This document shows, piece after piece, positions 1 to 64,000 of a stretch of DNA of 64,000 nt. A model generated the notes under the pieces. The model did no database searches. It saw only the letters and a program-made list of their open reading frames with translations, and was not told the DNA's origin. The position numbers were made by a program, and so were the translations under genes. The stretch is taken from NCBI GenBank assembly GCA_017621035.1, contig JAGATY010000029.1, positions 19,263-83,262 of the forward strand, read 5' to 3'. Position 1 is the first letter of the stretch; each line of letters begins with the position of its first letter. This DNA is from Bacteroides sp. (GTDB lineage: Bacteria; Bacteroidota; Bacteroidia; Bacteroidales; Bacteroidaceae).

Positions 1-994
1 GACCACCACCGATAATCTTTCCGGTGTCTTCAGGAAGACCACCGCAAGCATCAATCAGTTGTTGCATCGGAGTACCGATACGTGCCAGGAAGTTAGAGGG
101 TTTTGCTACCGATTTACCGGTTACGGAAATCACGCGTTCGAACAAAGGCTTGTTCTTTTGTACGGCTTGATAAACGGCAAAGGCTGTACCGACGTTCTGT
201 ACTACGGCACCGGTAGAGATGGGCAGTGCACCGCTGGCAACCTGACGTTTGATAACGGCATCAATCAGTTGCTTTTCGCCACCTTGCGGATAGCGTACCT
301 TTAGAGGAACTACTTCGATACCGGCATAAGTGGAAGCTACTTTGGTCATTACCTGAATAGCATCCGGTTTGTTGTTTTCAATGCCGATGAATGCCTTGTT
401 TACTTTTACAGCCTTCATCAAGATGGAAACACCCACCATGATTTCTTCGGCATGTTCCAACATCAACTGATGGTCGGCAGTCAGATAAGGTTCACACTCT
501 ACGGCGTTGATAATCACACATTCTGCCTTTGCCGTAGGAGGCGGACAGAGTTTTACTTGTGTGGGGAAGCAAGCGCCACCCAGACCAACGATACCTGCGT
601 CGGCAATCTTCTTGACGATTTCCTCAGCAGAAAGCGTGCATTCCTTAACCAATGTTTCCGAGCGGTCGATAGTTTCTTCCCACTCGTCACCTTCTACGTC
701 GATGAAAATAGCCGGTTTCGGATAACCGCTGGCATCTATAATGTTGTCAATCTTAGCAACTTTGCCACTTACAGAAGAGTGGATGGCTGCCGATACAAAG
801 CCGCCGGGTTCAGCAATCTTTGTACCTACTTTCACTACATCGCCCTTTGCCACGATAGGTTTGGCAGGCGCACCGATATGTTGTCCTAACAAAATAACTG
901 CTTTGGCAGGTATATCGGCTTTGATGATGGGCTGATGTGCTGAAAGCTTATTTTCTTGTGGATGAACACCACCGATTGAAAATGTCTTCAACAT
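1..994 (-). CDS. rnfC: Electron transport complex subunit RnfC (C-terminus outside window)
   Basis: Peripheral NADH/flavin-binding subunit of the Rnf complex, which couples ferredoxin:NAD+ electron transfer to ion pumping across the inner membrane. The frame opens with MLKTFSIGGVHP at 994 and runs off the window start, so about 331 residues are visible. The N-terminal RnfC barrel-sandwich region (PIVAKGDVVKVGTKIAEPGG) is followed by the Rossmann-like core with GIVGLGGACFPTQVKL and INAVECEPYLTADHQLM, which is diagnostic of RnfC/NuoF-type proteins. The C-terminal ferredoxin motifs are not in the window. It lies 37 bases downstream of rnfB in the same orientation, so it belongs to the rnf operon that starts at the rseC-like gene. 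The assignment is secure and only the C-terminal end is unknown. Confidence 0.95.
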   Translation of the reverse strand, partial: MLKTFSIGGVHPQENKLSAHQPIIKADIPAKAVILLGQHIGAPAKPIVAKGDVVKVGTKIAEPGGFVSAAIHSSVSGKVAKIDNIIDASGYPKPAIFIDVEGDEWEETIDRSETLVKECTLSAEEIVKKIADAGIVGLGGACFPTQVKLCPPPTAKAECVIINAVECEPYLTADHQLMLEHAEEIMVGVSILMKAVKVNKAFIGIENNKPDAIQVMTKVASTYAGIEVVPLKVRYPQGGEKQLIDAVIKRQVASGALPISTGAVVQNVGTAFAVYQAVQKNKPLFERVISVTGKSVAKPSNFLARIGTPMQQLIDACGGLPEDTGKIIGGG

Positions 995-1031
995 ACAATT
1001 TCGTATTTTAATTCGTTTATACCTTATTATA

Positions 1032-1991
1032 TTATGCTTCTGCCTTAGGAGCCTCGGTTGCCGGTGTCGCTACTGCTTGAGGAGCTTCGGCTGCGGCAGT
1101 TGTAGGAGCTTCGGCCGGTTTTGTTGCGGCTTTCGGAGCTGCGGGAGCTGCTTCAGTTTCGGCCTTCGGCTTACGTGGAGGGAAGTTGAGGGCAATGATT
1201 GAACCTTGCGGACAAGCTTCTTCGCACTTACGGCAAGACTTACATTTGTTGTAATCGATGTAAGCGAGGTTGTTTTCGAGTGTGATGGCTTCGAACGGAC
1301 AAACCTTCACGCACTTGCCGCAACCGATACAAGCAACGGTGCAGGCTTTGCGAGCGATGGCGCCTTTGTCTTTGTTGACACACTGTACATACACTCGGCG
1401 TGATTTCTTTCCGGCCAAACGAATCTCGATGATGTTCTTCGGACATGCCTTGGCACACGCACCGCAGGCGGTACACTTAGCTTCATCCACTTCAGGAAGT
1501 CCGGTCTCCGGGTTCATGTGAATAGCATCGAACTTACAAGCTGCAACACAGTCGCCACAGCCCAAGCATCCGTAACTACAACCGGTCTCACCACCGTACA
1601 GAGAAGCTGCGATAGCGCAACTCTTCGCACCGTCGTATTGATTGAGGCGCGGACGGTTAGCACAGCTTCCGTTACATCTCACTACGGCCACCTTTGGCTC
1701 AGAAGCTTCGGCTGCCAATCCTAGGATGTCGGCAACCTTTGTCATAACGGCTTGTCCGCCAACCGGACAAAGTTTGCCTTCCAGTGAACCTGCCTTTACG
1801 CAGGCGTCGGCAAAACCGCTACATCCCGGGTAACCACATCCACCGCAATTTGCTTGAGGCAGCACTTCGGCCACTTGGGCAATTCGCGGATCTTCATACA
1901 CGGCGAATTTCTTTGAGGCAACATAAAGGATAGCCGCTGAAACCAGCGCTATTACCCCTAAAGAAATCACTGCAATCAGAATTACATTCAT
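1032..1991 (-). CDS. rnfB: Electron transport complex subunit RnfB, multi-ferredoxin form
   Basis: Iron-sulfur subunit of Rnf that receives electrons from ferredoxin. Residues ~3-24 form an N-terminal membrane anchor. A four-cysteine cluster follows (Cys49, Cys52, Cys57, Cys75; NCGGCGYPGC). The C-terminal half carries four CxxCxxCxxxC ferredoxin motifs (CLGCGDCVAAC, CTACGACAKAC, CIGCGKCVKVC, CKSCRKCEEAC). The last ~50 residues are a low-complexity Ala/Pro/Lys/Glu tail. At 319 residues it is much longer than the enterobacterial form of about 190, because of the added clusters and tail; such long forms are known in anaerobes. It sits 38 bases after the rseC-like gene and 37 before rnfC, in one operon. 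Confidence 0.96.
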   Translation of the reverse strand: MNVILIAVISLGVIALVSAAILYVASKKFAVYEDPRIAQVAEVLPQANCGGCGYPGCSGFADACVKAGSLEGKLCPVGGQAVMTKVADILGLAAEASEPKVAVVRCNGSCANRPRLNQYDGAKSCAIAASLYGGETGCSYGCLGCGDCVAACKFDAIHMNPETGLPEVDEAKCTACGACAKACPKNIIEIRLAGKKSRRVYVQCVNKDKGAIARKACTVACIGCGKCVKVCPFEAITLENNLAYIDYNKCKSCRKCEEACPQGSIIALNFPPRKPKAETEAAPAAPKAATKPAEAPTTAAAEAPQAVATPATEAPKAEA

Positions 1992-2029
1992 AAATTAGTA
2001 GTTTATTAATTATTTATTTGATGTATTAG

Positions 2030-2449
2030 TTAGTTCATGGGTTGCACCGTAAATCGGAACTTTCTCCCTAAGCGTGTCCGGTTCATCCAAAGCACATAAT
2101 AATAAGGTATAAGCAGTGCCAACGAACAAAGTGCTGCAAGCAGTTCGTCGTTCCACAGACTCATACAGGTGAAAAGGGAGATTAAGATGACAAAAAACGG
2201 TAGAACGAAAGCATATAAGACGGCCATCACACCCATCGAAAGTTCTCCGGTAACCCAAACCTTGTCCCCCACTTCGTAACTCGAAGTGCCGTCGGCCAAG
2301 GCTTCAACCAGTTTCTCCTTAGTGTCGGCAGAGGTACAATGTCCCTTTATGCTGCACGCTGCACATGCAGAAGTCTGGATGATTTTTACCTGAAGATGAG
2401 AACCATTGACGCCTGTTACAACGCCCTGATGTCTTATAGTATTCGCCAT
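2030..2449 (-). CDS. RseC/SoxR-reducing-system-like membrane protein, first gene of the rnf operon
   Basis: Small inner-membrane protein of the RseC/MucC family, commonly encoded with rnf genes. A cytosolic N-terminal part has a cysteine cluster (CAACSIKGHC), then an OB-like stretch, then two membrane segments (roughly VMAVLYAFVLPFFVILISLF and LLAALCSLALLIPYYYVLW). The start is placed at MANTIRHQGVV. A longer reading from 2491 would include the -7 promoter at 2479-2486 inside the gene, so it is unlikely. In E. coli RseC and the Rsx proteins help re-reduce SoxR; here there is no SoxR nearby and the role is probably assembly or redox coupling of Rnf (inference). Confidence 0.88.
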   Translation of the reverse strand: MANTIRHQGVVTGVNGSHLQVKIIQTSACAACSIKGHCTSADTKEKLVEALADGTSSYEVGDKVWVTGELSMGVMAVLYAFVLPFFVILISLFTCMSLWNDELLAALCSLALLIPYYYVLWMNRTRLGRKFRFTVQPMN

Positions 2450-2478
2450 TTTTGCAAGATGTACATTACAAATTTCGG

Positions 2479-2486
2479 CAAATTTA
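2479..2486 (-). promoter_or_regulatory. Bacteroides -7 box of the rseC-rnf operon
   Basis: Reads TAAATTTG on the minus strand, matching TAnnTTTG, and lies 30 bases upstream of the chosen rseC start. A CTTGTGG stretch further upstream is a weak -33 candidate. This box is the main reason for preferring the shorter start. Confidence 0.55.
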
Positions 2487-2884
2487 CACATTATTTATGA
2501 ACCACAAGCTATTCTTGGCCATTTTCTATCAAACTTCGACGCAATTAACTTACCATTGCACGGACTGACAATCTGTTTCTTCTGCACCTCCCGACTGCTT
2601 CCGAGAGCATGGGAAAAGGAAGAAAGGGGATTTATCATTTTGTCAGCCGCTGACACTTTGTATTTTAAACCGCCTGAGAATCGCTTATTTCCGACCGAAG
2701 GGACAGCTGGTGGAAAATTTTAAAGTGAAAAGTGTTTATCTTGCTGACTGATAGATACATCGCGAAATGTTTACAGAAATTCTAGCGAAAAACAGTGCTA
2801 AAAACGGGAAGATTTACTCCTCTTTCTGCCAACATTTAAAGGAAAAGGCGGTAAGATTTAAACCTTTGAGCCGGAAGTTTTAAA
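2487..2884. other. Non-coding stretch upstream of the rnf operon
   Basis: No convincing gene on either strand. It contains a 13-base palindrome (GTCAGC-C-GCTGAC at 2642-2654) with no T tract. The rest is A/T-rich and leads into the periodic repeat array at 2885. Confidence 0.5.
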
Positions 2885-3020
2885 GTTTTCGGTCAAAACT
2901 CTTATTCTTCTGCTCCAAAACACTAAGACTTTTGGGCAGAAAGAGTGGATGTTTTACCCAAAACTCTCGGTGTTTTGTTCAAAAGAGCGACTGTTTTCGG
3001 TCAAAAGTGTGCTAAATGTC
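2885..3020. repeat. Degenerate tandem repeat array A, period 21/22 bp
   Basis: Six imperfect units, each with a CAAAA core followed by a TTTT block. The cores begin at 2894, 2916, 2937, 2959, 2980 and 3002, giving spacings of 22, 21, 22, 21 and 22. Units differ at many positions, so the period is better kept than the sequence. It lies between the DUF3078 gene and the rnf operon, outside any gene. Confidence 0.75.
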
Positions 3021-3233
3021 GTCCGAAAGATGCAGACTTCTCCCTAGAATGTAACTTTTGAAAAAGTGGTGAGTTAGTAAAATGCTACGTTTCTCATCAA
3101 AATGTTTTCATTTTATCTTAAATACTTTCTTTTTGAATCAGCGGGGAAACGGCCGAAAAATAGCACTTCTCCCCCACTCTATGTACGCAAAAACCGACAG
3201 GAAGTGTGCGCGAATCCATCGCAAAGAAGAGAC

Positions 3234-3268
3234 AAAAAAAGCGGAACTCGCTTTCGCAAGCCCCGCTT
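3234..3268 (-). terminator. Terminator of the DUF3078 gene
   Basis: On the minus strand AAGCGG and CCGCTT close a stem that includes an inner CTTGC/GCGAG pairing, followed by a run of seven T. It lies just past the stop codon of the 3307-4743 gene. Confidence 0.75.
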
Positions 3269-3306
3269 CTGCTTTTACAAATATGAAGAAGTACAAATTT
3301 TTGTCC

Positions 3307-4743
3307 TTACCACTTGTAGTTAAGACCGAAACTTAAAAGCTCTTTCAGCTGGAAGTGACTGCTTCCGGTGGTTGGCAAAGAGCTGTCGTCGAAACGTGCG
3401 TGGATATAGAGCTTAGTTGAAAGATACTCGTTCAATACGAAGTTGAACGTATTTTCCCACTCGATTCTGGCCCACTCATAGCTGGTTTGGTAAACCAAAT
3501 GTGACTTCAGAGTGATTGAAGAGATGATTTTCCAATCCAGTGTTGCGTCCAATTTAGAACCCCAGTTGTGCTTTACTGTCTTACCTTCGTCTAAACCGAA
3601 GCTGACTTCGTTGACGTCTTTGTTACCCACGTATCTCATTTCGTGGCTTAACGGTGCCAGGAAGACGGAGAGTGAGAAGATTTTCTTTTTAAGTTTGAAG
3701 TCCATACCGACACTGGTCGACCAATCCAACGGCGCAAGGAAACCGGAAACTAACGTTGGGCTGTTTGCCTTGTAACCGTTCAGGAACTGGGTTTTCAGTT
3801 CGGTAGATATGGTGTAATACCACTTGGATGCTGCTTGGATACCCAGTTTGCTGTACAAACGAAGCTGGTCGGTGTTCACAAGATAGTCATGCTCGGTGTC
3901 CGAAGGGGTAGATGCCAAGCCTAACTTTGCATCCAACGAGTTTTCCCACTGTATCTTTTCCTTGTCGTTGTAGTTAGCGTACAGGTTCAGGGTAGCCAGC
4001 AACGCCACGTTACTGTCTCCTCCCTTATACCAGTTGTCTGAGATGTAGTTCTGCGTCATTTGAAGCGAAGCGTTTCCTCCCAGTAACCACCAGTTGGGTT
4101 TTCGGTAAATGAGGTTTGCCGACTCTTTTACATCTGCCAGTTCTTCGCTGGTGAACAAATCGGTCACACGCTTACGGTTGGAGGCTTCCACATCGATGTT
4201 GTCGCTGAAAACCTTACGTCCCATGATGTTTTCTTCGGTATTTTCCACCAGGTTGGGGCTATCTACATAAGTGTCCAACAGTATCTTGTTGATGACTTTA
4301 TTCGCTCTTTCCTTCTCTGTGAATGGTTGCATGTTTACCTTCAAAGGTGAGGCGGGAGTGGATGAAAGCTGTTCCTCTTCCCAATCCAGTGTGGAAACCT
4401 GCTTCAAAGGTGCTTCGTAATAGGTCAGCGGAACAAACAAACGGTAGTAATCGGGGTTGACGGAGATGTAACGTTCGGGGGTTGCATCGTCGTTCAGATA
4501 CTTCAAAGCGGTGAAGTATTTATTATAAAGGTGAGAAACGGTGTCGTAAGCGACAATTCGTTGTCCCTCTTTAATGGGTTTGATGGTTAAGTATTTTGCA
4601 AGGAATCCGGGCAAGGTATCTGCCACCGCAACTTCTGTTTGTTCGCTTATTTTTGAAGTAACTTGGTTGGCTCGGCTTTGTGTTGACGTAAACGTAGCAG
4701 AGAGCAAAGCCAACATCCCCAGTAAAAAGTGTCTATTCTTCAT
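3307..4743 (-). CDS. DUF3078 family outer-membrane protein
   Basis: Exported protein of 478 residues with a signal peptide (MKNRHFLLGMLALLSATFTS, cleavage probably near SRA). The family signature region is visible around residues 215-275: NWWLLGGNASLQMTQNYI and NWYKGGDSNVALLATLNLYA. The C-terminal half alternates amphipathic strands of 9-12 residues and ends with a strand closing on W, as expected for an outer-membrane beta-barrel. The family is restricted mainly to Bacteroidetes and has no firm biochemical role. It is monocistronic: a terminator follows it, and pyrG starts divergently 158 bases away. Confidence 0.85.
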   Translation of the reverse strand: MKNRHFLLGMLALLSATFTSTQSRANQVTSKISEQTEVAVADTLPGFLAKYLTIKPIKEGQRIVAYDTVSHLYNKYFTALKYLNDDATPERYISVNPDYYRLFVPLTYYEAPLKQVSTLDWEEEQLSSTPASPLKVNMQPFTEKERANKVINKILLDTYVDSPNLVENTEENIMGRKVFSDNIDVEASNRKRVTDLFTSEELADVKESANLIYRKPNWWLLGGNASLQMTQNYISDNWYKGGDSNVALLATLNLYANYNDKEKIQWENSLDAKLGLASTPSDTEHDYLVNTDQLRLYSKLGIQAASKWYYTISTELKTQFLNGYKANSPTLVSGFLAPLDWSTSVGMDFKLKKKIFSLSVFLAPLSHEMRYVGNKDVNEVSFGLDEGKTVKHNWGSKLDATLDWKIISSITLKSHLVYQTSYEWARIEWENTFNFVLNEYLSTKLYIHARFDDSSLPTTGSSHFQLKELLSFGLNYKW

Positions 4744-4852
4744 ATCTCTGTGCCTATTCTATAATTTGTGCGCAAAATTAAATTAAAATGTTCAGAAAAC
4801 ATAGAAAAGAGAAAAGTTTCCCCAAAACTTTATGTACTTGCTAATTTTTTCC

Positions 4853-4860
4853 TAATTTTG
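4853..4860 (+). promoter_or_regulatory. Probable pyrG promoter -7 box
   Basis: TAATTTTG matches TAnnTTTG, with a TTTATG segment about 20 bases upstream as a weak -33. It lies 41 bases before the GTG start of pyrG. Confidence 0.5.
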
Positions 4861-4868
4861 CGACTTAA

Positions 4869-6515
<1,647 letters not shown>

Positions 6516-6554
6516 TCAAACAATCAACACATTAAATTATAAGAAACAGATTAG

Positions 6555-8414
6555 ATGGATAAAAATACCATTACAGGTCTTGTACTGATAGGTGCTCTGC
6601 TGATTGGCTTTAGTTACTTTAGTCGCCCCAGCCAAGAGCAACTGGAAGCACAACAACGTTATTATGACTCTATAGCTCAAGTACAGCAACGAGAAGCAGC
6701 TCTGAAGGCCAAATCCGAAGCTGCTCTTGCCAACGAAAAGGCTTGGCCCGCTGCCAATGACTCTGACGCGGTGTTCTTCAGTGCCCGTCAAGGCAGTAAC
6801 GAGCAAGTTACCATTCAGAACAATCTGGCAGTTCTGACCGTCGATACTAAGGGTGGTCGTATCTCCTCTGCTACACTGAAAGAGTACATGGGACAGGATA
6901 AAGTCACTCCCGTCACTCTTTTCGATGGCAAGGATGCTTCGCTGAACTTCCTCTTCTATAACCAACAAGAGACGATTCAGACCGAAGATTATTACTTCAC
7001 TCCCGTAAACGTGACAGATACTACTGTTACCATGCGCCTGAGTGCCGACGAGACAAGCTACATCGACTTTACTTACACCATGCACCACGATACCTATCTG
7101 GTGGACTTCACCATTCGGGCTGTGAACATGGAAGGTAAACTGGCTGCCACTACTGATTACGTTGATATTGAGTGGACGCAACGTGCTCGTCAGATTGAAA
7201 AGGGCTATACTTACGAAAACAGATTAGCTGAGTTGACCTATAAGATAACCGGTGACGATACCGATTACTTGTCGGCCATGAAAGACGATAGCGAAGAGAT
7301 ACCCGAACGCTTGGATTGGATTGCTTTCAAGAACCAATTCTTCTCTTCTGTCTTCTTTGCAGATGCCAGCTTCGAGAAAGCCAAGTTGGCCTCAAAGATG
7401 GAACAGCAAGGCAGCGGATATATCAAAGATTACGAAGCTGAGATGTGCACTAAGTTTGATCCTAGTGGAAAGGAAGCTACACAGATGTACTTCTATTTCG
7501 GCCCGAATCATTACAAAACACTGAGTGCAGTAGGCGACGATTTGGATAAAGACTGGGATTTGAACCGTCTTGTCTATCTGGGATGGCCGCTTATTCGTTG
7601 GATCAATCAGTTCTTTACTATCAATCTGTTCGACTGGTTGTCTAGTTGGGGACTGAGCATGGGTATTGTGTTGCTGCTTATGACACTGATTGTGAAGATT
7701 GTCATCCTGCCAACAACTTGGAAGACTTATCTCTCTTCAGCCAAGATGAGAGTACTGAAACCGAAGATTGATGAGCTTAACAAGAAGTATCCCAAGCAGG
7801 AAGATGCCATGAAGAAGCAACAAGAGGTGATGACACTCTATAATCAATATGGTGTAAGTCCTATGGGAGGCTGCTTGCCGATGCTGATTCAGTTCCCCAT
7901 TCTGATTGCCTTGTTCATGTTTGTACCTAGTGCCATCGAGTTGCGTCAGCAGAGTTTCTTGTGGGCAGACGACCTTTCAACGTACGATGCTTTCATTAAC
8001 TTACCGTTCCATGTACCGTTCTTAGGCAGTCACATCTCACTCTTCTGCTTGTTGATGACCGTTACCAACCTGTTGAACACACGCTACATGATGCAACAAC
8101 AAGATACCGGAGCCAATCCTCAAATGGCAGCAATGAAGTGGATGTCTTACCTAATGCCCATCATGTTCCTCTTCGTGTTGAACGATTATCCTTCAGGATT
8201 GAACTATTACTACTTCCTTTCTACCCTCATCAGCGTAGTCACAACCCTCATCATGCGCAAGATGACTAACGAAGAGAAGCTGTTAGCACAACTCGAAGCT
8301 AACAAGAAAGACCTGAAGCAAATGCGTAAGACCGGCTTTGCGGCACGTTTAGAGGCCATGCAGAAGCAACAGGAAGAGCTGCTAAGACAGCAACAACAAA
8401 AGGGTAAAAGATAA
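6555..8414 (+). CDS. yidC: Membrane protein insertase YidC
   Basis: Inserts and folds inner-membrane proteins, alone or with Sec. It is the long Gram-negative form of 619 residues: an N-terminal anchor ([17 protein letters not shown]), a large periplasmic beta-super-sandwich domain (~60-350), then the conserved five-helix core starting near [17 protein letters not shown], with the family hallmarks [18 protein letters not shown] and [16 protein letters not shown]. The C-terminus is a basic, Gln-rich coiled tail ([18 protein letters not shown]) able to touch ribosomes. It is co-directional with pyrG and ends at a strong terminator. Confidence 0.98.
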
Positions 8415-8445
8415 TTAACCAGCATATTGCTTATTTAATAAACAA

Positions 8446-8488
8446 AGGGCTGCGCCGGATAGTTTACCTACTGCGCAGCCCTCTTTTT
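8446..8488 (+). terminator. Rho-independent terminator of pyrG-yidC
   Basis: Perfect 9-bp stem GGGCTGCGC (8447-8455) with GCGCAGCCC (8473-8481), then CTCTTTTT. Confidence 0.9.
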
Positions 8489-8607
8489 GCCTCTTTGGGG
8501 TGAGAGAAGAGCAAGTTGTAACTGACTTATGGAGCTTTCGATAGCTTTAAACAACTCAGATTTCGCAAGCTCTATATGCAAGACCTAAATAAATAAGGTG
8601 TAAAACT

Positions 8608-9939
8608 ATGCAGACGAAGTACACATACAAACAGATTTGGCTGATTGCATACCCTATCCTAATCAGCCTTTTGATGGAACAGATGATAGGTATGACCGAC
8701 ACTGCTTTCCTCGGAAGAGTAGGCGAAGTGGAATTGGGTGCCTCGGCCATTGCCGGAATCTTCTACACCGTTATCTTCATGGCGGCCTTCGGATTCAGCA
8801 TCGGTACGCAGATATTGATTGCTCGCCGTAACGGAGAAGGGCAGTTTAAGGAGATAGGAGATCTCTTTTATCAGGGTATTTATTTCCAGGTGGGACTGGC
8901 TTTGGTCATGTTTCTCCTCTCCTATTTCTTCTCTCCAATTATACTGAAGCGAATCATCTCTTCGCCTCACATCTACGAAGCGGCTATCAGTTATCTTAAT
9001 TGGAGGGTATTCGGCGCCTTGTTCTCCTTTACGGCCGTCATCTTTCGTGCTTTCTTTCTAGGAACCACACAGACAAAGACACTTACCCTGAACTCTGTTG
9101 TCATGGTGCTTAGTAACATAGTTTTCAACTATATACTTATATTTGGCAAGTGTGGACTACCGGCTTTAGGTATTGCCGGTGCCGCTATCGGCTCCTCGTT
9201 GGCTGAGTTGGTTTCGCTTGTTTTCTTCATCCTCTATACCCGAAGTCAGATTGATTGCCGGAAGTATGGGCTTGATAAGGTTCCCAAGTTCCGTATGGAG
9301 GCGTTGAAAAGAATGCTTGGAGTCTCCGTCTGGACAATGATTCAGAACGTCGTTTCCCTCTCCACGTGGTTCCTTTTCTTCCTTTATGTGGAGCATCTGG
9401 GTGAGAGAGCCTTGGCCGTAACCAATCTGGTGCGCAACGTTTCGGGCATACTTTTCATGATGATGATGGCTTTCGCTGCCACCTGCGGCTCATTGGTCAG
9501 CAACCTGATTGGTGCGGGAGAGAGTCATTGTGTGCGAGGAACCATACGTCAGCACATCTACATGGCCTACTTGTTGGTGCTTCCGCTGGCTGCTTTTTTC
9601 ATGCTTTGTCCTGAACTTATCCTGGGCGTTTACACCGATATGGAGGAGTTAAGGCTGGCCGCCATCCCATCGTTGTGGGTAATGTGCAGCATCTACGTCA
9701 TCCAAGTACCCGGTAACGTCTATTTCCAGGCTGTTTCCGGAACGGGAAATACCCGTATGGCTTTTACGCTAGAGTTCTCCACACTGGTACTTTATACCGC
9801 TTACATCACCTACGTGGTACTCTATCTGCGCTGCGATGTTGCTTTTTGTTGGACGGCGGAACTGGTTTACAACGGCTTCATCCTGCTGTTCTGTTGGCTT
9901 TACATGAAGAAGGGAAACTGGCAGGCTAAGCGCATCTAG
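8608..9939 (+). CDS. MATE family efflux transporter
   Basis: Polytopic inner-membrane antiporter of the multidrug and toxic compound extrusion family (two MatE repeats, 12 helices, 443 residues). The N-terminal IAYPILISLLMEQMIGMTDTAFLGRVG motif region and the second-half counterpart (WTMIQNVVSLSTWFLFFLYVEHLGERALAVTNLVRN) are typical. Its substrate cannot be read from the sequence. It stands between two terminators and so is probably transcribed alone. No regulator lies beside it. Confidence 0.92.
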   Translation: MQTKYTYKQIWLIAYPILISLLMEQMIGMTDTAFLGRVGEVELGASAIAGIFYTVIFMAAFGFSIGTQILIARRNGEGQFKEIGDLFYQGIYFQVGLALVMFLLSYFFSPIILKRIISSPHIYEAAISYLNWRVFGALFSFTAVIFRAFFLGTTQTKTLTLNSVVMVLSNIVFNYILIFGKCGLPALGIAGAAIGSSLAELVSLVFFILYTRSQIDCRKYGLDKVPKFRMEALKRMLGVSVWTMIQNVVSLSTWFLFFLYVEHLGERALAVTNLVRNVSGILFMMMMAFAATCGSLVSNLIGAGESHCVRGTIRQHIYMAYLLVLPLAAFFMLCPELILGVYTDMEELRLAAIPSLWVMCSIYVIQVPGNVYFQAVSGTGNTRMAFTLEFSTLVLYTAYITYVVLYLRCDVAFCWTAELVYNGFILLFCWLYMKKGNWQAKRI

Positions 9940-9970
9940 CCTCTCTCCTCACCTACTCATACCTATTTCA

Positions 9971-10013
9971 AAGTAGTCCCAAGCGGAGTTTCACTGCTTG
10001 GGACTACTTTTTT
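9971..10013 (+). terminator. Terminator after the MATE gene
   Basis: Perfect 14-bp stem AAGTAGTCCCAAGC / GCTTGGGACTACTT with a run of T at the 3' side. The right arm lies only 60 bases before the next start codon. Confidence 0.9.
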
Positions 10014-10026
10014 GATACTTTTCCAC

Positions 10027-10034
10027 TATCTTTG
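10027..10034 (+). promoter_or_regulatory. -7 box of the S9 peptidase gene
   Basis: TATCTTTG, 35 bases before the ATG at 10069 and just after the MATE terminator. It rules out the longer reading starting at 10012. Confidence 0.55.
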
Positions 10035-10068
10035 CAAATCCGAAAGACACAACAAAACCTCAATAAAT

Positions 10069-12174
10069 ATGAAACATTCCAATCTATTGATTATGTCAGC
10101 AGTTATGACATTGGCATCGTGCACAGCAGGTGGTGATGCCGGAAAGCCTCAGAGTGAACTCATCCAACGTTCGGAAATCAAAATTGACGGTCGCCGTATG
10201 ACACCCGAAGCCCTTTGGGCAATGGGACGTATTGGTAGCGTGGCAGTATCACCCGATGGCAAGCAGGTGGCTTATGCCGTCAGCTATTACAGCGTGAAAG
10301 AAAACAAAAGTAACACAGAACTTTTCGTCATGAACAGTGACGGAACAGGTAACAAGCAACTCACCTTCGACGCTTCGTTCCAAGGCGAACCGGCCTGGAT
10401 TAAGGGCGGAAGCAAGATTGCTTACCTCAGCACTGAGGGTGGAAGTGCACAAGTGTGGGAGATGAATGCCGACGGAAGCGGTCGCAAGCAGCTGACCAAC
10501 TATGAGGGAGGCATCGACGGCTTTGCTTTCTCGCCCGACGGAAAGAGACTTCTCTTCATCTCACAAGTGAAAACAGTGAAGTCAACTGCCGAGAAATACC
10601 CCGACCTGCCTAAGGCAACGGGCATCGTGGTAGACGACTTGATGTACAAACATTGGGACGAATGGACCACTACTGCGCCGCATCCCTTTGTGGCAGACGT
10701 AACCGAAACGGGACTTGCTAACGTGAAAGACATCCTTGAAGGCGAACCTTTCGAGAGTCCCATGAAACCCTTTGGCGGCATTGAACAGCTGGCATGGAGT
10801 CCCGCATCGGACAAAGTGGCCTACACTTGTCGTAAGAAAACCGGTCTGGAATACGCCATCTCCACCAATTCAGACATCTTCGTTTACGACTTGAATAGCC
10901 AAAAGACCGTAAATCTTACGGAAGAGAACCTCGGTTATGACACCAATCCGCAGTACTCGCCCGATGGAAAATACATTGCTTGGCAGAGTATGGAGCGCGA
11001 CGGGTATGAGGCAGACTGGAACCGCCTCTTCATCATGAACCTGGAAACCGGCGAGAAGAAGTTTGTTTCCGAAGCCTTTAAGTCCAACGTCGATGCCTTC
11101 AAGTGGGGAGCCGATTCACAATCGTTCTACTTCCTGGGAGTATGGCATGGCGAGGAACACATCTACCACATCGACTTGAAAGCAGACAACAAGCTGACCA
11201 AACTTACTGAAGGACAGTACGATTATGCAAGCATTGACCTGTGCGGTGACCGTCTGATTGCCAAGCGCCACTCCATGAGTCAGGGCGATGAAATCTACTC
11301 ACTCACTGCCGATGGAAAACAAGTAGCTCAGCTGACTAACGAAAACAAGCACATCTACGACCAGCTTGACCTGGGCAAAGTAGAAGCGCGCTGGATGAAG
11401 ACTACCGATGGCAAGCAGATGCTGACGTGGGTAATCTATCCTCCTCACTTCGACAAGAACAAGAAGTATCCCACTCTGCTCTTCTGCGAAGGTGGCCCGC
11501 AAAGTCCTGTAAGCCAGTTCTGGAGCTATCGTTGGAACTTCCAAATCATGGCAGCCAACGACTATATCATTGTGGCTCCTAACCGCAGAGGACTTCCCGG
11601 CTTTGGAATCGAGTGGAACGAAGCTATCAGTGGTGATTACGGTGGCCAATGTATGAAGGATTACTTTACAGCTATCGACGAGATGGCCAAGGAACCGTTC
11701 GTTGATAAAGAGCGTCTGGGCTGCGTCGGAGCTTCTTTCGGAGGCTTCTCTGTCTACTGGTTGGCCGGACATCATGACAAACGTTTCAAAGCTTTCATCT
11801 CACACGACGGTATCTTCAACATGGAGATGCAGTATCTGGAAACCGAAGAGAAGTGGTTTGCCAACTGGGATATGGGTGGTGCTTACTGGGAGAAGAACAA
11901 TCCTACAGCGCAACGAACCTTTGCCAACTCACCGCACAAGTTTGTGGACAAATGGGACACGCCGATACTCTGTATTCACGGAGAGAAGGATTACCGCATA
12001 CTTGCCAACCATGCCATGGCCGCTTTCGATGCTGCCAAGATGCGTGGTGTGCCGGCTCAGTTGCTGATTTATCCCGACGAGAACCACTGGGTACTGAAGC
12101 CTCAAAACGGAGTATTGTGGCAACGCACCTTCTTTGCTTGGCTGGACAAGTGGTTGAAACCGGAGCAGAAGTAG
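10069..12174 (+). CDS. S9 family serine peptidase, lipoprotein (dipeptidyl-peptidase type)
   Basis: Cleaves short peptides, probably releasing dipeptides from oligopeptides in the periplasm. The lipobox LASC ends the signal peptide (MKHSNLLIMSAVMTLASC), so the protein is lipidated. Residues ~50-400 are a WD40-like beta-propeller with repeated SPDGK and YSPDGKY blades. The C-terminal alpha/beta hydrolase has a full triad: Ser556 in GASFGG, Asp641 in HGEKDYRI and His673 in DENHW. This layout fits DPP5-type enzymes (S9C/S9B) rather than classic DPP4. The start is the ATG at 10069, which carries the signal peptide and lies after the -7 box. Confidence 0.92.
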   Translation: MKHSNLLIMSAVMTLASCTAGGDAGKPQSELIQRSEIKIDGRRMTPEALWAMGRIGSVAVSPDGKQVAYAVSYYSVKENKSNTELFVMNSDGTGNKQLTFDASFQGEPAWIKGGSKIAYLSTEGGSAQVWEMNADGSGRKQLTNYEGGIDGFAFSPDGKRLLFISQVKTVKSTAEKYPDLPKATGIVVDDLMYKHWDEWTTTAPHPFVADVTETGLANVKDILEGEPFESPMKPFGGIEQLAWSPASDKVAYTCRKKTGLEYAISTNSDIFVYDLNSQKTVNLTEENLGYDTNPQYSPDGKYIAWQSMERDGYEADWNRLFIMNLETGEKKFVSEAFKSNVDAFKWGADSQSFYFLGVWHGEEHIYHIDLKADNKLTKLTEGQYDYASIDLCGDRLIAKRHSMSQGDEIYSLTADGKQVAQLTNENKHIYDQLDLGKVEARWMKTTDGKQMLTWVIYPPHFDKNKKYPTLLFCEGGPQSPVSQFWSYRWNFQIMAANDYIIVAPNRRGLPGFGIEWNEAISGDYGGQCMKDYFTAIDEMAKEPFVDKERLGCVGASFGGFSVYWLAGHHDKRFKAFISHDGIFNMEMQYLETEEKWFANWDMGGAYWEKNNPTAQRTFANSPHKFVDKWDTPILCIHGEKDYRILANHAMAAFDAAKMRGVPAQLLIYPDENHWVLKPQNGVLWQRTFFAWLDKWLKPEQK

Positions 12175-12197
12175 CCAATAGACATCAACTAAAATAA

Positions 12198-12289
12198 CTG
12201 AATTCGATAGAGGGTCTGAAAGAACGGGTGATACAGCTGCACTATAGTGCCTACGGTACCCGTTCTTTCAGACCCTCTATCGAATTCAG
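12198..12289. terminator. Long perfect inverted repeat between convergent genes
   Basis: The arms 12198-12229 and 12258-12289 are 32 bases each and perfectly complementary. The 28-base loop itself contains the palindrome GCACTATAGTGC (12239-12250). It sits between the stop codons of two converging genes, so bidirectional termination is the simplest role. The stem is far longer than a usual terminator and lacks clean T tracts. Confidence 0.6.
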
Positions 12290-12323
12290 ATTTAATTAAA
12301 TCTAGTAAGAAAGAGAGTTGAGA

Positions 12324-13604
12324 TTACCAGCGCCAGTCGGAAAGGTCGTATTGGGCTTCCACCCTCTCCTCCACTTGGTCGGGCAGATTGCAGAAGAAGT
12401 CCAGGCCGGTAAGCTCTTCCAACTCGTCGATGGTAACGACATGTTGCTGCATGACGTCGGTCGGAACCGTGTCGCCATACTCATAACCATAGTTTTCGCG
12501 GTGTTCAATCCAGAACCCCAAAGCCTGATAGTTACCGTTCAGCTCGCCTAGCAGTGCCATGAAGTAGTAGCGCGGGCAGGCCAATCCGTGTAAGGTAAGG
12601 CCGTCGGCATCGGTGGTGGGATAGACTCCATTAGCATCTTTCTGCGTGCCGGTGTAGTTGGTAATCAGGTTGTTAAGCGATGCTCCTTTGGTCACGTGCA
12701 ACTTTGAGAAGACGTAACGTGACCAGTAACGTACCCGATACTCGAATGCAGCCCAGTATCCGCCGTTGAAGCTGTTGAACTGAGGTGTTATGTTACTGAA
12801 GTAGAAGGTCTGTTGGTTGGCTGCCACAGAGTAGACGCGGTCTTCCGAAGCACAGAGATGTCCGCGGTCGAAACCGTCGTTTCGGTGGTGGTCATTGGTA
12901 GTCTGATAGGCAGCAGGAAGCTGTGGGTCGGGTAGCCAAGCATCAGTCCGCCCCGTAACATCTCCCGTAGTAACCTCATCGAAGGTAAAGGCTACCCAGG
13001 CAGCATGGTTCAGCGAACTGTTCCATTCTAGCGCATAGTTCAGTATCTGCTCACCACCCATCGTCACCGTGTGTTCCACGTAGTAATTGTCCGGGTTCAA
13101 GTGGGGGATGGCAAGTTGCCCGGTATAACTTCCTTGGAGGGCATCATTTGAGTTCTGACTCAGTACCTCGGTGGAGTGATGTATGTATTCCACCCCCACA
13201 TTGTTACCCAAAATGTAGGCAATGCGTAGCTTCAGGTAGATGTAGGAACGCTTTGTTTGATGGCGTACCCAATAGGTTTTGTCCTTGATTATCGGTGCTG
13301 TGGTACTCCAGACGGAGGCATCGGCAGGAGTTGTCATAGCTACTAAAGTCTTGCTATTGTCTGCTAAAAACTCACTGCTTGTACCACTGATAGCTCCTGT
13401 CCTGATAATCAGCGGGTATTCAAAGCCCTCGGGATAGAGGGAGTTTTGTTCACTGGAAACAGGTTCGTAACCCTTCAGAACAAAGGTTGAAGAACCTTCT
13501 TGGGTGGTAGCAATGTAATCGTTAGGCAATGGCTCGTCATCGCTGCTACAGCCGGTGAGCCATCCGATTGCCATGAGTGAGAACAAATATATCAGTTTCT
13601 TCAT
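12324..13604 (-). CDS. DNA/RNA non-specific endonuclease, lipoprotein
   Basis: Extracytoplasmic nuclease of the betabetaalpha-metal NUC family, degrading DNA and RNA without sequence preference. The signal peptide ends in a lipobox at Cys19 (GWLTGC). Residues 240-290 hold the active site: NDGFDRGHL with catalytic His249 (DRGH), and FSNITPQ, whose Asn271 is the expected metal ligand. Residues 30-220 are an unassigned N-terminal part unlike the nuclease fold. The length of 426 residues is larger than Serratia nuclease because of this region. It lies downstream of a TonB receptor and a large lipoprotein on the same strand, but a terminator separates it from them, so it may have its own promoter or be reached by read-through. 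Confidence 0.9.
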   Translation of the reverse strand: MKKLIYLFSLMAIGWLTGCSSDDEPLPNDYIATTQEGSSTFVLKGYEPVSSEQNSLYPEGFEYPLIIRTGAISGTSSEFLADNSKTLVAMTTPADASVWSTTAPIIKDKTYWVRHQTKRSYIYLKLRIAYILGNNVGVEYIHHSTEVLSQNSNDALQGSYTGQLAIPHLNPDNYYVEHTVTMGGEQILNYALEWNSSLNHAAWVAFTFDEVTTGDVTGRTDAWLPDPQLPAAYQTTNDHHRNDGFDRGHLCASEDRVYSVAANQQTFYFSNITPQFNSFNGGYWAAFEYRVRYWSRYVFSKLHVTKGASLNNLITNYTGTQKDANGVYPTTDADGLTLHGLACPRYYFMALLGELNGNYQALGFWIEHRENYGYEYGDTVPTDVMQQHVVTIDELEELTGLDFFCNLPDQVEERVEAQYDLSDWRW

Positions 13605-13661
13605 GTTGCAAAAGGGATAAAGGAGAGTTTCTATTGCGGTTGAATGATTTAGAAGTCAATG

Positions 13662-13711
13662 AAAAAAAGAGGTGGTACTCCCCCATGTAGGCCATGGGAA
13701 AAGACCACCTC
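13662..13711 (-). terminator. Terminator between the surface lipoprotein and the nuclease genes
   Basis: On the minus strand GAGGTGGT pairs with ACCACCTC and an inner CCCATG/CATGGG stem stacks inside, followed by a run of seven T. It follows the stop of the 13729-16128 gene and precedes the nuclease start. Confidence 0.85.
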
Positions 13712-13728
13712 CTGATAATTATCCGAAA

Positions 13729-16128
13729 TTACTCAGCTTTCTTCAGTGAACCATCAACGTATTGGAAAGTTCCGGGAGCAGTAACTTCGTATTGGATTGT
13801 CCAAGTAGAATTGGAACCACTGTACACAATGAAGTTCAATGTGTAAGTAACTGTTACACCTTCAACAGGTTTTGCTTCGGGATGAATAGCCTCGAGTGTA
13901 GGTTTCATTACCTCGATGAAGCGTTCTTGCATCAGTGCAACAATTGCATCGTCAGCCATAGACTCATACTCTGTGGGATATTGTGACTTAGCAGCAGAAG
14001 CACGCCAATCCACATTACCATAGTATGCAGACACACCACTATAATAATCGTTGTTACCATAGCTGGTTACATAACCTTGTCCTTTTGCAGTACATCCCAT
14101 CGGAACGTCTACATTATTCCAAGCCCAGTCTACTGCAGTTTGGTAATAAAGAGTAGTCAAGTCGCCCTTAGTCAGCAAATTGATGGTAACACTTGGATTA
14201 TAATTCCATGCACCGTTTACCTTAACAAACTGATCGGTAACCTGTTCTGTTTCGGTTGTCATTACCCACTCACCAGCAATCAAGGTCAATTCTTTGGCAG
14301 CAACAGTAGTGGCAGAGGTGAGATAAGCAACAGCCATTACTTCATCTTCTTCAGCATACGGATAGTAGTTGGCCAAATAAGTCGGAAGAACAGCTTCAGG
14401 ATTGCTTACATACTCTTTACCCAAGTTGTTATAAACTTCAGGATTCAAAGCGACCACATTTACATTGCTTTCTTCATATTCGCTCCAAGCACTGCCGTTA
14501 AATACGTAAAGAGCAGCAGCATTGTATGGTACTGTAGGCTGAGAACCACGAGTAGATGCCTTGGTAGCAGCAGGAACATACTTGTAAAGACTAGGAGCTA
14601 CACCGCGCTCGTCAGCATAAGAACCATAAGAAGAGTAAGTAGCATCGTATTGAATACTCTTCTCTACAGAAGTATTGAACAGCTTGAAAGTGCCATCACC
14701 CAAAGCTTCAATAGCCCAGTCGTAACCACTCTCGGCAGCATACTCATTCTTGAAGTTGAAGCTATTGTAAGTACCTGACTGATAAGCATAACGTCCGTCA
14801 GAACCCAAAAGTGTATATCCGGCATCGCTCTTTGCGATAGTCCAAGCCACGGCGTTGGATGTCTCATCTGCAATGATGCGGTCGTTGCTTGCCTCAAGAG
14901 CTGTTACAGCCAGGTAACCGTAGTTCTTACCCTCGAGCGGAGTGGCAGCATTGATTGCACCATCCACTACAGCAGCAATGATATACTTACCTTCGCCTGC
15001 AAAGTTGGTCACCTTTTGGTAAGCATCTACCTTAGCATTCTCTGTAGAAGCTTTTACAACCTCGCGGATACAGAGTTGAAGATGGTCAGAAACTTCGTTA
15101 TTCATATATCTATGTACGTGGTCGAAGCTAAGTGTTGTTCCGGTAGTTACTGCAAAAGCAGGTGAAACCAGATAAGCATCTGTCTCATAACGGGTACCAC
15201 CGGCATAAGCACTAGCTTTTGCATATCCATAAGAAGCAAATGACCATACATAACTTAAACCTTCGGGAAGCGTTTCTTCACTAGTAAAGTCACCAAGGCT
15301 TGCACTGAATGATTCTTCCAACAAGGTGTTGCCTGCAGCCTCTACTAAAAGGTTCTTTATTTCCCAAGTAGCAGTGGCATCGTTAGTACCATCACTGATA
15401 TAACGGAAAGCAACCTGAACATTCTTACCGGCATAAGCACTGAGGTCAATATCACCGGAGTTAACAAAGTTCCAGTCTTCACCTGTACCATAAGTCGGAA
15501 TAGTCAAAGGTTCCCATGCACCGGCAACATCAACGCCATCGCCAGAATCAGGAGTACTGTAACTAGGTTCTGTCTGTGCATAGTTGTAATTAACCATCAC
15601 TACGTCACCGGCTTGTGCATCAGGTTTTGCTTTCTTCAGAATAGAAGATACCTTAGAAAGAGTCTTCGGGGTAAGGTAAGAAGCATTGATATTCTTACTT
15701 TCCCATACAGAAGTATAGTCGTCATCTGACACCTTATATACAGATGCGGTAGCAATGTCTGATAAATATTCAGGTTCGCCTACTAGCTTGTTATAGGTAA
15801 CCTTGATGGCAGACTCGTTATCTGCAGTAGGATATGTAGCTGCCAAGAACGCAGGAACATAAGTTGAAGCCGGAATGTCGTCAGTAAAGTACTTGTTACC
15901 GGTTAAAGCAGCCAATTCGCTGGAGAGACCTGCAGCAGAAGCCAAGCTCTTGTTGGTAGAGTTGTTGGCAATAGTCTTATAATCTGCATCCGTCAGAGTG
16001 TATTCCAGTTGCTTAACGTCTGTAATCTGGAAATCGCCAAAGCCATCCAATTTATCTTGGTTCCAATCATCATCACAGCCAACTAACAAGATAGTAGCTG
16101 CAGCTAATAATATTCTATTTATTTTCAT
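13729..16128 (-). CDS. Large lipoprotein with choice-of-anchor-J-like domain
   Basis: Lipoprotein of 799 residues with lipobox LLVGC (Cys18), followed by a run of Asp (CDDDW) that in Bacteroides favours surface export. Residues ~210-370 look like a cleaved-adhesin/choice-of-anchor-J beta-sandwich (LLEESFSASLGDF, AYLVSPAFAVTTGTTLSFDH). A second beta-rich region follows (residues ~380-520), then a C-terminal domain with repeated Tyr-rich strands. No catalytic motif is visible. It is 18 bases downstream of a TonB-dependent receptor, the position usually held by a surface ligand-binding partner, so it probably captures substrate for that receptor. The ligand is unknown; the nearby nuclease suggests nucleic-acid products. 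Confidence 0.75.
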   Translation of the reverse strand: MKINRILLAAATILLVGCDDDWNQDKLDGFGDFQITDVKQLEYTLTDADYKTIANNSTNKSLASAAGLSSELAALTGNKYFTDDIPASTYVPAFLAATYPTADNESAIKVTYNKLVGEPEYLSDIATASVYKVSDDDYTSVWESKNINASYLTPKTLSKVSSILKKAKPDAQAGDVVMVNYNYAQTEPSYSTPDSGDGVDVAGAWEPLTIPTYGTGEDWNFVNSGDIDLSAYAGKNVQVAFRYISDGTNDATATWEIKNLLVEAAGNTLLEESFSASLGDFTSEETLPEGLSYVWSFASYGYAKASAYAGGTRYETDAYLVSPAFAVTTGTTLSFDHVHRYMNNEVSDHLQLCIREVVKASTENAKVDAYQKVTNFAGEGKYIIAAVVDGAINAATPLEGKNYGYLAVTALEASNDRIIADETSNAVAWTIAKSDAGYTLLGSDGRYAYQSGTYNSFNFKNEYAAESGYDWAIEALGDGTFKLFNTSVEKSIQYDATYSSYGSYADERGVAPSLYKYVPAATKASTRGSQPTVPYNAAALYVFNGSAWSEYEESNVNVVALNPEVYNNLGKEYVSNPEAVLPTYLANYYPYAEEDEVMAVAYLTSATTVAAKELTLIAGEWVMTTETEQVTDQFVKVNGAWNYNPSVTINLLTKGDLTTLYYQTAVDWAWNNVDVPMGCTAKGQGYVTSYGNNDYYSGVSAYYGNVDWRASAAKSQYPTEYESMADDAIVALMQERFIEVMKPTLEAIHPEAKPVEGVTVTYTLNFIVYSGSNSTWTIQYEVTAPGTFQYVDGSLKKAE

Positions 16129-16146
16129 ATTTCTGAATCTTTAAGG

Positions 16147-18858
16147 TTAGAAACTAACTTTCAGTTTTAATGAATAAGTGCGACCAAATGAATAGAATAT
16201 ACGGTATGCACTATCCCAAGTACCTGTACCACCATCATAAGCATCAACAATGTAATGATAGTTGAGCAGGTTGTTTACATTACCATACAGAGTGGCATTG
16301 CAGTTACCAATCTTAAATCGATAGCTTGCATTGAAATCAAATTGACCGCCTGAAGGAACTTTCCAAGGTTCGGTAGTTGTCAATTCACCAGGAATGATGT
16401 TGCTTGAAGACAATGAGTAGTCTGCATAAAGGTTAGCACTGTGAGAATAGTCCAAACCAACACGCAAAGCCTTGTTAACCTTAGCAGTAACACCAATGAA
16501 AGCAGTTGTTTGTGCAGAACCACCAACCTTGATACCTTTCTGTTTCAAAGTAAAGCGGGCATGATCTTCTGCTCCTATGCCGGAAGCAATAGCACCCTTC
16601 AAGTCTGCCAATGGTTGTCCACCAGAGTTATAGAAATAACCGGTAGCATCGCTATCCCATGTCCAGTCGCCCAAAGAAAGCATACCGGTAACTTCCAACC
16701 AACGTAAAGGTTGTGCCTTCAAATCCAGCTCAATACCCATGTGCTTAGCATCTACACCAGCCATATTAAGCATGTAACGGTCAGTTTGACCATCGGCAGT
16801 TGTATAGTCGGCAGAACGGGTTGTTGTCTTGTCCATCCATCTAGTGTAATAAGCATTCAAGTTTGCAGAGAAGTAACGGCTCTTGAAACCATAACCTACT
16901 TCTGCAGAGAAAATCTTTTCATTGATGGCATCCGGATTGGTTTCATTACTTACTGTACTGTTCAAGAAAGCACCACCGGAGAAGAACGGAGCACGGCTGA
17001 TGTAACCGATATTAAAGAATACGTTATGATGATTGTCAAAGTTGTAGTTTGCACCACCCTTTACAGTGAATCCCATAAAGTTTACAGTCTTTGACTTTTC
17101 ATGATCTTTGTCATAGTAGAAACGGTCTACACGCCAGTAGCCTGTGTTTGAAAGAGAACCGGCAATGAATGTAGCCAAGTTATCTTTATTGTATTCAGCT
17201 TGGAAGAAAGCACCTTCTTGTAATACATGACCATCGTAGTCGCGGTAAACAACATCACCTACACCCAACTTTTCATATCTCCAAGCAGAGTTTGCTGCAG
17301 CTGCATTGTTGGCAGCTTTTACGTTGGCACGATAACGGTCGGTATAATAAGCACCGTTAAACAGGTCGGTAATTTCATTGGTGTGTACACCTTTATAATA
17401 ACGGAAGTCTATACCACCGTAGAAATCAATATATTGATTGAACTTGGTAGTATAAGTAGAAAGCAAGCCATACCAGTTATGGAAGTTCTTAGACTTAGAG
17501 AGAACCATTACAGAACCCTTATCGCTTTGCTCATTCATTTCTTGAATTTGGTCGTAAGCAAATGTACCATCAGCATTGCGGAACTTGGTATTCAATACAC
17601 CATTGCTTGCACCATACCAGTTAGAAGCATCATTGGATGTCAAACCTTGACCGCTCAAACCATAACCACGGCCTACAGAAACATAAGCAGCAGTACTCAA
17701 TGTTGAGAAGTCGTTAATCTGCCATTGGTGATTCAAACTGATTTGAGGCTTGTGATAAACATTCTTTGAAGAAGTCAAACGTTCACCATTCTTTCCAAAA
17801 CCATAAGTTGGGTTGTAACGATACTTCTGGTCGGGTTGCATATATTGGGCAACTTGTTGCCAACCTTCAACGGTAAGACCATCATAATTACTACGTTGGT
17901 TATGCCACTGAGGTGCTCCAAAAGCAGTCAAAGACAAGGTATGAGAGTCACCAATCTGCTTAGAAATATTCAAGAAATAGTTGTAACCTTCATATTCAGT
18001 TCCTTGAATATAGCCATCGCCCCATTTCTTACCGCCGAGCAATGTCATGGCCCAGCCATTCTTTGTCAGACCTGTAGAAACAGTGAAAAGCAGTTGATTC
18101 ATGCCATCGTTACCCATACCGTAAGAAATGGTACCACCCTTCTTTTGGTCAGTAGTACGAGTTACAATATTGATTGTACCACCCACTGAAGGCGAAGATA
18201 CTTTAGAGGCACCCAAACCACGTTGAGTCTGCATGCTACGAGTAACATCAGACAAACCAGCCCAGTTTGACCAATATACACCACCCCACTCCATATCGTT
18301 GACGGGTACACCGTTAATCATCACACCGATGTTGGCAGAAGAGAAACCACGCATATTGATACGTGAGTCACCATAACCACCACCTTGCTTGGTTGCATAA
18401 ACACCGGGAGTAGACTTCAAGATTTCAGGAAACTCTTGTGTTCCCAGTTTTTCTTCAATAAATGCTGGTTCGAGTGTAGAAAGAGCTACAGGAGTTTTAC
18501 GAGCCACGGCCACTGAAGAGGTGATGGTTACGTCAGACAGCAACACTGCATCCGGTTTCATTTGGATAGCGCCCAGATTTACTGTTCCGGACTTGGCAGT
18601 AATTGTTTTCTTTTGGTCTTTATAACCCACATACTTAAATAATAAAGTAGACTTTGGAGCTACATTCTGCTCAAAGTTACCTTCTACGTCGGTCACTGTA
18701 CCATCAGTAGTACCTTCTACTGCAACTGCAGCACCTACCAAAGGCTCACCAGACTCAGCGTCCAGCAACTGACCTTTTACTGTAATCTGTGCAAATGCTG
18801 TAGTAGTGAATACCGACAACACTGACACCAACAGAAATTGAATTAAATGTTTTCTCAT
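16147..18858 (-). CDS. TonB-dependent outer-membrane receptor
   Basis: Energised outer-membrane importer, 903 residues. Order of parts: signal peptide (1-23, ending AFA-Q), carboxypeptidase-regulatory-like domain (~25-110, VKGQLLDAESGEPLVGAAV), plug (~120-235, TPVALSTLEPAFIEEKL, INMRGFSSANIGVMINGVPV, GGTINIVTR), then a 22-strand barrel ending in a C-terminal Phe (LKLKVSF). It lacks the usual SusC length of about 1000 residues and no SusD follows; a large lipoprotein takes that place 18 bases downstream. Together with the secreted nuclease further down it may import nucleic-acid fragments, but the substrate is not shown by sequence. Confidence 0.92.
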   Translation of the reverse strand: MRKHLIQFLLVSVLSVFTTTAFAQITVKGQLLDAESGEPLVGAAVAVEGTTDGTVTDVEGNFEQNVAPKSTLLFKYVGYKDQKKTITAKSGTVNLGAIQMKPDAVLLSDVTITSSVAVARKTPVALSTLEPAFIEEKLGTQEFPEILKSTPGVYATKQGGGYGDSRINMRGFSSANIGVMINGVPVNDMEWGGVYWSNWAGLSDVTRSMQTQRGLGASKVSSPSVGGTINIVTRTTDQKKGGTISYGMGNDGMNQLLFTVSTGLTKNGWAMTLLGGKKWGDGYIQGTEYEGYNYFLNISKQIGDSHTLSLTAFGAPQWHNQRSNYDGLTVEGWQQVAQYMQPDQKYRYNPTYGFGKNGERLTSSKNVYHKPQISLNHQWQINDFSTLSTAAYVSVGRGYGLSGQGLTSNDASNWYGASNGVLNTKFRNADGTFAYDQIQEMNEQSDKGSVMVLSKSKNFHNWYGLLSTYTTKFNQYIDFYGGIDFRYYKGVHTNEITDLFNGAYYTDRYRANVKAANNAAAANSAWRYEKLGVGDVVYRDYDGHVLQEGAFFQAEYNKDNLATFIAGSLSNTGYWRVDRFYYDKDHEKSKTVNFMGFTVKGGANYNFDNHHNVFFNIGYISRAPFFSGGAFLNSTVSNETNPDAINEKIFSAEVGYGFKSRYFSANLNAYYTRWMDKTTTRSADYTTADGQTDRYMLNMAGVDAKHMGIELDLKAQPLRWLEVTGMLSLGDWTWDSDATGYFYNSGGQPLADLKGAIASGIGAEDHARFTLKQKGIKVGGSAQTTAFIGVTAKVNKALRVGLDYSHSANLYADYSLSSSNIIPGELTTTEPWKVPSGGQFDFNASYRFKIGNCNATLYGNVNNLLNYHYIVDAYDGGTGTWDSAYRIFYSFGRTYSLKLKVSF

Positions 18859-18919
18859 ATAATTCCTTTTTAGGTTAATAGATAGTGTTAATTAAACATT
18901 GATAATCTCATTGATGTCG

Positions 18920-18927
18920 CAAATATA
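18920..18927 (-). promoter_or_regulatory. -7 box of the TonB receptor operon
   Basis: TATATTTG on the minus strand, 61 bases upstream of the receptor start, giving a leader of about 55 bases. No clear TTTG at -33. Confidence 0.5.
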
Positions 18928-19010
18928 GCGAATAAAAATTAGAGTTTTATTACAATTCTGCTACATTTTATTCAAGAAATGAAAGGTTCTTTAAACATTC
19001 CTATACAACA

Positions 19011-19038
19011 AAAGCCCCGCAAACTGATGCGAGGCTTT
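19011..19038 (-). terminator. Terminator of the ABC-F gene
   Basis: On the minus strand AAAGCCTCGC pairs with GCGGGGCTTT with one G-U pair, followed by TTTTGTTG. It lies 48 bases past the stop codon. Confidence 0.75.
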
Positions 19039-19085
19039 CATTCTATCGAGTGAAAAGTGTCTAGACTTTCAAACTGTCACGAAAA

Positions 19086-20783
19086 TCAATCATTCGTCAA
19101 CTTTCTATAACGAACGCGGGTAGGCTCTTCTTTACCCAATCGCTTCAATTTATTTTCTTCGTATTCTGAGTAGGAACCCTCAAAGAAGAACACATTGGAA
19201 TCTCCTTCAAATGCTAGGATGTGTGTACAGATACGGTCAAGGAACCAACGGTCGTGACTGATGACTACCGCACAGCCGGCAAAGTTTTCGAGACCCTCTT
19301 CCAATGCACGCAGCGTGTTGACGTCGATGTCATTGGTCGGTTCGTCCAGCAACAGCACATTTCCTTCTTCTTTCAGGCAGAGTGCCAAGTGCAGGCGGTT
19401 ACGCTCACCACCCGAGAGGACTCCGCAAAGCTTCTCTTGGTCTGCTCCCGAGAAGTTGAAGCGGCTGAGGTAAGCACGGGCATTGATGTCGCGACCACCC
19501 ATACGGATGAGGTCATTGCCACCGCTGATTACCTGATAGACACTCTTGTTGGGGTCGATGTCCTTATGTTGCTGGTCAACATAAGCCACTTTTACGGTTT
19601 CGCCTACTTCGAATTCTCCCTTGTCTACCTGCTCCAGTCCCATGATAAGGCGGAACAAGGTTGTCTTACCGGCACCGTTAGGACCGATAATACCGACGAT
19701 ACCGTTGGGCGGAAGCATAAAGTTGAGGTCATCAAACAGCAGTTTCTCGCCAAAAGCCTTGGCTACATGCTTGGCCTCAATAACCTTATTGCCCAAACGC
19801 GGGCCGTTGGGGATGAAGATTTCCAGCTTCTCTTCCTTCTCCTTCACATCCTCATTCAGCAGCTTGTCGTAAGAGTTCAGACGCGCCTTACCCTTTGCCT
19901 GACGAGCCTTGGGAGCCATGCGAACCCACTCTAACTCACGCTCAAGTGTTTTGCGACGTTTGCTGGCAGTCTTTTCCTCCATCTCCATGCGCTTGGTCTT
20001 TTGGTCAAGCCAACTGCTGTAGTTGCCCTTCCAAGGAATGCCTTCGCCACGGTCCAGTTCCAATATCCAACCGGCTACATGATCCAAGAAATAACGGTCG
20101 TGTGTCACGGCGATAACGGTACCTTCATATTGCTGCAAGTGTTGTTCCAACCAGTCGATAGACTCTGCATCGAGGTGGTTGGTGGGCTCGTCCAGCAACA
20201 ATATGTCCGGTTTCTGTAATAATAATCGGCAGAGAGCTACACGACGACGCTCACCTCCTGAAAGATGTTCCACATTCTGGTCTTCCGGCGGACAACGGAG
20301 GGCATCCATGGCTCGTGCCAATGTTGTATCTAAGTTCCAGGCATCCGTAGCGTCGATAATATCTTGTAACTCAGCCTGGCGGGTGAACAGTTTGTCCATC
20401 TTGTCCGGGTCTTCGTAATACTCCGGCAAGCCGAACTTCTGATTGATCTCTTCATATTCAGCCAAAGCATCCACAATGGGCTGCACACCTTCCATCACCA
20501 CCTCCTTCACGGTTTTTGTGGGGTCCAGGTAAGGTTCCTGAGCCAAATATCCGACCGAATAACCCGGTGAGAACACTACTTCGCCTTGATAAGACTTGTC
20601 CAGTCCGGCGATAATCTTCAGCAAGGTTGATTTACCGGAGCCGTTCAAACCAATGATACCAATCTTGGCTCCGTAAAAGAAAGAAAGATAAATATCCTTC
20701 AACACCTGCTTGTTGTTTTGCGGTATGGTCTTGCTGAGACCAACCATCGAGAAGATAATCTTCTTATCGTCAACTGTTGCCAT
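19086..20783 (-). CDS. ettA: ABC-F ATPase, energy-dependent translational throttle EttA type
   Basis: Soluble ribosome-associated ABC-F protein of 565 residues with two ATPase domains and no membrane part. Domain 1 has Walker A GLNGSGKST and signature LSGGERRR, with LLLDEPTNHLD. Domain 2 has GPNGAGKTT, LSGGERNR and LLLDEPTNDID. Between them lies a charged, helical P-site-tRNA-interacting linker (~250-310). The length and the N-terminal FSMVGLSKTIPQNNKQVLKDIYLSF fit EttA, which gates the first translation step according to ATP/ADP. The start is the ATG at 20783 (MATVDDKK); the longer reading would cross the -7 box at 20838-20845. Confidence 0.93.
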   Translation of the reverse strand: MATVDDKKIIFSMVGLSKTIPQNNKQVLKDIYLSFFYGAKIGIIGLNGSGKSTLLKIIAGLDKSYQGEVVFSPGYSVGYLAQEPYLDPTKTVKEVVMEGVQPIVDALAEYEEINQKFGLPEYYEDPDKMDKLFTRQAELQDIIDATDAWNLDTTLARAMDALRCPPEDQNVEHLSGGERRRVALCRLLLQKPDILLLDEPTNHLDAESIDWLEQHLQQYEGTVIAVTHDRYFLDHVAGWILELDRGEGIPWKGNYSSWLDQKTKRMEMEEKTASKRRKTLERELEWVRMAPKARQAKGKARLNSYDKLLNEDVKEKEEKLEIFIPNGPRLGNKVIEAKHVAKAFGEKLLFDDLNFMLPPNGIVGIIGPNGAGKTTLFRLIMGLEQVDKGEFEVGETVKVAYVDQQHKDIDPNKSVYQVISGGNDLIRMGGRDINARAYLSRFNFSGADQEKLCGVLSGGERNRLHLALCLKEEGNVLLLDEPTNDIDVNTLRALEEGLENFAGCAVVISHDRWFLDRICTHILAFEGDSNVFFFEGSYSEYEENKLKRLGKEEPTRVRYRKLTND

Positions 20784-20837
20784 ACATTTATAAATATATA
20801 GATGAGTAAAATAAATTATAGTCGCCAAATGCGTGGG

Positions 20838-20845
20838 CAAAGATA
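20838..20845 (-). promoter_or_regulatory. -7 box of the ABC-F gene
   Basis: TATCTTTG on the minus strand, 55 bases upstream of the ATG. It lies close to the divergent tRNA-Lys promoter. Confidence 0.5.
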
Positions 20846-20865
20846 AGAAAAAAAGCAAGAAGCCT

Positions 20866-20896
20866 TTTGCTTATTACAAAAAAGTATCTACCTTTG
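20866..20896 (+). promoter_or_regulatory. Promoter of tRNA-Lys
   Basis: Textbook Bacteroides promoter: TTTG (20866-20869), 19-base spacer, TACCTTTG (20889-20896). The tRNA begins 27 bases after the -7 box. Confidence 0.8.
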
Positions 20897-20922
20897 CACC
20901 CGCTTAATCGCAATAATGGATT

Positions 20923-20995
20923 GAATCGCTAGCTCAGCAGGTAGAGCACAACACTTTTAATGTTGGGGTCTTGGGTTCGAGCCCCAAGCGGTTCA
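20923..20995 (+). tRNA. tRNA-Lys (UUU)
   Basis: 73-nt cloverleaf. The acceptor GAATCGC pairs with GCGGTTC (one G-U pair), followed by discriminator A. The D arm starts with TAGCTC, the anticodon stem CAACA/TGTTG encloses CTTTTAA with anticodon TTT, and the T arm contains GGTTCGAGCC. The 3' CCA is not encoded (CAC follows). Confidence 0.96.
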
Positions 20996-21006
20996 CAAAA
21001 ACAAAA

Positions 21007-21034
21007 GTCGCAAGCAGAAGTTTCTGTTTGCGAC
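21007..21034 (+). terminator. Terminator after tRNA-Lys
   Basis: GTCGCAA (21007-21013) pairs with TTGCGAC (21028-21034), extended by GCAG/CTGT-type pairs, followed by TCTTATTCT. Confidence 0.7.
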
Positions 21035-21088
21035 TCTTATTCTCTACAAGTTTCAACTCCCGCATCTCCGCGAGATATACTCATTCCC

Positions 21089-21134
21089 TACCAACGCCGT
21101 ATCAACTCCGTACCAACGCCGTATCAAGTCCGTT
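21089..21134. repeat. Short tandem repeat H, period 22 bp
   Basis: Two 22-base units, with CCAACGCCGTATCAA at 21091 and again at 21113, differing at one position (ACTCCGT vs AGTCCGT). It lies between the convergent tRNA-Lys and tRNA-Asp genes, outside both terminators. Confidence 0.7.
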
Positions 21135-21244
21135 CCTATAGAAGCGAAGGAGAAGAGAGGAGGATAAGAGGGAAACCCGTCTCCAAACTTAATCTGGTAC
21201 CTCACTTTAAAATGGGAGTCTTTTAAAGGTTATAAACAGAAAAA

Positions 21245-21272
21245 AGCCTCAGTTCATTGCTGAACCAAGGCT
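21245..21272 (-). terminator. Terminator of tRNA-Asp
   Basis: On the minus strand AGCCT..GTTCA pairs with TGAAC..AGGCT across a short loop, followed by a run of T. Confidence 0.75.
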
Positions 21273-21289
21273 TCTTTCTGTTCGTCTTT

Positions 21290-21366
21290 TGGCGGTATGG
21301 ACGGGACTCGAACCCGCGACCCCCTGCGTGACAGGCAGGTATTCTAACCATCTGAACTACCACACC
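21290..21366 (-). tRNA. tRNA-Asp (GUC)
   Basis: Minus-strand cloverleaf of 74 nt plus an encoded CCA (21290-21292). Acceptor GGTGTGG/CCATACC, D arm TAGTTC, anticodon stem CCTGC/GCAGG around CTGTCAC with anticodon GTC, T arm GGTTCGAGTCC. Discriminator G, as expected for Asp. Confidence 0.97.
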
Positions 21367-21517
21367 AAGAACTCTTTGCAAGCATCTTTCTCGTTTGCGG
21401 TTGCAAAGGTAGGCATTATTTTTATTTCTGCAATAGATATGAGAAATATTTTTTAGTTTTTCTCAAATATTTCTTCTTTTAGCGCATTCTCCCGTCAAAA
21501 AAGAATGGTTTTGGAGC

Positions 21518-21640
21518 AATGCTCAGTGTTTCAAAAATAACACTGAGTGTTTTAGCTGTAACACTGAGCATTATAACAGAAACACCGAGCATTTTGACAG
21601 AAACACCGAGCATTTTGACAGAAACACTGAGTGTTTTGAA
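21518..21640. repeat. Tandem repeat array B, period exactly 21 bp
   Basis: Five units with cores CACTGAG or CACCGAG starting at 21541, 21562, 21583, 21604 and 21625, exactly 21 apart. A half-unit in reverse orientation (CTCAGTG) precedes them. Several units contain the dyad AAACACTGAGTGTTT. It lies between the divergent tRNA-Asp and TonB receptor genes. A minus-strand reading frame through it gives heptapeptide repeats, but this is a by-product of the 21-base period. Confidence 0.85.
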
Positions 21641-21839
21641 CGTAATAGTTATGGCATAATTTTCTTCCATAAGGCAGGGAAACAAAAGAGTGTTAGGAGT
21701 CTCCAAGAAGCAAAGAAGAACTTCTACCCTACTCCATCGGGTAGTTTTAACCCCTGATTGCTACAACTACACCAACGGGTAGCCAGTGGCTTACGATTTG
21801 TGCTGACATTTGCAGCAGAAAACATTTAAAAGCATTGAT
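21641..21839. other. Upstream region of the second TonB receptor
   Basis: No gene. It contains two similar ACTACCCGTTGG-like stretches (TACTCCATCGGGTAG near 21729 and ACACCAACGGGTAGCC near 21770), perhaps a regulator site. No exact TAnnTTTG box precedes the receptor; the nearest is TTACGATTTG. Confidence 0.35.
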
Positions 21840-24164
21840 ATGAAAAGATTATTAGCAACCTTTATTACCTGTGGAACACTGTTTGGAACAGTTGTGGCAC
21901 AAAACATCTGCGGGCGCGTGACGGATGAGCAGAACCAACCGTTGCCCTACGCCAACGTTATCTTGCAGACGGAAGACTCCACCTATCTGGCGGGAACTAC
22001 CACGGGGAGTGATGGGCGGTTTGAGTTGGTCAAACCGGAGATGAGTAGACTGATTAGTGTATCATTTGTGGGGTACGCCACGGTTATCAGGAAAATAGAT
22101 GGGACAGATTTAGGAACCATCCGCCTGTTACCCGATGCACAACTGCTGGGCGAAGTGGTTGTGAAAGGTTATCTGCCTAAAACACAGATTAAGGGTGACG
22201 CCATGGTTACAGCCGTAAGTGGCAGTGTGCTTGAAAAAGCCGGTACGGCAGAGAATCTGCTAGACAAGATTCCTAACGTTACAGCACAGAATGGTGTGGT
22301 AAACGTGTTTGGCAGAGGTACGCCGGAGATTTACATCAACGGGCGGAAGATGAGAGATGTACAAGAGTTGGAACAACTCTCCTCTGACGAGATTAAGTCG
22401 GTAGAGGTAGTTTCTAATCCCGGTGCCCGATATGGTGGAGCAGTTAAAGCTGTTATACGCATCATTACCAAGAAGGTTGCAGGTGAAGGTTTCGGTATAA
22501 ACAATCTGACCATGGCAAGACATCAACGTGATTATGGTATGACGTTTGTCGAACAACTGAACTTCAACTACAGGAAAAAGGGGTTCGACTTAGCCGGGAT
22601 GGTGTACGGTAACAGTGTGCGGGCAGGCAACGACCAACTATTCAGCATCGACACCTATCTTGACAAACACTGGAAACAATATCTCGACCTGACAAGTCAA
22701 AAACACCGGAGCAAAAATCTCTCCACAATGCTCTCCCTCAACTATCAGTTCAATGAAAAGCATATGATGGGTGCTCGATACAGCTTCAAGAGGACCCCGG
22801 AAAGCGATTGGCAGATTGTACAGTTGGCCAAAACTCATTGTAACAATCTGTTGCATGAATCTCTTCGTAGCCTGATTACCGCAGCTCGTCCGGAGAGTTA
22901 TCACAGTGGAAACTTCTACTACAACGGTAGCATAAAGAATTGGAAGATAGACTTCAATGCTGACTACTTCCGCAATAATTCAAAAGATGGGCAGGAGTCT
23001 CGTGAAAAGATTACCGGAGGGGAAAGTGGGAACACAGACCGCATTGTTACCACCAAAGATAGCAAACGAAATGAGTTATATGCTGCCAAACTCATCTTAT
23101 CTCACCCAATAGCCAAAGGAATGCTTTCGTTCGGTGGTGAATATTCACACAACAACCGGAACACTACTTATTTCAACGATGAAGGCATCCTAGAAAATGA
23201 CCGTTCGCAAATTAAGGAAGGAGCCACCTCTGCTTTTGTAGAGTATGCCCGTAGCTTCAACAAGTTGCAAGTACAGGCCGGGGTAAGATTTGAACACGTT
23301 GGATTTGACTATTATGGTGGTGGAGAGTATATGGCTGCTCAAAGTAAGAAGTATAACAATCTTTTTTCCTCTCTTTCTGTGGGTTTTCCGATAAAGAATG
23401 TCCGGTTGCGACTGGGGTATGCGAGCGACATCAACCGCCCCTCGTACCACAACCTCAGGAGTAACACAACTTATGTAAACCGGTATATGTATGAACAAGG
23501 CAATCCGTTCCTGATGCCATCAATTACTCACAATGTAACGCTTGTTGGTGTGTACAAATGGATGAATCTTTATGTGGGCTATTCTCATGTGGTGGATGAC
23601 ATTACCAATCAGACTGTTGCTTTCTCAGAAGAAGACCCCAGTATCGGGTTGCTCACACTACTTAATGCTCCGGAGTATGACAAACTTGCCCTATCGCTCA
23701 ACCTCACTCCTACCATCGGCCTATGGAGACCACAATTTAACGCTTCATTACAAAAACAGTGGTATCAGACAGAAACTCCACAGGGGAAAGAGTCATTTGG
23801 AAAGCCGATAGGGATTATTGCGCTAAGAAACAACTTCAAATTACCGAAGGAATTTTTACTTGATGTAAACGGCTCTTGGATATCTAAAGGGCATACCACC
23901 AATGTCTACATGAGCAGAAATAAGTTTGAGATGAGTGTTTCTTTGTACAAGAGTTTCCTGAAAGATGCTCTTTCGATACAACTGAATGCCAACAATCTGC
24001 TTGAATCTAAACAGGAGATGTTGGTTTACAGTGGTATTCGGGTGATGCAAAATGAGGTAATGGCACATCGGCAACTATCACTTACCTTACGCTACAAGCT
24101 GAACAGTACAAAAAGTAAGTACAAAGGAACGGGAGCCGGAGCAACTCAAAAGAACAGAATGTAA
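21840..24164 (+). CDS. TonB-dependent receptor, outer-membrane beta-barrel (OMP_b-brl_3 type)
   Basis: Outer-membrane protein of 774 residues. Signal peptide MKRLLATFITCGTLFGTVVAQ, then a carboxypeptidase-regulatory-like domain (~22-100, CGRVTDEQNQPLPYANVIL), a plug (~110-215, AENLLDKIPNVTAQNGVVNVFG, PEIYINGRKM, IKSVEVVSNPGARYGG) and a barrel. The barrel class is the OMP_b-brl_3 family, which is often orphan, with no SusD-like partner. The C-terminus is not the usual Phe strand end but a short basic tail (TGAGATQKNRM). A PAS-LuxR regulator is encoded convergently ~300 bases downstream. The substrate is unknown. The start at 21840 is preferred over a TTG at 21810 because it begins the signal peptide. 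Confidence 0.9.
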   Translation: MKRLLATFITCGTLFGTVVAQNICGRVTDEQNQPLPYANVILQTEDSTYLAGTTTGSDGRFELVKPEMSRLISVSFVGYATVIRKIDGTDLGTIRLLPDAQLLGEVVVKGYLPKTQIKGDAMVTAVSGSVLEKAGTAENLLDKIPNVTAQNGVVNVFGRGTPEIYINGRKMRDVQELEQLSSDEIKSVEVVSNPGARYGGAVKAVIRIITKKVAGEGFGINNLTMARHQRDYGMTFVEQLNFNYRKKGFDLAGMVYGNSVRAGNDQLFSIDTYLDKHWKQYLDLTSQKHRSKNLSTMLSLNYQFNEKHMMGARYSFKRTPESDWQIVQLAKTHCNNLLHESLRSLITAARPESYHSGNFYYNGSIKNWKIDFNADYFRNNSKDGQESREKITGGESGNTDRIVTTKDSKRNELYAAKLILSHPIAKGMLSFGGEYSHNNRNTTYFNDEGILENDRSQIKEGATSAFVEYARSFNKLQVQAGVRFEHVGFDYYGGGEYMAAQSKKYNNLFSSLSVGFPIKNVRLRLGYASDINRPSYHNLRSNTTYVNRYMYEQGNPFLMPSITHNVTLVGVYKWMNLYVGYSHVVDDITNQTVAFSEEDPSIGLLTLLNAPEYDKLALSLNLTPTIGLWRPQFNASLQKQWYQTETPQGKESFGKPIGIIALRNNFKLPKEFLLDVNGSWISKGHTTNVYMSRNKFEMSVSLYKSFLKDALSIQLNANNLLESKQEMLVYSGIRVMQNEVMAHRQLSLTLRYKLNSTKSKYKGTGAGATQKNRM

Positions 24165-24179
24165 CGTCGGTATAGGAAT

Positions 24180-24533
24180 ATGAGAAGTAGTACTATCAAA
24201 TATATTACACTGTCGTGGGCAGTAGTCGGAATCTTTGAACAGGATTCCGGCTTCTCGCTCGCCTCGTTGCAAAAGGATAAGGAGACGATGGAAGAGGCAG
24301 TAGAGCAATACGTCATTGGCTACATGGCCTTTTGGCACATCGCTTTTGTGGAGAAGAAGCAAATGTTGGTTTGTACAGATGCAGTAACAATCCGGAAGGG
24401 AAAAGAGAAAATCGAACGATATATAGAAACGCATCCTCCCGTTGTTCCACTGCCCAAGTTCTACCTTGTTTTCTTAAATCAATCGCAGATTAGCAGCGAT
24501 GCCGATGGCCTCAGTGATGTTTTCTGCCTGTAG
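24180..24533 (+). CDS. Doubtful small hypothetical protein
   Basis: An open frame of 117 codons starts 15 bases after the TonB receptor stop, with AGGAAT before its ATG. It encodes a mixed sequence with a plausible helical part (KDKETMEEAVEQYVIGYMAFW). It overlaps the 3' end of the convergent LuxR gene by 60 bases, and the antisense strand is open over much of it. No family is recognised. It may be a small partner of the receptor or a chance frame. Confidence 0.3.
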   Translation: MRSSTIKYITLSWAVVGIFEQDSGFSLASLQKDKETMEEAVEQYVIGYMAFWHIAFVEKKQMLVCTDAVTIRKGKEKIERYIETHPPVVPLPKFYLVFLNQSQISSDADGLSDVFCL

Positions 24534-25235
24534 TTTCTGGAAGAGTTTCTTTTTATAAAACTTCACGGTGTTGATGTCAATGAACAGGCGCTCAGCAATT
24601 TCTTGATTGGAAAGTCCTTTGACGGAGAGTTGAAGGATACTTTCTTCTCTGTCAGACAGTTCAATGTTGGCTTGTTCTTTCCAGCGTTTGCCTTCAAAGG
24701 AGTAAATCCAATGAGTGGAACTTTCTTTGGCTGTGAGTAACACGTTGCCTACCGTGGATGCCGGTGAGAGTGAGACAGAACAGAGTGCCAGCCACATATC
24801 CCCGTCGCTATTCAAAAGAATGGGAGTCAGCCGATGGTGAATGAGATGCAGATGACCGTCCGAAGCTTTGATGTGAAAGTCATACTCAATAGTCATACCA
24901 AGCTTCTTCTCTTTGGGTTGTCGGTTGAAGAAGTTGAAACCGGCTTCATTGATTTCAAACAGCATTTGAATCTCTTCCTCGGGCACCACCTCCATGTAGA
25001 AAGCATAGCCTTTCTGTTGTACTTCTTCGGCCGTGTAGCCACATAGGAACAATGGGTTGGGCGACACGTAGAGAAAGTTCTTGCGATTGTAGTCGATGAT
25101 GTACAGACTGCTATTGGTACTGCGTGCCATTGCTTCAGCCATTGATACGCACACTTGCAACTGTTCATAGTCACTCTCGATGATATGAAGATTCGGATTG
25201 ATAGGGCGGAAGAAGCGTTGTATCTCGTGCTGCAT
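24474..25235 (-). CDS. PAS domain LuxR-type transcriptional regulator
   Basis: One-component regulator of 253 residues. An N-terminal PAS-like sensor (~25-150, SLYIIDYNRKNFLYVSPNPLFL, GYTAEEVQQKGYAFY) precedes a GerE/LuxR helix-turn-helix (~185-250, LSDREESILQLSVKGLSNQEIAERL, INTVKFYKKKLFQKLQ). The PAS ligand is not evident. The start MQHEIQRFF at 25235 is set by the promoter, whose -7 box overlaps the upstream in-frame extension. It is convergent with the TonB receptor gene, so a regulatory link is possible but unproven. Confidence 0.88.
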   Translation of the reverse strand: MQHEIQRFFRPINPNLHIIESDYEQLQVCVSMAEAMARSTNSSLYIIDYNRKNFLYVSPNPLFLCGYTAEEVQQKGYAFYMEVVPEEEIQMLFEINEAGFNFFNRQPKEKKLGMTIEYDFHIKASDGHLHLIHHRLTPILLNSDGDMWLALCSVSLSPASTVGNVLLTAKESSTHWIYSFEGKRWKEQANIELSDREESILQLSVKGLSNQEIAERLFIDINTVKFYKKKLFQKLQAENITEAIGIAANLRLI

Positions 25236-25257
25236 AGAAACTTTCAATTTATTGGGA

Positions 25258-25290
25258 CAAAGGTAGAAATTTAGTTGGTTATTATGCAAA
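25258..25290 (-). promoter_or_regulatory. Promoter of the PAS-LuxR gene
   Basis: Minus strand: TTTG (25287-25290), 21-base spacer, TACCTTTG (25258-25265). It starts transcription about 15 bases before the ATG at 25235. The -33 box overlaps the poly-A side of the upstream glgP terminator. Confidence 0.7.
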
Positions 25291-25320
25291 AAAGCCGCCG
25301 GAAGTTGTTCCGACGGCTTT
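25288..25320 (-). terminator. Terminator of the glycogen operon
   Basis: Minus strand AAAGCCGTCGGAA pairs with TTCCGGCGGCTTT (one G-U pair), followed by six T. It lies just after the glgP stop. Confidence 0.85.
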
Positions 25321-25359
25321 TATAAGTGGTATTTTACAGGGATTCAGTATCCTGCAAGA

Positions 25360-27924
25360 TTAGTTAAACCAACGAACGTAGCAGAAGTCCATGCGGTGAG
25401 GCAGGGCTGCATTCTTGGGATACATGCGGTAGCAGACTTTGAAGCTGCCGGCATTTTCCAGTTCGTGCTTGGCTTGGAATGTGTAGAGGTTGCCCTCTTT
25501 CTTCACTACTTCGAACGGGTTTACTGAGTAGATGTGTTGTTTGCCATCTTTACCAGTGTGAATAGTTACCAGTTCAAGACCAACTGCATCGTTCAATCCC
25601 TTTTCGTCGATAACGTAAGTGATGGTGTATTCCTTACCACTCTCTACGTTGCCTTGAAGCAGTGCTTCTTCCTTCTGACAAGAAACGATTTCGATGCTAT
25701 CCCACTTGGCGGCCACTTCTTCTTTCCAGGCTGCAATTTCCTTAGCCTTGGCGTAGTTGTTGGCAGCCAGTTCTTTGAAGCGTTTAGCTTCTTTGTTATA
25801 GAACTTATCGAAGTAGTCATCCAGCTGACGCTTCATGGTGTAGTGGGGAGCAATCTGTGCGATGGAGTTCTTGATGGTGCGAACCCAGCCTTCTGAATAA
25901 CCCTTCTTGTTGCGTGCATAGTAGAGCGGAAGGATTTCTTGTTCGAGAATGCTGTAGATGGTGGCAGCATCGAGCTTATCTTGTTGCTCTTGGTTCTGAT
26001 AAGTGCGCTTTTCGGTCAATGCCCAACCGGCACCTTCGCGATAGCCTTCCAGCCACCAGCCGTCGAGTACGGAGAAGTTTACCACACCGTTCATCAATGC
26101 CTTTTCGCCGGAAGTACCGGATGCTTCGAGCGGACGAGTCGGAGTGTTCAACCAGATGTCTACACCTGTTACGAGGCGACGAGCCAGCTGCATGTCGTAG
26201 TTTTCCAGGAAGATAATCTTTCCGAGGAATTCAGGACGACGAGAGATTTCAATAATCTTCTTAATCAGACCCTGTCCTGCACCATCGTGCGGGTGAGCTT
26301 TACCTGTGAAGAGGAATTGTACCGGATAGTCGGGGTTATTTACAATCTTAGCCAAACGCTCCAAGTCGGTGAAGAGCAAGTGAGCGCGCTTGTAGGTTGC
26401 GAAACGACGACCGAAACCAATCAGCAGTGCGTTGGGGTTAATCTTATCCATCAATGAAACGATGCGTGAAGGGTCACCCTGGTTCTTCAACCAAGTTTCG
26501 CGATACTGCTTGCGTACATAGTCAATCAGTTTGTTCTTCAGAGCCATGCGTGTCTTCCAGATTTCTTCGTCAGATACGTTATAGATGGCTTCCCAGATGC
26601 TTTGGTTAGATTGGTCGTACCAGAAGTTTTCGTCGAAGTGTTTGCAGTAGAGTTGCTTCCACTCAGTGGCACTCCAGGTGGGGAAGTGTACGCCGTTGGT
26701 TACATAGCCAACATGGTTTTCTTCGGGGAAGTAGCCTTTCCAGATGGGAGCAAACATTTCTTGAGAGACCTTTCCATGCAACCAGCTTACGCCGTTGACT
26801 TCTTGAGAAGTGTTACAAGCAAAAACAGACATACAGAAGCGTTCGCCTTTGTCGCCCGGATTATTGCGACCAAGATCCATCAGGTCATCCCAAGTGATAC
26901 CCATGCGTTGCGGATAGCCACCCATGTATTTGCCAAACAGACCTTCGTCGAAGTAGTCGTGGCCGGCAGGTACCGGAGTGTGTACGGTGTAGAGAGAAGA
27001 AGCACGAACCAACTCGATGGCTTGCTCGTAAGAGAGTCCTTCTGCTACATAATCACAGATACGTTGTACGTTGATGAGTGCAGCGTGACCTTCGTTGCAG
27101 TGATAAACATCTTTCTTGATGCCCAACTTCTTCAGTGTCAGCATACCACCGATACCAAGCATGATTTCTTGCTTCAGGCGGTTTTCCCAGTCACCACCAT
27201 AGAGTTGGTGAGTGATAGGACGGTCGTACTCACTATTCATTTCGTTATCAGTATCCAACAAATAGAGAGCGATACGACCAACATTTACGCGCCAAACGTT
27301 AGCGTGTACATAGTAATCCAAGTAGGGAACATCTACTACTACTTGCTTGCCGTTCTCATCCAAAACAGGGTCGATAGGCAACTGGCCGAAGTTCTGAGCC
27401 TCGTAGTTGGCAATTTGCTGGCCATCCATAGAGAGTTCCTGAGTAAAGTAACCGTAACGATACAAGAATCCTACGGCACACATATCAACATTGCTGTCAG
27501 AAGCTTCTTTCAAGTAGTCGCCGGCCAATACGCCCAAACCACCGGAATATATCTTAAGCACGTGAGTCAAACCATATTCCATACTGAAATAGGCAACAGA
27601 AGGGCGATTGCTGTCGGGCTTAACGTCCATGTAGTTGCGGAATTTCGCATATACATCTTCCATTCTGCGCAGAATAACCTTGTCGGCAGCAAGAGCTTCC
27701 AACTTGGCATAGCTCATACGGTCGAGCAGCAGTACCGGATTCTGGCCAACCTCTTTCCAGAGAGCAGGATCCAAATCGCGGAACAGTTCAGTTGCTTCAT
27801 AGTTCCAAGTCCACCAAATGTTACGCGCCATTTCTGACAATTTCTCCAACTCTGCAGGAACGTGAGATTTCACTGTTACCTCTTTCCAGTTTGGAGTGTT
27901 TACATTACTAACTTTAATCTTCAT
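25360..27924 (-). CDS. glgP: Alpha-glucan phosphorylase (GT35)
   Basis: Releases glucose-1-phosphate from alpha-1,4-glucans with a PLP cofactor in the cytoplasm. It is the 854-residue form with an N-terminal DUF3417 region ([22 protein letters not shown]). The core has [32 protein letters not shown] and [17 protein letters not shown], and the PLP-site segment [17 protein letters not shown], in which the Lys binds PLP. The C-terminal ~100 residues form a beta-rich extension. It is 33 bases downstream of glycogen synthase, so one transcript carries both synthesis and breakdown. The assignment is secure. Confidence 0.95.
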
Positions 27925-27957
27925 TGTATAAAAACTAAATTGATTTATGTTTTCTTT

Positions 27958-29622
27958 TTAACCTAACTGACGTTTTTTCGCATTGCGCAAGGCTACGTCA
28001 TAAGCCTCGTAATAATATTGTATAAAATGTTTCCACAAAGCCTGTTCGGCCACTTGACCGGCACGCTTACGGATTTCTTTTACCTCTTTATCAGTTTTGT
28101 TTGAGAAAGCAGCAATGGTATCTTTAATACCGTCTGCCACTTCACTGTAATTATAGTCGGAACGATGCAAAACCTCTACACCGTCGTCAATGCCATGCTG
28201 ATTCTTCAGGCTGTTTACCCAAAGGCCAAAGCCGGCCAAGTCTGTTGTTACCGTGGGCACTTTGAAAGCGACACTTTCCAGCGGAGTGTAACCCCAAGGC
28301 TCATAGTATGAGGGATATACGCTTAAGTCCTCACAGGGAAGAACATCGTAATAGTGCTTATTGATGATGCCGTCTTTACCATCGAGGTAGCAGGGTACAA
28401 AGATTACTTTCACCTTATCTTCCGGACGGTTACCCATTCCTAAGTACTTCAGCATATCCAACACTTGGTCATGGGTCATGTTGTGCAACCAATGGGTAAT
28501 GAATGGGCACTGCAAGGGGGTATTGAACTTCTCTTTGCTTTTTAATCGTTCCTGTAAATCCTCGCGCGGCTCCCCTACCCAACTGGGTACATTTACAAAG
28601 GCGAGTACATTTTTATGCAACTCTTTGTCTCGATTCAAACGGTTTAATGATTCCAGAAAGACATTGATTCCTTTGTTCTTAAACTCATAACGTCCACTGG
28701 TGCCGATGATAAGCGTATCTTCATCTTTAAACTCTTGTCCCAACAAACAGTTTGCTAAACGCAACTTCAGAGTTCGGGCACGTTTGCGCTTACCGGTATA
28801 AGCAGCACCTTTCGGTACGAAATCGTCTTCAAAACCGTTCATCAGGATGACGTCGGCAGCTTTGTCGAGCAACTCTTTACATTCGTTGTTGGTGATTTCA
28901 CTAACAGTAGTAAAGCAGTCTACATAGTGAGCCGTCTGTTTTTCGATAGAGTGCTTGGACTCCATATTCAGTTCGCGTGCCATCTGGTCACCGTTGTAAG
29001 CAAACAAATAGTCATACAACGGCTTGTTATTACCGGCAATGGAACGTCCGATGGAGGTTGCATGAGTGGTAAAAATAGTAGCAATTTCCGGAACAGCTGT
29101 CTGTAAATAGAGGGCTGCCATACCGGTCATCCACTCATGAGCCTGGAACACAACCTTGTCTGTCTCCATCAGATTGAAGCGATAAAAGCTTTCAACCACC
29201 TTTCCGGTAGCATAAGCAAACATGGAGGCTTCATCGTAATCGCCATAAGCATGTAAGGAGTCTACCTGATAGTGGTTCCACATGTCGGCATAGATGTCAT
29301 TCTTTTGTGCAAAGAATGGTTTGAAGTCCACTAAAATAACAAGAGGTTCGCCGGGGATATTCCAACGTCCGATGCGTACAGAAAGGTTATCTTTATCAGC
29401 TGCATGCTTTTTCCAGGCAGCACAATAGTTATCAGATTCAATAAATAAAGGATTCTCTTTTCCTTGCCAGAAGTCCGGCCCTATAAAAAATACCTTATCA
29501 TGAAATTTTTCTTGCAATGTGTTAGCCCGCGTGGATAACACTGTATAGATACCGCCTACTTTGTTACAAACTTCCCAACTTGCTTCGAAGATGTAATCAG
29601 GGGTAAGTAGTTCTTTTGCCAT
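27958..29622 (-). CDS. Glycogen synthase, GT3 (eukaryote-like) family
   Basis: Extends glycogen chains from a nucleotide sugar. The N-terminus FEASWEVCNKVGGIYTVLSTRA and the C-terminal SYYEPWGYTPLESVAFKVPTVTTDLAGFG region match fungal and animal glycogen synthase (GT3), not the bacterial GlgA (GT5) start KxGGLgDV. At 554 residues it lacks the long regulatory tails of the eukaryotic enzymes, including their phosphorylation sites. The donor is probably UDP-glucose, as for other GT3 enzymes (inference). It is first in the operon, followed by the phosphorylase. Confidence 0.92.
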   Translation of the reverse strand: MAKELLTPDYIFEASWEVCNKVGGIYTVLSTRANTLQEKFHDKVFFIGPDFWQGKENPLFIESDNYCAAWKKHAADKDNLSVRIGRWNIPGEPLVILVDFKPFFAQKNDIYADMWNHYQVDSLHAYGDYDEASMFAYATGKVVESFYRFNLMETDKVVFQAHEWMTGMAALYLQTAVPEIATIFTTHATSIGRSIAGNNKPLYDYLFAYNGDQMARELNMESKHSIEKQTAHYVDCFTTVSEITNNECKELLDKAADVILMNGFEDDFVPKGAAYTGKRKRARTLKLRLANCLLGQEFKDEDTLIIGTSGRYEFKNKGINVFLESLNRLNRDKELHKNVLAFVNVPSWVGEPREDLQERLKSKEKFNTPLQCPFITHWLHNMTHDQVLDMLKYLGMGNRPEDKVKVIFVPCYLDGKDGIINKHYYDVLPCEDLSVYPSYYEPWGYTPLESVAFKVPTVTTDLAGFGLWVNSLKNQHGIDDGVEVLHRSDYNYSEVADGIKDTIAAFSNKTDKEVKEIRKRAGQVAEQALWKHFIQYYYEAYDVALRNAKKRQLG

Positions 29623-29663
29623 ATAAAATTAAGTCTTCTTTACTCCATTTTTCAATTAAGCCG

Positions 29664-29671
29664 CAAAAATA
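29664..29671 (-). promoter_or_regulatory. -7 box of the glycogen operon
   Basis: TATTTTTG on the minus strand, 41 bases before the glycogen synthase ATG. Confidence 0.5.
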
Positions 29672-29902
29672 CACATTATTCTTTGAAAAATAATCTTTTA
29701 GGGCAAAAAAGTACTCTTCCCTCTTGGAACAATCGTTTGCAAACCGACCAGGTTGTAATGAAAAATAGATGCTTTATATATATAAATAGGTGTAGGTCTT
29801 AGAGCGAATGGCATGACAAGTCGGTGAGAGGATGGGAAGATTATGAAGTATAAATTGTAATTTGTGAGTGGCGATATGTGTCACTTATAGTAAACTCCCA
29901 AA

Positions 29903-30016
29903 TTAGTTTAAAACTTATGCCTCAATAGTTTAAAACTTTTGGGCAAGAAGTTTAAAACTAATGGCTCATTCGTTTTAAACTAATTACGCAGAAGTTTTAA
30001 ACTAATTCTGTGAAAA
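29903..30016. repeat. Tandem repeat array C, period exactly 22 bp
   Basis: Five units with AGTTTAAAAC or CGTTTTAAAC cores starting at 29905, 29927, 29949, 29971 and 29993, exactly 22 apart. The cores are near-palindromic (AGTTTAAAACT). The array fills the gap between nadC and the glycogen operon. The rest of that gap (29672-29900) shows no gene. Confidence 0.85.
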
Positions 30017-30063
30017 AAAGCATGTGCTGAGCCTTTTGTGGGCGTGAAAGTGGTCGATAAATA

Positions 30064-30104
30064 AAAAGGTGTGCCGGAAAACATTTATTCCTGACACACC
30101 TTTT
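30064..30104 (-). terminator. Terminator of DUF4783-nadC
   Basis: AAAAGGTGTG (30064-30073) pairs with CACACCTTTT (30095-30104), with inner GCCGGAA/TTCCTGA pairing. The minus strand continues into T-rich sequence after the stem. Confidence 0.75.
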
Positions 30105-30147
30105 ATTGAATTTCGATGAAAGATATTCTGGTAGGAAATTGCTTTTG

Positions 30148-30996
30148 TTAGCAAGCTTTGAAGCTCATATCCAGACCTTTAACTGAGTGAGTTAAAGCTC
30201 CAACTGATATGAAATCAACACCACACTCGGCATAATCGCGCAGTGTTTCGAAAGTGATACCACCCGAAGACTCCGTTTCATAGCGGCCGGCAACCATTTC
30301 CACTGCTTTCTTTGTCATCTCCGGTGTAAAGTTGTCGAACATAATACGGTCAACTCCACCCAAGTCGAGTACTTGTTGCAACTCGTCGAAGTTACGGACT
30401 TCTATTTCTATCTTCAAATCTTTGCCTTTCGCCTTGCAATACTCTTGAGCACGCAAAATAGCTTTGTCGATACCTCCTGCAAAATCAACGTGATTGTCCT
30501 TTAACAGAATCATGTCAAAAAGACCGATACGGTGATTGACTCCACCGCCAATCTTAACAGCCATCTTTTCAAGAATACGCATGCCGGGAGTTGTTTTGCG
30601 GGTATCGAGAACGCGAGTATGCGTACCTTTGAGCTTTTCGGCATACTTGCTGGTCATGGTTGCGATACCGCTCATACGCTGCATAATGTTCAGCATCAAG
30701 CGTTCGGTTTGTAACAAAGATTGTACTTTGCCCTCTACCACCATTGCAACATCGCCCGGTTTCACTTGTGCTCCATCTTGGATGAATACTTCCACCTTCA
30801 TGGTTGGGTCGAAACGATGGAACACTTCTTTTGCTATTTCGATACCGGCCAATATACCTTCCTCTTTAATCAAGAGTTTGGATTTACCCATGGCTGTGTC
30901 GGGAATGCACGATAATGTTGTATGGTCGCCATCGCCTATATCTTCTGCGAAAGACAAATCAATCAGTCTGTCAATTAATTCCTGTTCTTTATTCAT
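30148..30996 (-). CDS. nadC: Nicotinate-nucleotide diphosphorylase (quinolinate phosphoribosyltransferase)
   Basis: Converts quinolinate and PRPP to nicotinate mononucleotide and CO2, the third step of de novo NAD synthesis. 282 residues, normal for the family. The N-terminal sandwich has FAEDIGDGDHTTLSC. The alpha/beta barrel carries NIMQRMSGIATMTSKY, HTRVLDTRKTTPGMR with the phosphoribosyl-binding Arg and Lys residues, KIGGGVNHRIGLFDMILLKDNHV, and a C-terminal SSGGIT plus DFISVGALTHS phosphate loop. Its start overlaps the end of the DUF4783 gene by 8 bases, so the two are co-translated. nadA and nadB are not in the window. Confidence 0.97.
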   Translation of the reverse strand: MNKEQELIDRLIDLSFAEDIGDGDHTTLSCIPDTAMGKSKLLIKEEGILAGIEIAKEVFHRFDPTMKVEVFIQDGAQVKPGDVAMVVEGKVQSLLQTERLMLNIMQRMSGIATMTSKYAEKLKGTHTRVLDTRKTTPGMRILEKMAVKIGGGVNHRIGLFDMILLKDNHVDFAGGIDKAILRAQEYCKAKGKDLKIEIEVRNFDELQQVLDLGGVDRIMFDNFTPEMTKKAVEMVAGRYETESSGGITFETLRDYAECGVDFISVGALTHSVKGLDMSFKAC

Positions 30997-31384
30997 TCGT
31001 TCGGTCTATTCTTATTTGATTTATCAGATATTTGTTACTTACTCTTCTGAAGAAACAATTCACTCGAAAGTTTCCATTAACAGTATTCAAGGTTCCTACA
31101 ACGAAACTGGATTCATCGCGTTTTCCTTGATGGTTTACGTTGAAACCGCGCACTTTGTTGGAAGCAAAGAAGTCCGACATAGTTCCTTCTGCCAACTGCT
31201 TGTCTGCATCGGTCGACTTATTTTGGATAACCAAATTCACTTTGTCACCCAAATATCTGTTCAGTTCTTGCGAATTTCCTTTCTTAAAAGCTACTACCAC
31301 ACCCACCGGAACATCTTGTGCAAACAGTGTGGCGGAAGCCCAAAACAGAAGGCAACTGAACAATAAAACTACTCGTTTTCTCAT
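30989..31384 (-). CDS. DUF4783 family exported protein
   Basis: Small periplasmic protein of 131 residues: signal peptide MRKRVVLLFSCLLFWASATLFAQ, then a cystatin/NTF2-like alpha+beta part (DVPVGVVVAFKKGNSQELNRYLG...SNKYLINQIRIDRTNE). The Bacteroidetes family DUF4783 has no known function. The start at 31384 is chosen because the -7 box (31407-31414) lies between it and the longer in-frame start at 31459. It is translationally coupled to nadC by an 8-base overlap, a conserved type of link whose meaning is unclear. Confidence 0.82.
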   Translation of the reverse strand: MRKRVVLLFSCLLFWASATLFAQDVPVGVVVAFKKGNSQELNRYLGDKVNLVIQNKSTDADKQLAEGTMSDFFASNKVRGFNVNHQGKRDESSFVVGTLNTVNGNFRVNCFFRRVSNKYLINQIRIDRTNE

Positions 31385-31406
31385 ATTTACAAGTATTAAT
31401 GATAGG

Positions 31407-31439
31407 CAAAGGTAAGCATTTATTGTAAATAACAACAAA
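31407..31439 (-). promoter_or_regulatory. Promoter of DUF4783-nadC
   Basis: Minus strand: TTTG (31436-31439), 21-base spacer, TACCTTTG (31407-31414). It overlaps the divergent rlmH promoter region. Confidence 0.7.
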
Positions 31440-31454
31440 AAAGTATTATTTTTG
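31423..31454 (+). promoter_or_regulatory. Promoter of rlmH
   Basis: TTG (31423-31425), 21-base spacer, TATTTTTG (31447-31454). It is interleaved back-to-back with the nadC operon promoter, so the two probably compete for polymerase. Confidence 0.6.
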
Positions 31455-31478
31455 TGCACATTTTAAGCCTAAAACGCA

Positions 31479-31952
31479 ATGAAAACAGTTCTTTTAGTAG
31501 TTGGTCGTACAGTCGAACCCCATTTTATTACTGCTATAAACGATTATGTACAACGCACACGTCGGTACCTTTCGTTTGATATGGAGGTCATTCCTGAATT
31601 AAAGAATACCAAGAGTCTTTCTATGGAAGTGCAAAAGGAGAAAGAGGGGGAATTGATTCTGAAATCATTGCAACCCGGTGACAGAGTTGTACTATTGGAT
31701 GAAGGGGGTAAGGAGATGCGCTCGATAGAGTTTGCTCAATACATGGAACAAAAGATGAATACTGTAAACAAGAGGCTTGTCTTCATTATCGGCGGCCCTT
31801 ACGGATTCTCTAAAAAAGTGTATGATGTTGCTCATGAGAAGATGTCGCTCTCTCGTATGACTTTTTCTCATCAGATGGTTCGTCTTATCTTTGTGGAACA
31901 ATTATACAGAGCAATGAGCATTCTCAATGGGAGTCCTTATCATCATGAATGA
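31479..31952 (+). CDS. rlmH: 23S rRNA (pseudouridine1915-N3)-methyltransferase
   Basis: Methylates pseudouridine 1915 in helix 69 of 23S rRNA on the assembled ribosome, using SAM. A SPOUT-class protein of 157 residues, the normal size. The knot region shows VVLLDEGGKEMRSIEFAQYM and FIIGGPYGFSKKVYDVAHEKMSLSRMTFSHQMVRLIFVEQLYRAMSILNGSPYHHE, whose C-terminal YHHE end is diagnostic. The leader is short, about 20 bases. Confidence 0.97.
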   Translation: MKTVLLVVGRTVEPHFITAINDYVQRTRRYLSFDMEVIPELKNTKSLSMEVQKEKEGELILKSLQPGDRVVLLDEGGKEMRSIEFAQYMEQKMNTVNKRLVFIIGGPYGFSKKVYDVAHEKMSLSRMTFSHQMVRLIFVEQLYRAMSILNGSPYHHE

Positions 31953-31971
31953 TACGTAACCGGAAAAATAA

Positions 31972-32015
31972 AAAGAGGAAGATAAATGATGAACGTTACA
32001 TCTATCTTCCTCTTT
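31972..32015. terminator. Bidirectional terminator between rlmH and the oadA-like gene
   Basis: AAAGAGGAAGATA (31972-31984) pairs perfectly with TATCTTCCTCTTT (32003-32015). T-rich tails occur on both sides, between two convergent genes. Confidence 0.85.
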
Positions 32016-32075
32016 ACTATTTTACTTCGTTGTTTCACTTTTGCGAAACTTGAAGCACTACCCTATCTGGGGGCT

Positions 32076-33851
32076 TTATTTCACATCGTTGCGTTGCAAG
32101 TAAGCAATTGCTTCACCTTTGTTTACATGAGTGCCTTGCTCTGCACAAATTTCAACTACACGGCTATCAAACGGAACAGTAATCTTTTCGTATTCGCCCC
32201 ATGGAGTAGATACGTAACAGAATACTTCACCTTCTTTATAAGAACGGCCGATAGTAGGAGCGGTGGAAGGCCCATCTACTGACACTTCCCAAAGAACTTG
32301 GCCACGTGACGGAGCTGCGATAGGATCTGCCTTCTGTCGTTTCATCTTCAAAACTTCCTCAGCAGAGTATCCTCCCTTAGCCAAGGCAGCATCTTTGGCA
32401 CGTTGAAGTTCTTCTTCGAAACGTTTTTTAGCAACTCCTGACTTGTAATCGCGATATTGACGGTCGTGCATGGCAAGTTCGAAGAGCTCTTCATCGTCTT
32501 CTCCAAAGTCCCATCCGTTTTCTTTCATCTCCTTGCGATATTCGTCCAAAGCATCGGGATAGTTGGACTGCGGGTCTGTATCTACAAACTCATAACCTTT
32601 TGACTTAGCCAGTTCGACAATTTCAGGTGCTAACTCTCCTGGCAAACGTCCGCTCTTACCCACAATCATTCCCCAAGTATTCGGGTCAATCATAGTCCAG
32701 CGTTCCTCACCCTTTACCTGTTGCATTACATTCATCAATGCGACATTCTTTACGTATTGGCTAAACGGAGTTACCAAAGGAGGATAACCAAGTTTAGGCC
32801 ATACATATTCTACTTCGTCGAAAAGCATAACCAAAAGGTCGTCAATACTGAGTTCCGGCTCTCCCTTGCCTTTAAGAATCATATTGATACCTGCATGAAC
32901 ACCCTTCAAATCTGCCATCATTGAACCCATCATACCACCGGGAAGGCCACACTTCAATAGGAGTGAAGACATGTGTTTGTTGGTAGGATCCATGAAGTAA
33001 CCCAAGAAGTCGTCAATAAACTCTTGAGTCATGGCACGTGCTTTCATATAAGCTTTCATGTTGATTTCCGGTACTTGGAAACCTTTGTCTTTCAACATAG
33101 CCTGTACTGAAATCACATCCGGATGAACTTTACCCCAAGACATCGGTTCCATGGCAACGTCAATAATATCGGCACCGTTCTCACAAACCTCCAGAATAGA
33201 AGCCATGGAGAGACCCGGTCCGCTATGACCATGATACTGGATGATTACTTCCGGATGTTTTTCTTTGATGGCTTTTACCAATCTGCCCAACATACCCGGA
33301 CGGCCGATACCTGCCATGTCCTTCAAACAAATTTCGGGCGCACCGGCTGCTATCAGTTGGTCGGCGATGTTGGCATAATACTCTACCGTGTGTACCGGAG
33401 AGTGAGTAATACAGAGTGTTGCTTGCGGAATCATGCCACCTTCTAGCGCATATTTAATAGAAGGGATGATATTACGAACCTCATTCAAACCACAGAAGAT
33501 GCGGGTTATATCCACACCTTGTGCATGTTTCACTTTATACATCAAGCGGCGAACATCAGCCGGAACCGGATACATACGCAACGCATTCAAGCCACGATCC
33601 AGCATATGAGTCTGGATACCTGCTTCATTGAAGAACTTGGTAAAGGCACGAACTGCTTTGTTGGGGTTTTCACCATAGAGGAGATTTACTTGTTCAAAAG
33701 CACCTCCGTTGGTTTCCACACGTGCAAAGCATCCCATCTCAATAATCAAAGGAGCGATACGTACCAACTGGTCAACGCGAGGTTGGTATTTGCCGGATGA
33801 TTGCCACATATCTCGATATACGAGACTGAACTTAATTTCTTTCTTCATCAT
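32076..33851 (-). CDS. Oxaloacetate decarboxylase alpha / pyruvate carboxylase B-like protein lacking the biotin lysine
   Basis: Carboxyltransferase-type protein of 591 residues. The N-terminal HMGL-like barrel has YRDMWQSSGKYQ (family: RDxxQS), LKDMAG with the active-site Lys, and a metal-site YHGHSGPG. A conserved PYC_OADA middle domain follows (~330-470). The C-terminal ~75 residues fold like a biotinyl carrier domain (VLWEVSVDGPSTAPTIG...VVEICAEQGTHVNKGEAIAYLQ), but the AMKM biotinylation site is replaced by STPWGEYEK, with no lysine at the tip. It therefore cannot carry biotin on this domain; a separate carrier protein would be needed. No beta or gamma decarboxylase subunit is adjacent. 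A second Met directly follows the first, so the exact start is open by one codon. Confidence 0.88.
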   Translation of the reverse strand: MMKKEIKFSLVYRDMWQSSGKYQPRVDQLVRIAPLIIEMGCFARVETNGGAFEQVNLLYGENPNKAVRAFTKFFNEAGIQTHMLDRGLNALRMYPVPADVRRLMYKVKHAQGVDITRIFCGLNEVRNIIPSIKYALEGGMIPQATLCITHSPVHTVEYYANIADQLIAAGAPEICLKDMAGIGRPGMLGRLVKAIKEKHPEVIIQYHGHSGPGLSMASILEVCENGADIIDVAMEPMSWGKVHPDVISVQAMLKDKGFQVPEINMKAYMKARAMTQEFIDDFLGYFMDPTNKHMSSLLLKCGLPGGMMGSMMADLKGVHAGINMILKGKGEPELSIDDLLVMLFDEVEYVWPKLGYPPLVTPFSQYVKNVALMNVMQQVKGEERWTMIDPNTWGMIVGKSGRLPGELAPEIVELAKSKGYEFVDTDPQSNYPDALDEYRKEMKENGWDFGEDDEELFELAMHDRQYRDYKSGVAKKRFEEELQRAKDAALAKGGYSAEEVLKMKRQKADPIAAPSRGQVLWEVSVDGPSTAPTIGRSYKEGEVFCYVSTPWGEYEKITVPFDSRVVEICAEQGTHVNKGEAIAYLQRNDVK

Positions 33852-33893
33852 AGTAAATAATAAAGGATTTCTTTTCGGTTAACTTAATTTCCA

Positions 33894-33926
33894 CAAATAT
33901 AGAGGATAATTCTGACATACTGCCAA
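33894..33926 (-). promoter_or_regulatory. Promoter of the oadA-like gene
   Basis: Minus strand: TTGG (33923-33926), 21-base spacer, TATATTTG (33894-33901). It lies 42 bases upstream of the start. Confidence 0.6.
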
Positions 33927-33980
33927 GAAAAAACCTAAATATTTTAGATTTGAAGAATATTTATTCAAAAAGTCCCGTTT

Positions 33981-34484
33981 TTATATCGTTTTATTGAGTT
34001 CTTGCTGCAACTTTTGATGTGTAAAGCTGATGCGAGACTTTACTGTTCCAAGAGGAAGCTTCAAACGATCGGCTATCTCCCGACAGTTGAAACCGGAGCT
34101 GTGCATGGAGAAAGGAAGAGTGTATTCACTAGGCATGGAGTTGACAATCCGCCTCATCTCCTTCAAATCGTAGGCACTTCCTTGGGGAATGAAACCGGAA
34201 TCTTGTGGCGGATTCAAATGATAGAGTATGCCTGTATCCTCCACAAATGGCTGTTCCTTCAAAATACGATGGTAGTTATCAATGAAGATGTGGCGTATCA
34301 TTGCGTACATCCATCCCTTGAAGTTACTTTCAGGCTGGTACTTTCCTTCATTGTCCAACACCTTTAAAGAGGTTTCTTCCGACAAGACGTCTGTATCCTC
34401 TTTGTGCGAAGTTACTTTGTTAGCAAAACGTTGTAACTCATTTTGCATCTCGATTAAGCTTCGTTTAAAACTGAAATTACTCAT
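33981..34484 (-). CDS. RNA polymerase sigma-70 family (ECF-like) sigma factor
   Basis: Small alternative sigma factor of 167 residues. Region 2 spans about residues 10-75 (FKGWMYAMIRHIFIDNYHR is the promoter-melting/-10 part). Region 4 is C-terminal (MPSEYTLPFSMHSSGFNCREIADRLKLPLGTVKSRISFTHQKLQQEL) with the -35-binding helix-turn-helix. Part of region 2.1 (DTDVLSEETSLKVLD) is diverged from the usual DLLQ-type sequence. No anti-sigma gene is beside it, so control is unknown. ATG codons at 34493 and 34484 are both possible; neither has a clear Shine-Dalgarno sequence. Confidence 0.88.
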   Translation of the reverse strand: MSNFSFKRSLIEMQNELQRFANKVTSHKEDTDVLSEETSLKVLDNEGKYQPESNFKGWMYAMIRHIFIDNYHRILKEQPFVEDTGILYHLNPPQDSGFIPQGSAYDLKEMRRIVNSMPSEYTLPFSMHSSGFNCREIADRLKLPLGTVKSRISFTHQKLQQELNKTI

Positions 34485-34597
34485 ACTTACCATCTATATA
34501 ATGTTAATACTGATTCATTATTTCAACAGCAAGTTTAGGGATTTTATCATACCGGCATGAGGAAAAAACTGTCTAAAAAACGGGGAGAATCTATCAA

Positions 34598-34641
34598 TTG
34601 ATAGTTTTTACCTGCTTTTTTGATAGTTTACAGACGTTTTT
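34598..34641. repeat. Short tandem repeat G, period 22 bp
   Basis: Two 22-base units, TTGATAGTTT at 34598 and at 34620, each ending in a T-rich block. The first overlaps the palindrome CTATCAATTGATAG. It lies in the gap between the divergent sigma factor and M16 peptidase genes. Confidence 0.6.
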
Positions 34642-34698
34642 TCTTACCCATCCATCATTTTTACGTACTCAAACAATACAAACAATGTGATTTTTTTA

Positions 34699-34706
34699 TA
34701 GTTTTG
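34699..34706 (+). promoter_or_regulatory. -7 box of the M16 peptidase gene
   Basis: TAGTTTTG, 43 bases before the ATG at 34750. Confidence 0.5.
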
Positions 34707-34749
34707 CCTACCTATAAATGAAGTATATTCACAACAAACAAATTAAATT

Positions 34750-37653
34750 ATGAGATTATCAAGATTAAAAGTACTCTTCCTTTTGATAGCTTTCATACTA
34801 CCCCTTTCGTCGTATGGACAGGGACTGAAGGCTTTTAAATTGAAGAATGGTCTTTCCGTATATATATGGGAAGATGACAGCAAATCCGATGTCTTCGGGT
34901 TGGTAGGAGTACGCGCCGGTTCTATCAACGAACCGGAAGCTTACACAGGTTTGGCACACTACTTGGAACATGTCATGTTCAAAGGTACAACCAAAATTGG
35001 CGCATTGAACTGGGCAGAAGAGGCTCCCATCTATCAGGAGATTATTGCTAAATATGACCAGATGGCCGAAGAGTCTGACCCTGCCAAGAAAGAGGCTATT
35101 GGTAAAGAGATTAACGAACTGACCATTAAGGCAGGAAAGTTGGGCGTTCCCAATGAGTACTCCAATCTGATGGAGAGCATGGGTGCGAAGGGAGTGAACG
35201 CGGGAACCTCCTATGACTTCACCTATTACCACAGTTCATTTCCTGCTTATCAAGTCAACAAATGGTTGGAAATCTCCTCTCAACGTTTCTTGAATCCGAT
35301 TTTCCGCTCTTTTCAATCAGAGTTAGAGACGGTTTATGAGGAATATAACCGTTCCCAGGACAATCAAATGCGTGTCTCCAGTCAGTTCGTGTTGCAGAAA
35401 GCGTTTGAGGGTCACCCCTACTCGCGCTCAGTAATCGGCCTTCCTGAACACTTGAAGAATCCGCGTTTGAGCAAACTCATCGACTTCTACAACGAATGGT
35501 ATGTGCCCGAAAACATGGTGCTCGTACTGGTGGGTAACATCAAAGCCCAGCAGATTACCGGACGTATCAATGCCTCTTTTGGTAGATTGCCTAAGAAACC
35601 GATGCCCGAACGCAAGGCTTATCCCGAACTGGAAATCAAAGGACGTACACAGTACACGGCCAAAGTAGGCGCCTATCCGCAAGTCAACCTCGTATTTAAA
35701 GGTGTTCCTGCCGGTCACCCGGATGAGACGGCATTGGAAATTGCCCTCTCCTTGTTAAATAATAGCAGTGAAACCGGTGCAATGGACAAACTGGTGTTGG
35801 ACGGAGAACTGACCAGTGCCGGTGCTTATCCGGTAACTTTCAGGGAGCAAGGTCGCACCTTCGTCTCTGCAATTCCACTCTATGATGAAAACCAGAAGAG
35901 GTTCGAATCTAACAAGAGTGCCGAGAAAAAGGTACTGGAAGCCATCAAGCAAATTGCAAACGGAGCATTCGAGGATTGGAAAATTGATGCCATCAAGGCT
36001 GAAATGTGCCGTCGCTTCGATTTGCAAATGGAGGAGAATGAGGACAAAGCTGAGATGCTGATGCAAGCATTCTACAACGAGCAAGATTTGGGCGAAGTGC
36101 TCAATCATAAGGACAAAGTCATGTCCATCACTGTAGAAGACATCAAGCGAGTTGCTAAGGAGTATCTCTCAGACAACTACCTCGCCATCTACATTGAAAA
36201 AGGCAAACCAGATAAAAGTAATAAGATTCAGAAGCCTGGGTACAAACCCGTAGAGCCGCCTGTTGGAAAGCAATCACTCTATGCTACACAGTTCAAGACC
36301 ATGCCGTTTGGCAAAGTGGCCGAGTCGTTTGTAGATTACAGCGAAGTTCAAAGCAAGAAGCTCAACGACCGTTCCATCATGTACTACACTCCCAACAAAG
36401 AGAACAACGTTTTCCAACTGGTGGTGCAATACGGAGTGGGCGAACGAGAGTTCCCCAAGCTTGGATTTGCAGCCAACCTTATGAACAACGCGGGCATCAT
36501 GGGAGCTTACGAACCGCAACAGTTGAAAGAAGAGTTAAGCCGTCTGAATGCAACCTGTCGCGTATCGGCTAGCGAAGACAACCTCTACATCATTATGGAA
36601 GGATATGAAGAGACACTGACCGAGGCCTGCCAATTGCTCTCCCGACAGATACTCATGCCCAAACTAGACGACAAGCAACTCAATCGCTTGAAGGGTTCAG
36701 AGTTGAGTTCGCGCCAGCAGCGCAAAGAGAATGTAAGTGTCCTTAGTGATGCCCTCCGCCAGTACATGTTGTATGGAGACAAATCTTCCTACATAAATGA
36801 ACTGACCGATAAGCAAATCTACGACCTGCAAATTGCCGAACTGACGGGTGACATTAACCGTGCTTCCAACTACGAAGCCAAAATCTTCTTTACCGGAACG
36901 TTACCTTTCGACCAGGCTTACGACATACTCAGCAAGAATCTTCCTTTGGTGGCTAACGAGCGTCCGTCCAACTCTCCGCAGGCGAAAGATATGCTTTCCG
37001 TTACCGAGAATACCGTCTACTTCCTGCCCAACAACGATGCCGAGCAGGCACAGATTCATCTTTACATCCCGATGCAAACAGCCGACAAGAAGGATGATGT
37101 GTTACGTGACGCCTTCAACCAATATTTTGGACTGGACTTTACCGGTATCGTGTTGCATGAAATTCGCGAGAAACGCTCCATGGCCTACACAGCTTATGCC
37201 TACGTAGGTACACAGGGAATAGCAGGAAAGGCCAGCTATCTGCAAGGCTACATCGGAACTCAGAACGACAAAGCTAATGAGGCGTTGGAGGTTTTGATGG
37301 GACTTGTAGCTGACATGCCTCAGAATTCAGAACGTATTGATAACATCAAAAGCTACTTGAGGCAAGAGATGTTGACCACCCATCCAAGCTTCCGCAGCAA
37401 GGCCATGCAACTGGTAAGCCTCGGATATCAAGGATACACTGACGATCCGGCCAAGGAAAATCTTGCCAAAGTAGATGCTTTGACCTTTGAAGATATTGTG
37501 AAGTTCTATGAAGAGAACATCAAAGGCAAGCCCTACGCCATAGCTATCATGGGTAATCCTAAGCAAATCGACGTCAAGAGATTGGAGAAATTCGGTAAAG
37601 TCATCAAACTGAACGAACGCCGACTCTTCAACAGCAAGGATACTTTCTTCTAA
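34750..37653 (+). CDS. M16 family zinc metallopeptidase (pitrilysin/PqqL type)
   Basis: Exported zinc peptidase of 967 residues, made of two M16 halves. Signal peptide MRLSRLKVLFLLIAFILPLSSYGQ. The inverted zinc motif HYLEH places His70, Glu73 and His74 in the catalytic N-terminal domain, with the distal Glu in the ELETVYEEYNRS segment. The C-terminal half is a catalytically silent M16_C pair with the usual LHEIREKRSMAYTAYAYVGTQG element. Such periplasmic clamshell enzymes degrade medium-size peptides. It ends at a strong terminator and is apparently transcribed alone, divergent from the sigma factor. Confidence 0.95.
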   Translation: MRLSRLKVLFLLIAFILPLSSYGQGLKAFKLKNGLSVYIWEDDSKSDVFGLVGVRAGSINEPEAYTGLAHYLEHVMFKGTTKIGALNWAEEAPIYQEIIAKYDQMAEESDPAKKEAIGKEINELTIKAGKLGVPNEYSNLMESMGAKGVNAGTSYDFTYYHSSFPAYQVNKWLEISSQRFLNPIFRSFQSELETVYEEYNRSQDNQMRVSSQFVLQKAFEGHPYSRSVIGLPEHLKNPRLSKLIDFYNEWYVPENMVLVLVGNIKAQQITGRINASFGRLPKKPMPERKAYPELEIKGRTQYTAKVGAYPQVNLVFKGVPAGHPDETALEIALSLLNNSSETGAMDKLVLDGELTSAGAYPVTFREQGRTFVSAIPLYDENQKRFESNKSAEKKVLEAIKQIANGAFEDWKIDAIKAEMCRRFDLQMEENEDKAEMLMQAFYNEQDLGEVLNHKDKVMSITVEDIKRVAKEYLSDNYLAIYIEKGKPDKSNKIQKPGYKPVEPPVGKQSLYATQFKTMPFGKVAESFVDYSEVQSKKLNDRSIMYYTPNKENNVFQLVVQYGVGEREFPKLGFAANLMNNAGIMGAYEPQQLKEELSRLNATCRVSASEDNLYIIMEGYEETLTEACQLLSRQILMPKLDDKQLNRLKGSELSSRQQRKENVSVLSDALRQYMLYGDKSSYINELTDKQIYDLQIAELTGDINRASNYEAKIFFTGTLPFDQAYDILSKNLPLVANERPSNSPQAKDMLSVTENTVYFLPNNDAEQAQIHLYIPMQTADKKDDVLRDAFNQYFGLDFTGIVLHEIREKRSMAYTAYAYVGTQGIAGKASYLQGYIGTQNDKANEALEVLMGLVADMPQNSERIDNIKSYLRQEMLTTHPSFRSKAMQLVSLGYQGYTDDPAKENLAKVDALTFEDIVKFYEENIKGKPYAIAIMGNPKQIDVKRLEKFGKVIKLNERRLFNSKDTFF

Positions 37654-37705
37654 ATTCATCTTTTCATCTTCCAAAGATTTCCCTCTTTCGGAAGCCACTC
37701 GTCAA

Positions 37706-37740
37706 CGGCTCTGTCCCACTCCGGGCAGAGCCGTTTCTGT
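37706..37740 (+). terminator. Terminator of the M16 peptidase gene
   Basis: CGGCTCTG (37706-37713) pairs with CAGAGCCG (37726-37733), followed by TTTCTGTTT. Confidence 0.85.
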
Positions 37741-37839
37741 TTCCGAAGCGCCCTTTCTTCAATCTTTTCCCTGTCAGGATTCTTTATTTCTAGGTTGATA
37801 CTCTCATTTTCGAAATTCCCCCTTCAAAACGTCATTTTG

Positions 37840-37931
37840 TCTTCGTCCAACCAAGACACTGTCTTCGTCCAACCAAAAGGCCCTTTTCGTACAACGAAGA
37901 CACCCTTTTCGTACAACCAACAGAAAACTGC
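37840..37931. repeat. Tandem repeat array D, period exactly 22 bp
   Basis: Four units with CGTCCAACCAA or CGTACAAC cores at 37844, 37866, 37888 and 37910, exactly 22 apart. It lies between the M16 terminator and the promoter of the caspase operon. Confidence 0.8.
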
Positions 37932-38008
37932 CTTTCAACCCCCTATAATAATATATAAGGTGTAAAAGCCCGTTTCATCCCATGTAAAATGTTTTTCCAT
38001 CCGATAAA

Positions 38009-38040
38009 GTTGCAAGTATCAACCTGTTTTCATACTTTTG
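38009..38040 (+). promoter_or_regulatory. Promoter of the LPP20-DUF4384-caspase operon
   Basis: GTTG (38009-38012), 20-base spacer, TACTTTTG (38033-38040). Transcription would start near 38047, which gives an unusually long leader of about 265 bases before the first ATG at 38313. Confidence 0.65.
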
Positions 38041-38113
38041 CCATCAGAATGAAGAAGCGTCTCCATTCAATACATAAGAGATTTATTAGTAAGAAGCGTA
38101 GTGCTTTATTCTT

Positions 38114-38312
38114 GTCGACGAAAACCTGAGAAACTTTCGATAGATACTCAAGAATGGCATTTTGCGGTTCTCGCGCTATATGGCGCGGGTCTGCTGTCCA
38201 TACAGAGTATCAGGTTTTCTCAGGACCTTCGTTGACGAATGGCACGCAGTTCCGCGCTTTCGTTTTTATAAAACCATCCTGAGGAACTGGGGATGAATAG
38301 GAGAAAACCTGA
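38114..38312 (+). promoter_or_regulatory. Structured 5' leader with alternative pairing over the ribosome-binding site (candidate riboswitch)
   Basis: Domain I is a long multi-stem arm: GTCGACGAA (38114-38122) with TTCGTTGAC (38228-38236), CCTGAGAAA (38125-38133) with TTTCTCAGG (38216-38224), GATACTC (38143-38149) with GAGTATC (38205-38211), and a tip hairpin CGCGC/GCGCG (38172-38187). Domain II pairs CAGTTCC (38247-38253) with GGAACTG (38283-38289). The strand TCAGGTTTTCTC (38210-38221) is also a perfect 12-base complement of GAGAAAACCTGA (38301-38312), which includes part of the AGGAG and abuts the ATG. The two pairings exclude each other. No known riboswitch class is recognised. The pairing is seen; switching is inferred. 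Confidence 0.6.
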
Positions 38313-38975
38313 ATGAAACGTTATCTATTACTGCTGGTAATGGCTGCAACTGTGGGAACAAGCGTTGCACAGACCGCTAAAGAAATGGCCGAGAAACGCA
38401 AAGAAGTAATGAGTATGTCGAAAGAAGAAATGAGTGCCAAAGCATCGAAGGCCGCTGAAGAAGAGGCTAAGAGGTATGAAAAAGAGGGCTGGAAAGTTGC
38501 CCCCGGTTCACTTCCACTGAAGGCACAACTGGACAAGTCGTATGCCATACAGCAACAATACGATGAGAACTTTGAATCAAAATTCGTTATGGGTCAAGCC
38601 ATCAGTGTAGGTTCTACCTACGATGCCGCCCGCATGCAAGCAGTTGAACTGGCCAAACAAGAGTTGGCGGGTATGATTGGAAGCGTCATCACAGCCCAGA
38701 CCGAAACAGCTATAGCCAACAAACAACTCTCTAACGAAGAGGCAGTTTCCATCACTCAAACCATCCAGAAGAGTCGGAACCAGGTTGCTCAACGCATCGG
38801 CAAGGTGATTGTTGCCGTTGAACTCTATCGCGACAATGAAGCAGGAAAGGAAGTGCTCGTGAGAATCGCCTACAACATGGACAATGCCAAGCGTATTGCC
38901 CTTGAAACCATGCGTGAGGAACTTACCAAGATGCTGGACAATCTGAACAAGAAACTGGAAGAGTTGATGCAATGA
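38313..38975 (+). CDS. Exported LPP20-like coiled-coil protein
   Basis: Periplasmic protein of 220 residues. Signal peptide MKRYLLLLVMAATVGTSVAQ, then a charged helical stretch (~21-65, KEMAEKRKEVMSMSKEEMSAKASKAAEEEAKRYEKEGW), then an LPP20/DUF-like alpha+beta region (GQAISVGSTYDAARMQAVELAKQELAGMIGSVI) and a second long helix at the C-terminus (LTKMLDNLNKKLEELMQ). No catalytic motif. Its stop overlaps the next gene in an ATGA junction. Together with the DUF4384 and caspase-fold proteins it forms a cell-envelope module. The function is unknown. Its translation may be set by the upstream leader. Confidence 0.85.
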   Translation: MKRYLLLLVMAATVGTSVAQTAKEMAEKRKEVMSMSKEEMSAKASKAAEEEAKRYEKEGWKVAPGSLPLKAQLDKSYAIQQQYDENFESKFVMGQAISVGSTYDAARMQAVELAKQELAGMIGSVITAQTETAIANKQLSNEEAVSITQTIQKSRNQVAQRIGKVIVAVELYRDNEAGKEVLVRIAYNMDNAKRIALETMREELTKMLDNLNKKLEELMQ

Positions 38976-39922
38976 TAACTGTGTCGGTCATGAATCTTTC
39001 GCCCCACTTCTTCCGACGGGCAACCACTCTCCTACTCTTTCTGCTGCCGCTTTCCTGCTTCAAAGGCAAGGTCTCTGCACAGGAAGTACGGGACATCTGT
39101 GGGCAATACACCTACTATGCTCCGGAGAACGTCACCCTGGAACAGGCACGTCGCACCGCTCTGCAACGTGCCAAGCTATCTGCTCTGGCCGATGAGTTTG
39201 GTACGCGCATCGCACAAAACAACGTTACCCGTGTGAAGAACGAAAACGGTCAGTCGGACATTTCCTTCCTCTCCTTGGGAGGGAGTGAGGTGAAAGGTGA
39301 GTGGTTGACAGATTCCGGTACGCCCCGATACGATATCAGCTACCAAGATAACACACTGATAGTTACCGCTTCGGTTTGCGGAACAGCACGCGAACTTGCC
39401 TCCTTGCAAGCCTGTTTCACGGCCTCTCTTTTAAGGGGAACGGCAGAAAATCCCATTGAAAGCAGCGACTTTAACGATGGAGAAAACCTCTTTCTTCGTT
39501 TTCAATCTCCCGAAAGTGGCTATCTGGCCGTCTACTTGGCCGATGCTTCAGGCAATGTTTACTGTTTGTTGCCCTATCGCCGATGCAAGCAGGGACGCTT
39601 CCCCATTCAGGCCAATCGGGAATATCTTCTCTTCTCCAAAACTTTTGCGACCGATGACGAGGAGCGGAAGTTGACCGATCAGTATCGGCTCTATACGGAG
39701 AAAGAGAGTGAAATAAACCATCTCTACATCATCTTCTCCCCACAATCATTCATCAAAGCCAACGACCATCACAATCGTAGCAAGCAACTTCGAGGAATGG
39801 AATTGCCACGAGAACTGTCGTTCAAACGCTTCCAAGAGTGGCTTACCCGCAACAAACTGGCCAATGACGGCCTACAAACCGAGATTAAAGACATAACCAT
39901 CAATAAGCATTCATGCCCATGA
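38972..39922 (+). CDS. DUF4384 domain exported protein
   Basis: 316 residues. The N-terminus has a hydrophobic export segment (LLLFLLPLSCFKGKVSAQ). Residues ~35-140 again resemble LPP20 (GQYTYYAPENVTLEQARRTALQRAKLSALADEFG), so the first two genes may share an ancient domain. Residues ~155-260 match the DUF4384 beta-sandwich (DGENLFLRFQSPESGYLAVYLADASGNVYCLLPY). DUF4384 proteins are often encoded with caspase-like or kinase proteins. It is linked by ATGA overlaps at both ends (38972-38975 and 39919-39922), so all three proteins are translationally coupled and probably made in fixed ratio. Confidence 0.85.
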   Translation: MITVSVMNLSPHFFRRATTLLLFLLPLSCFKGKVSAQEVRDICGQYTYYAPENVTLEQARRTALQRAKLSALADEFGTRIAQNNVTRVKNENGQSDISFLSLGGSEVKGEWLTDSGTPRYDISYQDNTLIVTASVCGTARELASLQACFTASLLRGTAENPIESSDFNDGENLFLRFQSPESGYLAVYLADASGNVYCLLPYRRCKQGRFPIQANREYLLFSKTFATDDEERKLTDQYRLYTEKESEINHLYIIFSPQSFIKANDHHNRSKQLRGMELPRELSFKRFQEWLTRNKLANDGLQTEIKDITINKHSCP

Positions 39923-41292
39923 AAAGAGAGTTACTTACCATCTTGCTCCTGCTGAGTTGCACTATCGGCCTGCAGGCGCAACGATTCTCCTACAGCTACA
40001 ATAGTGTCAACTTCAAGTGTAAGTTGAAGGACGGAACGGTCTGCATCACCGGTTTCGACCGTAATGTGGCAGACGTCATTGTTCCGGCCTTTGTTTCCTA
40101 TCGTGGCAAGAACTATCCGGTAGTTATGGTAGATACATACATCAGTGGCGATAACTACTCCACCATCACTCTGATGCTTGAAGAAGGAATCCGAGAAATT
40201 GCCAACTACTGCTTCATCGAGTTCAGAAAACTGCAAACCGTGGTACTGCCCAACAGCATCCAAGTAGTTGGCAAGAATGCCTTTGCAAAGGCGGAAGAGA
40301 TTAGCAACTTCCAGGTTTCGGAGCAAGTAGGCCAAATGATTTTTGGTCCGGAGTGGAGTGTAGATACCGCTTCCGGCCATTCACAAGCTGCTTTGGCAAC
40401 AGTCACCTCCCCGACTCCTCCGGAAGTAGAAAAACAAATCGCTCAGTCAAAGCACACCTTATATAATATAAATAAGGTGGAAGAGAGCGAGGAAGTGGAT
40501 GTCGACACCGACATACCCAAAGCCCGACGTGAGAACGAGTATAGCTTTGCAGTCATCATTGCCAATGAGAAGTACGATGTAGAGAGCCCTGTAGAGTTTG
40601 CCATCAACGATGGAAGAGTGTTTAAAGCATACTGTCAACAACTGTTCGGAATGCCGGAAGAAAACATCCGACTGCTGGAGAATGCTTCATATATGCAAAT
40701 CAAACGTACCATGGAGTGGCTCAAAAGAGTGACCAAAGCCTATGCCGGAGTTTGTAAAGTCTACCTCTATTATGCAGGCCACGGCATGCCGGATGAGAAA
40801 CAACGTACTGCTTACTTGCTACCAACCGACGGTTATGCTTCGGACATCACTGTCTCGGGGTACAGTCTGAAGGAGTTGTATGCCCTACTGGGAGCACTTC
40901 CAGCCGAGTCGGTGACAGTGTTTTTAGACGCTTGTTTCAGTGGCTTGAAACGAGATGGAGCTGCCATTCTTGCAGCAAGAAGTGTGGCAATAGAGCCTGA
41001 AGAGGAGGTTTTGTCGGGAAAGGTCATGGTCTTCTCTGCAACATCGGAGGCCGAAACAGCCTATGCCTACAAGCGGAAGGGACATGGAATGTTCACCTAT
41101 TTCCTGCTCAAAAAGCTGAAAGAGTCGCGCGGGAACATCACCTATGGAGAACTTTCGGACTACATTCGTACGGAAGTGATGCGTAAATCGCTCACACTTA
41201 ACGATAAGGAGCAAACACCCACCGTAAGCGTTGCTCCAACCTTGGAATCAACTTGGAAACATATCAACTTTAATATTAACCATAAAAAGTAA
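39919..41292 (+). CDS. Exported caspase-fold (C14) peptidase with N-terminal leucine-rich-repeat-like domain
   Basis: 457 residues. Signal peptide MKRELLTILLLLSCTIGLQAQ. Residues ~25-125 look like a BspA-type LRR_5 fragment (GIREIANYCFIEFRKLQTVVLPNSIQVVGKNAF). After a linker, residues ~205-440 form a caspase domain (YSFAVIIANEKYD...) with the catalytic dyad His288 in YYAGHGMP and Cys339 in FLDACFSG. Prokaryotic members (metacaspase/paracaspase-like) often cut after Arg or Lys. The export signal is notable, because most bacterial caspases act in the cytosol. ATG codons lie at 39913 and 39919; the latter is chosen because it makes an ATGA overlap identical to the previous junction. Confidence 0.9.
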   Translation: MKRELLTILLLLSCTIGLQAQRFSYSYNSVNFKCKLKDGTVCITGFDRNVADVIVPAFVSYRGKNYPVVMVDTYISGDNYSTITLMLEEGIREIANYCFIEFRKLQTVVLPNSIQVVGKNAFAKAEEISNFQVSEQVGQMIFGPEWSVDTASGHSQAALATVTSPTPPEVEKQIAQSKHTLYNINKVEESEEVDVDTDIPKARRENEYSFAVIIANEKYDVESPVEFAINDGRVFKAYCQQLFGMPEENIRLLENASYMQIKRTMEWLKRVTKAYAGVCKVYLYYAGHGMPDEKQRTAYLLPTDGYASDITVSGYSLKELYALLGALPAESVTVFLDACFSGLKRDGAAILAARSVAIEPEEEVLSGKVMVFSATSEAETAYAYKRKGHGMFTYFLLKKLKESRGNITYGELSDYIRTEVMRKSLTLNDKEQTPTVSVAPTLESTWKHINFNINHKK

Positions 41293-41297
41293 TTCGT

Positions 41298-41929
41298 ATG
41301 AAAAAGCTTAGTTTAGTTTTTGCACTATTATTGATGTGCATGTGTGCAACCGCACAAATCACTTGGAACGTAAAAGCCGGTGTAGGTATTGCAACTCTAT
41401 CAGGTCTTAACGACGAGGGAAGCAAGAAAATGAAGTTCGGATGGAAAGTCGGCGTTGGTATCGAGAAGCCTCTTGCTGCTAATTGGCTTATCATGCCGTC
41501 GCTCGAATTAAGCAGAAAGGCAGTGGTTGGGAGTCTAAATATAGTGAATACAGTTATGAAGATAACGTCACTCTTAATTACTTGCAACTACCCATCCTGG
41601 GTGCTTATCGCACAAGATTGAGTGATGAGTTCAATCTTACCCTAAAGGCCGGTCCATACTTTGCCTATGCTCTGTCCGGTGACGATGAGTGGAGTGACAG
41701 TGATGGAGACAGTGGAAGTATTGATATATTTAGTTCAGATTTTGAAGGTGAAGGTGTTGAAGCTTCACGTTTTGACTTTGGTTTAGCATTGGGAGCCGAT
41801 GTGGAGTACCATCGTTTTGTAGTGGGCGTTGAAGCTGAGTTCGGCTTTATTCCTTTCGTAAAGAATACAGAAGACAACATGAAGATTCGCAACATTTCAG
41901 CTTACATCACTGTAGGTTATAAGTTCTAA
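41298..41929 (+). pseudogene. Frameshifted outer-membrane beta-barrel (porin family) gene
   Basis: Two overlapping frames together make one protein of the OMP_b-brl_2/PorT-like class. The first gives the signal peptide MKKLSLVFALLLMCMCATAQ and ITWNVKAGVGIATL...PSLELSRK. The second resumes GSGWESKYSEYSYEDNVTLNYLQLPILGAYRTR and ends in a barrel strand (AYITVGYKF). The break lies at 41517-41521 (AGCAGAAAGGCAGT); one extra G would restore ...SRKGSGW. This is a single-base deletion or a sequencing error. The gene is 5 bases after the caspase gene and probably was the fourth member of that operon. Confidence 0.8.
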
Positions 41930-41944
41930 TTGAGAAAATAAAGA

Positions 41945-41985
41945 AAAGAGCCGCAATCGCTTGTATGCAGGGATTGCGGCTCTTT
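41945..41985. terminator. Bidirectional terminator of the caspase operon and TRIC gene
   Basis: Perfect 14-bp stem AAAGAGCCGCAATC (41945-41958) / GATTGCGGCTCTTT (41972-41985). T runs follow on both strands. Confidence 0.9.
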
Positions 41986-41990
41986 GTTTT

Positions 41991-42614
41991 TTATTTCGTT
42001 TCCTCCGATTCTCCGGATAGGATGGGTAGGCAGATTTGGAACTTGACAGCAAGTATTCGGACAATGAAGACGGTGGAACCTGCGGTTATTTGACAAATGT
42101 ATGGTTCCAGACCAATGAGAGAACACACCCAGTAGAACATACCACCCACCACACAAGCCATGGCGTAGATTTCCTTTCGGAAGATTAAAGGAATCTCATT
42201 GATAAAGACATCGCGGAACACACCTCCGGCCGCGCCGGTAATACTACCCATAATTATGGCTACCCAGAACGGATAACCGAGGGAAAGACTCTTACCCACG
42301 CCTACCACGGTAAACAGTGCAAGACCTATGCTGTCGAAGATAAAGAAGGTGTTATGCATGTGGATGAGGAACTTCCCGAACAAGATAACCCACAACAAAG
42401 CCAAACCGGTACATATCAAATACATGGGGTCGGTCATCCATCCGGGCGTTACATCGAGCAACAAGTCGCGAATGGTACCTCCGCCAATTGCAGTAACAAA
42501 ACCAACTACGTATGCACCAAACCAGTCGAAACGTTTGGCCGAAGCCAGTCGAATGCCGCTGATGGCGAAGGCAAAGGTGCCGATAAAATCGAGAATCTGT
42601 ACAAATGTAGGCAT
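41991..42614 (-). CDS. Trimeric intracellular cation (TRIC) channel family protein
   Basis: Inner-membrane protein of 207 residues with about seven hydrophobic helices arranged as two inverted three-helix repeats plus one. Conserved glycine-rich signatures are visible: FDWFGAYVVGFVTAIGGGTIRDLLLD in repeat one and GSITGAAGGVFRDVFINEIP in repeat two, as in UPF0126/YadS. Prokaryotic TRIC proteins form trimeric potassium-permeable channels. Two bidirectional features enclose it: the terminator at its 3' end and, 41 bases upstream, the end of a glycosyltransferase gene on the same strand. Confidence 0.92.
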   Translation of the reverse strand: MPTFVQILDFIGTFAFAISGIRLASAKRFDWFGAYVVGFVTAIGGGTIRDLLLDVTPGWMTDPMYLICTGLALLWVILFGKFLIHMHNTFFIFDSIGLALFTVVGVGKSLSLGYPFWVAIIMGSITGAAGGVFRDVFINEIPLIFRKEIYAMACVVGGMFYWVCSLIGLEPYICQITAGSTVFIVRILAVKFQICLPILSGESEETK

Positions 42615-42655
42615 GTCTTCAGTTGTTATTTACGGGCAAAGTAACGAATAAATAA

Positions 42656-43813
42656 TCATTCTCGCAACAAGGGAGAGACATCATTTCTGAAACCTGAAGC
42701 TTGTAACCACTGAATGCGTCGGTGGCATTCGTCCGGTGAAAGGGGTGTAGAGTAAAGACGATTGAGGGCTTTCGTCAGCTCTTCCTCCGTATCGGCAACC
42801 TGACAAACCTCTCGAAAGCTTGCATCGGGAAGCATCGGAGTATTAACCAACACATGGCCACATCCGCCACTAAGGGCATGAAGCAGCTTTAGTTTGATGC
42901 CGGTAGATTGATTGGTAAGCAGCAGATTGATGTGTGCATGACGTATCAACTCCTCCATTTCTGCCTCACTAGGATTGGCAATGAGGGTGACACGTGTTGA
43001 TTTTCCTATCTGTTTCACCAAATCCGAAGAGGGACGATGTCCGGCAATCACAAAGCGAATCTCATTAGAAAGTTCCTCGGAGTGTGACAAACGAAGGATT
43101 CGACATACAGCCTCCACATTCTCGGGAACGGAAAGATTTCCATGATAGAGCGTATAAGGAATAATAAAACGTCGTTTTCCGTTCGATAAAACGTCGTTTT
43201 CCAACGAAGAAAAGGGCTTATAAAAACAGGGGAGATATGATACCTCTGGGTGCGAATAGCGGGAACTGAAGTATTCCGTGTCCGCCGGTGTAATCGGGAA
43301 AAGCCTGTTGGCGGCCTGCAGAACATGCTCATATTGTTGCAGGCGGAACGCTTCCAGGCGGAAGAAACATTTTTTCCAAAGCGAGTGAGTGTTGGTTGCC
43401 AGTCCCCGATAGTAATCATGCTCCACGTTATGCAGTCGTACCCACTTCTCTCTTCCGTTCAAAGCCGGATGGGTGAGGAAATAACAGGTATGCAGTCCTT
43501 CAAACAAGATTGGAGCATCGTCCATCAGAAGATTCTCCAGTAGTTGACGATTCCTCCGGCTGTAAACAATGTATGGAAGGCGGGATAAGAGCGAAGTAAT
43601 GCCGGTATGGCGTTTGTAATAGAACACCTTCTCTGTTACATCTTCCAACGCCTTTTGTACGTCGGCTTCCCCATAAAGATAGGTATGAAGCACCACCTTG
43701 ATACCTTGTTCATGTAGTGCTTTTACTTTATAGTACACGTCAATCAGCCCACCATAAACCGGTGGATATGGTACCTGAAAGCATACTATGTGTATTGTTC
43801 TATACCTCTTCAT
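42656..43813 (-). CDS. GT-B glycosyltransferase (family 4-like)
   Basis: Cytosolic sugar transferase of 385 residues. The N-terminal Rossmann half begins IHIVCFQVPYPPVYGGLIDVYYKVKALHEQGIKV and includes VRLHNVEHDYYRGLA, an acceptor-side signature. The C-terminal half includes RFVIAGHRPSSDLVKQIG and INLLLTNQSTGIKLKLLHALSGG, the donor-binding region with a variant EX7E motif. The substrate is unknown and no polysaccharide cluster is nearby. The start is at 43813 (MKRYRTIHIV), because the -7 box at 43829-43836 overlaps the upstream Met at 43831. It contains a 22-base internal repeat (43166-43202). Confidence 0.85.
   Translation of the reverse strand: MKRYRTIHIVCFQVPYPPVYGGLIDVYYKVKALHEQGIKVVLHTYLYGEADVQKALEDVTEKVFYYKRHTGITSLLSRLPYIVYSRRNRQLLENLLMDDAPILFEGLHTCYFLTHPALNGREKWVRLHNVEHDYYRGLATNTHSLWKKCFFRLEAFRLQQYEHVLQAANRLFPITPADTEYFSSRYSHPEVSYLPCFYKPFSSLENDVLSNGKRRFIIPYTLYHGNLSVPENVEAVCRILRLSHSEELSNEIRFVIAGHRPSSDLVKQIGKSTRVTLIANPSEAEMEELIRHAHINLLLTNQSTGIKLKLLHALSGGCGHVLVNTPMLPDASFREVCQVADTEEELTKALNRLYSTPLSPDECHRRIQWLQASGFRNDVSPLLRE
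43166..43202. repeat. 22-bp spaced duplicate inside the glycosyltransferase gene
   Basis: AAAACGTCGTTTTCC occurs at 43166 and again at 43188, exactly 22 apart. Each copy is a palindrome (AAAACG-T-CGTTTT). It encodes part of ENDVLSNGKRRFII, between the two halves of the enzyme. Confidence 0.7.
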
Positions 43814-43828
43814 TTCTGTTCGTTTGTG

Positions 43829-43836
43829 CAAATGTA
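43829..43836 (-). promoter_or_regulatory. -7 box of the glycosyltransferase gene
   Basis: TACATTTG on the minus strand, 16 bases before the ATG at 43813. Confidence 0.55.
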
Positions 43837-43891
43837 GTAATTAAAAGCGGTTTCTGCTTAAACATTCCTGCCAATCTTTAGGTTATATTTA

Positions 43892-43922
43892 TTTCCTGAT
43901 TGGGTCTAAATTGCTACCTTTG
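43892..43922 (+). promoter_or_regulatory. Promoter of DUF5686-rarA
   Basis: TTTC (43892-43895), 19-base spacer, TACCTTTG (43915-43922), 23 bases before the ATG at 43945. Confidence 0.6.
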
Positions 43923-43944
43923 CGGCAAACTATTTCATTTAAAT

Positions 43945-46566
43945 ATGAAGAATCGATATAATTACATTATTCTATTCCTGTTCTTTTTACTGTTTTCCAT
44001 CGGTGCATCCGCACAGATAAAAGGGGTTATCACCGACTCTCTTACCAACGAGCCCCTACTCTACACCACTGTACAATACGAAGGAACCGGTATTGGCGCC
44101 ATATCTAACGGTGATGGAGAATATACTCTTGAAGCCAGAAAGGGGCTTAACGAAGTTACTTTCTCTGCTATTGGATACAAGACTAAAAAGGTAAAGATAA
44201 CCTCCTCAACCAGAGTTCTGAACGTAAAGATGGTGCCAGACGACATCATGTTGCAAGAGGTTGTGGTAAAACCTCAGAAAGAAAAGTATTCCCGCAAGAA
44301 TAATCCGGCCGTTGAGTTCATGAAGAAGGTGATTGAACATAAGAAAGGATTGAAGCTGAAGGAGAATGATTTCTACCAATATAATAAGTACGAGAAGATG
44401 AAGATGTCGCTCAACGACGTCACCCCCGAGAAGATGGAGAAGGGTATCTATAAGAAGTTCTCATTCTTTAAAGACCAGGTAGAGACATCCACTAAGACAG
44501 GTAAGCAGATTCTTCCTATTTCCATCAAGGAAACAGCATCGAAGACCATCTATCGAAAAGACCCGAAAAGCGAGAAGACCATTATAGAGGGCATGAACTC
44601 AACCGGCATCGAAGACTTCTTCAATACCGGAGATATGCTGGGAACCATTCTGACGGACGTGTTCTCTGATGTGAATATCTACGATGACGAAATCAGACTT
44701 CTGCAGAACCGTTTTATAAGTCCAATCGGTCGAAATGCCATCTCGTTCTATAAGTTCTACTTAATGGACACCTTGATGGTTGATAAGAGAGAGTGCGTAC
44801 ATCTTACCTTTGTTCCACAAAATGCCCAAGACTTTGGCTTTACCGGTCATCTCTACGTAGTGAAAGATTCAACTTACGCCGTAAAGAAGTGCACGATGAA
44901 GCTTCCCAAGAATACAGGCGTGAACTTTGTAGAAGACTTGGATATTGTACAAGAGTTTAAAGAGATGCCGGACGGGAATTGGGTGTTGACCGACGATGAT
45001 ATGACAGTTGAACTTCGTTTCGTCAAAGGAATCCAGGGTCTGGAAATACAGCGGACTACCAAATATAGCAACTATAGCTTCGAGCCGATTGAACCTCGTC
45101 TGTTCCGCCTGAAAGGAAGCGTCATCAAAGAAGCAAACATGTTGGCAAAGAGTGATGAGTATTGGGCCAAGGTTCGTCAAGTGCCGCTTACCAAAAAGGA
45201 GAGTACGATGGATGTCTTCATGAATAGAATCGAGCAGATTCCCGGCTTCAAGTATGTCATCTTCGGTGCAAAGGCTCTGATTGAAAACTTTGTGGAGACA
45301 GGTTCAAGAAACCATCCCAGTAAGTTCGACTTCGGACCTATCAATACCTTTATTACCAGCAACTATGTCAACGGAACTCGTTTTCGCCTCAGTGGAATGA
45401 CAACCGGTAACCTGAGTCCGCACTGGAGTTTCAGTGGTTATGGCGCATATGGAACCCGCGACAAAAAGTGGTTCTACTCGGGAGAAGCAGCTTATTCGTT
45501 CAACAAACGCGAATATGTATTGTGGGAGTTCCCTAAGCATTATATCAGTGCAAAGTACACTTACGACGTCATGTCACCTATGGATAAGTATCTTGCTACG
45601 GACAAAGACAACATGTTTGTAGGCTGGAAATGGACAACTGTTGACCAGATGTCCTATATCCGTGATGCTTCCATCAACTATGAGTTAGAGATGAACACCG
45701 GCTTCTCTGTCAAGGCCATGCTTCGTCATCGCAATGACCAACCGGCCGGAATGTTACAATATTGGAAGAACAATGGAGATGCTCCGGGTGAACTTACTCC
45801 CTTGAATGATGATCCAACCGTAGTTCCGCAAACCTTCAAAAACACTTTGGTGCACGACATTACTACCACCGAGGCTAATGTTACCTTACGTTATGCCCCC
45901 GGAGAAACGTTCGTCAATACCAAGCAACGTCGTATTCCGGTGTCGCTTGATGCACCCATCTTCACCCTTTCTCATACCATCGGGTTAAAAGGTGTGTTGG
46001 GAGGTGAGTATAACTTCAACCTTACGGAGATAAGTCTTCGCAAGCGTTTCTGGTTTGGTTCGTGGGGAAAGTTGGATATTACCGCACGTGCCGGTGCACA
46101 ATGGAATACCGTTCCTTTCCCGATGTTGAATCTTCCGATGGCCAACCTTTCATACATCACCCAAAACAATGAGTCCTTCAACCTGATCAATAACATGGAG
46201 TTCCTGAACGACCGCTATGGTTCGTTAGCTTTAAGTTACGACATGAATGGCAAGTTGTTTAATCGCATTCCGCTTATCAAGAAGTTGAAATGGCGTGAAA
46301 TGTTCCGCATCCGTGGCTTATGGGGCACACTTACAGACAAGAACAACCCATATAAGAGCAACAATCCCGACTTGTTCCTCTTCCCGATGCGTAATGGAGT
46401 ACCCACCAGTCGTGTAATGGGCAATGAGCCTTATGTTGAAGCGAGTGTGGGTATCTACAATATCTTCAAACTGTTACATATAGAGTATGTCCGCCGATTA
46501 ACCTATACCAAAGAGCCTGGCATACAGAAAGATGGTATCCGTTTCATGATTCTAACAATCTTCTAA
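43945..46566 (+). CDS. DUF5686 outer-membrane protein with carboxypeptidase-regulatory-like domain
   Basis: 873 residues. Signal peptide MKNRYNYIILFLFFLLFSIGASAQ, a CarboxypepD_reg-like domain (~25-105, IKGVITDSLTNEPLLYTTVQY...VTFSAIGYKTKKVKI), then the DUF5686 region with a long extracytoplasmic part and a C-terminal barrel of amphipathic strands ending HIEYVRRLTY...FMILTIF. The family is common in Bacteroidetes and unrelated to TonB receptors, because no plug is present. Its role is unknown. rarA begins 6 bases after the stop and so is probably co-transcribed. Confidence 0.88.
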   Translation: MKNRYNYIILFLFFLLFSIGASAQIKGVITDSLTNEPLLYTTVQYEGTGIGAISNGDGEYTLEARKGLNEVTFSAIGYKTKKVKITSSTRVLNVKMVPDDIMLQEVVVKPQKEKYSRKNNPAVEFMKKVIEHKKGLKLKENDFYQYNKYEKMKMSLNDVTPEKMEKGIYKKFSFFKDQVETSTKTGKQILPISIKETASKTIYRKDPKSEKTIIEGMNSTGIEDFFNTGDMLGTILTDVFSDVNIYDDEIRLLQNRFISPIGRNAISFYKFYLMDTLMVDKRECVHLTFVPQNAQDFGFTGHLYVVKDSTYAVKKCTMKLPKNTGVNFVEDLDIVQEFKEMPDGNWVLTDDDMTVELRFVKGIQGLEIQRTTKYSNYSFEPIEPRLFRLKGSVIKEANMLAKSDEYWAKVRQVPLTKKESTMDVFMNRIEQIPGFKYVIFGAKALIENFVETGSRNHPSKFDFGPINTFITSNYVNGTRFRLSGMTTGNLSPHWSFSGYGAYGTRDKKWFYSGEAAYSFNKREYVLWEFPKHYISAKYTYDVMSPMDKYLATDKDNMFVGWKWTTVDQMSYIRDASINYELEMNTGFSVKAMLRHRNDQPAGMLQYWKNNGDAPGELTPLNDDPTVVPQTFKNTLVHDITTTEANVTLRYAPGETFVNTKQRRIPVSLDAPIFTLSHTIGLKGVLGGEYNFNLTEISLRKRFWFGSWGKLDITARAGAQWNTVPFPMLNLPMANLSYITQNNESFNLINNMEFLNDRYGSLALSYDMNGKLFNRIPLIKKLKWREMFRIRGLWGTLTDKNNPYKSNNPDLFLFPMRNGVPTSRVMGNEPYVEASVGIYNIFKLLHIEYVRRLTYTKEPGIQKDGIRFMILTIF

Positions 46567-46572
46567 GTTATT

Positions 46573-47844
46573 ATGGCACCATTGGCAGAACGACTTCGAC
46601 CGAAAACTCTTGATGAGTACATCGGACAAAAGCACTTGGTGGGTCCCGGTGCAGTGCTGAGAAAGATGATTGAATCCGGCCGAATTTCCTCATTTATATT
46701 GTGGGGTCCGCCGGGTGTGGGTAAGACAACACTGGCACAGATAATAGCTAACAAACTGGAAACTCCGTTCTATACATTGAGCGCAGTTACCAGTGGAGTG
46801 AAGGATGTGCGCGACGTCATTGAGCGGGCAAAGTCAAATCGCTTCTTTTCCCAAGCCAGTCCGATACTGTTTATCGACGAAATCCACCGCTTCAGTAAGT
46901 CACAACAAGACTCCCTACTCGGTGCTGTGGAGCAAGGCATTGTTACACTGATTGGTGCCACTACCGAGAATCCCTCGTTTGAAGTCATACGTCCGTTGCT
47001 CTCCCGAAGCCAACTTTATGTGCTAAAGTCACTGGAAAAGGAAGACCTTCTGGAATTACTTCATCGTGCCATTACCACTGATATTGTACTTCGCGAGCGA
47101 CAGATCGAGCTGAAAGAGACCACTGCATTACTGCGTTTCAGCGGTGGAGATGCCCGAAAGTTACTCAATATGTTGGAGTTGGTTGTTGAATCGGAGACAG
47201 AAACTCCCGTTGTCATCACTGACCAGATAGTCACCGAGCGCTTGCAACAGAACCCTTTGGCCTATGATAAAGATGGCGAAATGCACTACGATATCATATC
47301 AGCCTTCATCAAGTCCATACGTGGAAGTGATCCCGACGGTGCCATCTACTGGCTTGCACGCATGGTAGAGGGTGGCGAAGACCCGGCTTTCATTGCCCGA
47401 CGTCTGGTTATTTCGGCTGCCGAAGACATTGGTTTGGCCAATCCAAACGCACTTTTGATGGCCAATGCCTGCTTCGATACACTGATGAAAGTAGGTTGGC
47501 CCGAGGGAAGAATACCGTTGGCCGAGGCAACCATCTATTTGGCAACCAGTCCAAAAAGCAACTCTGCCTACCTCGCTATCAATAGTGCGCTGGAGCTGGT
47601 TAAGCAGACAGGCAATCTTCCTGTGCCTCTGCACCTGCGCAATGCACCCACCAAGCTAATGAAACAACTGGGTTATGGCGATGATTATAAGTATGCACAC
47701 GACTTTCCGGGGCACTTTGTCCGCCAACAATACTTGCCCGATGAGCTGAAAGAGTACGCTCTGTGGCATCCCCAGCCCAATAGTGCGGAGCAGAAACATA
47801 AAGAACGCATGCAACAGTTGTGGGGAGAAGAAAGGTTCAAGTAA
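46573..47844 (+). CDS. rarA: Replication-associated recombination protein A (AAA+ ATPase)
   Basis: Clamp-loader-like ATPase acting at stalled replication forks, 423 residues, normal for the RarA/MgsA/WRNIP1 family. Walker A WGPPGVGKTT, Walker B FIDEIHRFSKSQQD, sensor 1 GATTENPSFEV, and the C-terminal tetramerisation region HYDIISAFIKSIRGSDPDGAIYWLARM, which is specific to RarA. The start ATG (MAPLAERLRPKTLDEYIGQ) is 6 bases after the DUF5686 stop. Coupling to an envelope-protein gene looks accidental or regulatory. Confidence 0.96.
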   Translation: MAPLAERLRPKTLDEYIGQKHLVGPGAVLRKMIESGRISSFILWGPPGVGKTTLAQIIANKLETPFYTLSAVTSGVKDVRDVIERAKSNRFFSQASPILFIDEIHRFSKSQQDSLLGAVEQGIVTLIGATTENPSFEVIRPLLSRSQLYVLKSLEKEDLLELLHRAITTDIVLRERQIELKETTALLRFSGGDARKLLNMLELVVESETETPVVITDQIVTERLQQNPLAYDKDGEMHYDIISAFIKSIRGSDPDGAIYWLARMVEGGEDPAFIARRLVISAAEDIGLANPNALLMANACFDTLMKVGWPEGRIPLAEATIYLATSPKSNSAYLAINSALELVKQTGNLPVPLHLRNAPTKLMKQLGYGDDYKYAHDFPGHFVRQQYLPDELKEYALWHPQPNSAEQKHKERMQQLWGEERFK

Positions 47845-47985
47845 CCCTCCCCGCTCCTTCTTCAAACAGACATTCCTCCACCCCGTCCGTCTACCCGTGG
47901 CATTCGGAAGCCCTCTTTGTTCCTCATTAGTAGGTATTCTGAAGAAAAAAAGATTGTTTTTCAACCATATAAAAAGAGAATTACA

Positions 47986-47993
47986 TACCTTTG
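47986..47993 (+). promoter_or_regulatory. -7 box of the D-2-hydroxyacid dehydrogenase gene
   Basis: TACCTTTG, with a T-rich stretch (TTGTTTTTC) about 22 bases upstream. It implies a leader of about 100 bases. Confidence 0.55.
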
Positions 47994-48019
47994 CAGATGG
48001 CTTTCAGGTCGGTCGTTGT

Positions 48020-48099
48020 CCCTATGTAGGGCATCCATCGTCCTGCTTTCGAGCAGGTTTGCGAGGGCTACCTGCGGCTTTCACATTAAAATTGGAAAT
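48020..48099 (+). promoter_or_regulatory. Hairpin-rich leader of the dehydrogenase gene
   Basis: CCCT-ATGT-AGGG (48020-48031) is followed by the hairpin CCTGC-TTTCGA-GCAGG (48042-48057). A second CCTGC at about 48071 could compete for the GCAGG strand. It may stabilise the mRNA or act in cis; no known class is recognised. Confidence 0.3.
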
Positions 48100-49056
48100 A
48101 TGAAAATAGTAGTTCTGGACGGCTTTGCCGCCAATCCCGGAGACCTTTCCTGGGAAGATTTAAAGAGTTTAGGCGAGTGTGAAATCTATGATCGTACCGC
48201 TCCCGATGAGGTTTTGACACGTGCTGCCGATGCCGAAGTGTTACTTACAAACAAGACTGTACTTACCGCTGCACACATGCAGGCACTGCCGCAGTTGAAG
48301 TACATTGGTGTGCTGGCCACGGGTTATAACGTAGTGGACACTGATGCAGCCAAGCAACAAGGCATCATTGTGACCAATATTCCGGCCTATAGTACCGATA
48401 GTGTGGCACAAATGGTCTTCTCGCACATTCTCAACATTGCCCAACAAGTGAAGCATCATTCTGACGAAGTGCACAAAGGACGTTGGACAAACTGTGCCGA
48501 TTTCTGCTTTTGGGAAACGCCCATCATGGAGCTTCGCGGCAAAAAGTTAGGCATCGTCGGCCTCGGCCACACCGGTTTCATGACGGCTCGTATAGCTATT
48601 GGGTTCGGCATGAAAGTGTTTGCTTATACTTCAAAAAGTCATTTCCAACTCCCTCCCGAGATACATAAGATGGATTTGGACGAGCTTTTCCGCGAGTGCG
48701 ATATCGTGAGTCTGCACTGCCCGCTTACTGAAACCACCCGTGAATTGGTCAATGCCGACCGTTTGCGTCTGATGAAGCCTACAGCGATACTCATCAATAC
48801 CGGTCGCGGCTCGCTCATCAACGAGCAGGATTTGGCCGATGCGTTGAACCAAGGAACTATCTTTGCTGCCGGTCTAGACGTACTTTCGCAGGAGCCTCCT
48901 CAGGCCAACAACCCGCTGCTAACGGCAAAGAACTGCTACATTACACCGCATATTGCCTGGGCAAGCCGTGAGGCACGTGTCCGATTGTTGCAAATCATGG
49001 TGGAAAACATACGGGCTTATCAGAGCGGAAAGCCTATCAATGTGGTGAACAAGTAA
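48100..49056 (+). CDS. D-2-hydroxyacid dehydrogenase
   Basis: NAD-dependent oxidoreductase of 318 residues, of the glycerate/phosphoglycerate/lactate dehydrogenase class. The Rossmann motif GLGHTGFMTARIAIGFGMKV, the substrate and catalytic segment LINTGRGSLINEQDLADAL (Arg), a Glu in the VLSQEPP segment and a C-terminal His in TPHIAW give the complete Arg-Glu-His set. The closest type appears to be hydroxypyruvate/glycerate dehydrogenase, but the substrate cannot be fixed. The start at 48100 (MKIVVLDGFAANPGD) is chosen; a longer reading from 47917 would contain the promoter box and hairpins. Confidence 0.9.
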   Translation: MKIVVLDGFAANPGDLSWEDLKSLGECEIYDRTAPDEVLTRAADAEVLLTNKTVLTAAHMQALPQLKYIGVLATGYNVVDTDAAKQQGIIVTNIPAYSTDSVAQMVFSHILNIAQQVKHHSDEVHKGRWTNCADFCFWETPIMELRGKKLGIVGLGHTGFMTARIAIGFGMKVFAYTSKSHFQLPPEIHKMDLDELFRECDIVSLHCPLTETTRELVNADRLRLMKPTAILINTGRGSLINEQDLADALNQGTIFAAGLDVLSQEPPQANNPLLTAKNCYITPHIAWASREARVRLLQIMVENIRAYQSGKPINVVNK

Positions 49057-49084
49057 CATTCTGAAGGGACACATAACAGATAGA

Positions 49085-49159
49085 AAAGGCACAGATTGTA
49101 GGATGAATGGCGGAACAGGTAACGTTTTTCCGCATATCTATCTTGCAATCTGTGCCTTT
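49085..49159. terminator. Bidirectional terminator between dehydrogenase and lysA
   Basis: Outer stem AAAGGCACAGATTG / CAATCTGTGCCTTT (14 bp) and inner GCGGAA/TTCCGC stem, with TTTT on the plus side. It lies between convergent genes. Confidence 0.85.
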
Positions 49160-49191
49160 GTTTTAACATTGAAGTACCTGTCGCTAAACCG

Positions 49192-50349
49192 TCAGAGTTC
49201 TTCCGACAAGTAGCCTTGTGGCAGTTTTCTGCAATTATAACCAGAGGCCATAATTTCTCCATAGGCTCCTGCAGAACGGAGAGCAACCAGATCTCCCCGC
49301 TTGGTTTCGCTCAGTTCTACCGACTTACCGAAAACGTCTGACGACTCACAGATAGGTCCAACCACATCGTACACCTGCTTGGGAAGCGATGAAGTGAGGT
49401 TTTCAATCTGATGATAGGCCTGATAGAGTGCGGGGCGGATGAGGTCAGTCATGCCTGCATCGAGTATGGCGAACTGTTTGTTGGTACCTTGCTTTACGTA
49501 GAGCACGCGGGAAACTAACGAACCGCACTGACCGACAACTGCACGTCCCAGCTCAAAGTGTAGTTTCTGATGCGGACGAAGTTTCAAATGACGGGCATAG
49601 GTGGCAAAATATTCTTTGAATGCAGGTATGGGATGTTGGTCGGGATGGTCGTAATCGATGCCCAATCCGCCACCTACATTGATGTGTTCCACCTGTATGC
49701 CGGCACTCTCCAGACGCTCTTGCAGCTGGTTCACACGATGACAAAGTGCCACAAAGTCGTCCATCTCCAATATCTGAGAACCGATGTGGAAGTGCAATCC
49801 CACGAATGAGACGTGCTTCATCTCCCGTGCAATGGCAATCACACGTTCCATGTCGTTCATGCTTATACCGAACTTATTCTCTGCTAAGCCGGTAGTAATG
49901 TTGGCATGTGTGTGTGCCCCAACGTCGGGATTGATGCGAAAAGCTACCCTTGCCACGGTATTTTGAGCCTCGGCAAGAGCATTGATGACCTCCAATTCAG
50001 GGATTGACTCGACGTTGAAACAGAATATGTCGTGTTTCAAACCCACTTCAATTTCCCAATCGGCCTTGCCTACTCCGGCAAACACCACCCTGTCTGCTGG
50101 GAATCCGGCGTGTAAGGCGGCCTCTACTTCACCTCCACTTACACAATCGGCGCCCAATCCTGCTTCACGAATGATGGCAAGAATCTTAGGGTTTGCATTG
50201 GCTTTTACGGCATAGTGGACAGAGAAAGCGGGATATTGAGCGGCTTCCTCACGAATGGAATCCAACGTTCTGCGCAACAATTCGGTATCATAATAATAGA
50301 ATGGTGTACGCAAGTTGGCGAACTTGTCTATAGGAAATATTTCTTTCAT
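49192..50349 (-). CDS. lysA: Diaminopimelate decarboxylase
   Basis: PLP enzyme making L-lysine from meso-diaminopimelate, 385 residues. The N-terminal alanine-racemase-like barrel has the PLP Lys in VHYAVKANANPKI, with HIGSQI and the phosphate-binding NVGGGLGIDY. The C-terminal domain carries GPICESSDVFGK, in which Cys joins the active site, and the end AYGEIMASGYNCRKLP. It is the last gene of the his-ftsE-lysA run, 24 bases after ftsE, and ends at a bidirectional terminator. Confidence 0.96.
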   Translation of the reverse strand: MKEIFPIDKFANLRTPFYYYDTELLRRTLDSIREEAAQYPAFSVHYAVKANANPKILAIIREAGLGADCVSGGEVEAALHAGFPADRVVFAGVGKADWEIEVGLKHDIFCFNVESIPELEVINALAEAQNTVARVAFRINPDVGAHTHANITTGLAENKFGISMNDMERVIAIAREMKHVSFVGLHFHIGSQILEMDDFVALCHRVNQLQERLESAGIQVEHINVGGGLGIDYDHPDQHPIPAFKEYFATYARHLKLRPHQKLHFELGRAVVGQCGSLVSRVLYVKQGTNKQFAILDAGMTDLIRPALYQAYHQIENLTSSLPKQVYDVVGPICESSDVFGKSVELSETKRGDLVALRSAGAYGEIMASGYNCRKLPQGYLSEEL

Positions 50350-50373
50350 GTTTGAATCTTCGGATGGAATAGG

Positions 50374-51144
50374 TTAAACAAAGAGGTCTGATTGGTCGGC
50401 CATTGGCTCCTCTTCCTCTTCTTCGGTATGAGGTTCTGTTGCTTCTTCCTGTTGTGTTCCTCCGTATTCGGCCGTAACGTCCAACAACTGATGCTCTTCG
50501 CAACGCAACACCTTGCCGGGGAATTCTTGCAGAAGGTTCATGTTGTGGGTAGTCATTACTACCAACGAACCGGCACGACTGATGTCTCGAAGCAGCTCAG
50601 TAATGGCTCTTCCCGTTTCAACATCCAGGTTTCCGGTAGGTTCATCGGCCAGAATAATGGCGGGAGCGTTCAACACGGCACGCGCAATAACGATGCGTTG
50701 TTGCTCACCACCGGACAGCTCGTTGGGAAACTTGTAGCCCTTATTACTCATTCCGACCAGTGAAAGCACCTCTTCGATACGCTCTTTTATCTCCTCTTTG
50801 TTCTTCCAACCTGTTGCTCGGAGTACAAATTCCAGGTTATCATTTACAGAACGGTCGGTTAACAATTGGAAGTCTTGAAACACAATTCCTTGACGACGTC
50901 GCAGTTGAGGAATGTGTTTTCGTTTCATGCGAGTCATGTTATATCCTAACACTTCGGCCTCACCGGATGCAACATCCAGCTCAGCATAGAAGGTCTTAAG
51001 CAAGCTTGTCTTGCCTGAACCTACTTTTCCTATCAGATAAACGAACTCTCCCGGATACAATTCCAGGTTAACATGTTCCAATATACACAACTCTTGTTGG
51101 CGTATTTCTACGTTCCGGTAGCGTATCAATGCGTCGTCGCTCAT
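50374..51144 (-). CDS. ftsE: FtsE-type ABC ATPase
   Basis: Cytosolic ATPase of the FtsEX complex, which controls septal peptidoglycan hydrolases. 256 residues. Walker A GKVGSGKTSLLK, Q-loop FQDFQLL, signature LSGGEQQRIVIARAV, Walker B ILADEPTGNLD, H-loop TTHN. The last ~30 residues form an acidic tail (EEATEPHTEEEEEEPMADQ) not found in the E. coli protein. No ftsX is adjacent; in Bacteroidetes the permease gene is often elsewhere. It sits between hisIE and lysA with gaps of 40 and 24 bases. A LolD-like assignment is less likely given the sequence near the Walker A motif. Confidence 0.8.
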   Translation of the reverse strand: MSDDALIRYRNVEIRQQELCILEHVNLELYPGEFVYLIGKVGSGKTSLLKTFYAELDVASGEAEVLGYNMTRMKRKHIPQLRRRQGIVFQDFQLLTDRSVNDNLEFVLRATGWKNKEEIKERIEEVLSLVGMSNKGYKFPNELSGGEQQRIVIARAVLNAPAIILADEPTGNLDVETGRAITELLRDISRAGSLVVMTTHNMNLLQEFPGKVLRCEEHQLLDVTAEYGGTQQEEATEPHTEEEEEEPMADQSDLFV

Positions 51145-51184
51145 ACTGTTTTCCTATTCTTGAATAAATGTTTGCGGGTTTGAA

Positions 51185-51796
51185 TCAATGCTTTTTCCAC
51201 GATGGAGAGTGACGTTCCTGCAGCTCACGTGCCAAGTCTTCAATACGATAACCCTTAGAAGTGAGCAGTACGATGAGGTGATAAAGCAGGTCAGCCCCTT
51301 CATAAATCATGCGTTCATCGGTTCCGTTGCAGGCTTCGATAACGGTTTCTACCGCCTCTTCCCCTACCTTTTGTGCCATTTTGTTGACTCCGGATTGGAA
51401 CAAGCTGGTGGTATAGGAGCCTTCCGGCATTTCGGCATGACGTTTGTCAATAAAATCTTGCAGTTCTTTCAAGAACATCACCGGCTCTTCGTTCTTCTCT
51501 CCCCAGCAAGTATCTGTGCCGGTGTGGCAAACGGGGCCTGCGGGATGTACCTTGATGAGCAGTGTGTCATGGTCGCAATCTTCCTGCATGGAGACTACGT
51601 TCAGGAAGTTTCCGCTCTCTTCACCTTTAGTCCAGAGGCGATTCTTTGTGCGACTGAAGAAGGTGACCTTGCCCAGTTCCAAGGTCTTTTCATAGGCTTC
51701 TTTGTTCATGAAGCCTAACATCAGTACTTTAGCAGTATCTGCATCTTGTATGATTGCCGGCACAAGACCGTTCATCTTTTCAAAATCCAATGTCAT
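51185..51796 (-). CDS. hisIE: Bifunctional phosphoribosyl-AMP cyclohydrolase / phosphoribosyl-ATP pyrophosphatase
   Basis: Steps 2 and 3 of histidine synthesis in one protein of 203 residues. HisI half (~1-105): SRTKNRLWTKGEESGNFLNV and the zinc-site residues in EDCDHDTLLIKVHPAGPVCHTGTDTCW. HisE half (~110-203): SYTTSLFQSGVNKMAQKVGEEAVETVIEA, with the metal-binding Glu cluster. The fusion is normal in Bacteroidetes. It lies 30 bases downstream of hisF and 40 before ftsE. Confidence 0.97.
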   Translation of the reverse strand: MTLDFEKMNGLVPAIIQDADTAKVLMLGFMNKEAYEKTLELGKVTFFSRTKNRLWTKGEESGNFLNVVSMQEDCDHDTLLIKVHPAGPVCHTGTDTCWGEKNEEPVMFLKELQDFIDKRHAEMPEGSYTTSLFQSGVNKMAQKVGEEAVETVIEACNGTDERMIYEGADLLYHLIVLLTSKGYRIEDLARELQERHSPSWKKH

Positions 51797-51826
51797 ATTT
51801 CGTATATTTAGTGATTACAAATGTTT

Positions 51827-52591
51827 TTATTGATTGACTATGCGCATAGGTATTCCCTGGGCGCAAAGATACGACTTTAATTCAGGAATCTTTATCTCTC
51901 CGAAGTGAAAAACACTGGCTGCCAGGGCTGCATCGGCTTTGCCTTGAGTGAAAACATCACTGAAATGCTCCATCGTCCCTGCTCCTCCCGAGGCAATGAT
52001 GGGGATAGAAAGCCCGTCGGCCAAGGTTGCCAGGGCTTCGTTGGCATAGCCGGTCTTCACGCCGTCGTGATTCATGCTGGTGAAAAGTATCTCTCCGGCT
52101 CCTCGTTCCTCAGCTTCTTTCGTCCAGCTGAACAGCTCTTTATCTGTTTCAACACGACCACCATTGAGATAGCAGCGCCACCGGTTACCTACTTGTTTGG
52201 CATCCACGGCCAATACACATACCTGTGAACCGAAGTGTTTGGCTATTTCGTCTATCAGTTCCGGATGTCGGATGGCTGAAGAGTTGATAGAAATTTTGTC
52301 TGCGCCTGCGTTTAACAGACGGTCTACGTCGCTCAGTTCATGGATGCCTCCGCCTACGGTAAAGGGGATGCTTATGTTTGCAGCGATGCGTTTCACCAAC
52401 TCGGTGAAGGTTTTACGTCCTTCAAAACTGGCTGTGATGTCCAGAAAAACCAGCTCGTCGGCTCCTTGTTGGCTATAGGCGCGTGCCAACTCTACCGGAT
52501 CGCCGGCTTGTCGGAGGTTCACGAAGTTGGTTCCTTTCACGGTTTGCCCGTCTTTGATGTCCAGGCAAGGAATGATTCTTTTTGCTAACAC
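51827..52591 (-). CDS. hisF: Imidazole glycerol phosphate synthase cyclase subunit
   Basis: TIM barrel that, with HisH, makes imidazole glycerol phosphate and AICAR. 254 residues. The N-terminal [18 protein letters not shown] contains the catalytic Asp; the phosphate sites GGGIHELSD and [11 protein letters not shown] lie in the two half-barrels; [11 protein letters not shown] holds the second catalytic Asp. It lies between hisA (gap 57) and hisIE (gap 30) in the operon. Confidence 0.98.
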
Positions 52592-52648
52592 CTTATTTAT
52601 ATATATGATAGTTCTGTTACTCTTTTGACTTCTCTCTCTCGGCTTTGT

Positions 52649-53380
52649 TTACCCGTTGTCCGTCATCAGTCGCTCCAGTTGGGGCAAGGTGATGCGTCCT
52701 TCATAGAGTGCTTTGCCGAAGATGACGGCCGGAACTCCCGCCTCTGCCAGTGCTACGATGTCATCCAGGCAACTTACTCCCCCGCTGGCTATCAGATGGA
52801 GGTCGGGATGTTGGGCAAGGATTTCGCGATAGAGTGTGATGGAAGGCCCCTGCAACATGCCGTCGCAACTGATATCGGTGCAAATCACCTTGCTGATTCC
52901 TTTGCTTACGTACTCCTGCAAGAAGGGGAAAAGCAGGCAATGGCTCTCATCTTTCCACCCATTGACGGCTATCTTATGCTCCTTGACGTCGGCTCCCAAG
53001 ATGATTTTATCGGCACCGTAATGGGCAATCCAACTGCTGAACAGTTCCGGATTCTTCACGGCAATGCTGCCGCCGGTTACCATCCGAGCACCGCACTCAA
53101 AAGCAATGCGCAGGTCATCGTCACTCTTCACGCCTCCGCCAAAGTCAATCTCCAGCGAGGTTTGTGTGGCCAATTGCTCCAACGTACGATAATTGACGAT
53201 GTGATGAGAAGCAGCCCCGTCCAAGTCTACCACGTGCAGGCGACGGATGCCGTGGGCTTCCATCTCCTTGGCTACTTCTACCGGATTCTCATTATAAACC
53301 TTCTTGCTGTCGTAATTGCCCTGCGAAAGGCGCACACATTTGCCATCTATCAGGTCGATGGCAGGTATCAGTTCTATCAT
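52649..53380 (-). CDS. hisA: ProFAR isomerase
   Basis: Isomerises ProFAR to PRFAR, the step before HisHF. A TIM barrel of 243 residues related to HisF by duplication: [20 protein letters not shown] with the catalytic Asp, [12 protein letters not shown] and [14 protein letters not shown] phosphate loops, [14 protein letters not shown] with the second Asp. It is 4 bases downstream of hisH. Confidence 0.97.
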
Positions 53381-53384
53381 GGTC

Positions 53385-53975
53385 TTACAGTTCTAGAAAA
53401 TTTTTCAGAATGCGCTCCCCCACACTGCCGCTTTTTTCGGGGTGGAACTGGGTGGCATAGTAATTGTCTTTGTGCAGGGCGGCACTGAAGGGATGGATAT
53501 AGTCTGTAACGGCCGCCGTATGTTCATTGACCGGAACGTAGTAGCTATGCACGAAGTAAACCGACTCTTCGCCCGCAAAGTCCTTAAACAGAGGACTGTT
53601 TGTCTGAGAGAGGGTGTTCCAACCCATGTGAGGCACTTTCTCTTCGTGTCGTTGGGAGACGAATCTTTTCACCTCCGCATCGAAGATGCCAAGGCAATCT
53701 ACATCGCCCTCCTCCGAGTGTCGGCACATCAGTTGCATCCCCAAACAGATGCCCAAAAGCGGTTGTTGTAACTCTTTTATCAGCCGGTCCAGCCCCGATG
53801 TCTGCAAGAAGTGCATCGTTGTGGCCGCTTCGCCTACGCCGGGGAAGATGATTTTGTCCGCGCCCCGGAGCAACTCCTCGTCCGAAGTAATGAGAGGCTC
53901 TACACCAAGTCGTTTCAAGGCATAATCTACCGAACAAATGTTACCGGCATTATATTTTATGATTGCAACTTTCAT
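53385..53975 (-). CDS. hisH: Imidazole glycerol phosphate synthase glutaminase subunit
   Basis: Class I glutaminase supplying ammonia to HisF. 196 residues, normal. The nucleophile Cys lies in [11 protein letters not shown], and His and Glu in [10 protein letters not shown]. The N-terminus [20 protein letters not shown] is typical. It is the first gene of the hisH-hisA-hisF-hisIE-ftsE-lysA run and has its own -7 box upstream. No his leader or attenuator peptide is apparent. Confidence 0.97.
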
Positions 53976-54010
53976 CTATAACACATTTATTACTTTCACT
54001 TTTGAAAGCG

Positions 54011-54018
54011 CAAAGATA
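54011..54018 (-). promoter_or_regulatory. -7 box of the his-ftsE-lysA operon
   Basis: TATCTTTG on the minus strand, 35 bases upstream of the hisH start. No clear TTTG at -33. Confidence 0.5.
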
Positions 54019-54120
54019 ATACAATCAGCTAGCAGAACGAAGAAAGAGGCCTGAATTTTCTTTCAACGCCACACTTCTTGCCATTCACTTTTACCCCCTA
54101 AAAATGGGGCTTGACATCAG

Positions 54121-54208
54121 ATAACGACTGATCCTACATGAAATAACGACTGATGGTACATCATATAACGACTGATGTAGGATGAAATAACGACTGATCC
54201 TACCCCCG
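54121..54208. repeat. Tandem repeat array E, period exactly 22 bp
   Basis: Four units with a nearly invariant ATAACGACTGAT at 54121, 54143, 54165 and 54187, exactly 22 apart, and variable 10-base remainders. It lies in the gap between the regulator gene and the his operon. Confidence 0.85.
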
Positions 54209-54262
54209 TCAGAACATGTTCTGAGGCCGATTTTTCAAGGTGTTTGGAACAGTTTCGCAAAG

Positions 54263-55216
54263 TTACAGGATTAGTTCCATTTGAATATTACAACGGTCGT
54301 AAGGAGTGCTGTGTCCACACACCTCCGTAAAGCCCAATTTGCGATAGATGTGTAAGGCCGGTTGCAGAATGGTGTTACTCTCCAGATAGAGTTTTCCGGC
54401 TCCCATTGTACGGGCGGCATCTATTACAGTTTGTCCTAAAAGAGTGCCGATGCCCAGTCCCTGCACTTTGGGGTCTACTGCATATTTTGCCAATTCGTAA
54501 TCATACTGCGGGTCGTTCATCTTCAGTAAGGCACATACGCCTACCGGTTCATCTTTGTAAAGGGCAATAAATATGCGCCCACCTTTGTCTAGAATGTACT
54601 CCTGCGGATGATCCAGTGCCTTATAGTCAGCCTCTTCCATCTCCCAATAGGTTGTTATCCAAGTTTTGTTCAGTGCACGGAATGCTTCTTGATACTGGGG
54701 AGTATAGTCGATGATGCGCACCTCTTTCAACTCTCTCAGTCTACGGGCTTCTTTTACGCGACTGTACAGGGATTTTTCGTGCAGCAGTTTTTCCCAGTCG
54801 ACAATGGCCTCCCAAAGGTCATGATTAGCCTGCGAAGAAATTTCTTCCACGGCATTACTTACGTCTTCAAACTGAACTTTCAACTGTTCGGCCGTTCTTT
54901 TTCCCTTAACCGAGAGGAGAACTAAAGTCTTGCGGGCATCCTGCTTATCCTTTTCTTCCTTCAGTAACTTGGCCACAAGCATTTCCTTAACAATATTACT
55001 TACCGATGGGTGTGAATGTCCGATTTCTTTTGCAATGGTAGTGATGCCTCTTGCACGGCCATCCATAAGTACAAAGAACACAGGAAACCATTTGGGACGT
55101 ATCTCAATCCCGTACAGCTTATAGATGCAGGTTGCATCTTCGGTTATCCTATCGGTTAGCATTCTGAGTCGGCTCCCAATGGCCATTTTTCCTGTTTTAT
55201 CAAAGAAGTCTATCAT
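54263..55216 (-). CDS. MarR-type regulator fused to GNAT acetyltransferase
   Basis: Bifunctional protein of 317 residues. The N-terminal ~145 residues are a winged helix-turn-helix of MarR type (ITTIAKEIGHSHPSVSNIVKEML is the recognition part). The C-terminal ~150 residues are a GNAT fold with the acetyl-CoA loop VQGLGIGTLLGQTVIDAAR and LYLESN. Such fusions are frequent in bacteria and the acetyl acceptor is usually unknown. The start at 55216 (MIDFFDKTGK) is set by the -7 box at 55248-55255. An 18-base palindrome overlaps that box, so autoregulation is likely. Confidence 0.9.
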   Translation of the reverse strand: MIDFFDKTGKMAIGSRLRMLTDRITEDATCIYKLYGIEIRPKWFPVFFVLMDGRARGITTIAKEIGHSHPSVSNIVKEMLVAKLLKEEKDKQDARKTLVLLSVKGKRTAEQLKVQFEDVSNAVEEISSQANHDLWEAIVDWEKLLHEKSLYSRVKEARRLRELKEVRIIDYTPQYQEAFRALNKTWITTYWEMEEADYKALDHPQEYILDKGGRIFIALYKDEPVGVCALLKMNDPQYDYELAKYAVDPKVQGLGIGTLLGQTVIDAARTMGAGKLYLESNTILQPALHIYRKLGFTEVCGHSTPYDRCNIQMELIL

Positions 55217-55231
55217 ATAAAGATTATTTAT

Positions 55232-55255
55232 TGTGTAATTGATTACGCAAATGTA
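55232..55255 (-). promoter_or_regulatory. Promoter and operator 1 of the MarR-GNAT gene
   Basis: The -7 box TACATTTG on the minus strand (55248-55255) overlaps the palindrome TGTGTAATTGATTACGCA (55232-55249). A repressor bound here would block transcription start. Confidence 0.65.
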
Positions 55256-55294
55256 GCGAGTTACTACTATAAAGAACAAGAAATAGAAGTAAAA

Positions 55295-55312
55295 TGTGTA
55301 ACTAATTACATA
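55295..55312. promoter_or_regulatory. Operator 2 between regulator and catalase
   Basis: TGTGTAACTAATTACATA matches operator 1 at 14 of 18 positions and is itself a palindrome. The centres are 63 bases apart, about six helical turns, so both sites face the same side of the DNA. It lies 89 bases before katA. Confidence 0.65.
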
Positions 55313-55400
55313 TTTTTAATATAAGGGTGTGATGAACCTTTCCGAAACAAGAATGTTACTTCTATGACAGATTTTCATTAACCAATAACACCTCAACTCT

Positions 55401-56867
55401 ATGGAAAAGAAACGACTTACTGCCGCCAATGGCCGACTTGTTGCCGACAATCAGAACACGCAAACGGCCGGACTGCGAGGACCGGTCACCTTGCAAGACC
55501 CGTGGCTCATCGAAAAGCTGGCACACTTTGACCGCGAAGTGATTCCCGAAAGACGCATGCATGCCAAAGGCTCAGGGGCTTATGGAACCTTCACCGTCAC
55601 CCACGACATCACAGCCTACACCCGCGCCTCCCTGTTCAGTCAGGTGGGAAAGCAGACGGAGTGTTTTGTGCGCTTCTCTACCGTTGCAGGTGAGCGAGGG
55701 GCCGCCGACGCCGAGCGTGACATCCGAGGTTTTGCCATCAAGTTCTATACCGAGACCGGGAACTGGGATTTGGTGGGAAACAACACGCCCGTCTTCTTCC
55801 TGCGCGACCCTTTGAAGTTTCCCGACCTGAATCACGCCATCAAGCGAGACCCCCGAACGAACCTCCGAAGTGCCTCCAACAACTGGGATTTCTGGACTTT
55901 GCTGCCCGAAGCTCTCCACCAAGTAACCATCACCATGAGTCCGCGAGGCATCCCCCGCTCCTACCGACACATGCACGGCTTCGGAAGTCACACCTATAGC
56001 TTCATCAATCAGGAGAACAAGCGCACCTGGGTGAAGTTCCACTTGCGAACCCTCCAAGGCATTGAATGTCTGACCGATGAAGAGGCCGAGGCACTCATTG
56101 CCAAGGACAGAGAGTCGCACCAGCGTGATTTGTATGAAGCCATCGAGCGTGGAGACTATCCACGTTGGCTCTTCCAGGTCCAACTGATGTCGGAAGAAGA
56201 GGCCGCCCACTACCGCATCAACCCCTTCGACCTGACAAAGGTGTGGCCTCACGGCGACTTCCCCCTGCACGACGTGGGCATCCTGGAACTGAACCGAAAT
56301 CCCGAAAATTACTTTGCCGAAGTGGAACAATCTGCCTTCAACCCGATAAACATCGTGGACGGAATAGGCTTCTCGCCCGACAAGATGCTGCAAGGGCGCC
56401 TCTTCTCCTACGGCGATGCCCAGCGCTACCGCCTCGGCGTCAACCTGGAGCAGATACCCGTCAACCGACCCCGCTGCCCCTTCCATGCCTACCACCGAGA
56501 TGGCTCCATGCGCGTGGACGGCAACTACGGAGGCACCCGAGGTTATGAACCGAACAGCTTTGGTGAGTGGAAAGACTCGCCCCAGCTGAAAGAGCCGCCC
56601 ACCTACGTGCAAGGCGGCGTCTACAACTACGATGAGCGTGCCTACGACGACGATTACTACAGCCAGCCCGCGGCTCTCTTCCGACTGATGCCCTCCGACG
56701 AGCAGCAACTGCTTTTCGAGAACACCGCACGCGCCATGGCCGACGCCGAACTCTTCATCAAGCAACGCCACGTGCGCAACTGCCACCGAGCCGACCCTCG
56801 CTACGGTGCCGGAGTGGCTCAAGCCCTGGGGATAAGCCTGGAGGAGGCACTGGCAGGGAAAGATTAA
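55401..56867 (+). CDS. katA: Catalase (clade 3 type, haem)
   Basis: Breaks down hydrogen peroxide to water and oxygen. 488 residues, typical small-subunit monofunctional catalase. Catalytic His in [22 protein letters not shown], Asn in GNNTPVFF, and proximal haem-ligand Tyr in [14 protein letters not shown]. The C-terminal part after residue ~400 is the short-form helical domain. It is cytosolic with no signal peptide. It is divergent from the MarR-GNAT gene with shared operators. No exact -7 box was found upstream. Codon use is richer in G/C at third positions than in neighbouring genes, which may reflect high expression. Confidence 0.98.
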
Positions 56868-56893
56868 GCTTGGGAAGAGTGCGGCGACCCCTC

Positions 56894-57124
56894 GGCAGTC
56901 ATTTTTGAAACTCCGGAAATGGTTGGCGAGGGGTCGCCGAGGACCTCCGGGGGTTGGGAAATGGTCGGTGGGGGGACGAAAGTGATTTCCGAAGCTTCGG
57001 AAATGGGTTTTGGAGCCTCGAAAGTGGTTTCTGAAGCTTCAAAAATGGTCGGCGACCCTTCGAAAGTGGTTTCCAAAGCTTCGGAAATGGGTTTCGAGGG
57101 GTCGCCGAGTATTTTCAAGGTTTT
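56894..57124. repeat. Tandem repeat array F, period exactly 21 bp
   Basis: About eleven units, the longest array. Unit starts with GGAAATGG, GAAAGTGG or similar are at 56915, 56957, 56978, 56999, 57020, 57041, 57062 and 57083, all multiples of 21. Many units contain the palindrome GAAGCTTC. It fills the gap between the convergent katA and MORN genes. Frames through it give seven-residue repeats on both strands because 21 is a multiple of 3. Confidence 0.85.
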
Positions 57125-57160
57125 TGGGGTGTGGCACGAGGGTCGGCCAGGGGGTTGGGG

Positions 57161-58333
57161 CTACTGTTTGCTCTCGTTTTGGATGCGCCCCATCTTGTAG
57201 GTGATTTTGCGAATGAGTTTTCCGTCCTTGTCGGTCTCAACAAAGAGGCCGTCTCGCTGTCCTTGCCTGAAGGTTCCTTCGGCTCGGTTTCCGTTGCGGT
57301 CTTCTTCCACGCCGGCACCCTCTTTCAGTCCGTTGACAAAGCCTCCTTTGTACTTGGTGCCGTTGGTCAAGGTCAGGATGCCCTGTCCGTGGAAGTTGTT
57401 ATCCTTCCACTCTCCTTCGTAGGAGTCTCCCACGCCCCATTTGTAGGTTCCGCGTCCGTTGCGTTGGTCGTTTTTCCACTCGCCTTCATAAACGGCTCCG
57501 TTTGCCCACGAGAAGGTTCCCTTGCCCTCTTGTTTGCCGGCTTGGAAGTGGCCGACGTACTTGTTTCCATTGATGCAGTAGTAGATGCCCTCGCCGGTGC
57601 GCTCGCCGTTTACGTAGGAGCCTTCGTAGCGGTCGCCGGACTCGAAGAAGTAGATGCCTTTGCCGTGTTGCATGTCGTTGAGCCACTGGCCGACGTACTT
57701 GTCTCCGTTGGCATATTCAAAAGTTCCGTTACCGGTGCGTACATCCATTTGCCAGTCGCCCTCATATCGGCTCCCGTCGTTCCATTGATAGGTTCCTTGG
57801 CCGTCTTTTTTGTCGTCTTTCCAGGCTCCTTCGTATTTGGAGCCGTTCTTCCAGGTGTAGGTACCGTTTCCTTCGCGTTTGTCATTTACCCACTCGCCCT
57901 CGTAGGTGTCTCCGTTGTGGTAGTACATGGTTCCTTGGCCGTGCTGATAGTCCTGATACCACATGCCGTCGTAGCGGTTGTTGTTGAGGAAGTGGTAGAT
58001 GCCTCGGCCGTGCTGTTGGTCCTGGTACCACTGGCCTTCGTACTTTTCGCCGTCGGTGAAGAGGTAGACTCCGTAACCTTCGCGCTTTCCTTTGATGTAT
58101 TCGCCCTCGTAAGAGTCTCCGGTTTTGAAGATGGTCTTTCCTTTGCCGTAGGGTTTCCGACCTTTAAGCTCGCCGGTGTAGACGCTTCCGTCCTTGAAGG
58201 TGTAGGTACCGATTCTGATTTCCGAGGAGAGTGCGTTTTTTACTTTGCTGAAAAATCCGTTCTGCTTTTCTTGTGCCGAGGCACCGAGTTGGGTGCAGAA
58301 AAGTATCAATAATAGGGTATATATATGTTTCAT
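57161..58333 (-). CDS. Exported MORN-repeat protein
   Basis: 390 residues. Signal peptide MKHIYTLLLILFCTQLGASAQ followed by 14 MORN repeats with a 23-residue period (YEGEW..D...GxG; for example YEGEYIKGKREGYG, YEGQWYQDQQHGRG, YKGGFVNGLKEGAG). The last repeat is degenerate (AEGTFRQGQRDG) and the tail is basic. MORN repeats form extended beta-hairpin ladders that serve as scaffolds or bind lipids. The export signal places it in the periplasm or outer membrane. Function is unknown. The start at 58333 follows a -7 box at 58353-58360. Confidence 0.88.
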   Translation of the reverse strand: MKHIYTLLLILFCTQLGASAQEKQNGFFSKVKNALSSEIRIGTYTFKDGSVYTGELKGRKPYGKGKTIFKTGDSYEGEYIKGKREGYGVYLFTDGEKYEGQWYQDQQHGRGIYHFLNNNRYDGMWYQDYQHGQGTMYYHNGDTYEGEWVNDKREGNGTYTWKNGSKYEGAWKDDKKDGQGTYQWNDGSRYEGDWQMDVRTGNGTFEYANGDKYVGQWLNDMQHGKGIYFFESGDRYEGSYVNGERTGEGIYYCINGNKYVGHFQAGKQEGKGTFSWANGAVYEGEWKNDQRNGRGTYKWGVGDSYEGEWKDNNFHGQGILTLTNGTKYKGGFVNGLKEGAGVEEDRNGNRAEGTFRQGQRDGLFVETDKDGKLIRKITYKMGRIQNESKQ

Positions 58334-58352
58334 GGGTGTTTTGTTAGGCTTG

Positions 58353-58360
58353 CAAATATA
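58353..58360 (-). promoter_or_regulatory. -7 box of the MORN gene
   Basis: TATATTTG on the minus strand, 19 bases before the ATG. Confidence 0.55.
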
Positions 58361-58384
58361 CAACATCTCTGTTAAAATGGGAGG

Positions 58385-59686
58385 TTAAGCTGTTTTTTTA
58401 TTCGTTTTTTTACCTGCCACCACCTCTTTTAAGTTCTCTTTGCAGAAATACTGACCGGCCAACGTGCGTATCTCTTGCGGGGTGATGCTTCGGATGGCTT
58501 CCAGCGTTTGGGAATAGAAGTCGGGGGTGAGGCCGGAAATGTGGATGAATATCCAGGCATCGGAGAGGGAGAAGGCGGACTCGTAGTTGCGGCACATCTC
58601 TCCGACCATGTAGTTGCGCACCATGTCCAGCTCTTTGTCGGGCACGAGTTCCTGCTGGAGGCGGTCTATTTCGTGGTAGACCTCGGTGATGAGCGGCTCG
58701 ACATACTCATTGGCTGTTTCAGCCGAGATGTTGAGCACCCCTTGACCGGGGTAAGAGAGTATGCCGGCCGAGATGCCGTAGGTGTATCCTTTCTCTTCCC
58801 GAATGTTGGACATCAGGCGGCTGCCGAAATAGCCTCCGAAGAGGCTGACCAGCACGCGGAGCTTCTGATAGTCGGGATGCAGGCGGTCGATGGTCAGCAT
58901 TCCCATCCGGACGGAACTTTGCAGGGCATCGGAACGCTCGATGAAGATTCGCTTCGCTGCAGAATCCTCCGGAATGTGTTGCCGCCTCTCCGGCAAACGG
59001 CTGTCAGCCCCAAAAGGTGTCCGGCCGAAGAGCGCCTCCAACCGCTGCAGGCAATCATCTGTTACCTTGCCCGAAAGAAAGATTGTACAGTTGCCGGAAT
59101 GGTAATATCGACGGAAGAAAGCGGAAAGCAACTCGGGGTGGATGTTGCGATAGTCTTCTTCCTGCACCAACCGGCCGCAGGGATGGTTTTCGCCGTAAAG
59201 CGCTTTCACCAACCCTCGGTGCGAAAGGAAATCTACCTTGGATGAGTTGACCAGAAACTGCTGGACATTGGCATTTACCACCACTTCCAGTTCCTTCTCC
59301 GGAAAGAGAGGCTCTTTCAGCATGGATTCCAGCACGTCCAACGTTTGAGGAAGGTATTTGTTCAGCGAATAGAGGGTTATGTAGGTGTGTTCAGAGGCGC
59401 TCGATAGCTCTAACCAGGCTCCGTAATAGTCTAATTTCTCGGCAATCTGGGCAGAAGTGTATCGTTTTGTTCCCTCGCGCAACATGCGGTTGGTGAAGAG
59501 GGCTTGCAAGGGTGCGGACTGATGCCAGCGACCTCCGCCAATAACAAAATCGATGCGAACTACTTCGTTATTGCCACAGTTAAGAACATTCAGCGTTACG
59601 CCGTTGGGCATCAGAATGCGCTGCGGCTGTTGAATGGAAAAGTGTTCCAGCGGGCGGATGGTTGGTTGTTTCGTTCTGTCTATCAT
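58385..59686 (-). CDS. M16 family peptidase-like protein, zinc site lost
   Basis: 433 residues with one M16 N-terminal and one M16_C domain, like a processing-peptidase subunit. The place of HxxEH is taken by LFTNRMLREGT, so neither His is present. The distal C-terminal R-Y element is kept (NIREEKGYTYGISAGI). It is therefore probably a non-catalytic subunit that would need an active partner, or a binding protein. No signal peptide, so it is cytosolic. It overlaps kdsB by an ATGA junction and is the last gene of the PBP1-folK-kdsB run. Confidence 0.85.
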   Translation of the reverse strand: MIDRTKQPTIRPLEHFSIQQPQRILMPNGVTLNVLNCGNNEVVRIDFVIGGGRWHQSAPLQALFTNRMLREGTKRYTSAQIAEKLDYYGAWLELSSASEHTYITLYSLNKYLPQTLDVLESMLKEPLFPEKELEVVVNANVQQFLVNSSKVDFLSHRGLVKALYGENHPCGRLVQEEDYRNIHPELLSAFFRRYYHSGNCTIFLSGKVTDDCLQRLEALFGRTPFGADSRLPERRQHIPEDSAAKRIFIERSDALQSSVRMGMLTIDRLHPDYQKLRVLVSLFGGYFGSRLMSNIREEKGYTYGISAGILSYPGQGVLNISAETANEYVEPLITEVYHEIDRLQQELVPDKELDMVRNYMVGEMCRNYESAFSLSDAWIFIHISGLTPDFYSQTLEAIRSITPQEIRTLAGQYFCKENLKEVVAGKKTNKKTA

Positions 59687-60438
59687 TGATGAAGCCCTTT
59701 CAGGAACAGTTCAGCTTTTTCCAAATCCTCGGGAGTGTCAATGCCGATGGTTTCCACCTGCGTGATACCGGCTTTTATGGTGTAGCCATTCTCCAGCCAG
59801 CGGAGTTGTTCCAATGATTCGGCCAACTCCAGGCTTGATTGAGGCAAAGAGGTGATTTCTTTCAGCACTTCCACCCGATAGGCGTACAATCCGATGTGTT
59901 TGTAGAAGGTGTGCTTCGTCAGCCACTCTTCTTTTTCCACTCCTCGGAGGTAAGGAATGACCGACCGACTGAAGTAGAGGGCATTCATGTTCTTGTTCAG
60001 CACCACTTTGGGAGAATTGGGGTTTTCCAGCGCTGCGATACCGTTCTCGGGCGTGAAAGGCTTCACCAAGGTTGCTATTTGGGTAGAAGCATCGTCGAAA
60101 CAAGCCTTGATAGCAGTCAGCTGTGAGTGCTGAATGAAAGGTTCATCGCCCTGGATGTTGACAACGACATCGAAGTCTCCCCCAACCTTTCGGCAGGCCT
60201 CGTAACACCTGTCTGTCCCGCTCTTGTGGTTGACTGATGTCATTACTACCTTTCCGCCAAATGCTTTGACGGCTTTTTCTATCCGTTCGTCATCGGTGGC
60301 AACATAAGCATCGTCCAGCACTCCGACAACTTGTTCATAAACACGTTGAATCACGGTTTTGCCTCCCAACATGGCCAAAGGCTTGGCCGGAAAGCGAGTA
60401 GAGGCATAACGCGCAGGAATTATTCCTAGAAATTTCAT
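59683..60438 (-). CDS. kdsB: 3-deoxy-manno-octulosonate cytidylyltransferase
   Basis: Activates Kdo with CTP to CMP-Kdo for lipopolysaccharide inner core synthesis. 251 residues, normal. N-terminal nucleotide-binding IIPARYASTRFPAKPLAMLGGKTVIQRVYEQ, the VVNIQGDEPF motif, and the C-terminal IGIDTPEDLEKAE. It overlaps the next gene by 4 bases (ATGA) and lies 34 bases after folK. Confidence 0.97.
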   Translation of the reverse strand: MKFLGIIPARYASTRFPAKPLAMLGGKTVIQRVYEQVVGVLDDAYVATDDERIEKAVKAFGGKVVMTSVNHKSGTDRCYEACRKVGGDFDVVVNIQGDEPFIQHSQLTAIKACFDDASTQIATLVKPFTPENGIAALENPNSPKVVLNKNMNALYFSRSVIPYLRGVEKEEWLTKHTFYKHIGLYAYRVEVLKEITSLPQSSLELAESLEQLRWLENGYTIKAGITQVETIGIDTPEDLEKAELFLKGLHQ

Positions 60439-60472
60439 TATCAGTTCTTATTTAATTGTCATTTTACTCTTT

Positions 60473-60871
60473 TTACCAATCTTCTTCCTCCCGCCAGTTC
60501 ATCTGGTTCAGATACTTGCAGCCCTCTTTCACATAATCGCGCTCCCAATCCTTCGGTCTTAGCACCTTATCGTTCATAGCCAGCAAATCAATGTCCAGCC
60601 GGATGATTTCTTGCGCCTTTTCTTCTGCCGTTCGGCCGCAGAGTTGTTCAATGGCTTTCAGCTCTTTCTCTATTTCTTCCGAAGAGAGGGATGAATAGAG
60701 CAGAGCCACTTGGTTGAGGAAAGGAGATTGATTGATGTTACACCCGATGGCTTCCGTCCATTGCTCGGTAGCAAAACGAACATCGCCCAGCATGGAGAGT
60801 CTTTTGCGGGCAAAGGCGAGGTTCTGTACTGCCTCTGTGTTGCTTCCCATGCAGATGACGATGCGTTTCAT
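60473..60871 (-). CDS. Short HPPK-like protein (2-amino-4-hydroxy-6-hydroxymethyldihydropteridine pyrophosphokinase type)
   Basis: Resembles FolK, which transfers pyrophosphate from ATP in folate synthesis. 132 residues, shorter than the ~160 of E. coli. Visible: ICMGSNTEAVQNLAFARKRL, FLNQVALLYSSLSSEEIEKELKAIEQLCGR and the metal-binding Asp pair in IIRLDIDLL. The C-terminal PHP-type motif is missing: RPKDWERDYVKEGCKYL replaces it. Activity is therefore uncertain. The start at 60871 is chosen to avoid overlap with the upstream PBP gene; another Met lies at 60898. Confidence 0.78.
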   Translation of the reverse strand: MKRIVICMGSNTEAVQNLAFARKRLSMLGDVRFATEQWTEAIGCNINQSPFLNQVALLYSSLSSEEIEKELKAIEQLCGRTAEEKAQEIIRLDIDLLAMNDKVLRPKDWERDYVKEGCKYLNQMNWREEEDW

Positions 60872-60881
60872 GCGATTTGTA

Positions 60882-63209
60882 TCAGTTGAACAAGTCATCC
60901 AAGCCGGTTACCGGTTCTTCATTGGCTTCTGCACCCGGAAGATGGTCTGAAGCGCAGGGGTCATAGTCTTCGGGGAACTGGAATGTCTCCGTTTCGTCGT
61001 AACCCAGGCTCTTGTCTGCCAGTACTTTCACCATGTACTTAGCCCAAATGGGCAGAGCCATAGAGGCTCCTTGTCCTTCGGTCATACGGTCGAAGTGAAT
61101 GTCTCGGTCTTCACCGCCAACCCAACAACCTGACACCAGCGAGGGCGTGAATCCCATGAACCAACCGTCGGAATGCAGGTTGGTGGTTCCCGTCTTTCCG
61201 CCCATATCAGTCTTTACTCCCAATCGGCGTACGCGCCCTCCGGTACCTTCATTGATAACTGCTCGCAGCATAACCAACATCTTGTAGGCACTTTCTTCGC
61301 TGATTACCTCCTCCATTTCCGGTGTAAAGGTTGCTAAGATGTTGCCATCGGCGTCTTCTATGCGGGTAACAAACAGAGGAGCCACCCGAATGCCCTTGTT
61401 GGGGAACGCTGTATAGGCGCTAACCATCTCTCCTACCGATATTTCACACGGTCCCAAGCAGAGTGATACCGTAGGAGCTATCTCCCGATTGCGAACGCCA
61501 AAGCTATGAATGAGGCGTTTCAGTGAGTAGGGATTGAGTTTGCTCATCAAATAGGCTGTAATCCAGTTGTCGGAGTTGGCCAATCCCCACTTGATGGTCA
61601 CCATTTCGCCCAGCAACTTCTTGTTTGCATTTTCCGGAGTCCAAGGAATGCCGTTCTCATCAATCAATGTATAAGAAACGTGGCGAGCTTGGTCGCAAGG
61701 AGAGATTCCGTTTTCCATGGCAAGCGTATAGAGATAGGGCTTGATGGTTGAACCTACCTGACGACGGCCTTTCATTGCCATGTCATACTGGAAATAGTTG
61801 TAGTTAGGACCACCAACGTAGGCTTTTACGTGACCGGTACGAGGCTCCATCGACATGAATCCGGCACGCAGATAGAATTTATAGTAGCGGATAGAGTCCA
61901 TGGGAGTAAGAACCGTGTCTATCAGTCCGTTGTAGCTGAATACTGACATCTCTTGTGGCGTACGGAAAGCCTCTTCAATCTCTTTTTCCGAAGCTCCGGC
62001 CTTTTTCATGGTGCGGTAACGGTCGCTCTGCCGCATGGCACGGTTCAGAATCTCGTCCACCTGTTCCTGTGTCAGTCGCCAAGTATAGGGCGCTTTCGGC
62101 GCACCTTTCTTATCTTTAAAGAATTTAGGTTGCAACTCTTTCATATGCTCCACCACAGCCTCTTCGGCATACTGTTGCATGCGTGAATCGATGGTGGTAT
62201 AGATTTTCAAACCATCGGTATAGAGATTATAGGGCGTGCCATCTTTCTTCTTATTCTTGTTACACCAGCCGAAGAGAGGATTATTTACCCAGTCGAGCGA
62301 ATCTTCGTAGTATTCCTGCATCTGCCAGCCTCGATATTCGCTTTTCACCGGCTCTTTATGCGTCAGCACTTCGCGGAGATACTCACGGAAGTAGGTAGCA
62401 AGTCCCTCTTTGTGGTCTACACGATGGAAATTCAACGTCAGCGGAAGTTCTTTCAGCGAGTCACAGGCTGCTTCGGTCAGATAAGCGGCCTTGCGCATCT
62501 GGTCAAGCACTACATTACGGCGGCCACGAGTACGCTCGTTGAAACGACGAGGGTTGAAACGGGAGGGATTCTTACACATACCCACCAGCGTGGCAGCCTC
62601 TTCCGTTTTCAACTCCTTGGGTTCGCAACCGAAATAGGTATGAGCAGCGGTTTTGATGCCCACGGCGTTGTTCAAAAAGTCGAACTTGTTCAGATACATG
62701 GTCAATATCTCTTCTTTCGTGTAGTAGCGTTCCAGATTGGCAGCAATCACCCACTCGATTGGTTTCTGAAACAAGCGTTCCATCACATTGTCGGCACTGG
62801 GTGAATAGAGTTGTTTGGAGAGCTGTTGCGTCAGTGTACTACCGCCTCCTGCCTCTTTCTGCAGAAAGATTCCTCGTTTGATGATGGCGCGCAACAGGGC
62901 TTTTGCGTCGATGCCTGAGTGTTCGGCAAAGCGCACGTCCTCGGTAGCTATCAACGCATGAATAAGCGAAGCCGGCAGGTCGTTATAATCCACCCACACC
63001 CGATTGTCTTTACTGTAAGAGTAGGCACCCAGCACCTTACCGTCGGCCGAAAACACCTGCGTGGCGAACTTTAGGTCGGGATTCTCTAAACTTTCCACCG
63101 GTGGCATGTACCCAATCCACCCTTTGGCAATGCCAAAAAAGAGTCCGAAGCCGGCCAGTACGCCCACCAATAGCAATATCCATAGCGATTTTATCAGAAA
63201 CTTTATCAT
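60882..63209 (-). CDS. Penicillin-binding protein 1 (bifunctional class A)
   Basis: Inner-membrane enzyme that polymerises and crosslinks peptidoglycan. 775 residues. Membrane anchor (~5-27), GT51 domain with the catalytic Glu in ATEDVRFAEHSGID and GGSTLTQQLSKQLY, then the transpeptidase with SxxK in VGSTIKPYLYT, SxN in LANSDNWITAY and KTG in GGKTGTTN. Architecture fits PBP1A. It is first in the run with folK, kdsB and the M16-like gene; a promoter lies 65 bases upstream. Confidence 0.95.
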   Translation of the reverse strand: MIKFLIKSLWILLLVGVLAGFGLFFGIAKGWIGYMPPVESLENPDLKFATQVFSADGKVLGAYSYSKDNRVWVDYNDLPASLIHALIATEDVRFAEHSGIDAKALLRAIIKRGIFLQKEAGGGSTLTQQLSKQLYSPSADNVMERLFQKPIEWVIAANLERYYTKEEILTMYLNKFDFLNNAVGIKTAAHTYFGCEPKELKTEEAATLVGMCKNPSRFNPRRFNERTRGRRNVVLDQMRKAAYLTEAACDSLKELPLTLNFHRVDHKEGLATYFREYLREVLTHKEPVKSEYRGWQMQEYYEDSLDWVNNPLFGWCNKNKKKDGTPYNLYTDGLKIYTTIDSRMQQYAEEAVVEHMKELQPKFFKDKKGAPKAPYTWRLTQEQVDEILNRAMRQSDRYRTMKKAGASEKEIEEAFRTPQEMSVFSYNGLIDTVLTPMDSIRYYKFYLRAGFMSMEPRTGHVKAYVGGPNYNYFQYDMAMKGRRQVGSTIKPYLYTLAMENGISPCDQARHVSYTLIDENGIPWTPENANKKLLGEMVTIKWGLANSDNWITAYLMSKLNPYSLKRLIHSFGVRNREIAPTVSLCLGPCEISVGEMVSAYTAFPNKGIRVAPLFVTRIEDADGNILATFTPEMEEVISEESAYKMLVMLRAVINEGTGGRVRRLGVKTDMGGKTGTTNLHSDGWFMGFTPSLVSGCWVGGEDRDIHFDRMTEGQGASMALPIWAKYMVKVLADKSLGYDETETFQFPEDYDPCASDHLPGAEANEEPVTGLDDLFN

Positions 63210-63273
63210 TTCAATAAGCAGTTTTATTATTTCAGCTTTAAAAACACCTTGTTAAAAGGTTAAATAGTAGCGA

Positions 63274-63305
63274 CAAAGATAGGGAATATATTACCAATCG
63301 CCCAA
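63274..63305 (-). promoter_or_regulatory. Promoter of the PBP1 operon
   Basis: Minus strand: TTGG (63302-63305), 20-base spacer, TATCTTTG (63274-63281), 65 bases before the start. Confidence 0.55.
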
Positions 63306-63330
63306 GTTTTTAGTAAAAAGTAACCCTTAG

Positions 63331-63430
63331 AGGGGGTGAAGCCTCTCCCTAACCCTCTCCAGAAGGAGGGGAACTAGGAATGTTTGCATCCTTTAGCTCC
63401 CCCTCGGGGGGAGTTGAGGGGGCTTCGGCA
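63331..63430. repeat. G/C-rich REP-like palindromic element
   Basis: Contains CCTCTCCCTAACCCTCTCC followed by the hairpin CTCCCCCTCGGGGGGAG (63397-63413) and GAGTTGAGGGGG. This composition is unlike the neighbouring A/T-rich DNA. A related hairpin, CCCCTC-TAC-GAGGGG, lies at 63874-63888. Such elements occur dispersed in Bacteroidetes genomes and often mark insertion sites. Confidence 0.5.
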
Positions 63431-63656
63431 GCTAGATTTGTTCGCCTCCGGCTTCAAAACCGAGGCAGAAACGTCGCAAAAACACACCGTCCAGTCCCTC
63501 CTCAACCAACTCCCGCAAGAGTTCACAAGAGACGAACTGGTGAGGCTGAGGGTGCAACAGGGGCAGAGTAGCAACGTCAGGCTAGTGATACATCGCTGGA
63601 AATCAGCAGGTTTAATAGAAGAAATTAGACAATATCACTACCGAAAGATAGCTTGA
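63418..63656 (+). pseudogene. Fragment of a mobile-element protein C-terminus
   Basis: An open frame ends with TVQSLLNQLPQEFTRDELVRLRVQQGQ and IHRWKSAGLIEEIRQYHYRKIA, which looks like the winged-helix-like end of a larger replication protein from Bacteroides mobile cassettes (recalled resemblance to DUF3987/VirE-type proteins; not checked). The 5' side runs into a REP-like element and lacks a plausible start, so the gene is truncated. A terminator follows 19 bases after the stop. Confidence 0.4.
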
Positions 63657-63674
63657 TAACCTCTTAAAACAAGT

Positions 63675-63726
63675 AAGACACCCCAAAAGCGTTTCATCGT
63701 TTCATCGTTTCATGGGGTGTCTTTTT
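63675..63726 (+). terminator. Terminator with GTTTCATC repeats in the loop
   Basis: AAGACACCCC (63675-63684) pairs with GGGGTGTCTT (63714-63723), then TTT. The loop holds three tandem copies of GTTTCATC-like octamers (63691-63713). Confidence 0.75.
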
Positions 63727-63834
63727 CTATACAATAGGGTCTATATAATTCCAATTTAGATATTTATAAATATATTTTATTATTTTGTTTGTATTTACAG
63801 AGATACTACCGATGAAACGATGAAACGTTGAAAC
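63691..63834. repeat. Inverted pair of GTTTCATC octamer arrays
   Basis: GTTTCATCGTTTCATC...(63691-63714) and its reverse complement at 63811-63834 match at 22 of 24 positions and enclose 96 bases of very A/T-rich DNA. No gene lies inside. The tail 63835-64000 holds one REP-like hairpin (63874-63888) and no gene. Confidence 0.6.
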
Positions 63835-64000
63835 ACTTCCTATATTTTTTCGTAGGCATCACTATCCCAAAGTCCCCTCTACGAGGGGGTGGCCAAAGGC
63901 CGAGGGAGGTTAATACAAGTTGAAAGATGACTGCGAAGCTGATGAGCATAAGCGAATAAAGATGATAGTTGAAAGTTGGTGTGGAGGTGTGGTACAGAAC

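What the first reader, a model, noticed from the sequence alone, without database searches (positions are those of the whole stretch)
38047..38320. Candidate new translational riboswitch or thermosensor ahead of a periplasmic caspase operon
The leader is about 265 bases long, far beyond its neighbours. It holds two copies of GAAAACCTGA: E1 in the first stem (38120-38129) and E3 directly before the ATG (38303-38312). Between them, E2 (38210-38221) is a perfect 12-base complement of E3 and also pairs with E1 inside a nested arm (9 + 9 + 7 + 5 bp stems). E1:E2 leaves the AGGAG free; E2:E3 hides it. A second stem (38247-38253/38283-38289) sits between. A direct repeat competing for one complementary strand is classic switch logic, and I recognise no known class.
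Basis: partly seen in the sequence, partly recalled or inferred. Interest (0 to 1): 0.82.

Follow-up and report, generated by a model that had tools for sequence, protein, structure and literature searches.

The report
Widespread unclassified Bacteroidia leader RNA
The long leader is one copy of a large folded RNA found across many Bacteroidia, sitting between promoter and start codon of unrelated genes, apparently an undescribed gene-control RNA.

Summary
The leader is real and is not a one-locus curiosity. Its 169-nt core (38091-38259) belongs to a structured RNA family with no match in Rfam 15. A covariance model finds it in 109 of 158 genomes of the genus, 124 of 393 drawn from the order (74 of 206 genera), and sparsely in other orders of the class. 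Covariation is strong (97.5% of cells paired; 36 of 49 pairs with double changes; 689 G.U against 46 A.C cells, so the sense RNA folds). Copies follow a TAnnTTTG box; 132 of 158 end within 75 nt of an ATG. The genes behind are unrelated (130 proteins, 60 clusters). Two further pairings covary: a pseudoknot to a hairpin loop before the ATG, and an early helix that should exclude the main rod. Best reading: a gene-independent cis-acting leader, probably controlling translation through the 3' pseudoknot; signal unknown. Near-identical cores precede unrelated genes, and 36 of 148 copies follow one putative mobilization gene family. No expression data were available.

The parts
38033..38040 (+). 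promoter -7 box TACTTTTG (TAnnTTTG)
   Evidence: TAnnTTT(G) found in 148 of 156 copies examined, 119 of the 148 at 48-53 nt before the core; that this is the Bacteroidota promoter box is recalled knowledge
38047..38068 (+). 5' hairpin (GAATG/CATTC), first element of the expected transcript
   Evidence: fold; similar hairpins read by eye in other copies
38091..38259 (+). core RNA, 169 nt
   Evidence: cmsearch R1 136.2 bits; this copy was one of the 16 that built R1
38094..38099 (+). P1 5' strand AAGCGT, pairs with 38254-38259 GCGCTT
   Evidence: helix 1 of A4, 98.4% of cells paired
38103..38105 (+). P2 5' strand GCT, pairs with 38248-38250 AGT; shares that strand with the pseudoknot
   Evidence: helix 2 of A4, 97.7% paired
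38108..38114 (+). A strand ATTCTTG, complementary to B (38149-38155)
   Evidence: A:B pairing: mean 6.02 nt own vs 5.40 +/- 0.08 permuted, maximum 5.60 in 500 permutations, 104 copies
38116..38122 (+). P3 5' strand, pairs with 38228-38234
   Evidence: helix 3 of A4, 6 of 7 pairs with double changes
38125..38133 (+).
   Evidence: helix 4 of A4, 7 of 9 pairs with double changes
38143..38148 (+). P6 5' strand GATACT, pairs with 38206-38211
   Evidence: helix 6 of A4, 6 of 6 pairs with double changes
38149..38155 (+). B strand CAAGAAT, alternative partner of A
   Evidence: fold with A:B forced
38170..38189 (+). apical hairpin of the conserved GGTTCTC..GGG domain
   Evidence: helix 9 of A4, 99.7% paired
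38216..38224 (+).
38247..38253 (+). CAGTTCC, pseudoknot strand at the core's 3' end, pairs with 38283-38289 GGAACTG
   Evidence: 34 of 58 variant copies keep 6 or more pairs into a hairpin loop, permuted mean 17.9 sd 3.0, 0 of 200 permutations reach it
38275..38295 (+). 3' hairpin CATCC/GGATG whose loop carries GGAACTG
   Evidence: sequence; same arrangement read by eye in many copies
   Evidence: 1 of 131 copies
38313..38975 (+). first gene of the operon, 220 aa, no Pfam family
38972..39922 (+). second gene, DUF4384
39913..41292 (+). third gene, caspase (Peptidase_C14) with LRR_5

Best explanation
The leader is one copy of an undescribed family of large structured 5'-leader RNAs of the class Bacteroidia. 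SHOWN by computation: the core follows a promoter box at near-fixed distance, folds into a closed structure (P1, P2, a long rod P3-P6 and a conserved apical domain), in many copies ties its 3' end by a pseudoknot to a hairpin just before the start codon, has a second covarying pairing (A:B) that should not coexist with the rod, and mostly ends about 50-60 nt before the ATG of unrelated genes. INFERRED: it is cis-acting and controls how the ribosome reaches that ATG. The A:B hairpin can form first during transcription and is then replaced by the rod; whether the core closes (P1 + pseudoknot) or stays open (P2 or local hairpins instead) decides whether the region before the ATG is presented or blocked. 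The trigger (small molecule, protein, ribosome or folding time) is unknown; since the genes are unrelated it should be a general cellular signal, or the RNA is a constitutive expression or stability module. It is reused as a ready-made expression leader, in part by what looks like cargo of mobilizable elements.
For: Family: R1 hits in 109 of 158 genus genomes, 124 of 393 order genomes and 74 of 206 genera, and 24 of 395 in a phylum sample at E <= 1e-6, 21 of them from other orders of the class. Structure: 97.5% of 5031 cells paired vs 84.0% shuffled and 31.6-45.7% slid; 36 of 49 pairs with double changes. Sense strand: 689 G.U vs 46 A.C cells. Pseudoknot: 34 of 58 variant copies, 0 of 200 permutations reach it. 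A:B: 0 of 500. Position: of 158 copies 150 have a downstream sense ORF, 132 within 75 nt, 84 at 50-59 nt; matched control: 128 of 150 sense sides vs 8 of 153 antisense sides within 75 nt, 82 vs 0 at 50-59. Promoter box: 148 of 156. Unrelated genes: 60 blastp clusters of 130 proteins, none of the Pfam families shown (25 of 35) in more than 2 of 60 representatives. Reuse: 76 pairs of copies with cores 95% identical or more before unrelated genes.
Against: No RNA-seq, probing or reporter data; transcription is inferred from the promoter box. The pseudoknot is not universal: 60 of 156 copies score 5 nt or less, and the first, unrestricted statistic was weak. 18 of 150 copies have their first ORF more than 120 nt away and 8 of 158 have none. 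Permutation and shuffle tests do not remove relatedness, and A4 is fitted to the model. A four-copy tandem array without clear genes (L150) and a variant tail in 7 copies suggest that some copies act without a gene directly behind. In the window the pseudoknot strands are mostly claimed by other pairs in a fold without pseudoknots (probability 0.008).
Confidence: 0.6

Rival explanations
1. An orphan riboswitch in the strict sense: the core is an aptamer for a general metabolite or second messenger, and the 3' pseudoknot is its expression platform.
For: Highly conserved unpaired and apical nucleotides, competing pairings around CAGTTCCACGCTT (P2, pseudoknot, junction hairpin), many unrelated genes as for second-messenger riboswitches (recalled analogy).
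Confidence: 0.35
2. A constitutive expression module: the RNA recruits or positions the ribosome, or protects the mRNA, without sensing anything; it is reused because it works before any gene.
For: Gene independence and near-fixed spacing to the ATG, promoter included, reuse before unrelated genes.
Against: The conserved alternative helix A:B and the overlap of P2 with the pseudoknot suggest switching rather than a static fold.
Confidence: 0.25
3. A DNA-level recombination or cassette-joining site (integron attC-like) that happens to be transcribed.
For: Near-identical cores with unrelated genes behind; in 79 of 100 such pairs (cores 94% or more) similarity stops 0-4 nt after the core; L107/L111 and L044/L175 stay similar for about 600 nt upstream but differ behind.
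Against: 689 G.U vs 46 A.C cells argue for RNA; position is fixed to promoter and ATG; homologous recombination or gene conversion inside the shared block would also stop where homology ends; only 3 of 153 held loci carry more than one distinct copy (most stretches are short). Recombinase genes were not searched for.
Confidence: 0.12
4. One reading: E3 competes with E1 for E2 and hides the AGGAG, as riboswitch or thermosensor, in this copy.
For: 12-nt perfect complement, 3 of 20000 shuffles; the fold with E2:E3 forced also contains the conserved A:B helix.
Against: 1 of 131 copies has it; 10.6 kcal/mol above the minimum, no effect of temperature from 25 to 45 C in the model.
Confidence: 0.07
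5. A chance hairpin or mobile palindrome without function.
For: Palindromic enough for weak antisense model hits of about 21-43 bits.
Against: Covariation and positional conservation.
Confidence: 0.01

Closest known systems
Pseudoknotted translational riboswitches (SAM-II, preQ1-II; recalled)
   Same: Structured 5' leader with a pseudoknot next to the start of translation
   Different: Those are short and control one pathway (recalled); this is about 265 nt, has no known ligand and precedes unrelated genes; no Rfam match
Second-messenger riboswitches such as c-di-GMP (recalled)
   Same: One RNA class ahead of many unrelated genes
   Different: No match to an Rfam family; ligand unknown
Metastable leader hairpins such as that of hok mRNA (recalled)
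   Same: A conserved early hairpin (A:B) that would later be displaced
   Different: No antisense RNA or toxin theme seen; the later rod is closed into a core
Integron attC sites (recalled)
   Same: A folded element at a joint behind which unrelated genes are found
   Different: Folds as sense RNA and lies between promoter and ATG; integrases were not searched for
6S-Flavo, Flavo-1, Bacteroidales-1, Bacteroides-1 RNAs (in the motif table of PMC2864571, passages seen)
   Same: Structured RNAs of Bacteroidota
   Different: Those with an Rfam entry did not match in cmscan

Membership tests
Any Rfam 15 family | score at or above the gathering threshold | tested here: not met
   Window: only two tRNAs; leader with permissive search, best E 4.2; 11 further loci, one match at E 0.66 away from the RNA
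The family defined here (model R1) | full-length match to the covariance model | tested here: met
   136.2 bits, positions 1-169; circular in part, as this copy was one of the 16 that built R1
The family defined here (model R1) | promoter box before, ATG about 50-60 nt after, 3' pseudoknot | tested here: met
   38033-38040; ATG 53 nt after the core end; 38247-38253/38283-38289
Riboswitch | binds a ligand and changes expression | not testable with these tools
   needs probing and reporters
Riboswitch | conserved aptamer plus expression platform with exclusive pairings | tested here: inconclusive
   P2, pseudoknot and junction hairpin share the CAGTTCCACGCTT strand; A:B excludes the rod by a geometric argument only
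RNA thermosensor | start region opens with temperature | tested here: not met
   mean pairing around the ATG 0.64 at 25 C and 0.60 at 45 C in the fold model; a prediction, not an experiment
Retron ncRNA | reverse transcriptase beside it | tested here: inconclusive
   No reverse transcriptase among the 25 of 35 Pfam families shown for 60 downstream representatives; three PADLOC models with RT in their names match one member each and were not followed up
Integron attC | integrase, and sites at cassette ends | not tested
   integrases not searched; 3 of 153 held loci carry more than one distinct copy

The most novel reading that the evidence does not exclude
A class-wide, gene-independent RNA module of Bacteroidia, fixed between promoter and start codon, that controls or drives translation in bacteria that mostly do not rely on Shine-Dalgarno pairing (recalled), and that mobile elements use as a plug-in expression leader for whatever cargo they carry; its pseudoknot and its competing early helix would form a switch answering one general cellular signal.
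Probability: 0.4. Interest if true: 0.92.

Novelty: new variant of a known kind. Interest (0 to 1): 0.82.

Why it matters
If true, a common structured leader of a dominant gut phylum has been missed. It offers a handle on how Bacteroidota start translation, a candidate orphan riboswitch with hundreds of copies for ligand hunting, and an explanation of how newly acquired genes become expressed.

Tried and rejected
Rfam at gathering and permissive thresholds, on the window and on 11 better-scoring or distant loci: nothing at the RNA. E3 as a class feature: 1 of 131. Thermosensor: no temperature effect in the model. A common -33 promoter motif: only weak A/T-rich signals. A gene-function theme: none seen (25 families of 35 and of 45 shown for Pfam and NCBIfam). 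Intrinsic terminator after the core: 43 of 157 copies have TTTT within 16 nt and only 17 also a junction hairpin, so rejected as a general feature. A first pseudoknot statistic that searched the whole tail was weak (variants, own mean 5.14 against 4.72 crossed); replaced by one restricted to hairpin loops; the choice was made. A first table of pairs with shared upstream flanks (223 pairs, 15 called similar downstream) used a downstream score with implausible near-zero values; I do not use its counts. Identity of the upstream gene family: no match in NCBIfam, no Pfam match below 0.27, weak PHROGs matches to a coiled-coil-like stretch; the name 'mobilization protein' comes from public annotation of some homologues, others are 'hypothetical protein'. 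No solved relative.

Literature: searches (94 papers hold at least 5 of 6 terms, 25 listed; a 22-mer of the core, 0; 206, 15 listed; 0; 0; 4; 62, 12 listed): titles and abstract starts seen. Passages found by term of PMC9723704, PMC8040213, PMC2864571, PMC7366714, PMC11109978 and PMC10994844; none describes this RNA in what I saw. No preprints and few subscription papers are held, supplements could not be opened, and the paper of 2017 on 224 motifs was not held, so earlier description is not excluded.

Full report
OBSERVATION. A TAnnTTTG box at 38033-38040 puts the expected start a few bases downstream of it (inference). The window lies in an unnamed 2.6 Mb draft genome of 93 contigs.

A FAMILY. 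A blastn search of 60 relatives plus the own genome with the leader gave matches in 12 of 61 genomes, the own one included, all of one genus, some with two or three copies, in different gene surroundings. Sixteen copies were aligned (A2) and made into a covariance model R1 of 169 positions and 49 pairs. R1 found matches at E <= 0.001 in 109 of 158 genomes of the genus, up to 12 in one genome, and in 124 of 393 genomes drawn from the order, 74 of 206 genera; these searches use stricter filters that lose weak matches. In 395 genomes drawn from the phylum 24 had a match at E <= 1e-6: the own genome, one of the family, one of the order and 21 of other orders of the class. The own genome holds three clear copies and one weak one. 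Five viral contigs carry the pattern (R1 confirms all five). By blastn alone seven plasmid records (none covering 80% of the query) and one phage record have a match. Rfam has no match.

STRUCTURE. On 104 matches from 98 loci chosen by hand out of 252, plus the window (A4), 97.5% of 5031 cells form standard pairs (84.0% in shuffles, 31.6-45.7% when partners are slid), 36 of 49 pairs have a double change, and none of 500 shuffles reaches any of the five measures. The alignment is fitted to the model, which favours it, and the shuffles do not remove relatedness. G.U cells number 689 and A.C cells 46, as expected if the sense RNA is the folded molecule. P4 is CCTGAGAAA:TTTCTCAGG, seen also as CCTAGGAAA:TTTCCTAGG and CTAGCAAA:TTTGCTAG. 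Two more pairings were found. First, CAGTTCC at the core's end pairs with the loop of a hairpin before the ATG, for example CAGTCTC:GAGATTG and CGGTTCC:GGAACCG, and in copies from other orders AACCC:GGGTT (by eye). Among 58 copies with a variant strand 34 keep six or more pairs into a hairpin loop, against 17.9 +/- 3.0 permuted, 0 of 200 reaching it; but 60 of all 156 copies score five or less. Second, an A strand before the rod pairs with a B strand above it: mean 6.02 nt against 5.40 +/- 0.08, maximum 5.60 in 500 permutations. A and B sit at opposite ends of a rod of about 25 pairs, so they should exclude it; that is a geometric argument, not a test.

POSITION. 193 hits reduce to 158 distinct copies; the set is biased by the exact-pattern scan. 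150 have a sense ORF of 60 aa or more within 700 nt; 132 start it within 75 nt, 84 at 50-59 nt, and the other 18 lie beyond 120 nt. In a matched control 128 of 150 sense sides against 8 of 153 antisense sides have a start within 75 nt. The promoter box was found in 148 of 156 copies, in 119 of them 48-53 nt before the core. The 130 distinct proteins behind the 132 copies fall in 60 blastp clusters; 60 representatives hit 35 Pfam families, and none of the 25 shown is in more than two members. 92 of 130 have a hydrophobic N-terminal stretch by a crude rule. The window's first gene has 44 further matches in the genus search; the 29 of these held as loci hold no R1 match at E <= 0.01, so the RNA is not tied to that gene.

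REUSE. Among 130 copies, 76 pairs have cores 95% or more identical before unrelated genes and 26 before related genes. In 100 pairs at 94% or more with unrelated genes, similarity ends 0-4 nt after the core in 79. Of 148 copies with an upstream ORF, 36 follow one protein family; in 31 of the 36 its stop, or that of another long frame, lies 83-133 nt before the core. Public records call some homologues 'mobilization protein', but no profile confirms it. In one group (L102, L139, L158) the genes behind the RNA end at a terminator-like repeat directly before a tRNA-Asp gene on the other strand, which looks like an element boundary; L175 shares the repeat but no tRNA was called there. Integration itself was not tested.

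Forcing E2:E3 gives -83.3 against -93.9 kcal/mol; the forced fold also contains A:B. Only the window copy has a complement of 9 nt or more between the E2 strand and the 22-nt spacer (1 of 131). So E3 may refine this copy but does not define the system.

MECHANISM. Shown: a conserved, promoter-linked, start-codon-linked RNA with competing covarying pairings. Inferred: cis action on translation through the 3' pseudoknot; exchange of A:B for the rod during transcription. Not known: the signal, and whether there is one. Against: no expression data; a tandem array of four copies without clear genes; seven copies with another tail; no pseudoknot score in many copies.

NOVELTY. Within Rfam 15 and the papers searched (listed under Tried and rejected) I found no description. 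It is a new family of a known kind, structured leaders, with an unusual gene-independent use.

Noticed in passing
L150 (Rikenellaceae MAG contig) 409-1471: Four tandem copies of the RNA about 300 nt apart, each behind a promoter-like box and with no convincing gene between them.
   Followed up: partly
L015, L019, L050, L061, L153, L170, L182 just after the core: A second kind of 3' tail (GAACC..GATACC..GTTCCC, about 85 nt; L015 begins GACCC) with no ATG near; perhaps a stand-alone or trans-acting form.
   Followed up: partly
36 copies, e.g. L182:2480-3883: A protein family, in some public records called mobilization protein, lies before the RNA; the genes behind vary, and in L102, L139 and L158 end at a terminator-like repeat and a tRNA-Asp gene.
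   Followed up: partly
window 37820-37923: Repeats at 22-nt spacing (TTCGTCCAACCAAGACAC-like) between the M16 peptidase gene and the leader.
   Followed up: no
window 41298-41929: Two overlapping ORFs that look like one outer-membrane barrel protein interrupted by a frame change; real or an assembly fault. Described only.
   Followed up: no
L252 1501-1666: Weak fourth copy in the own genome (28.4 bits) ahead of an MmeI-like restriction-modification gene.
   Followed up: partly
L075 934-1452: One of the 60 representatives matches lincosamide nucleotidyltransferase models; by its sequence I take it to be the gene behind the L075 copy, which the call does not name. Described only.
   Followed up: no
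junction after the core, many copies: Tails often begin CGTG (51 of 157), able to pair with CACG of the core end; junction stems of 4 or more in 49% of copies against 20% for shuffled tails.
   Followed up: partly
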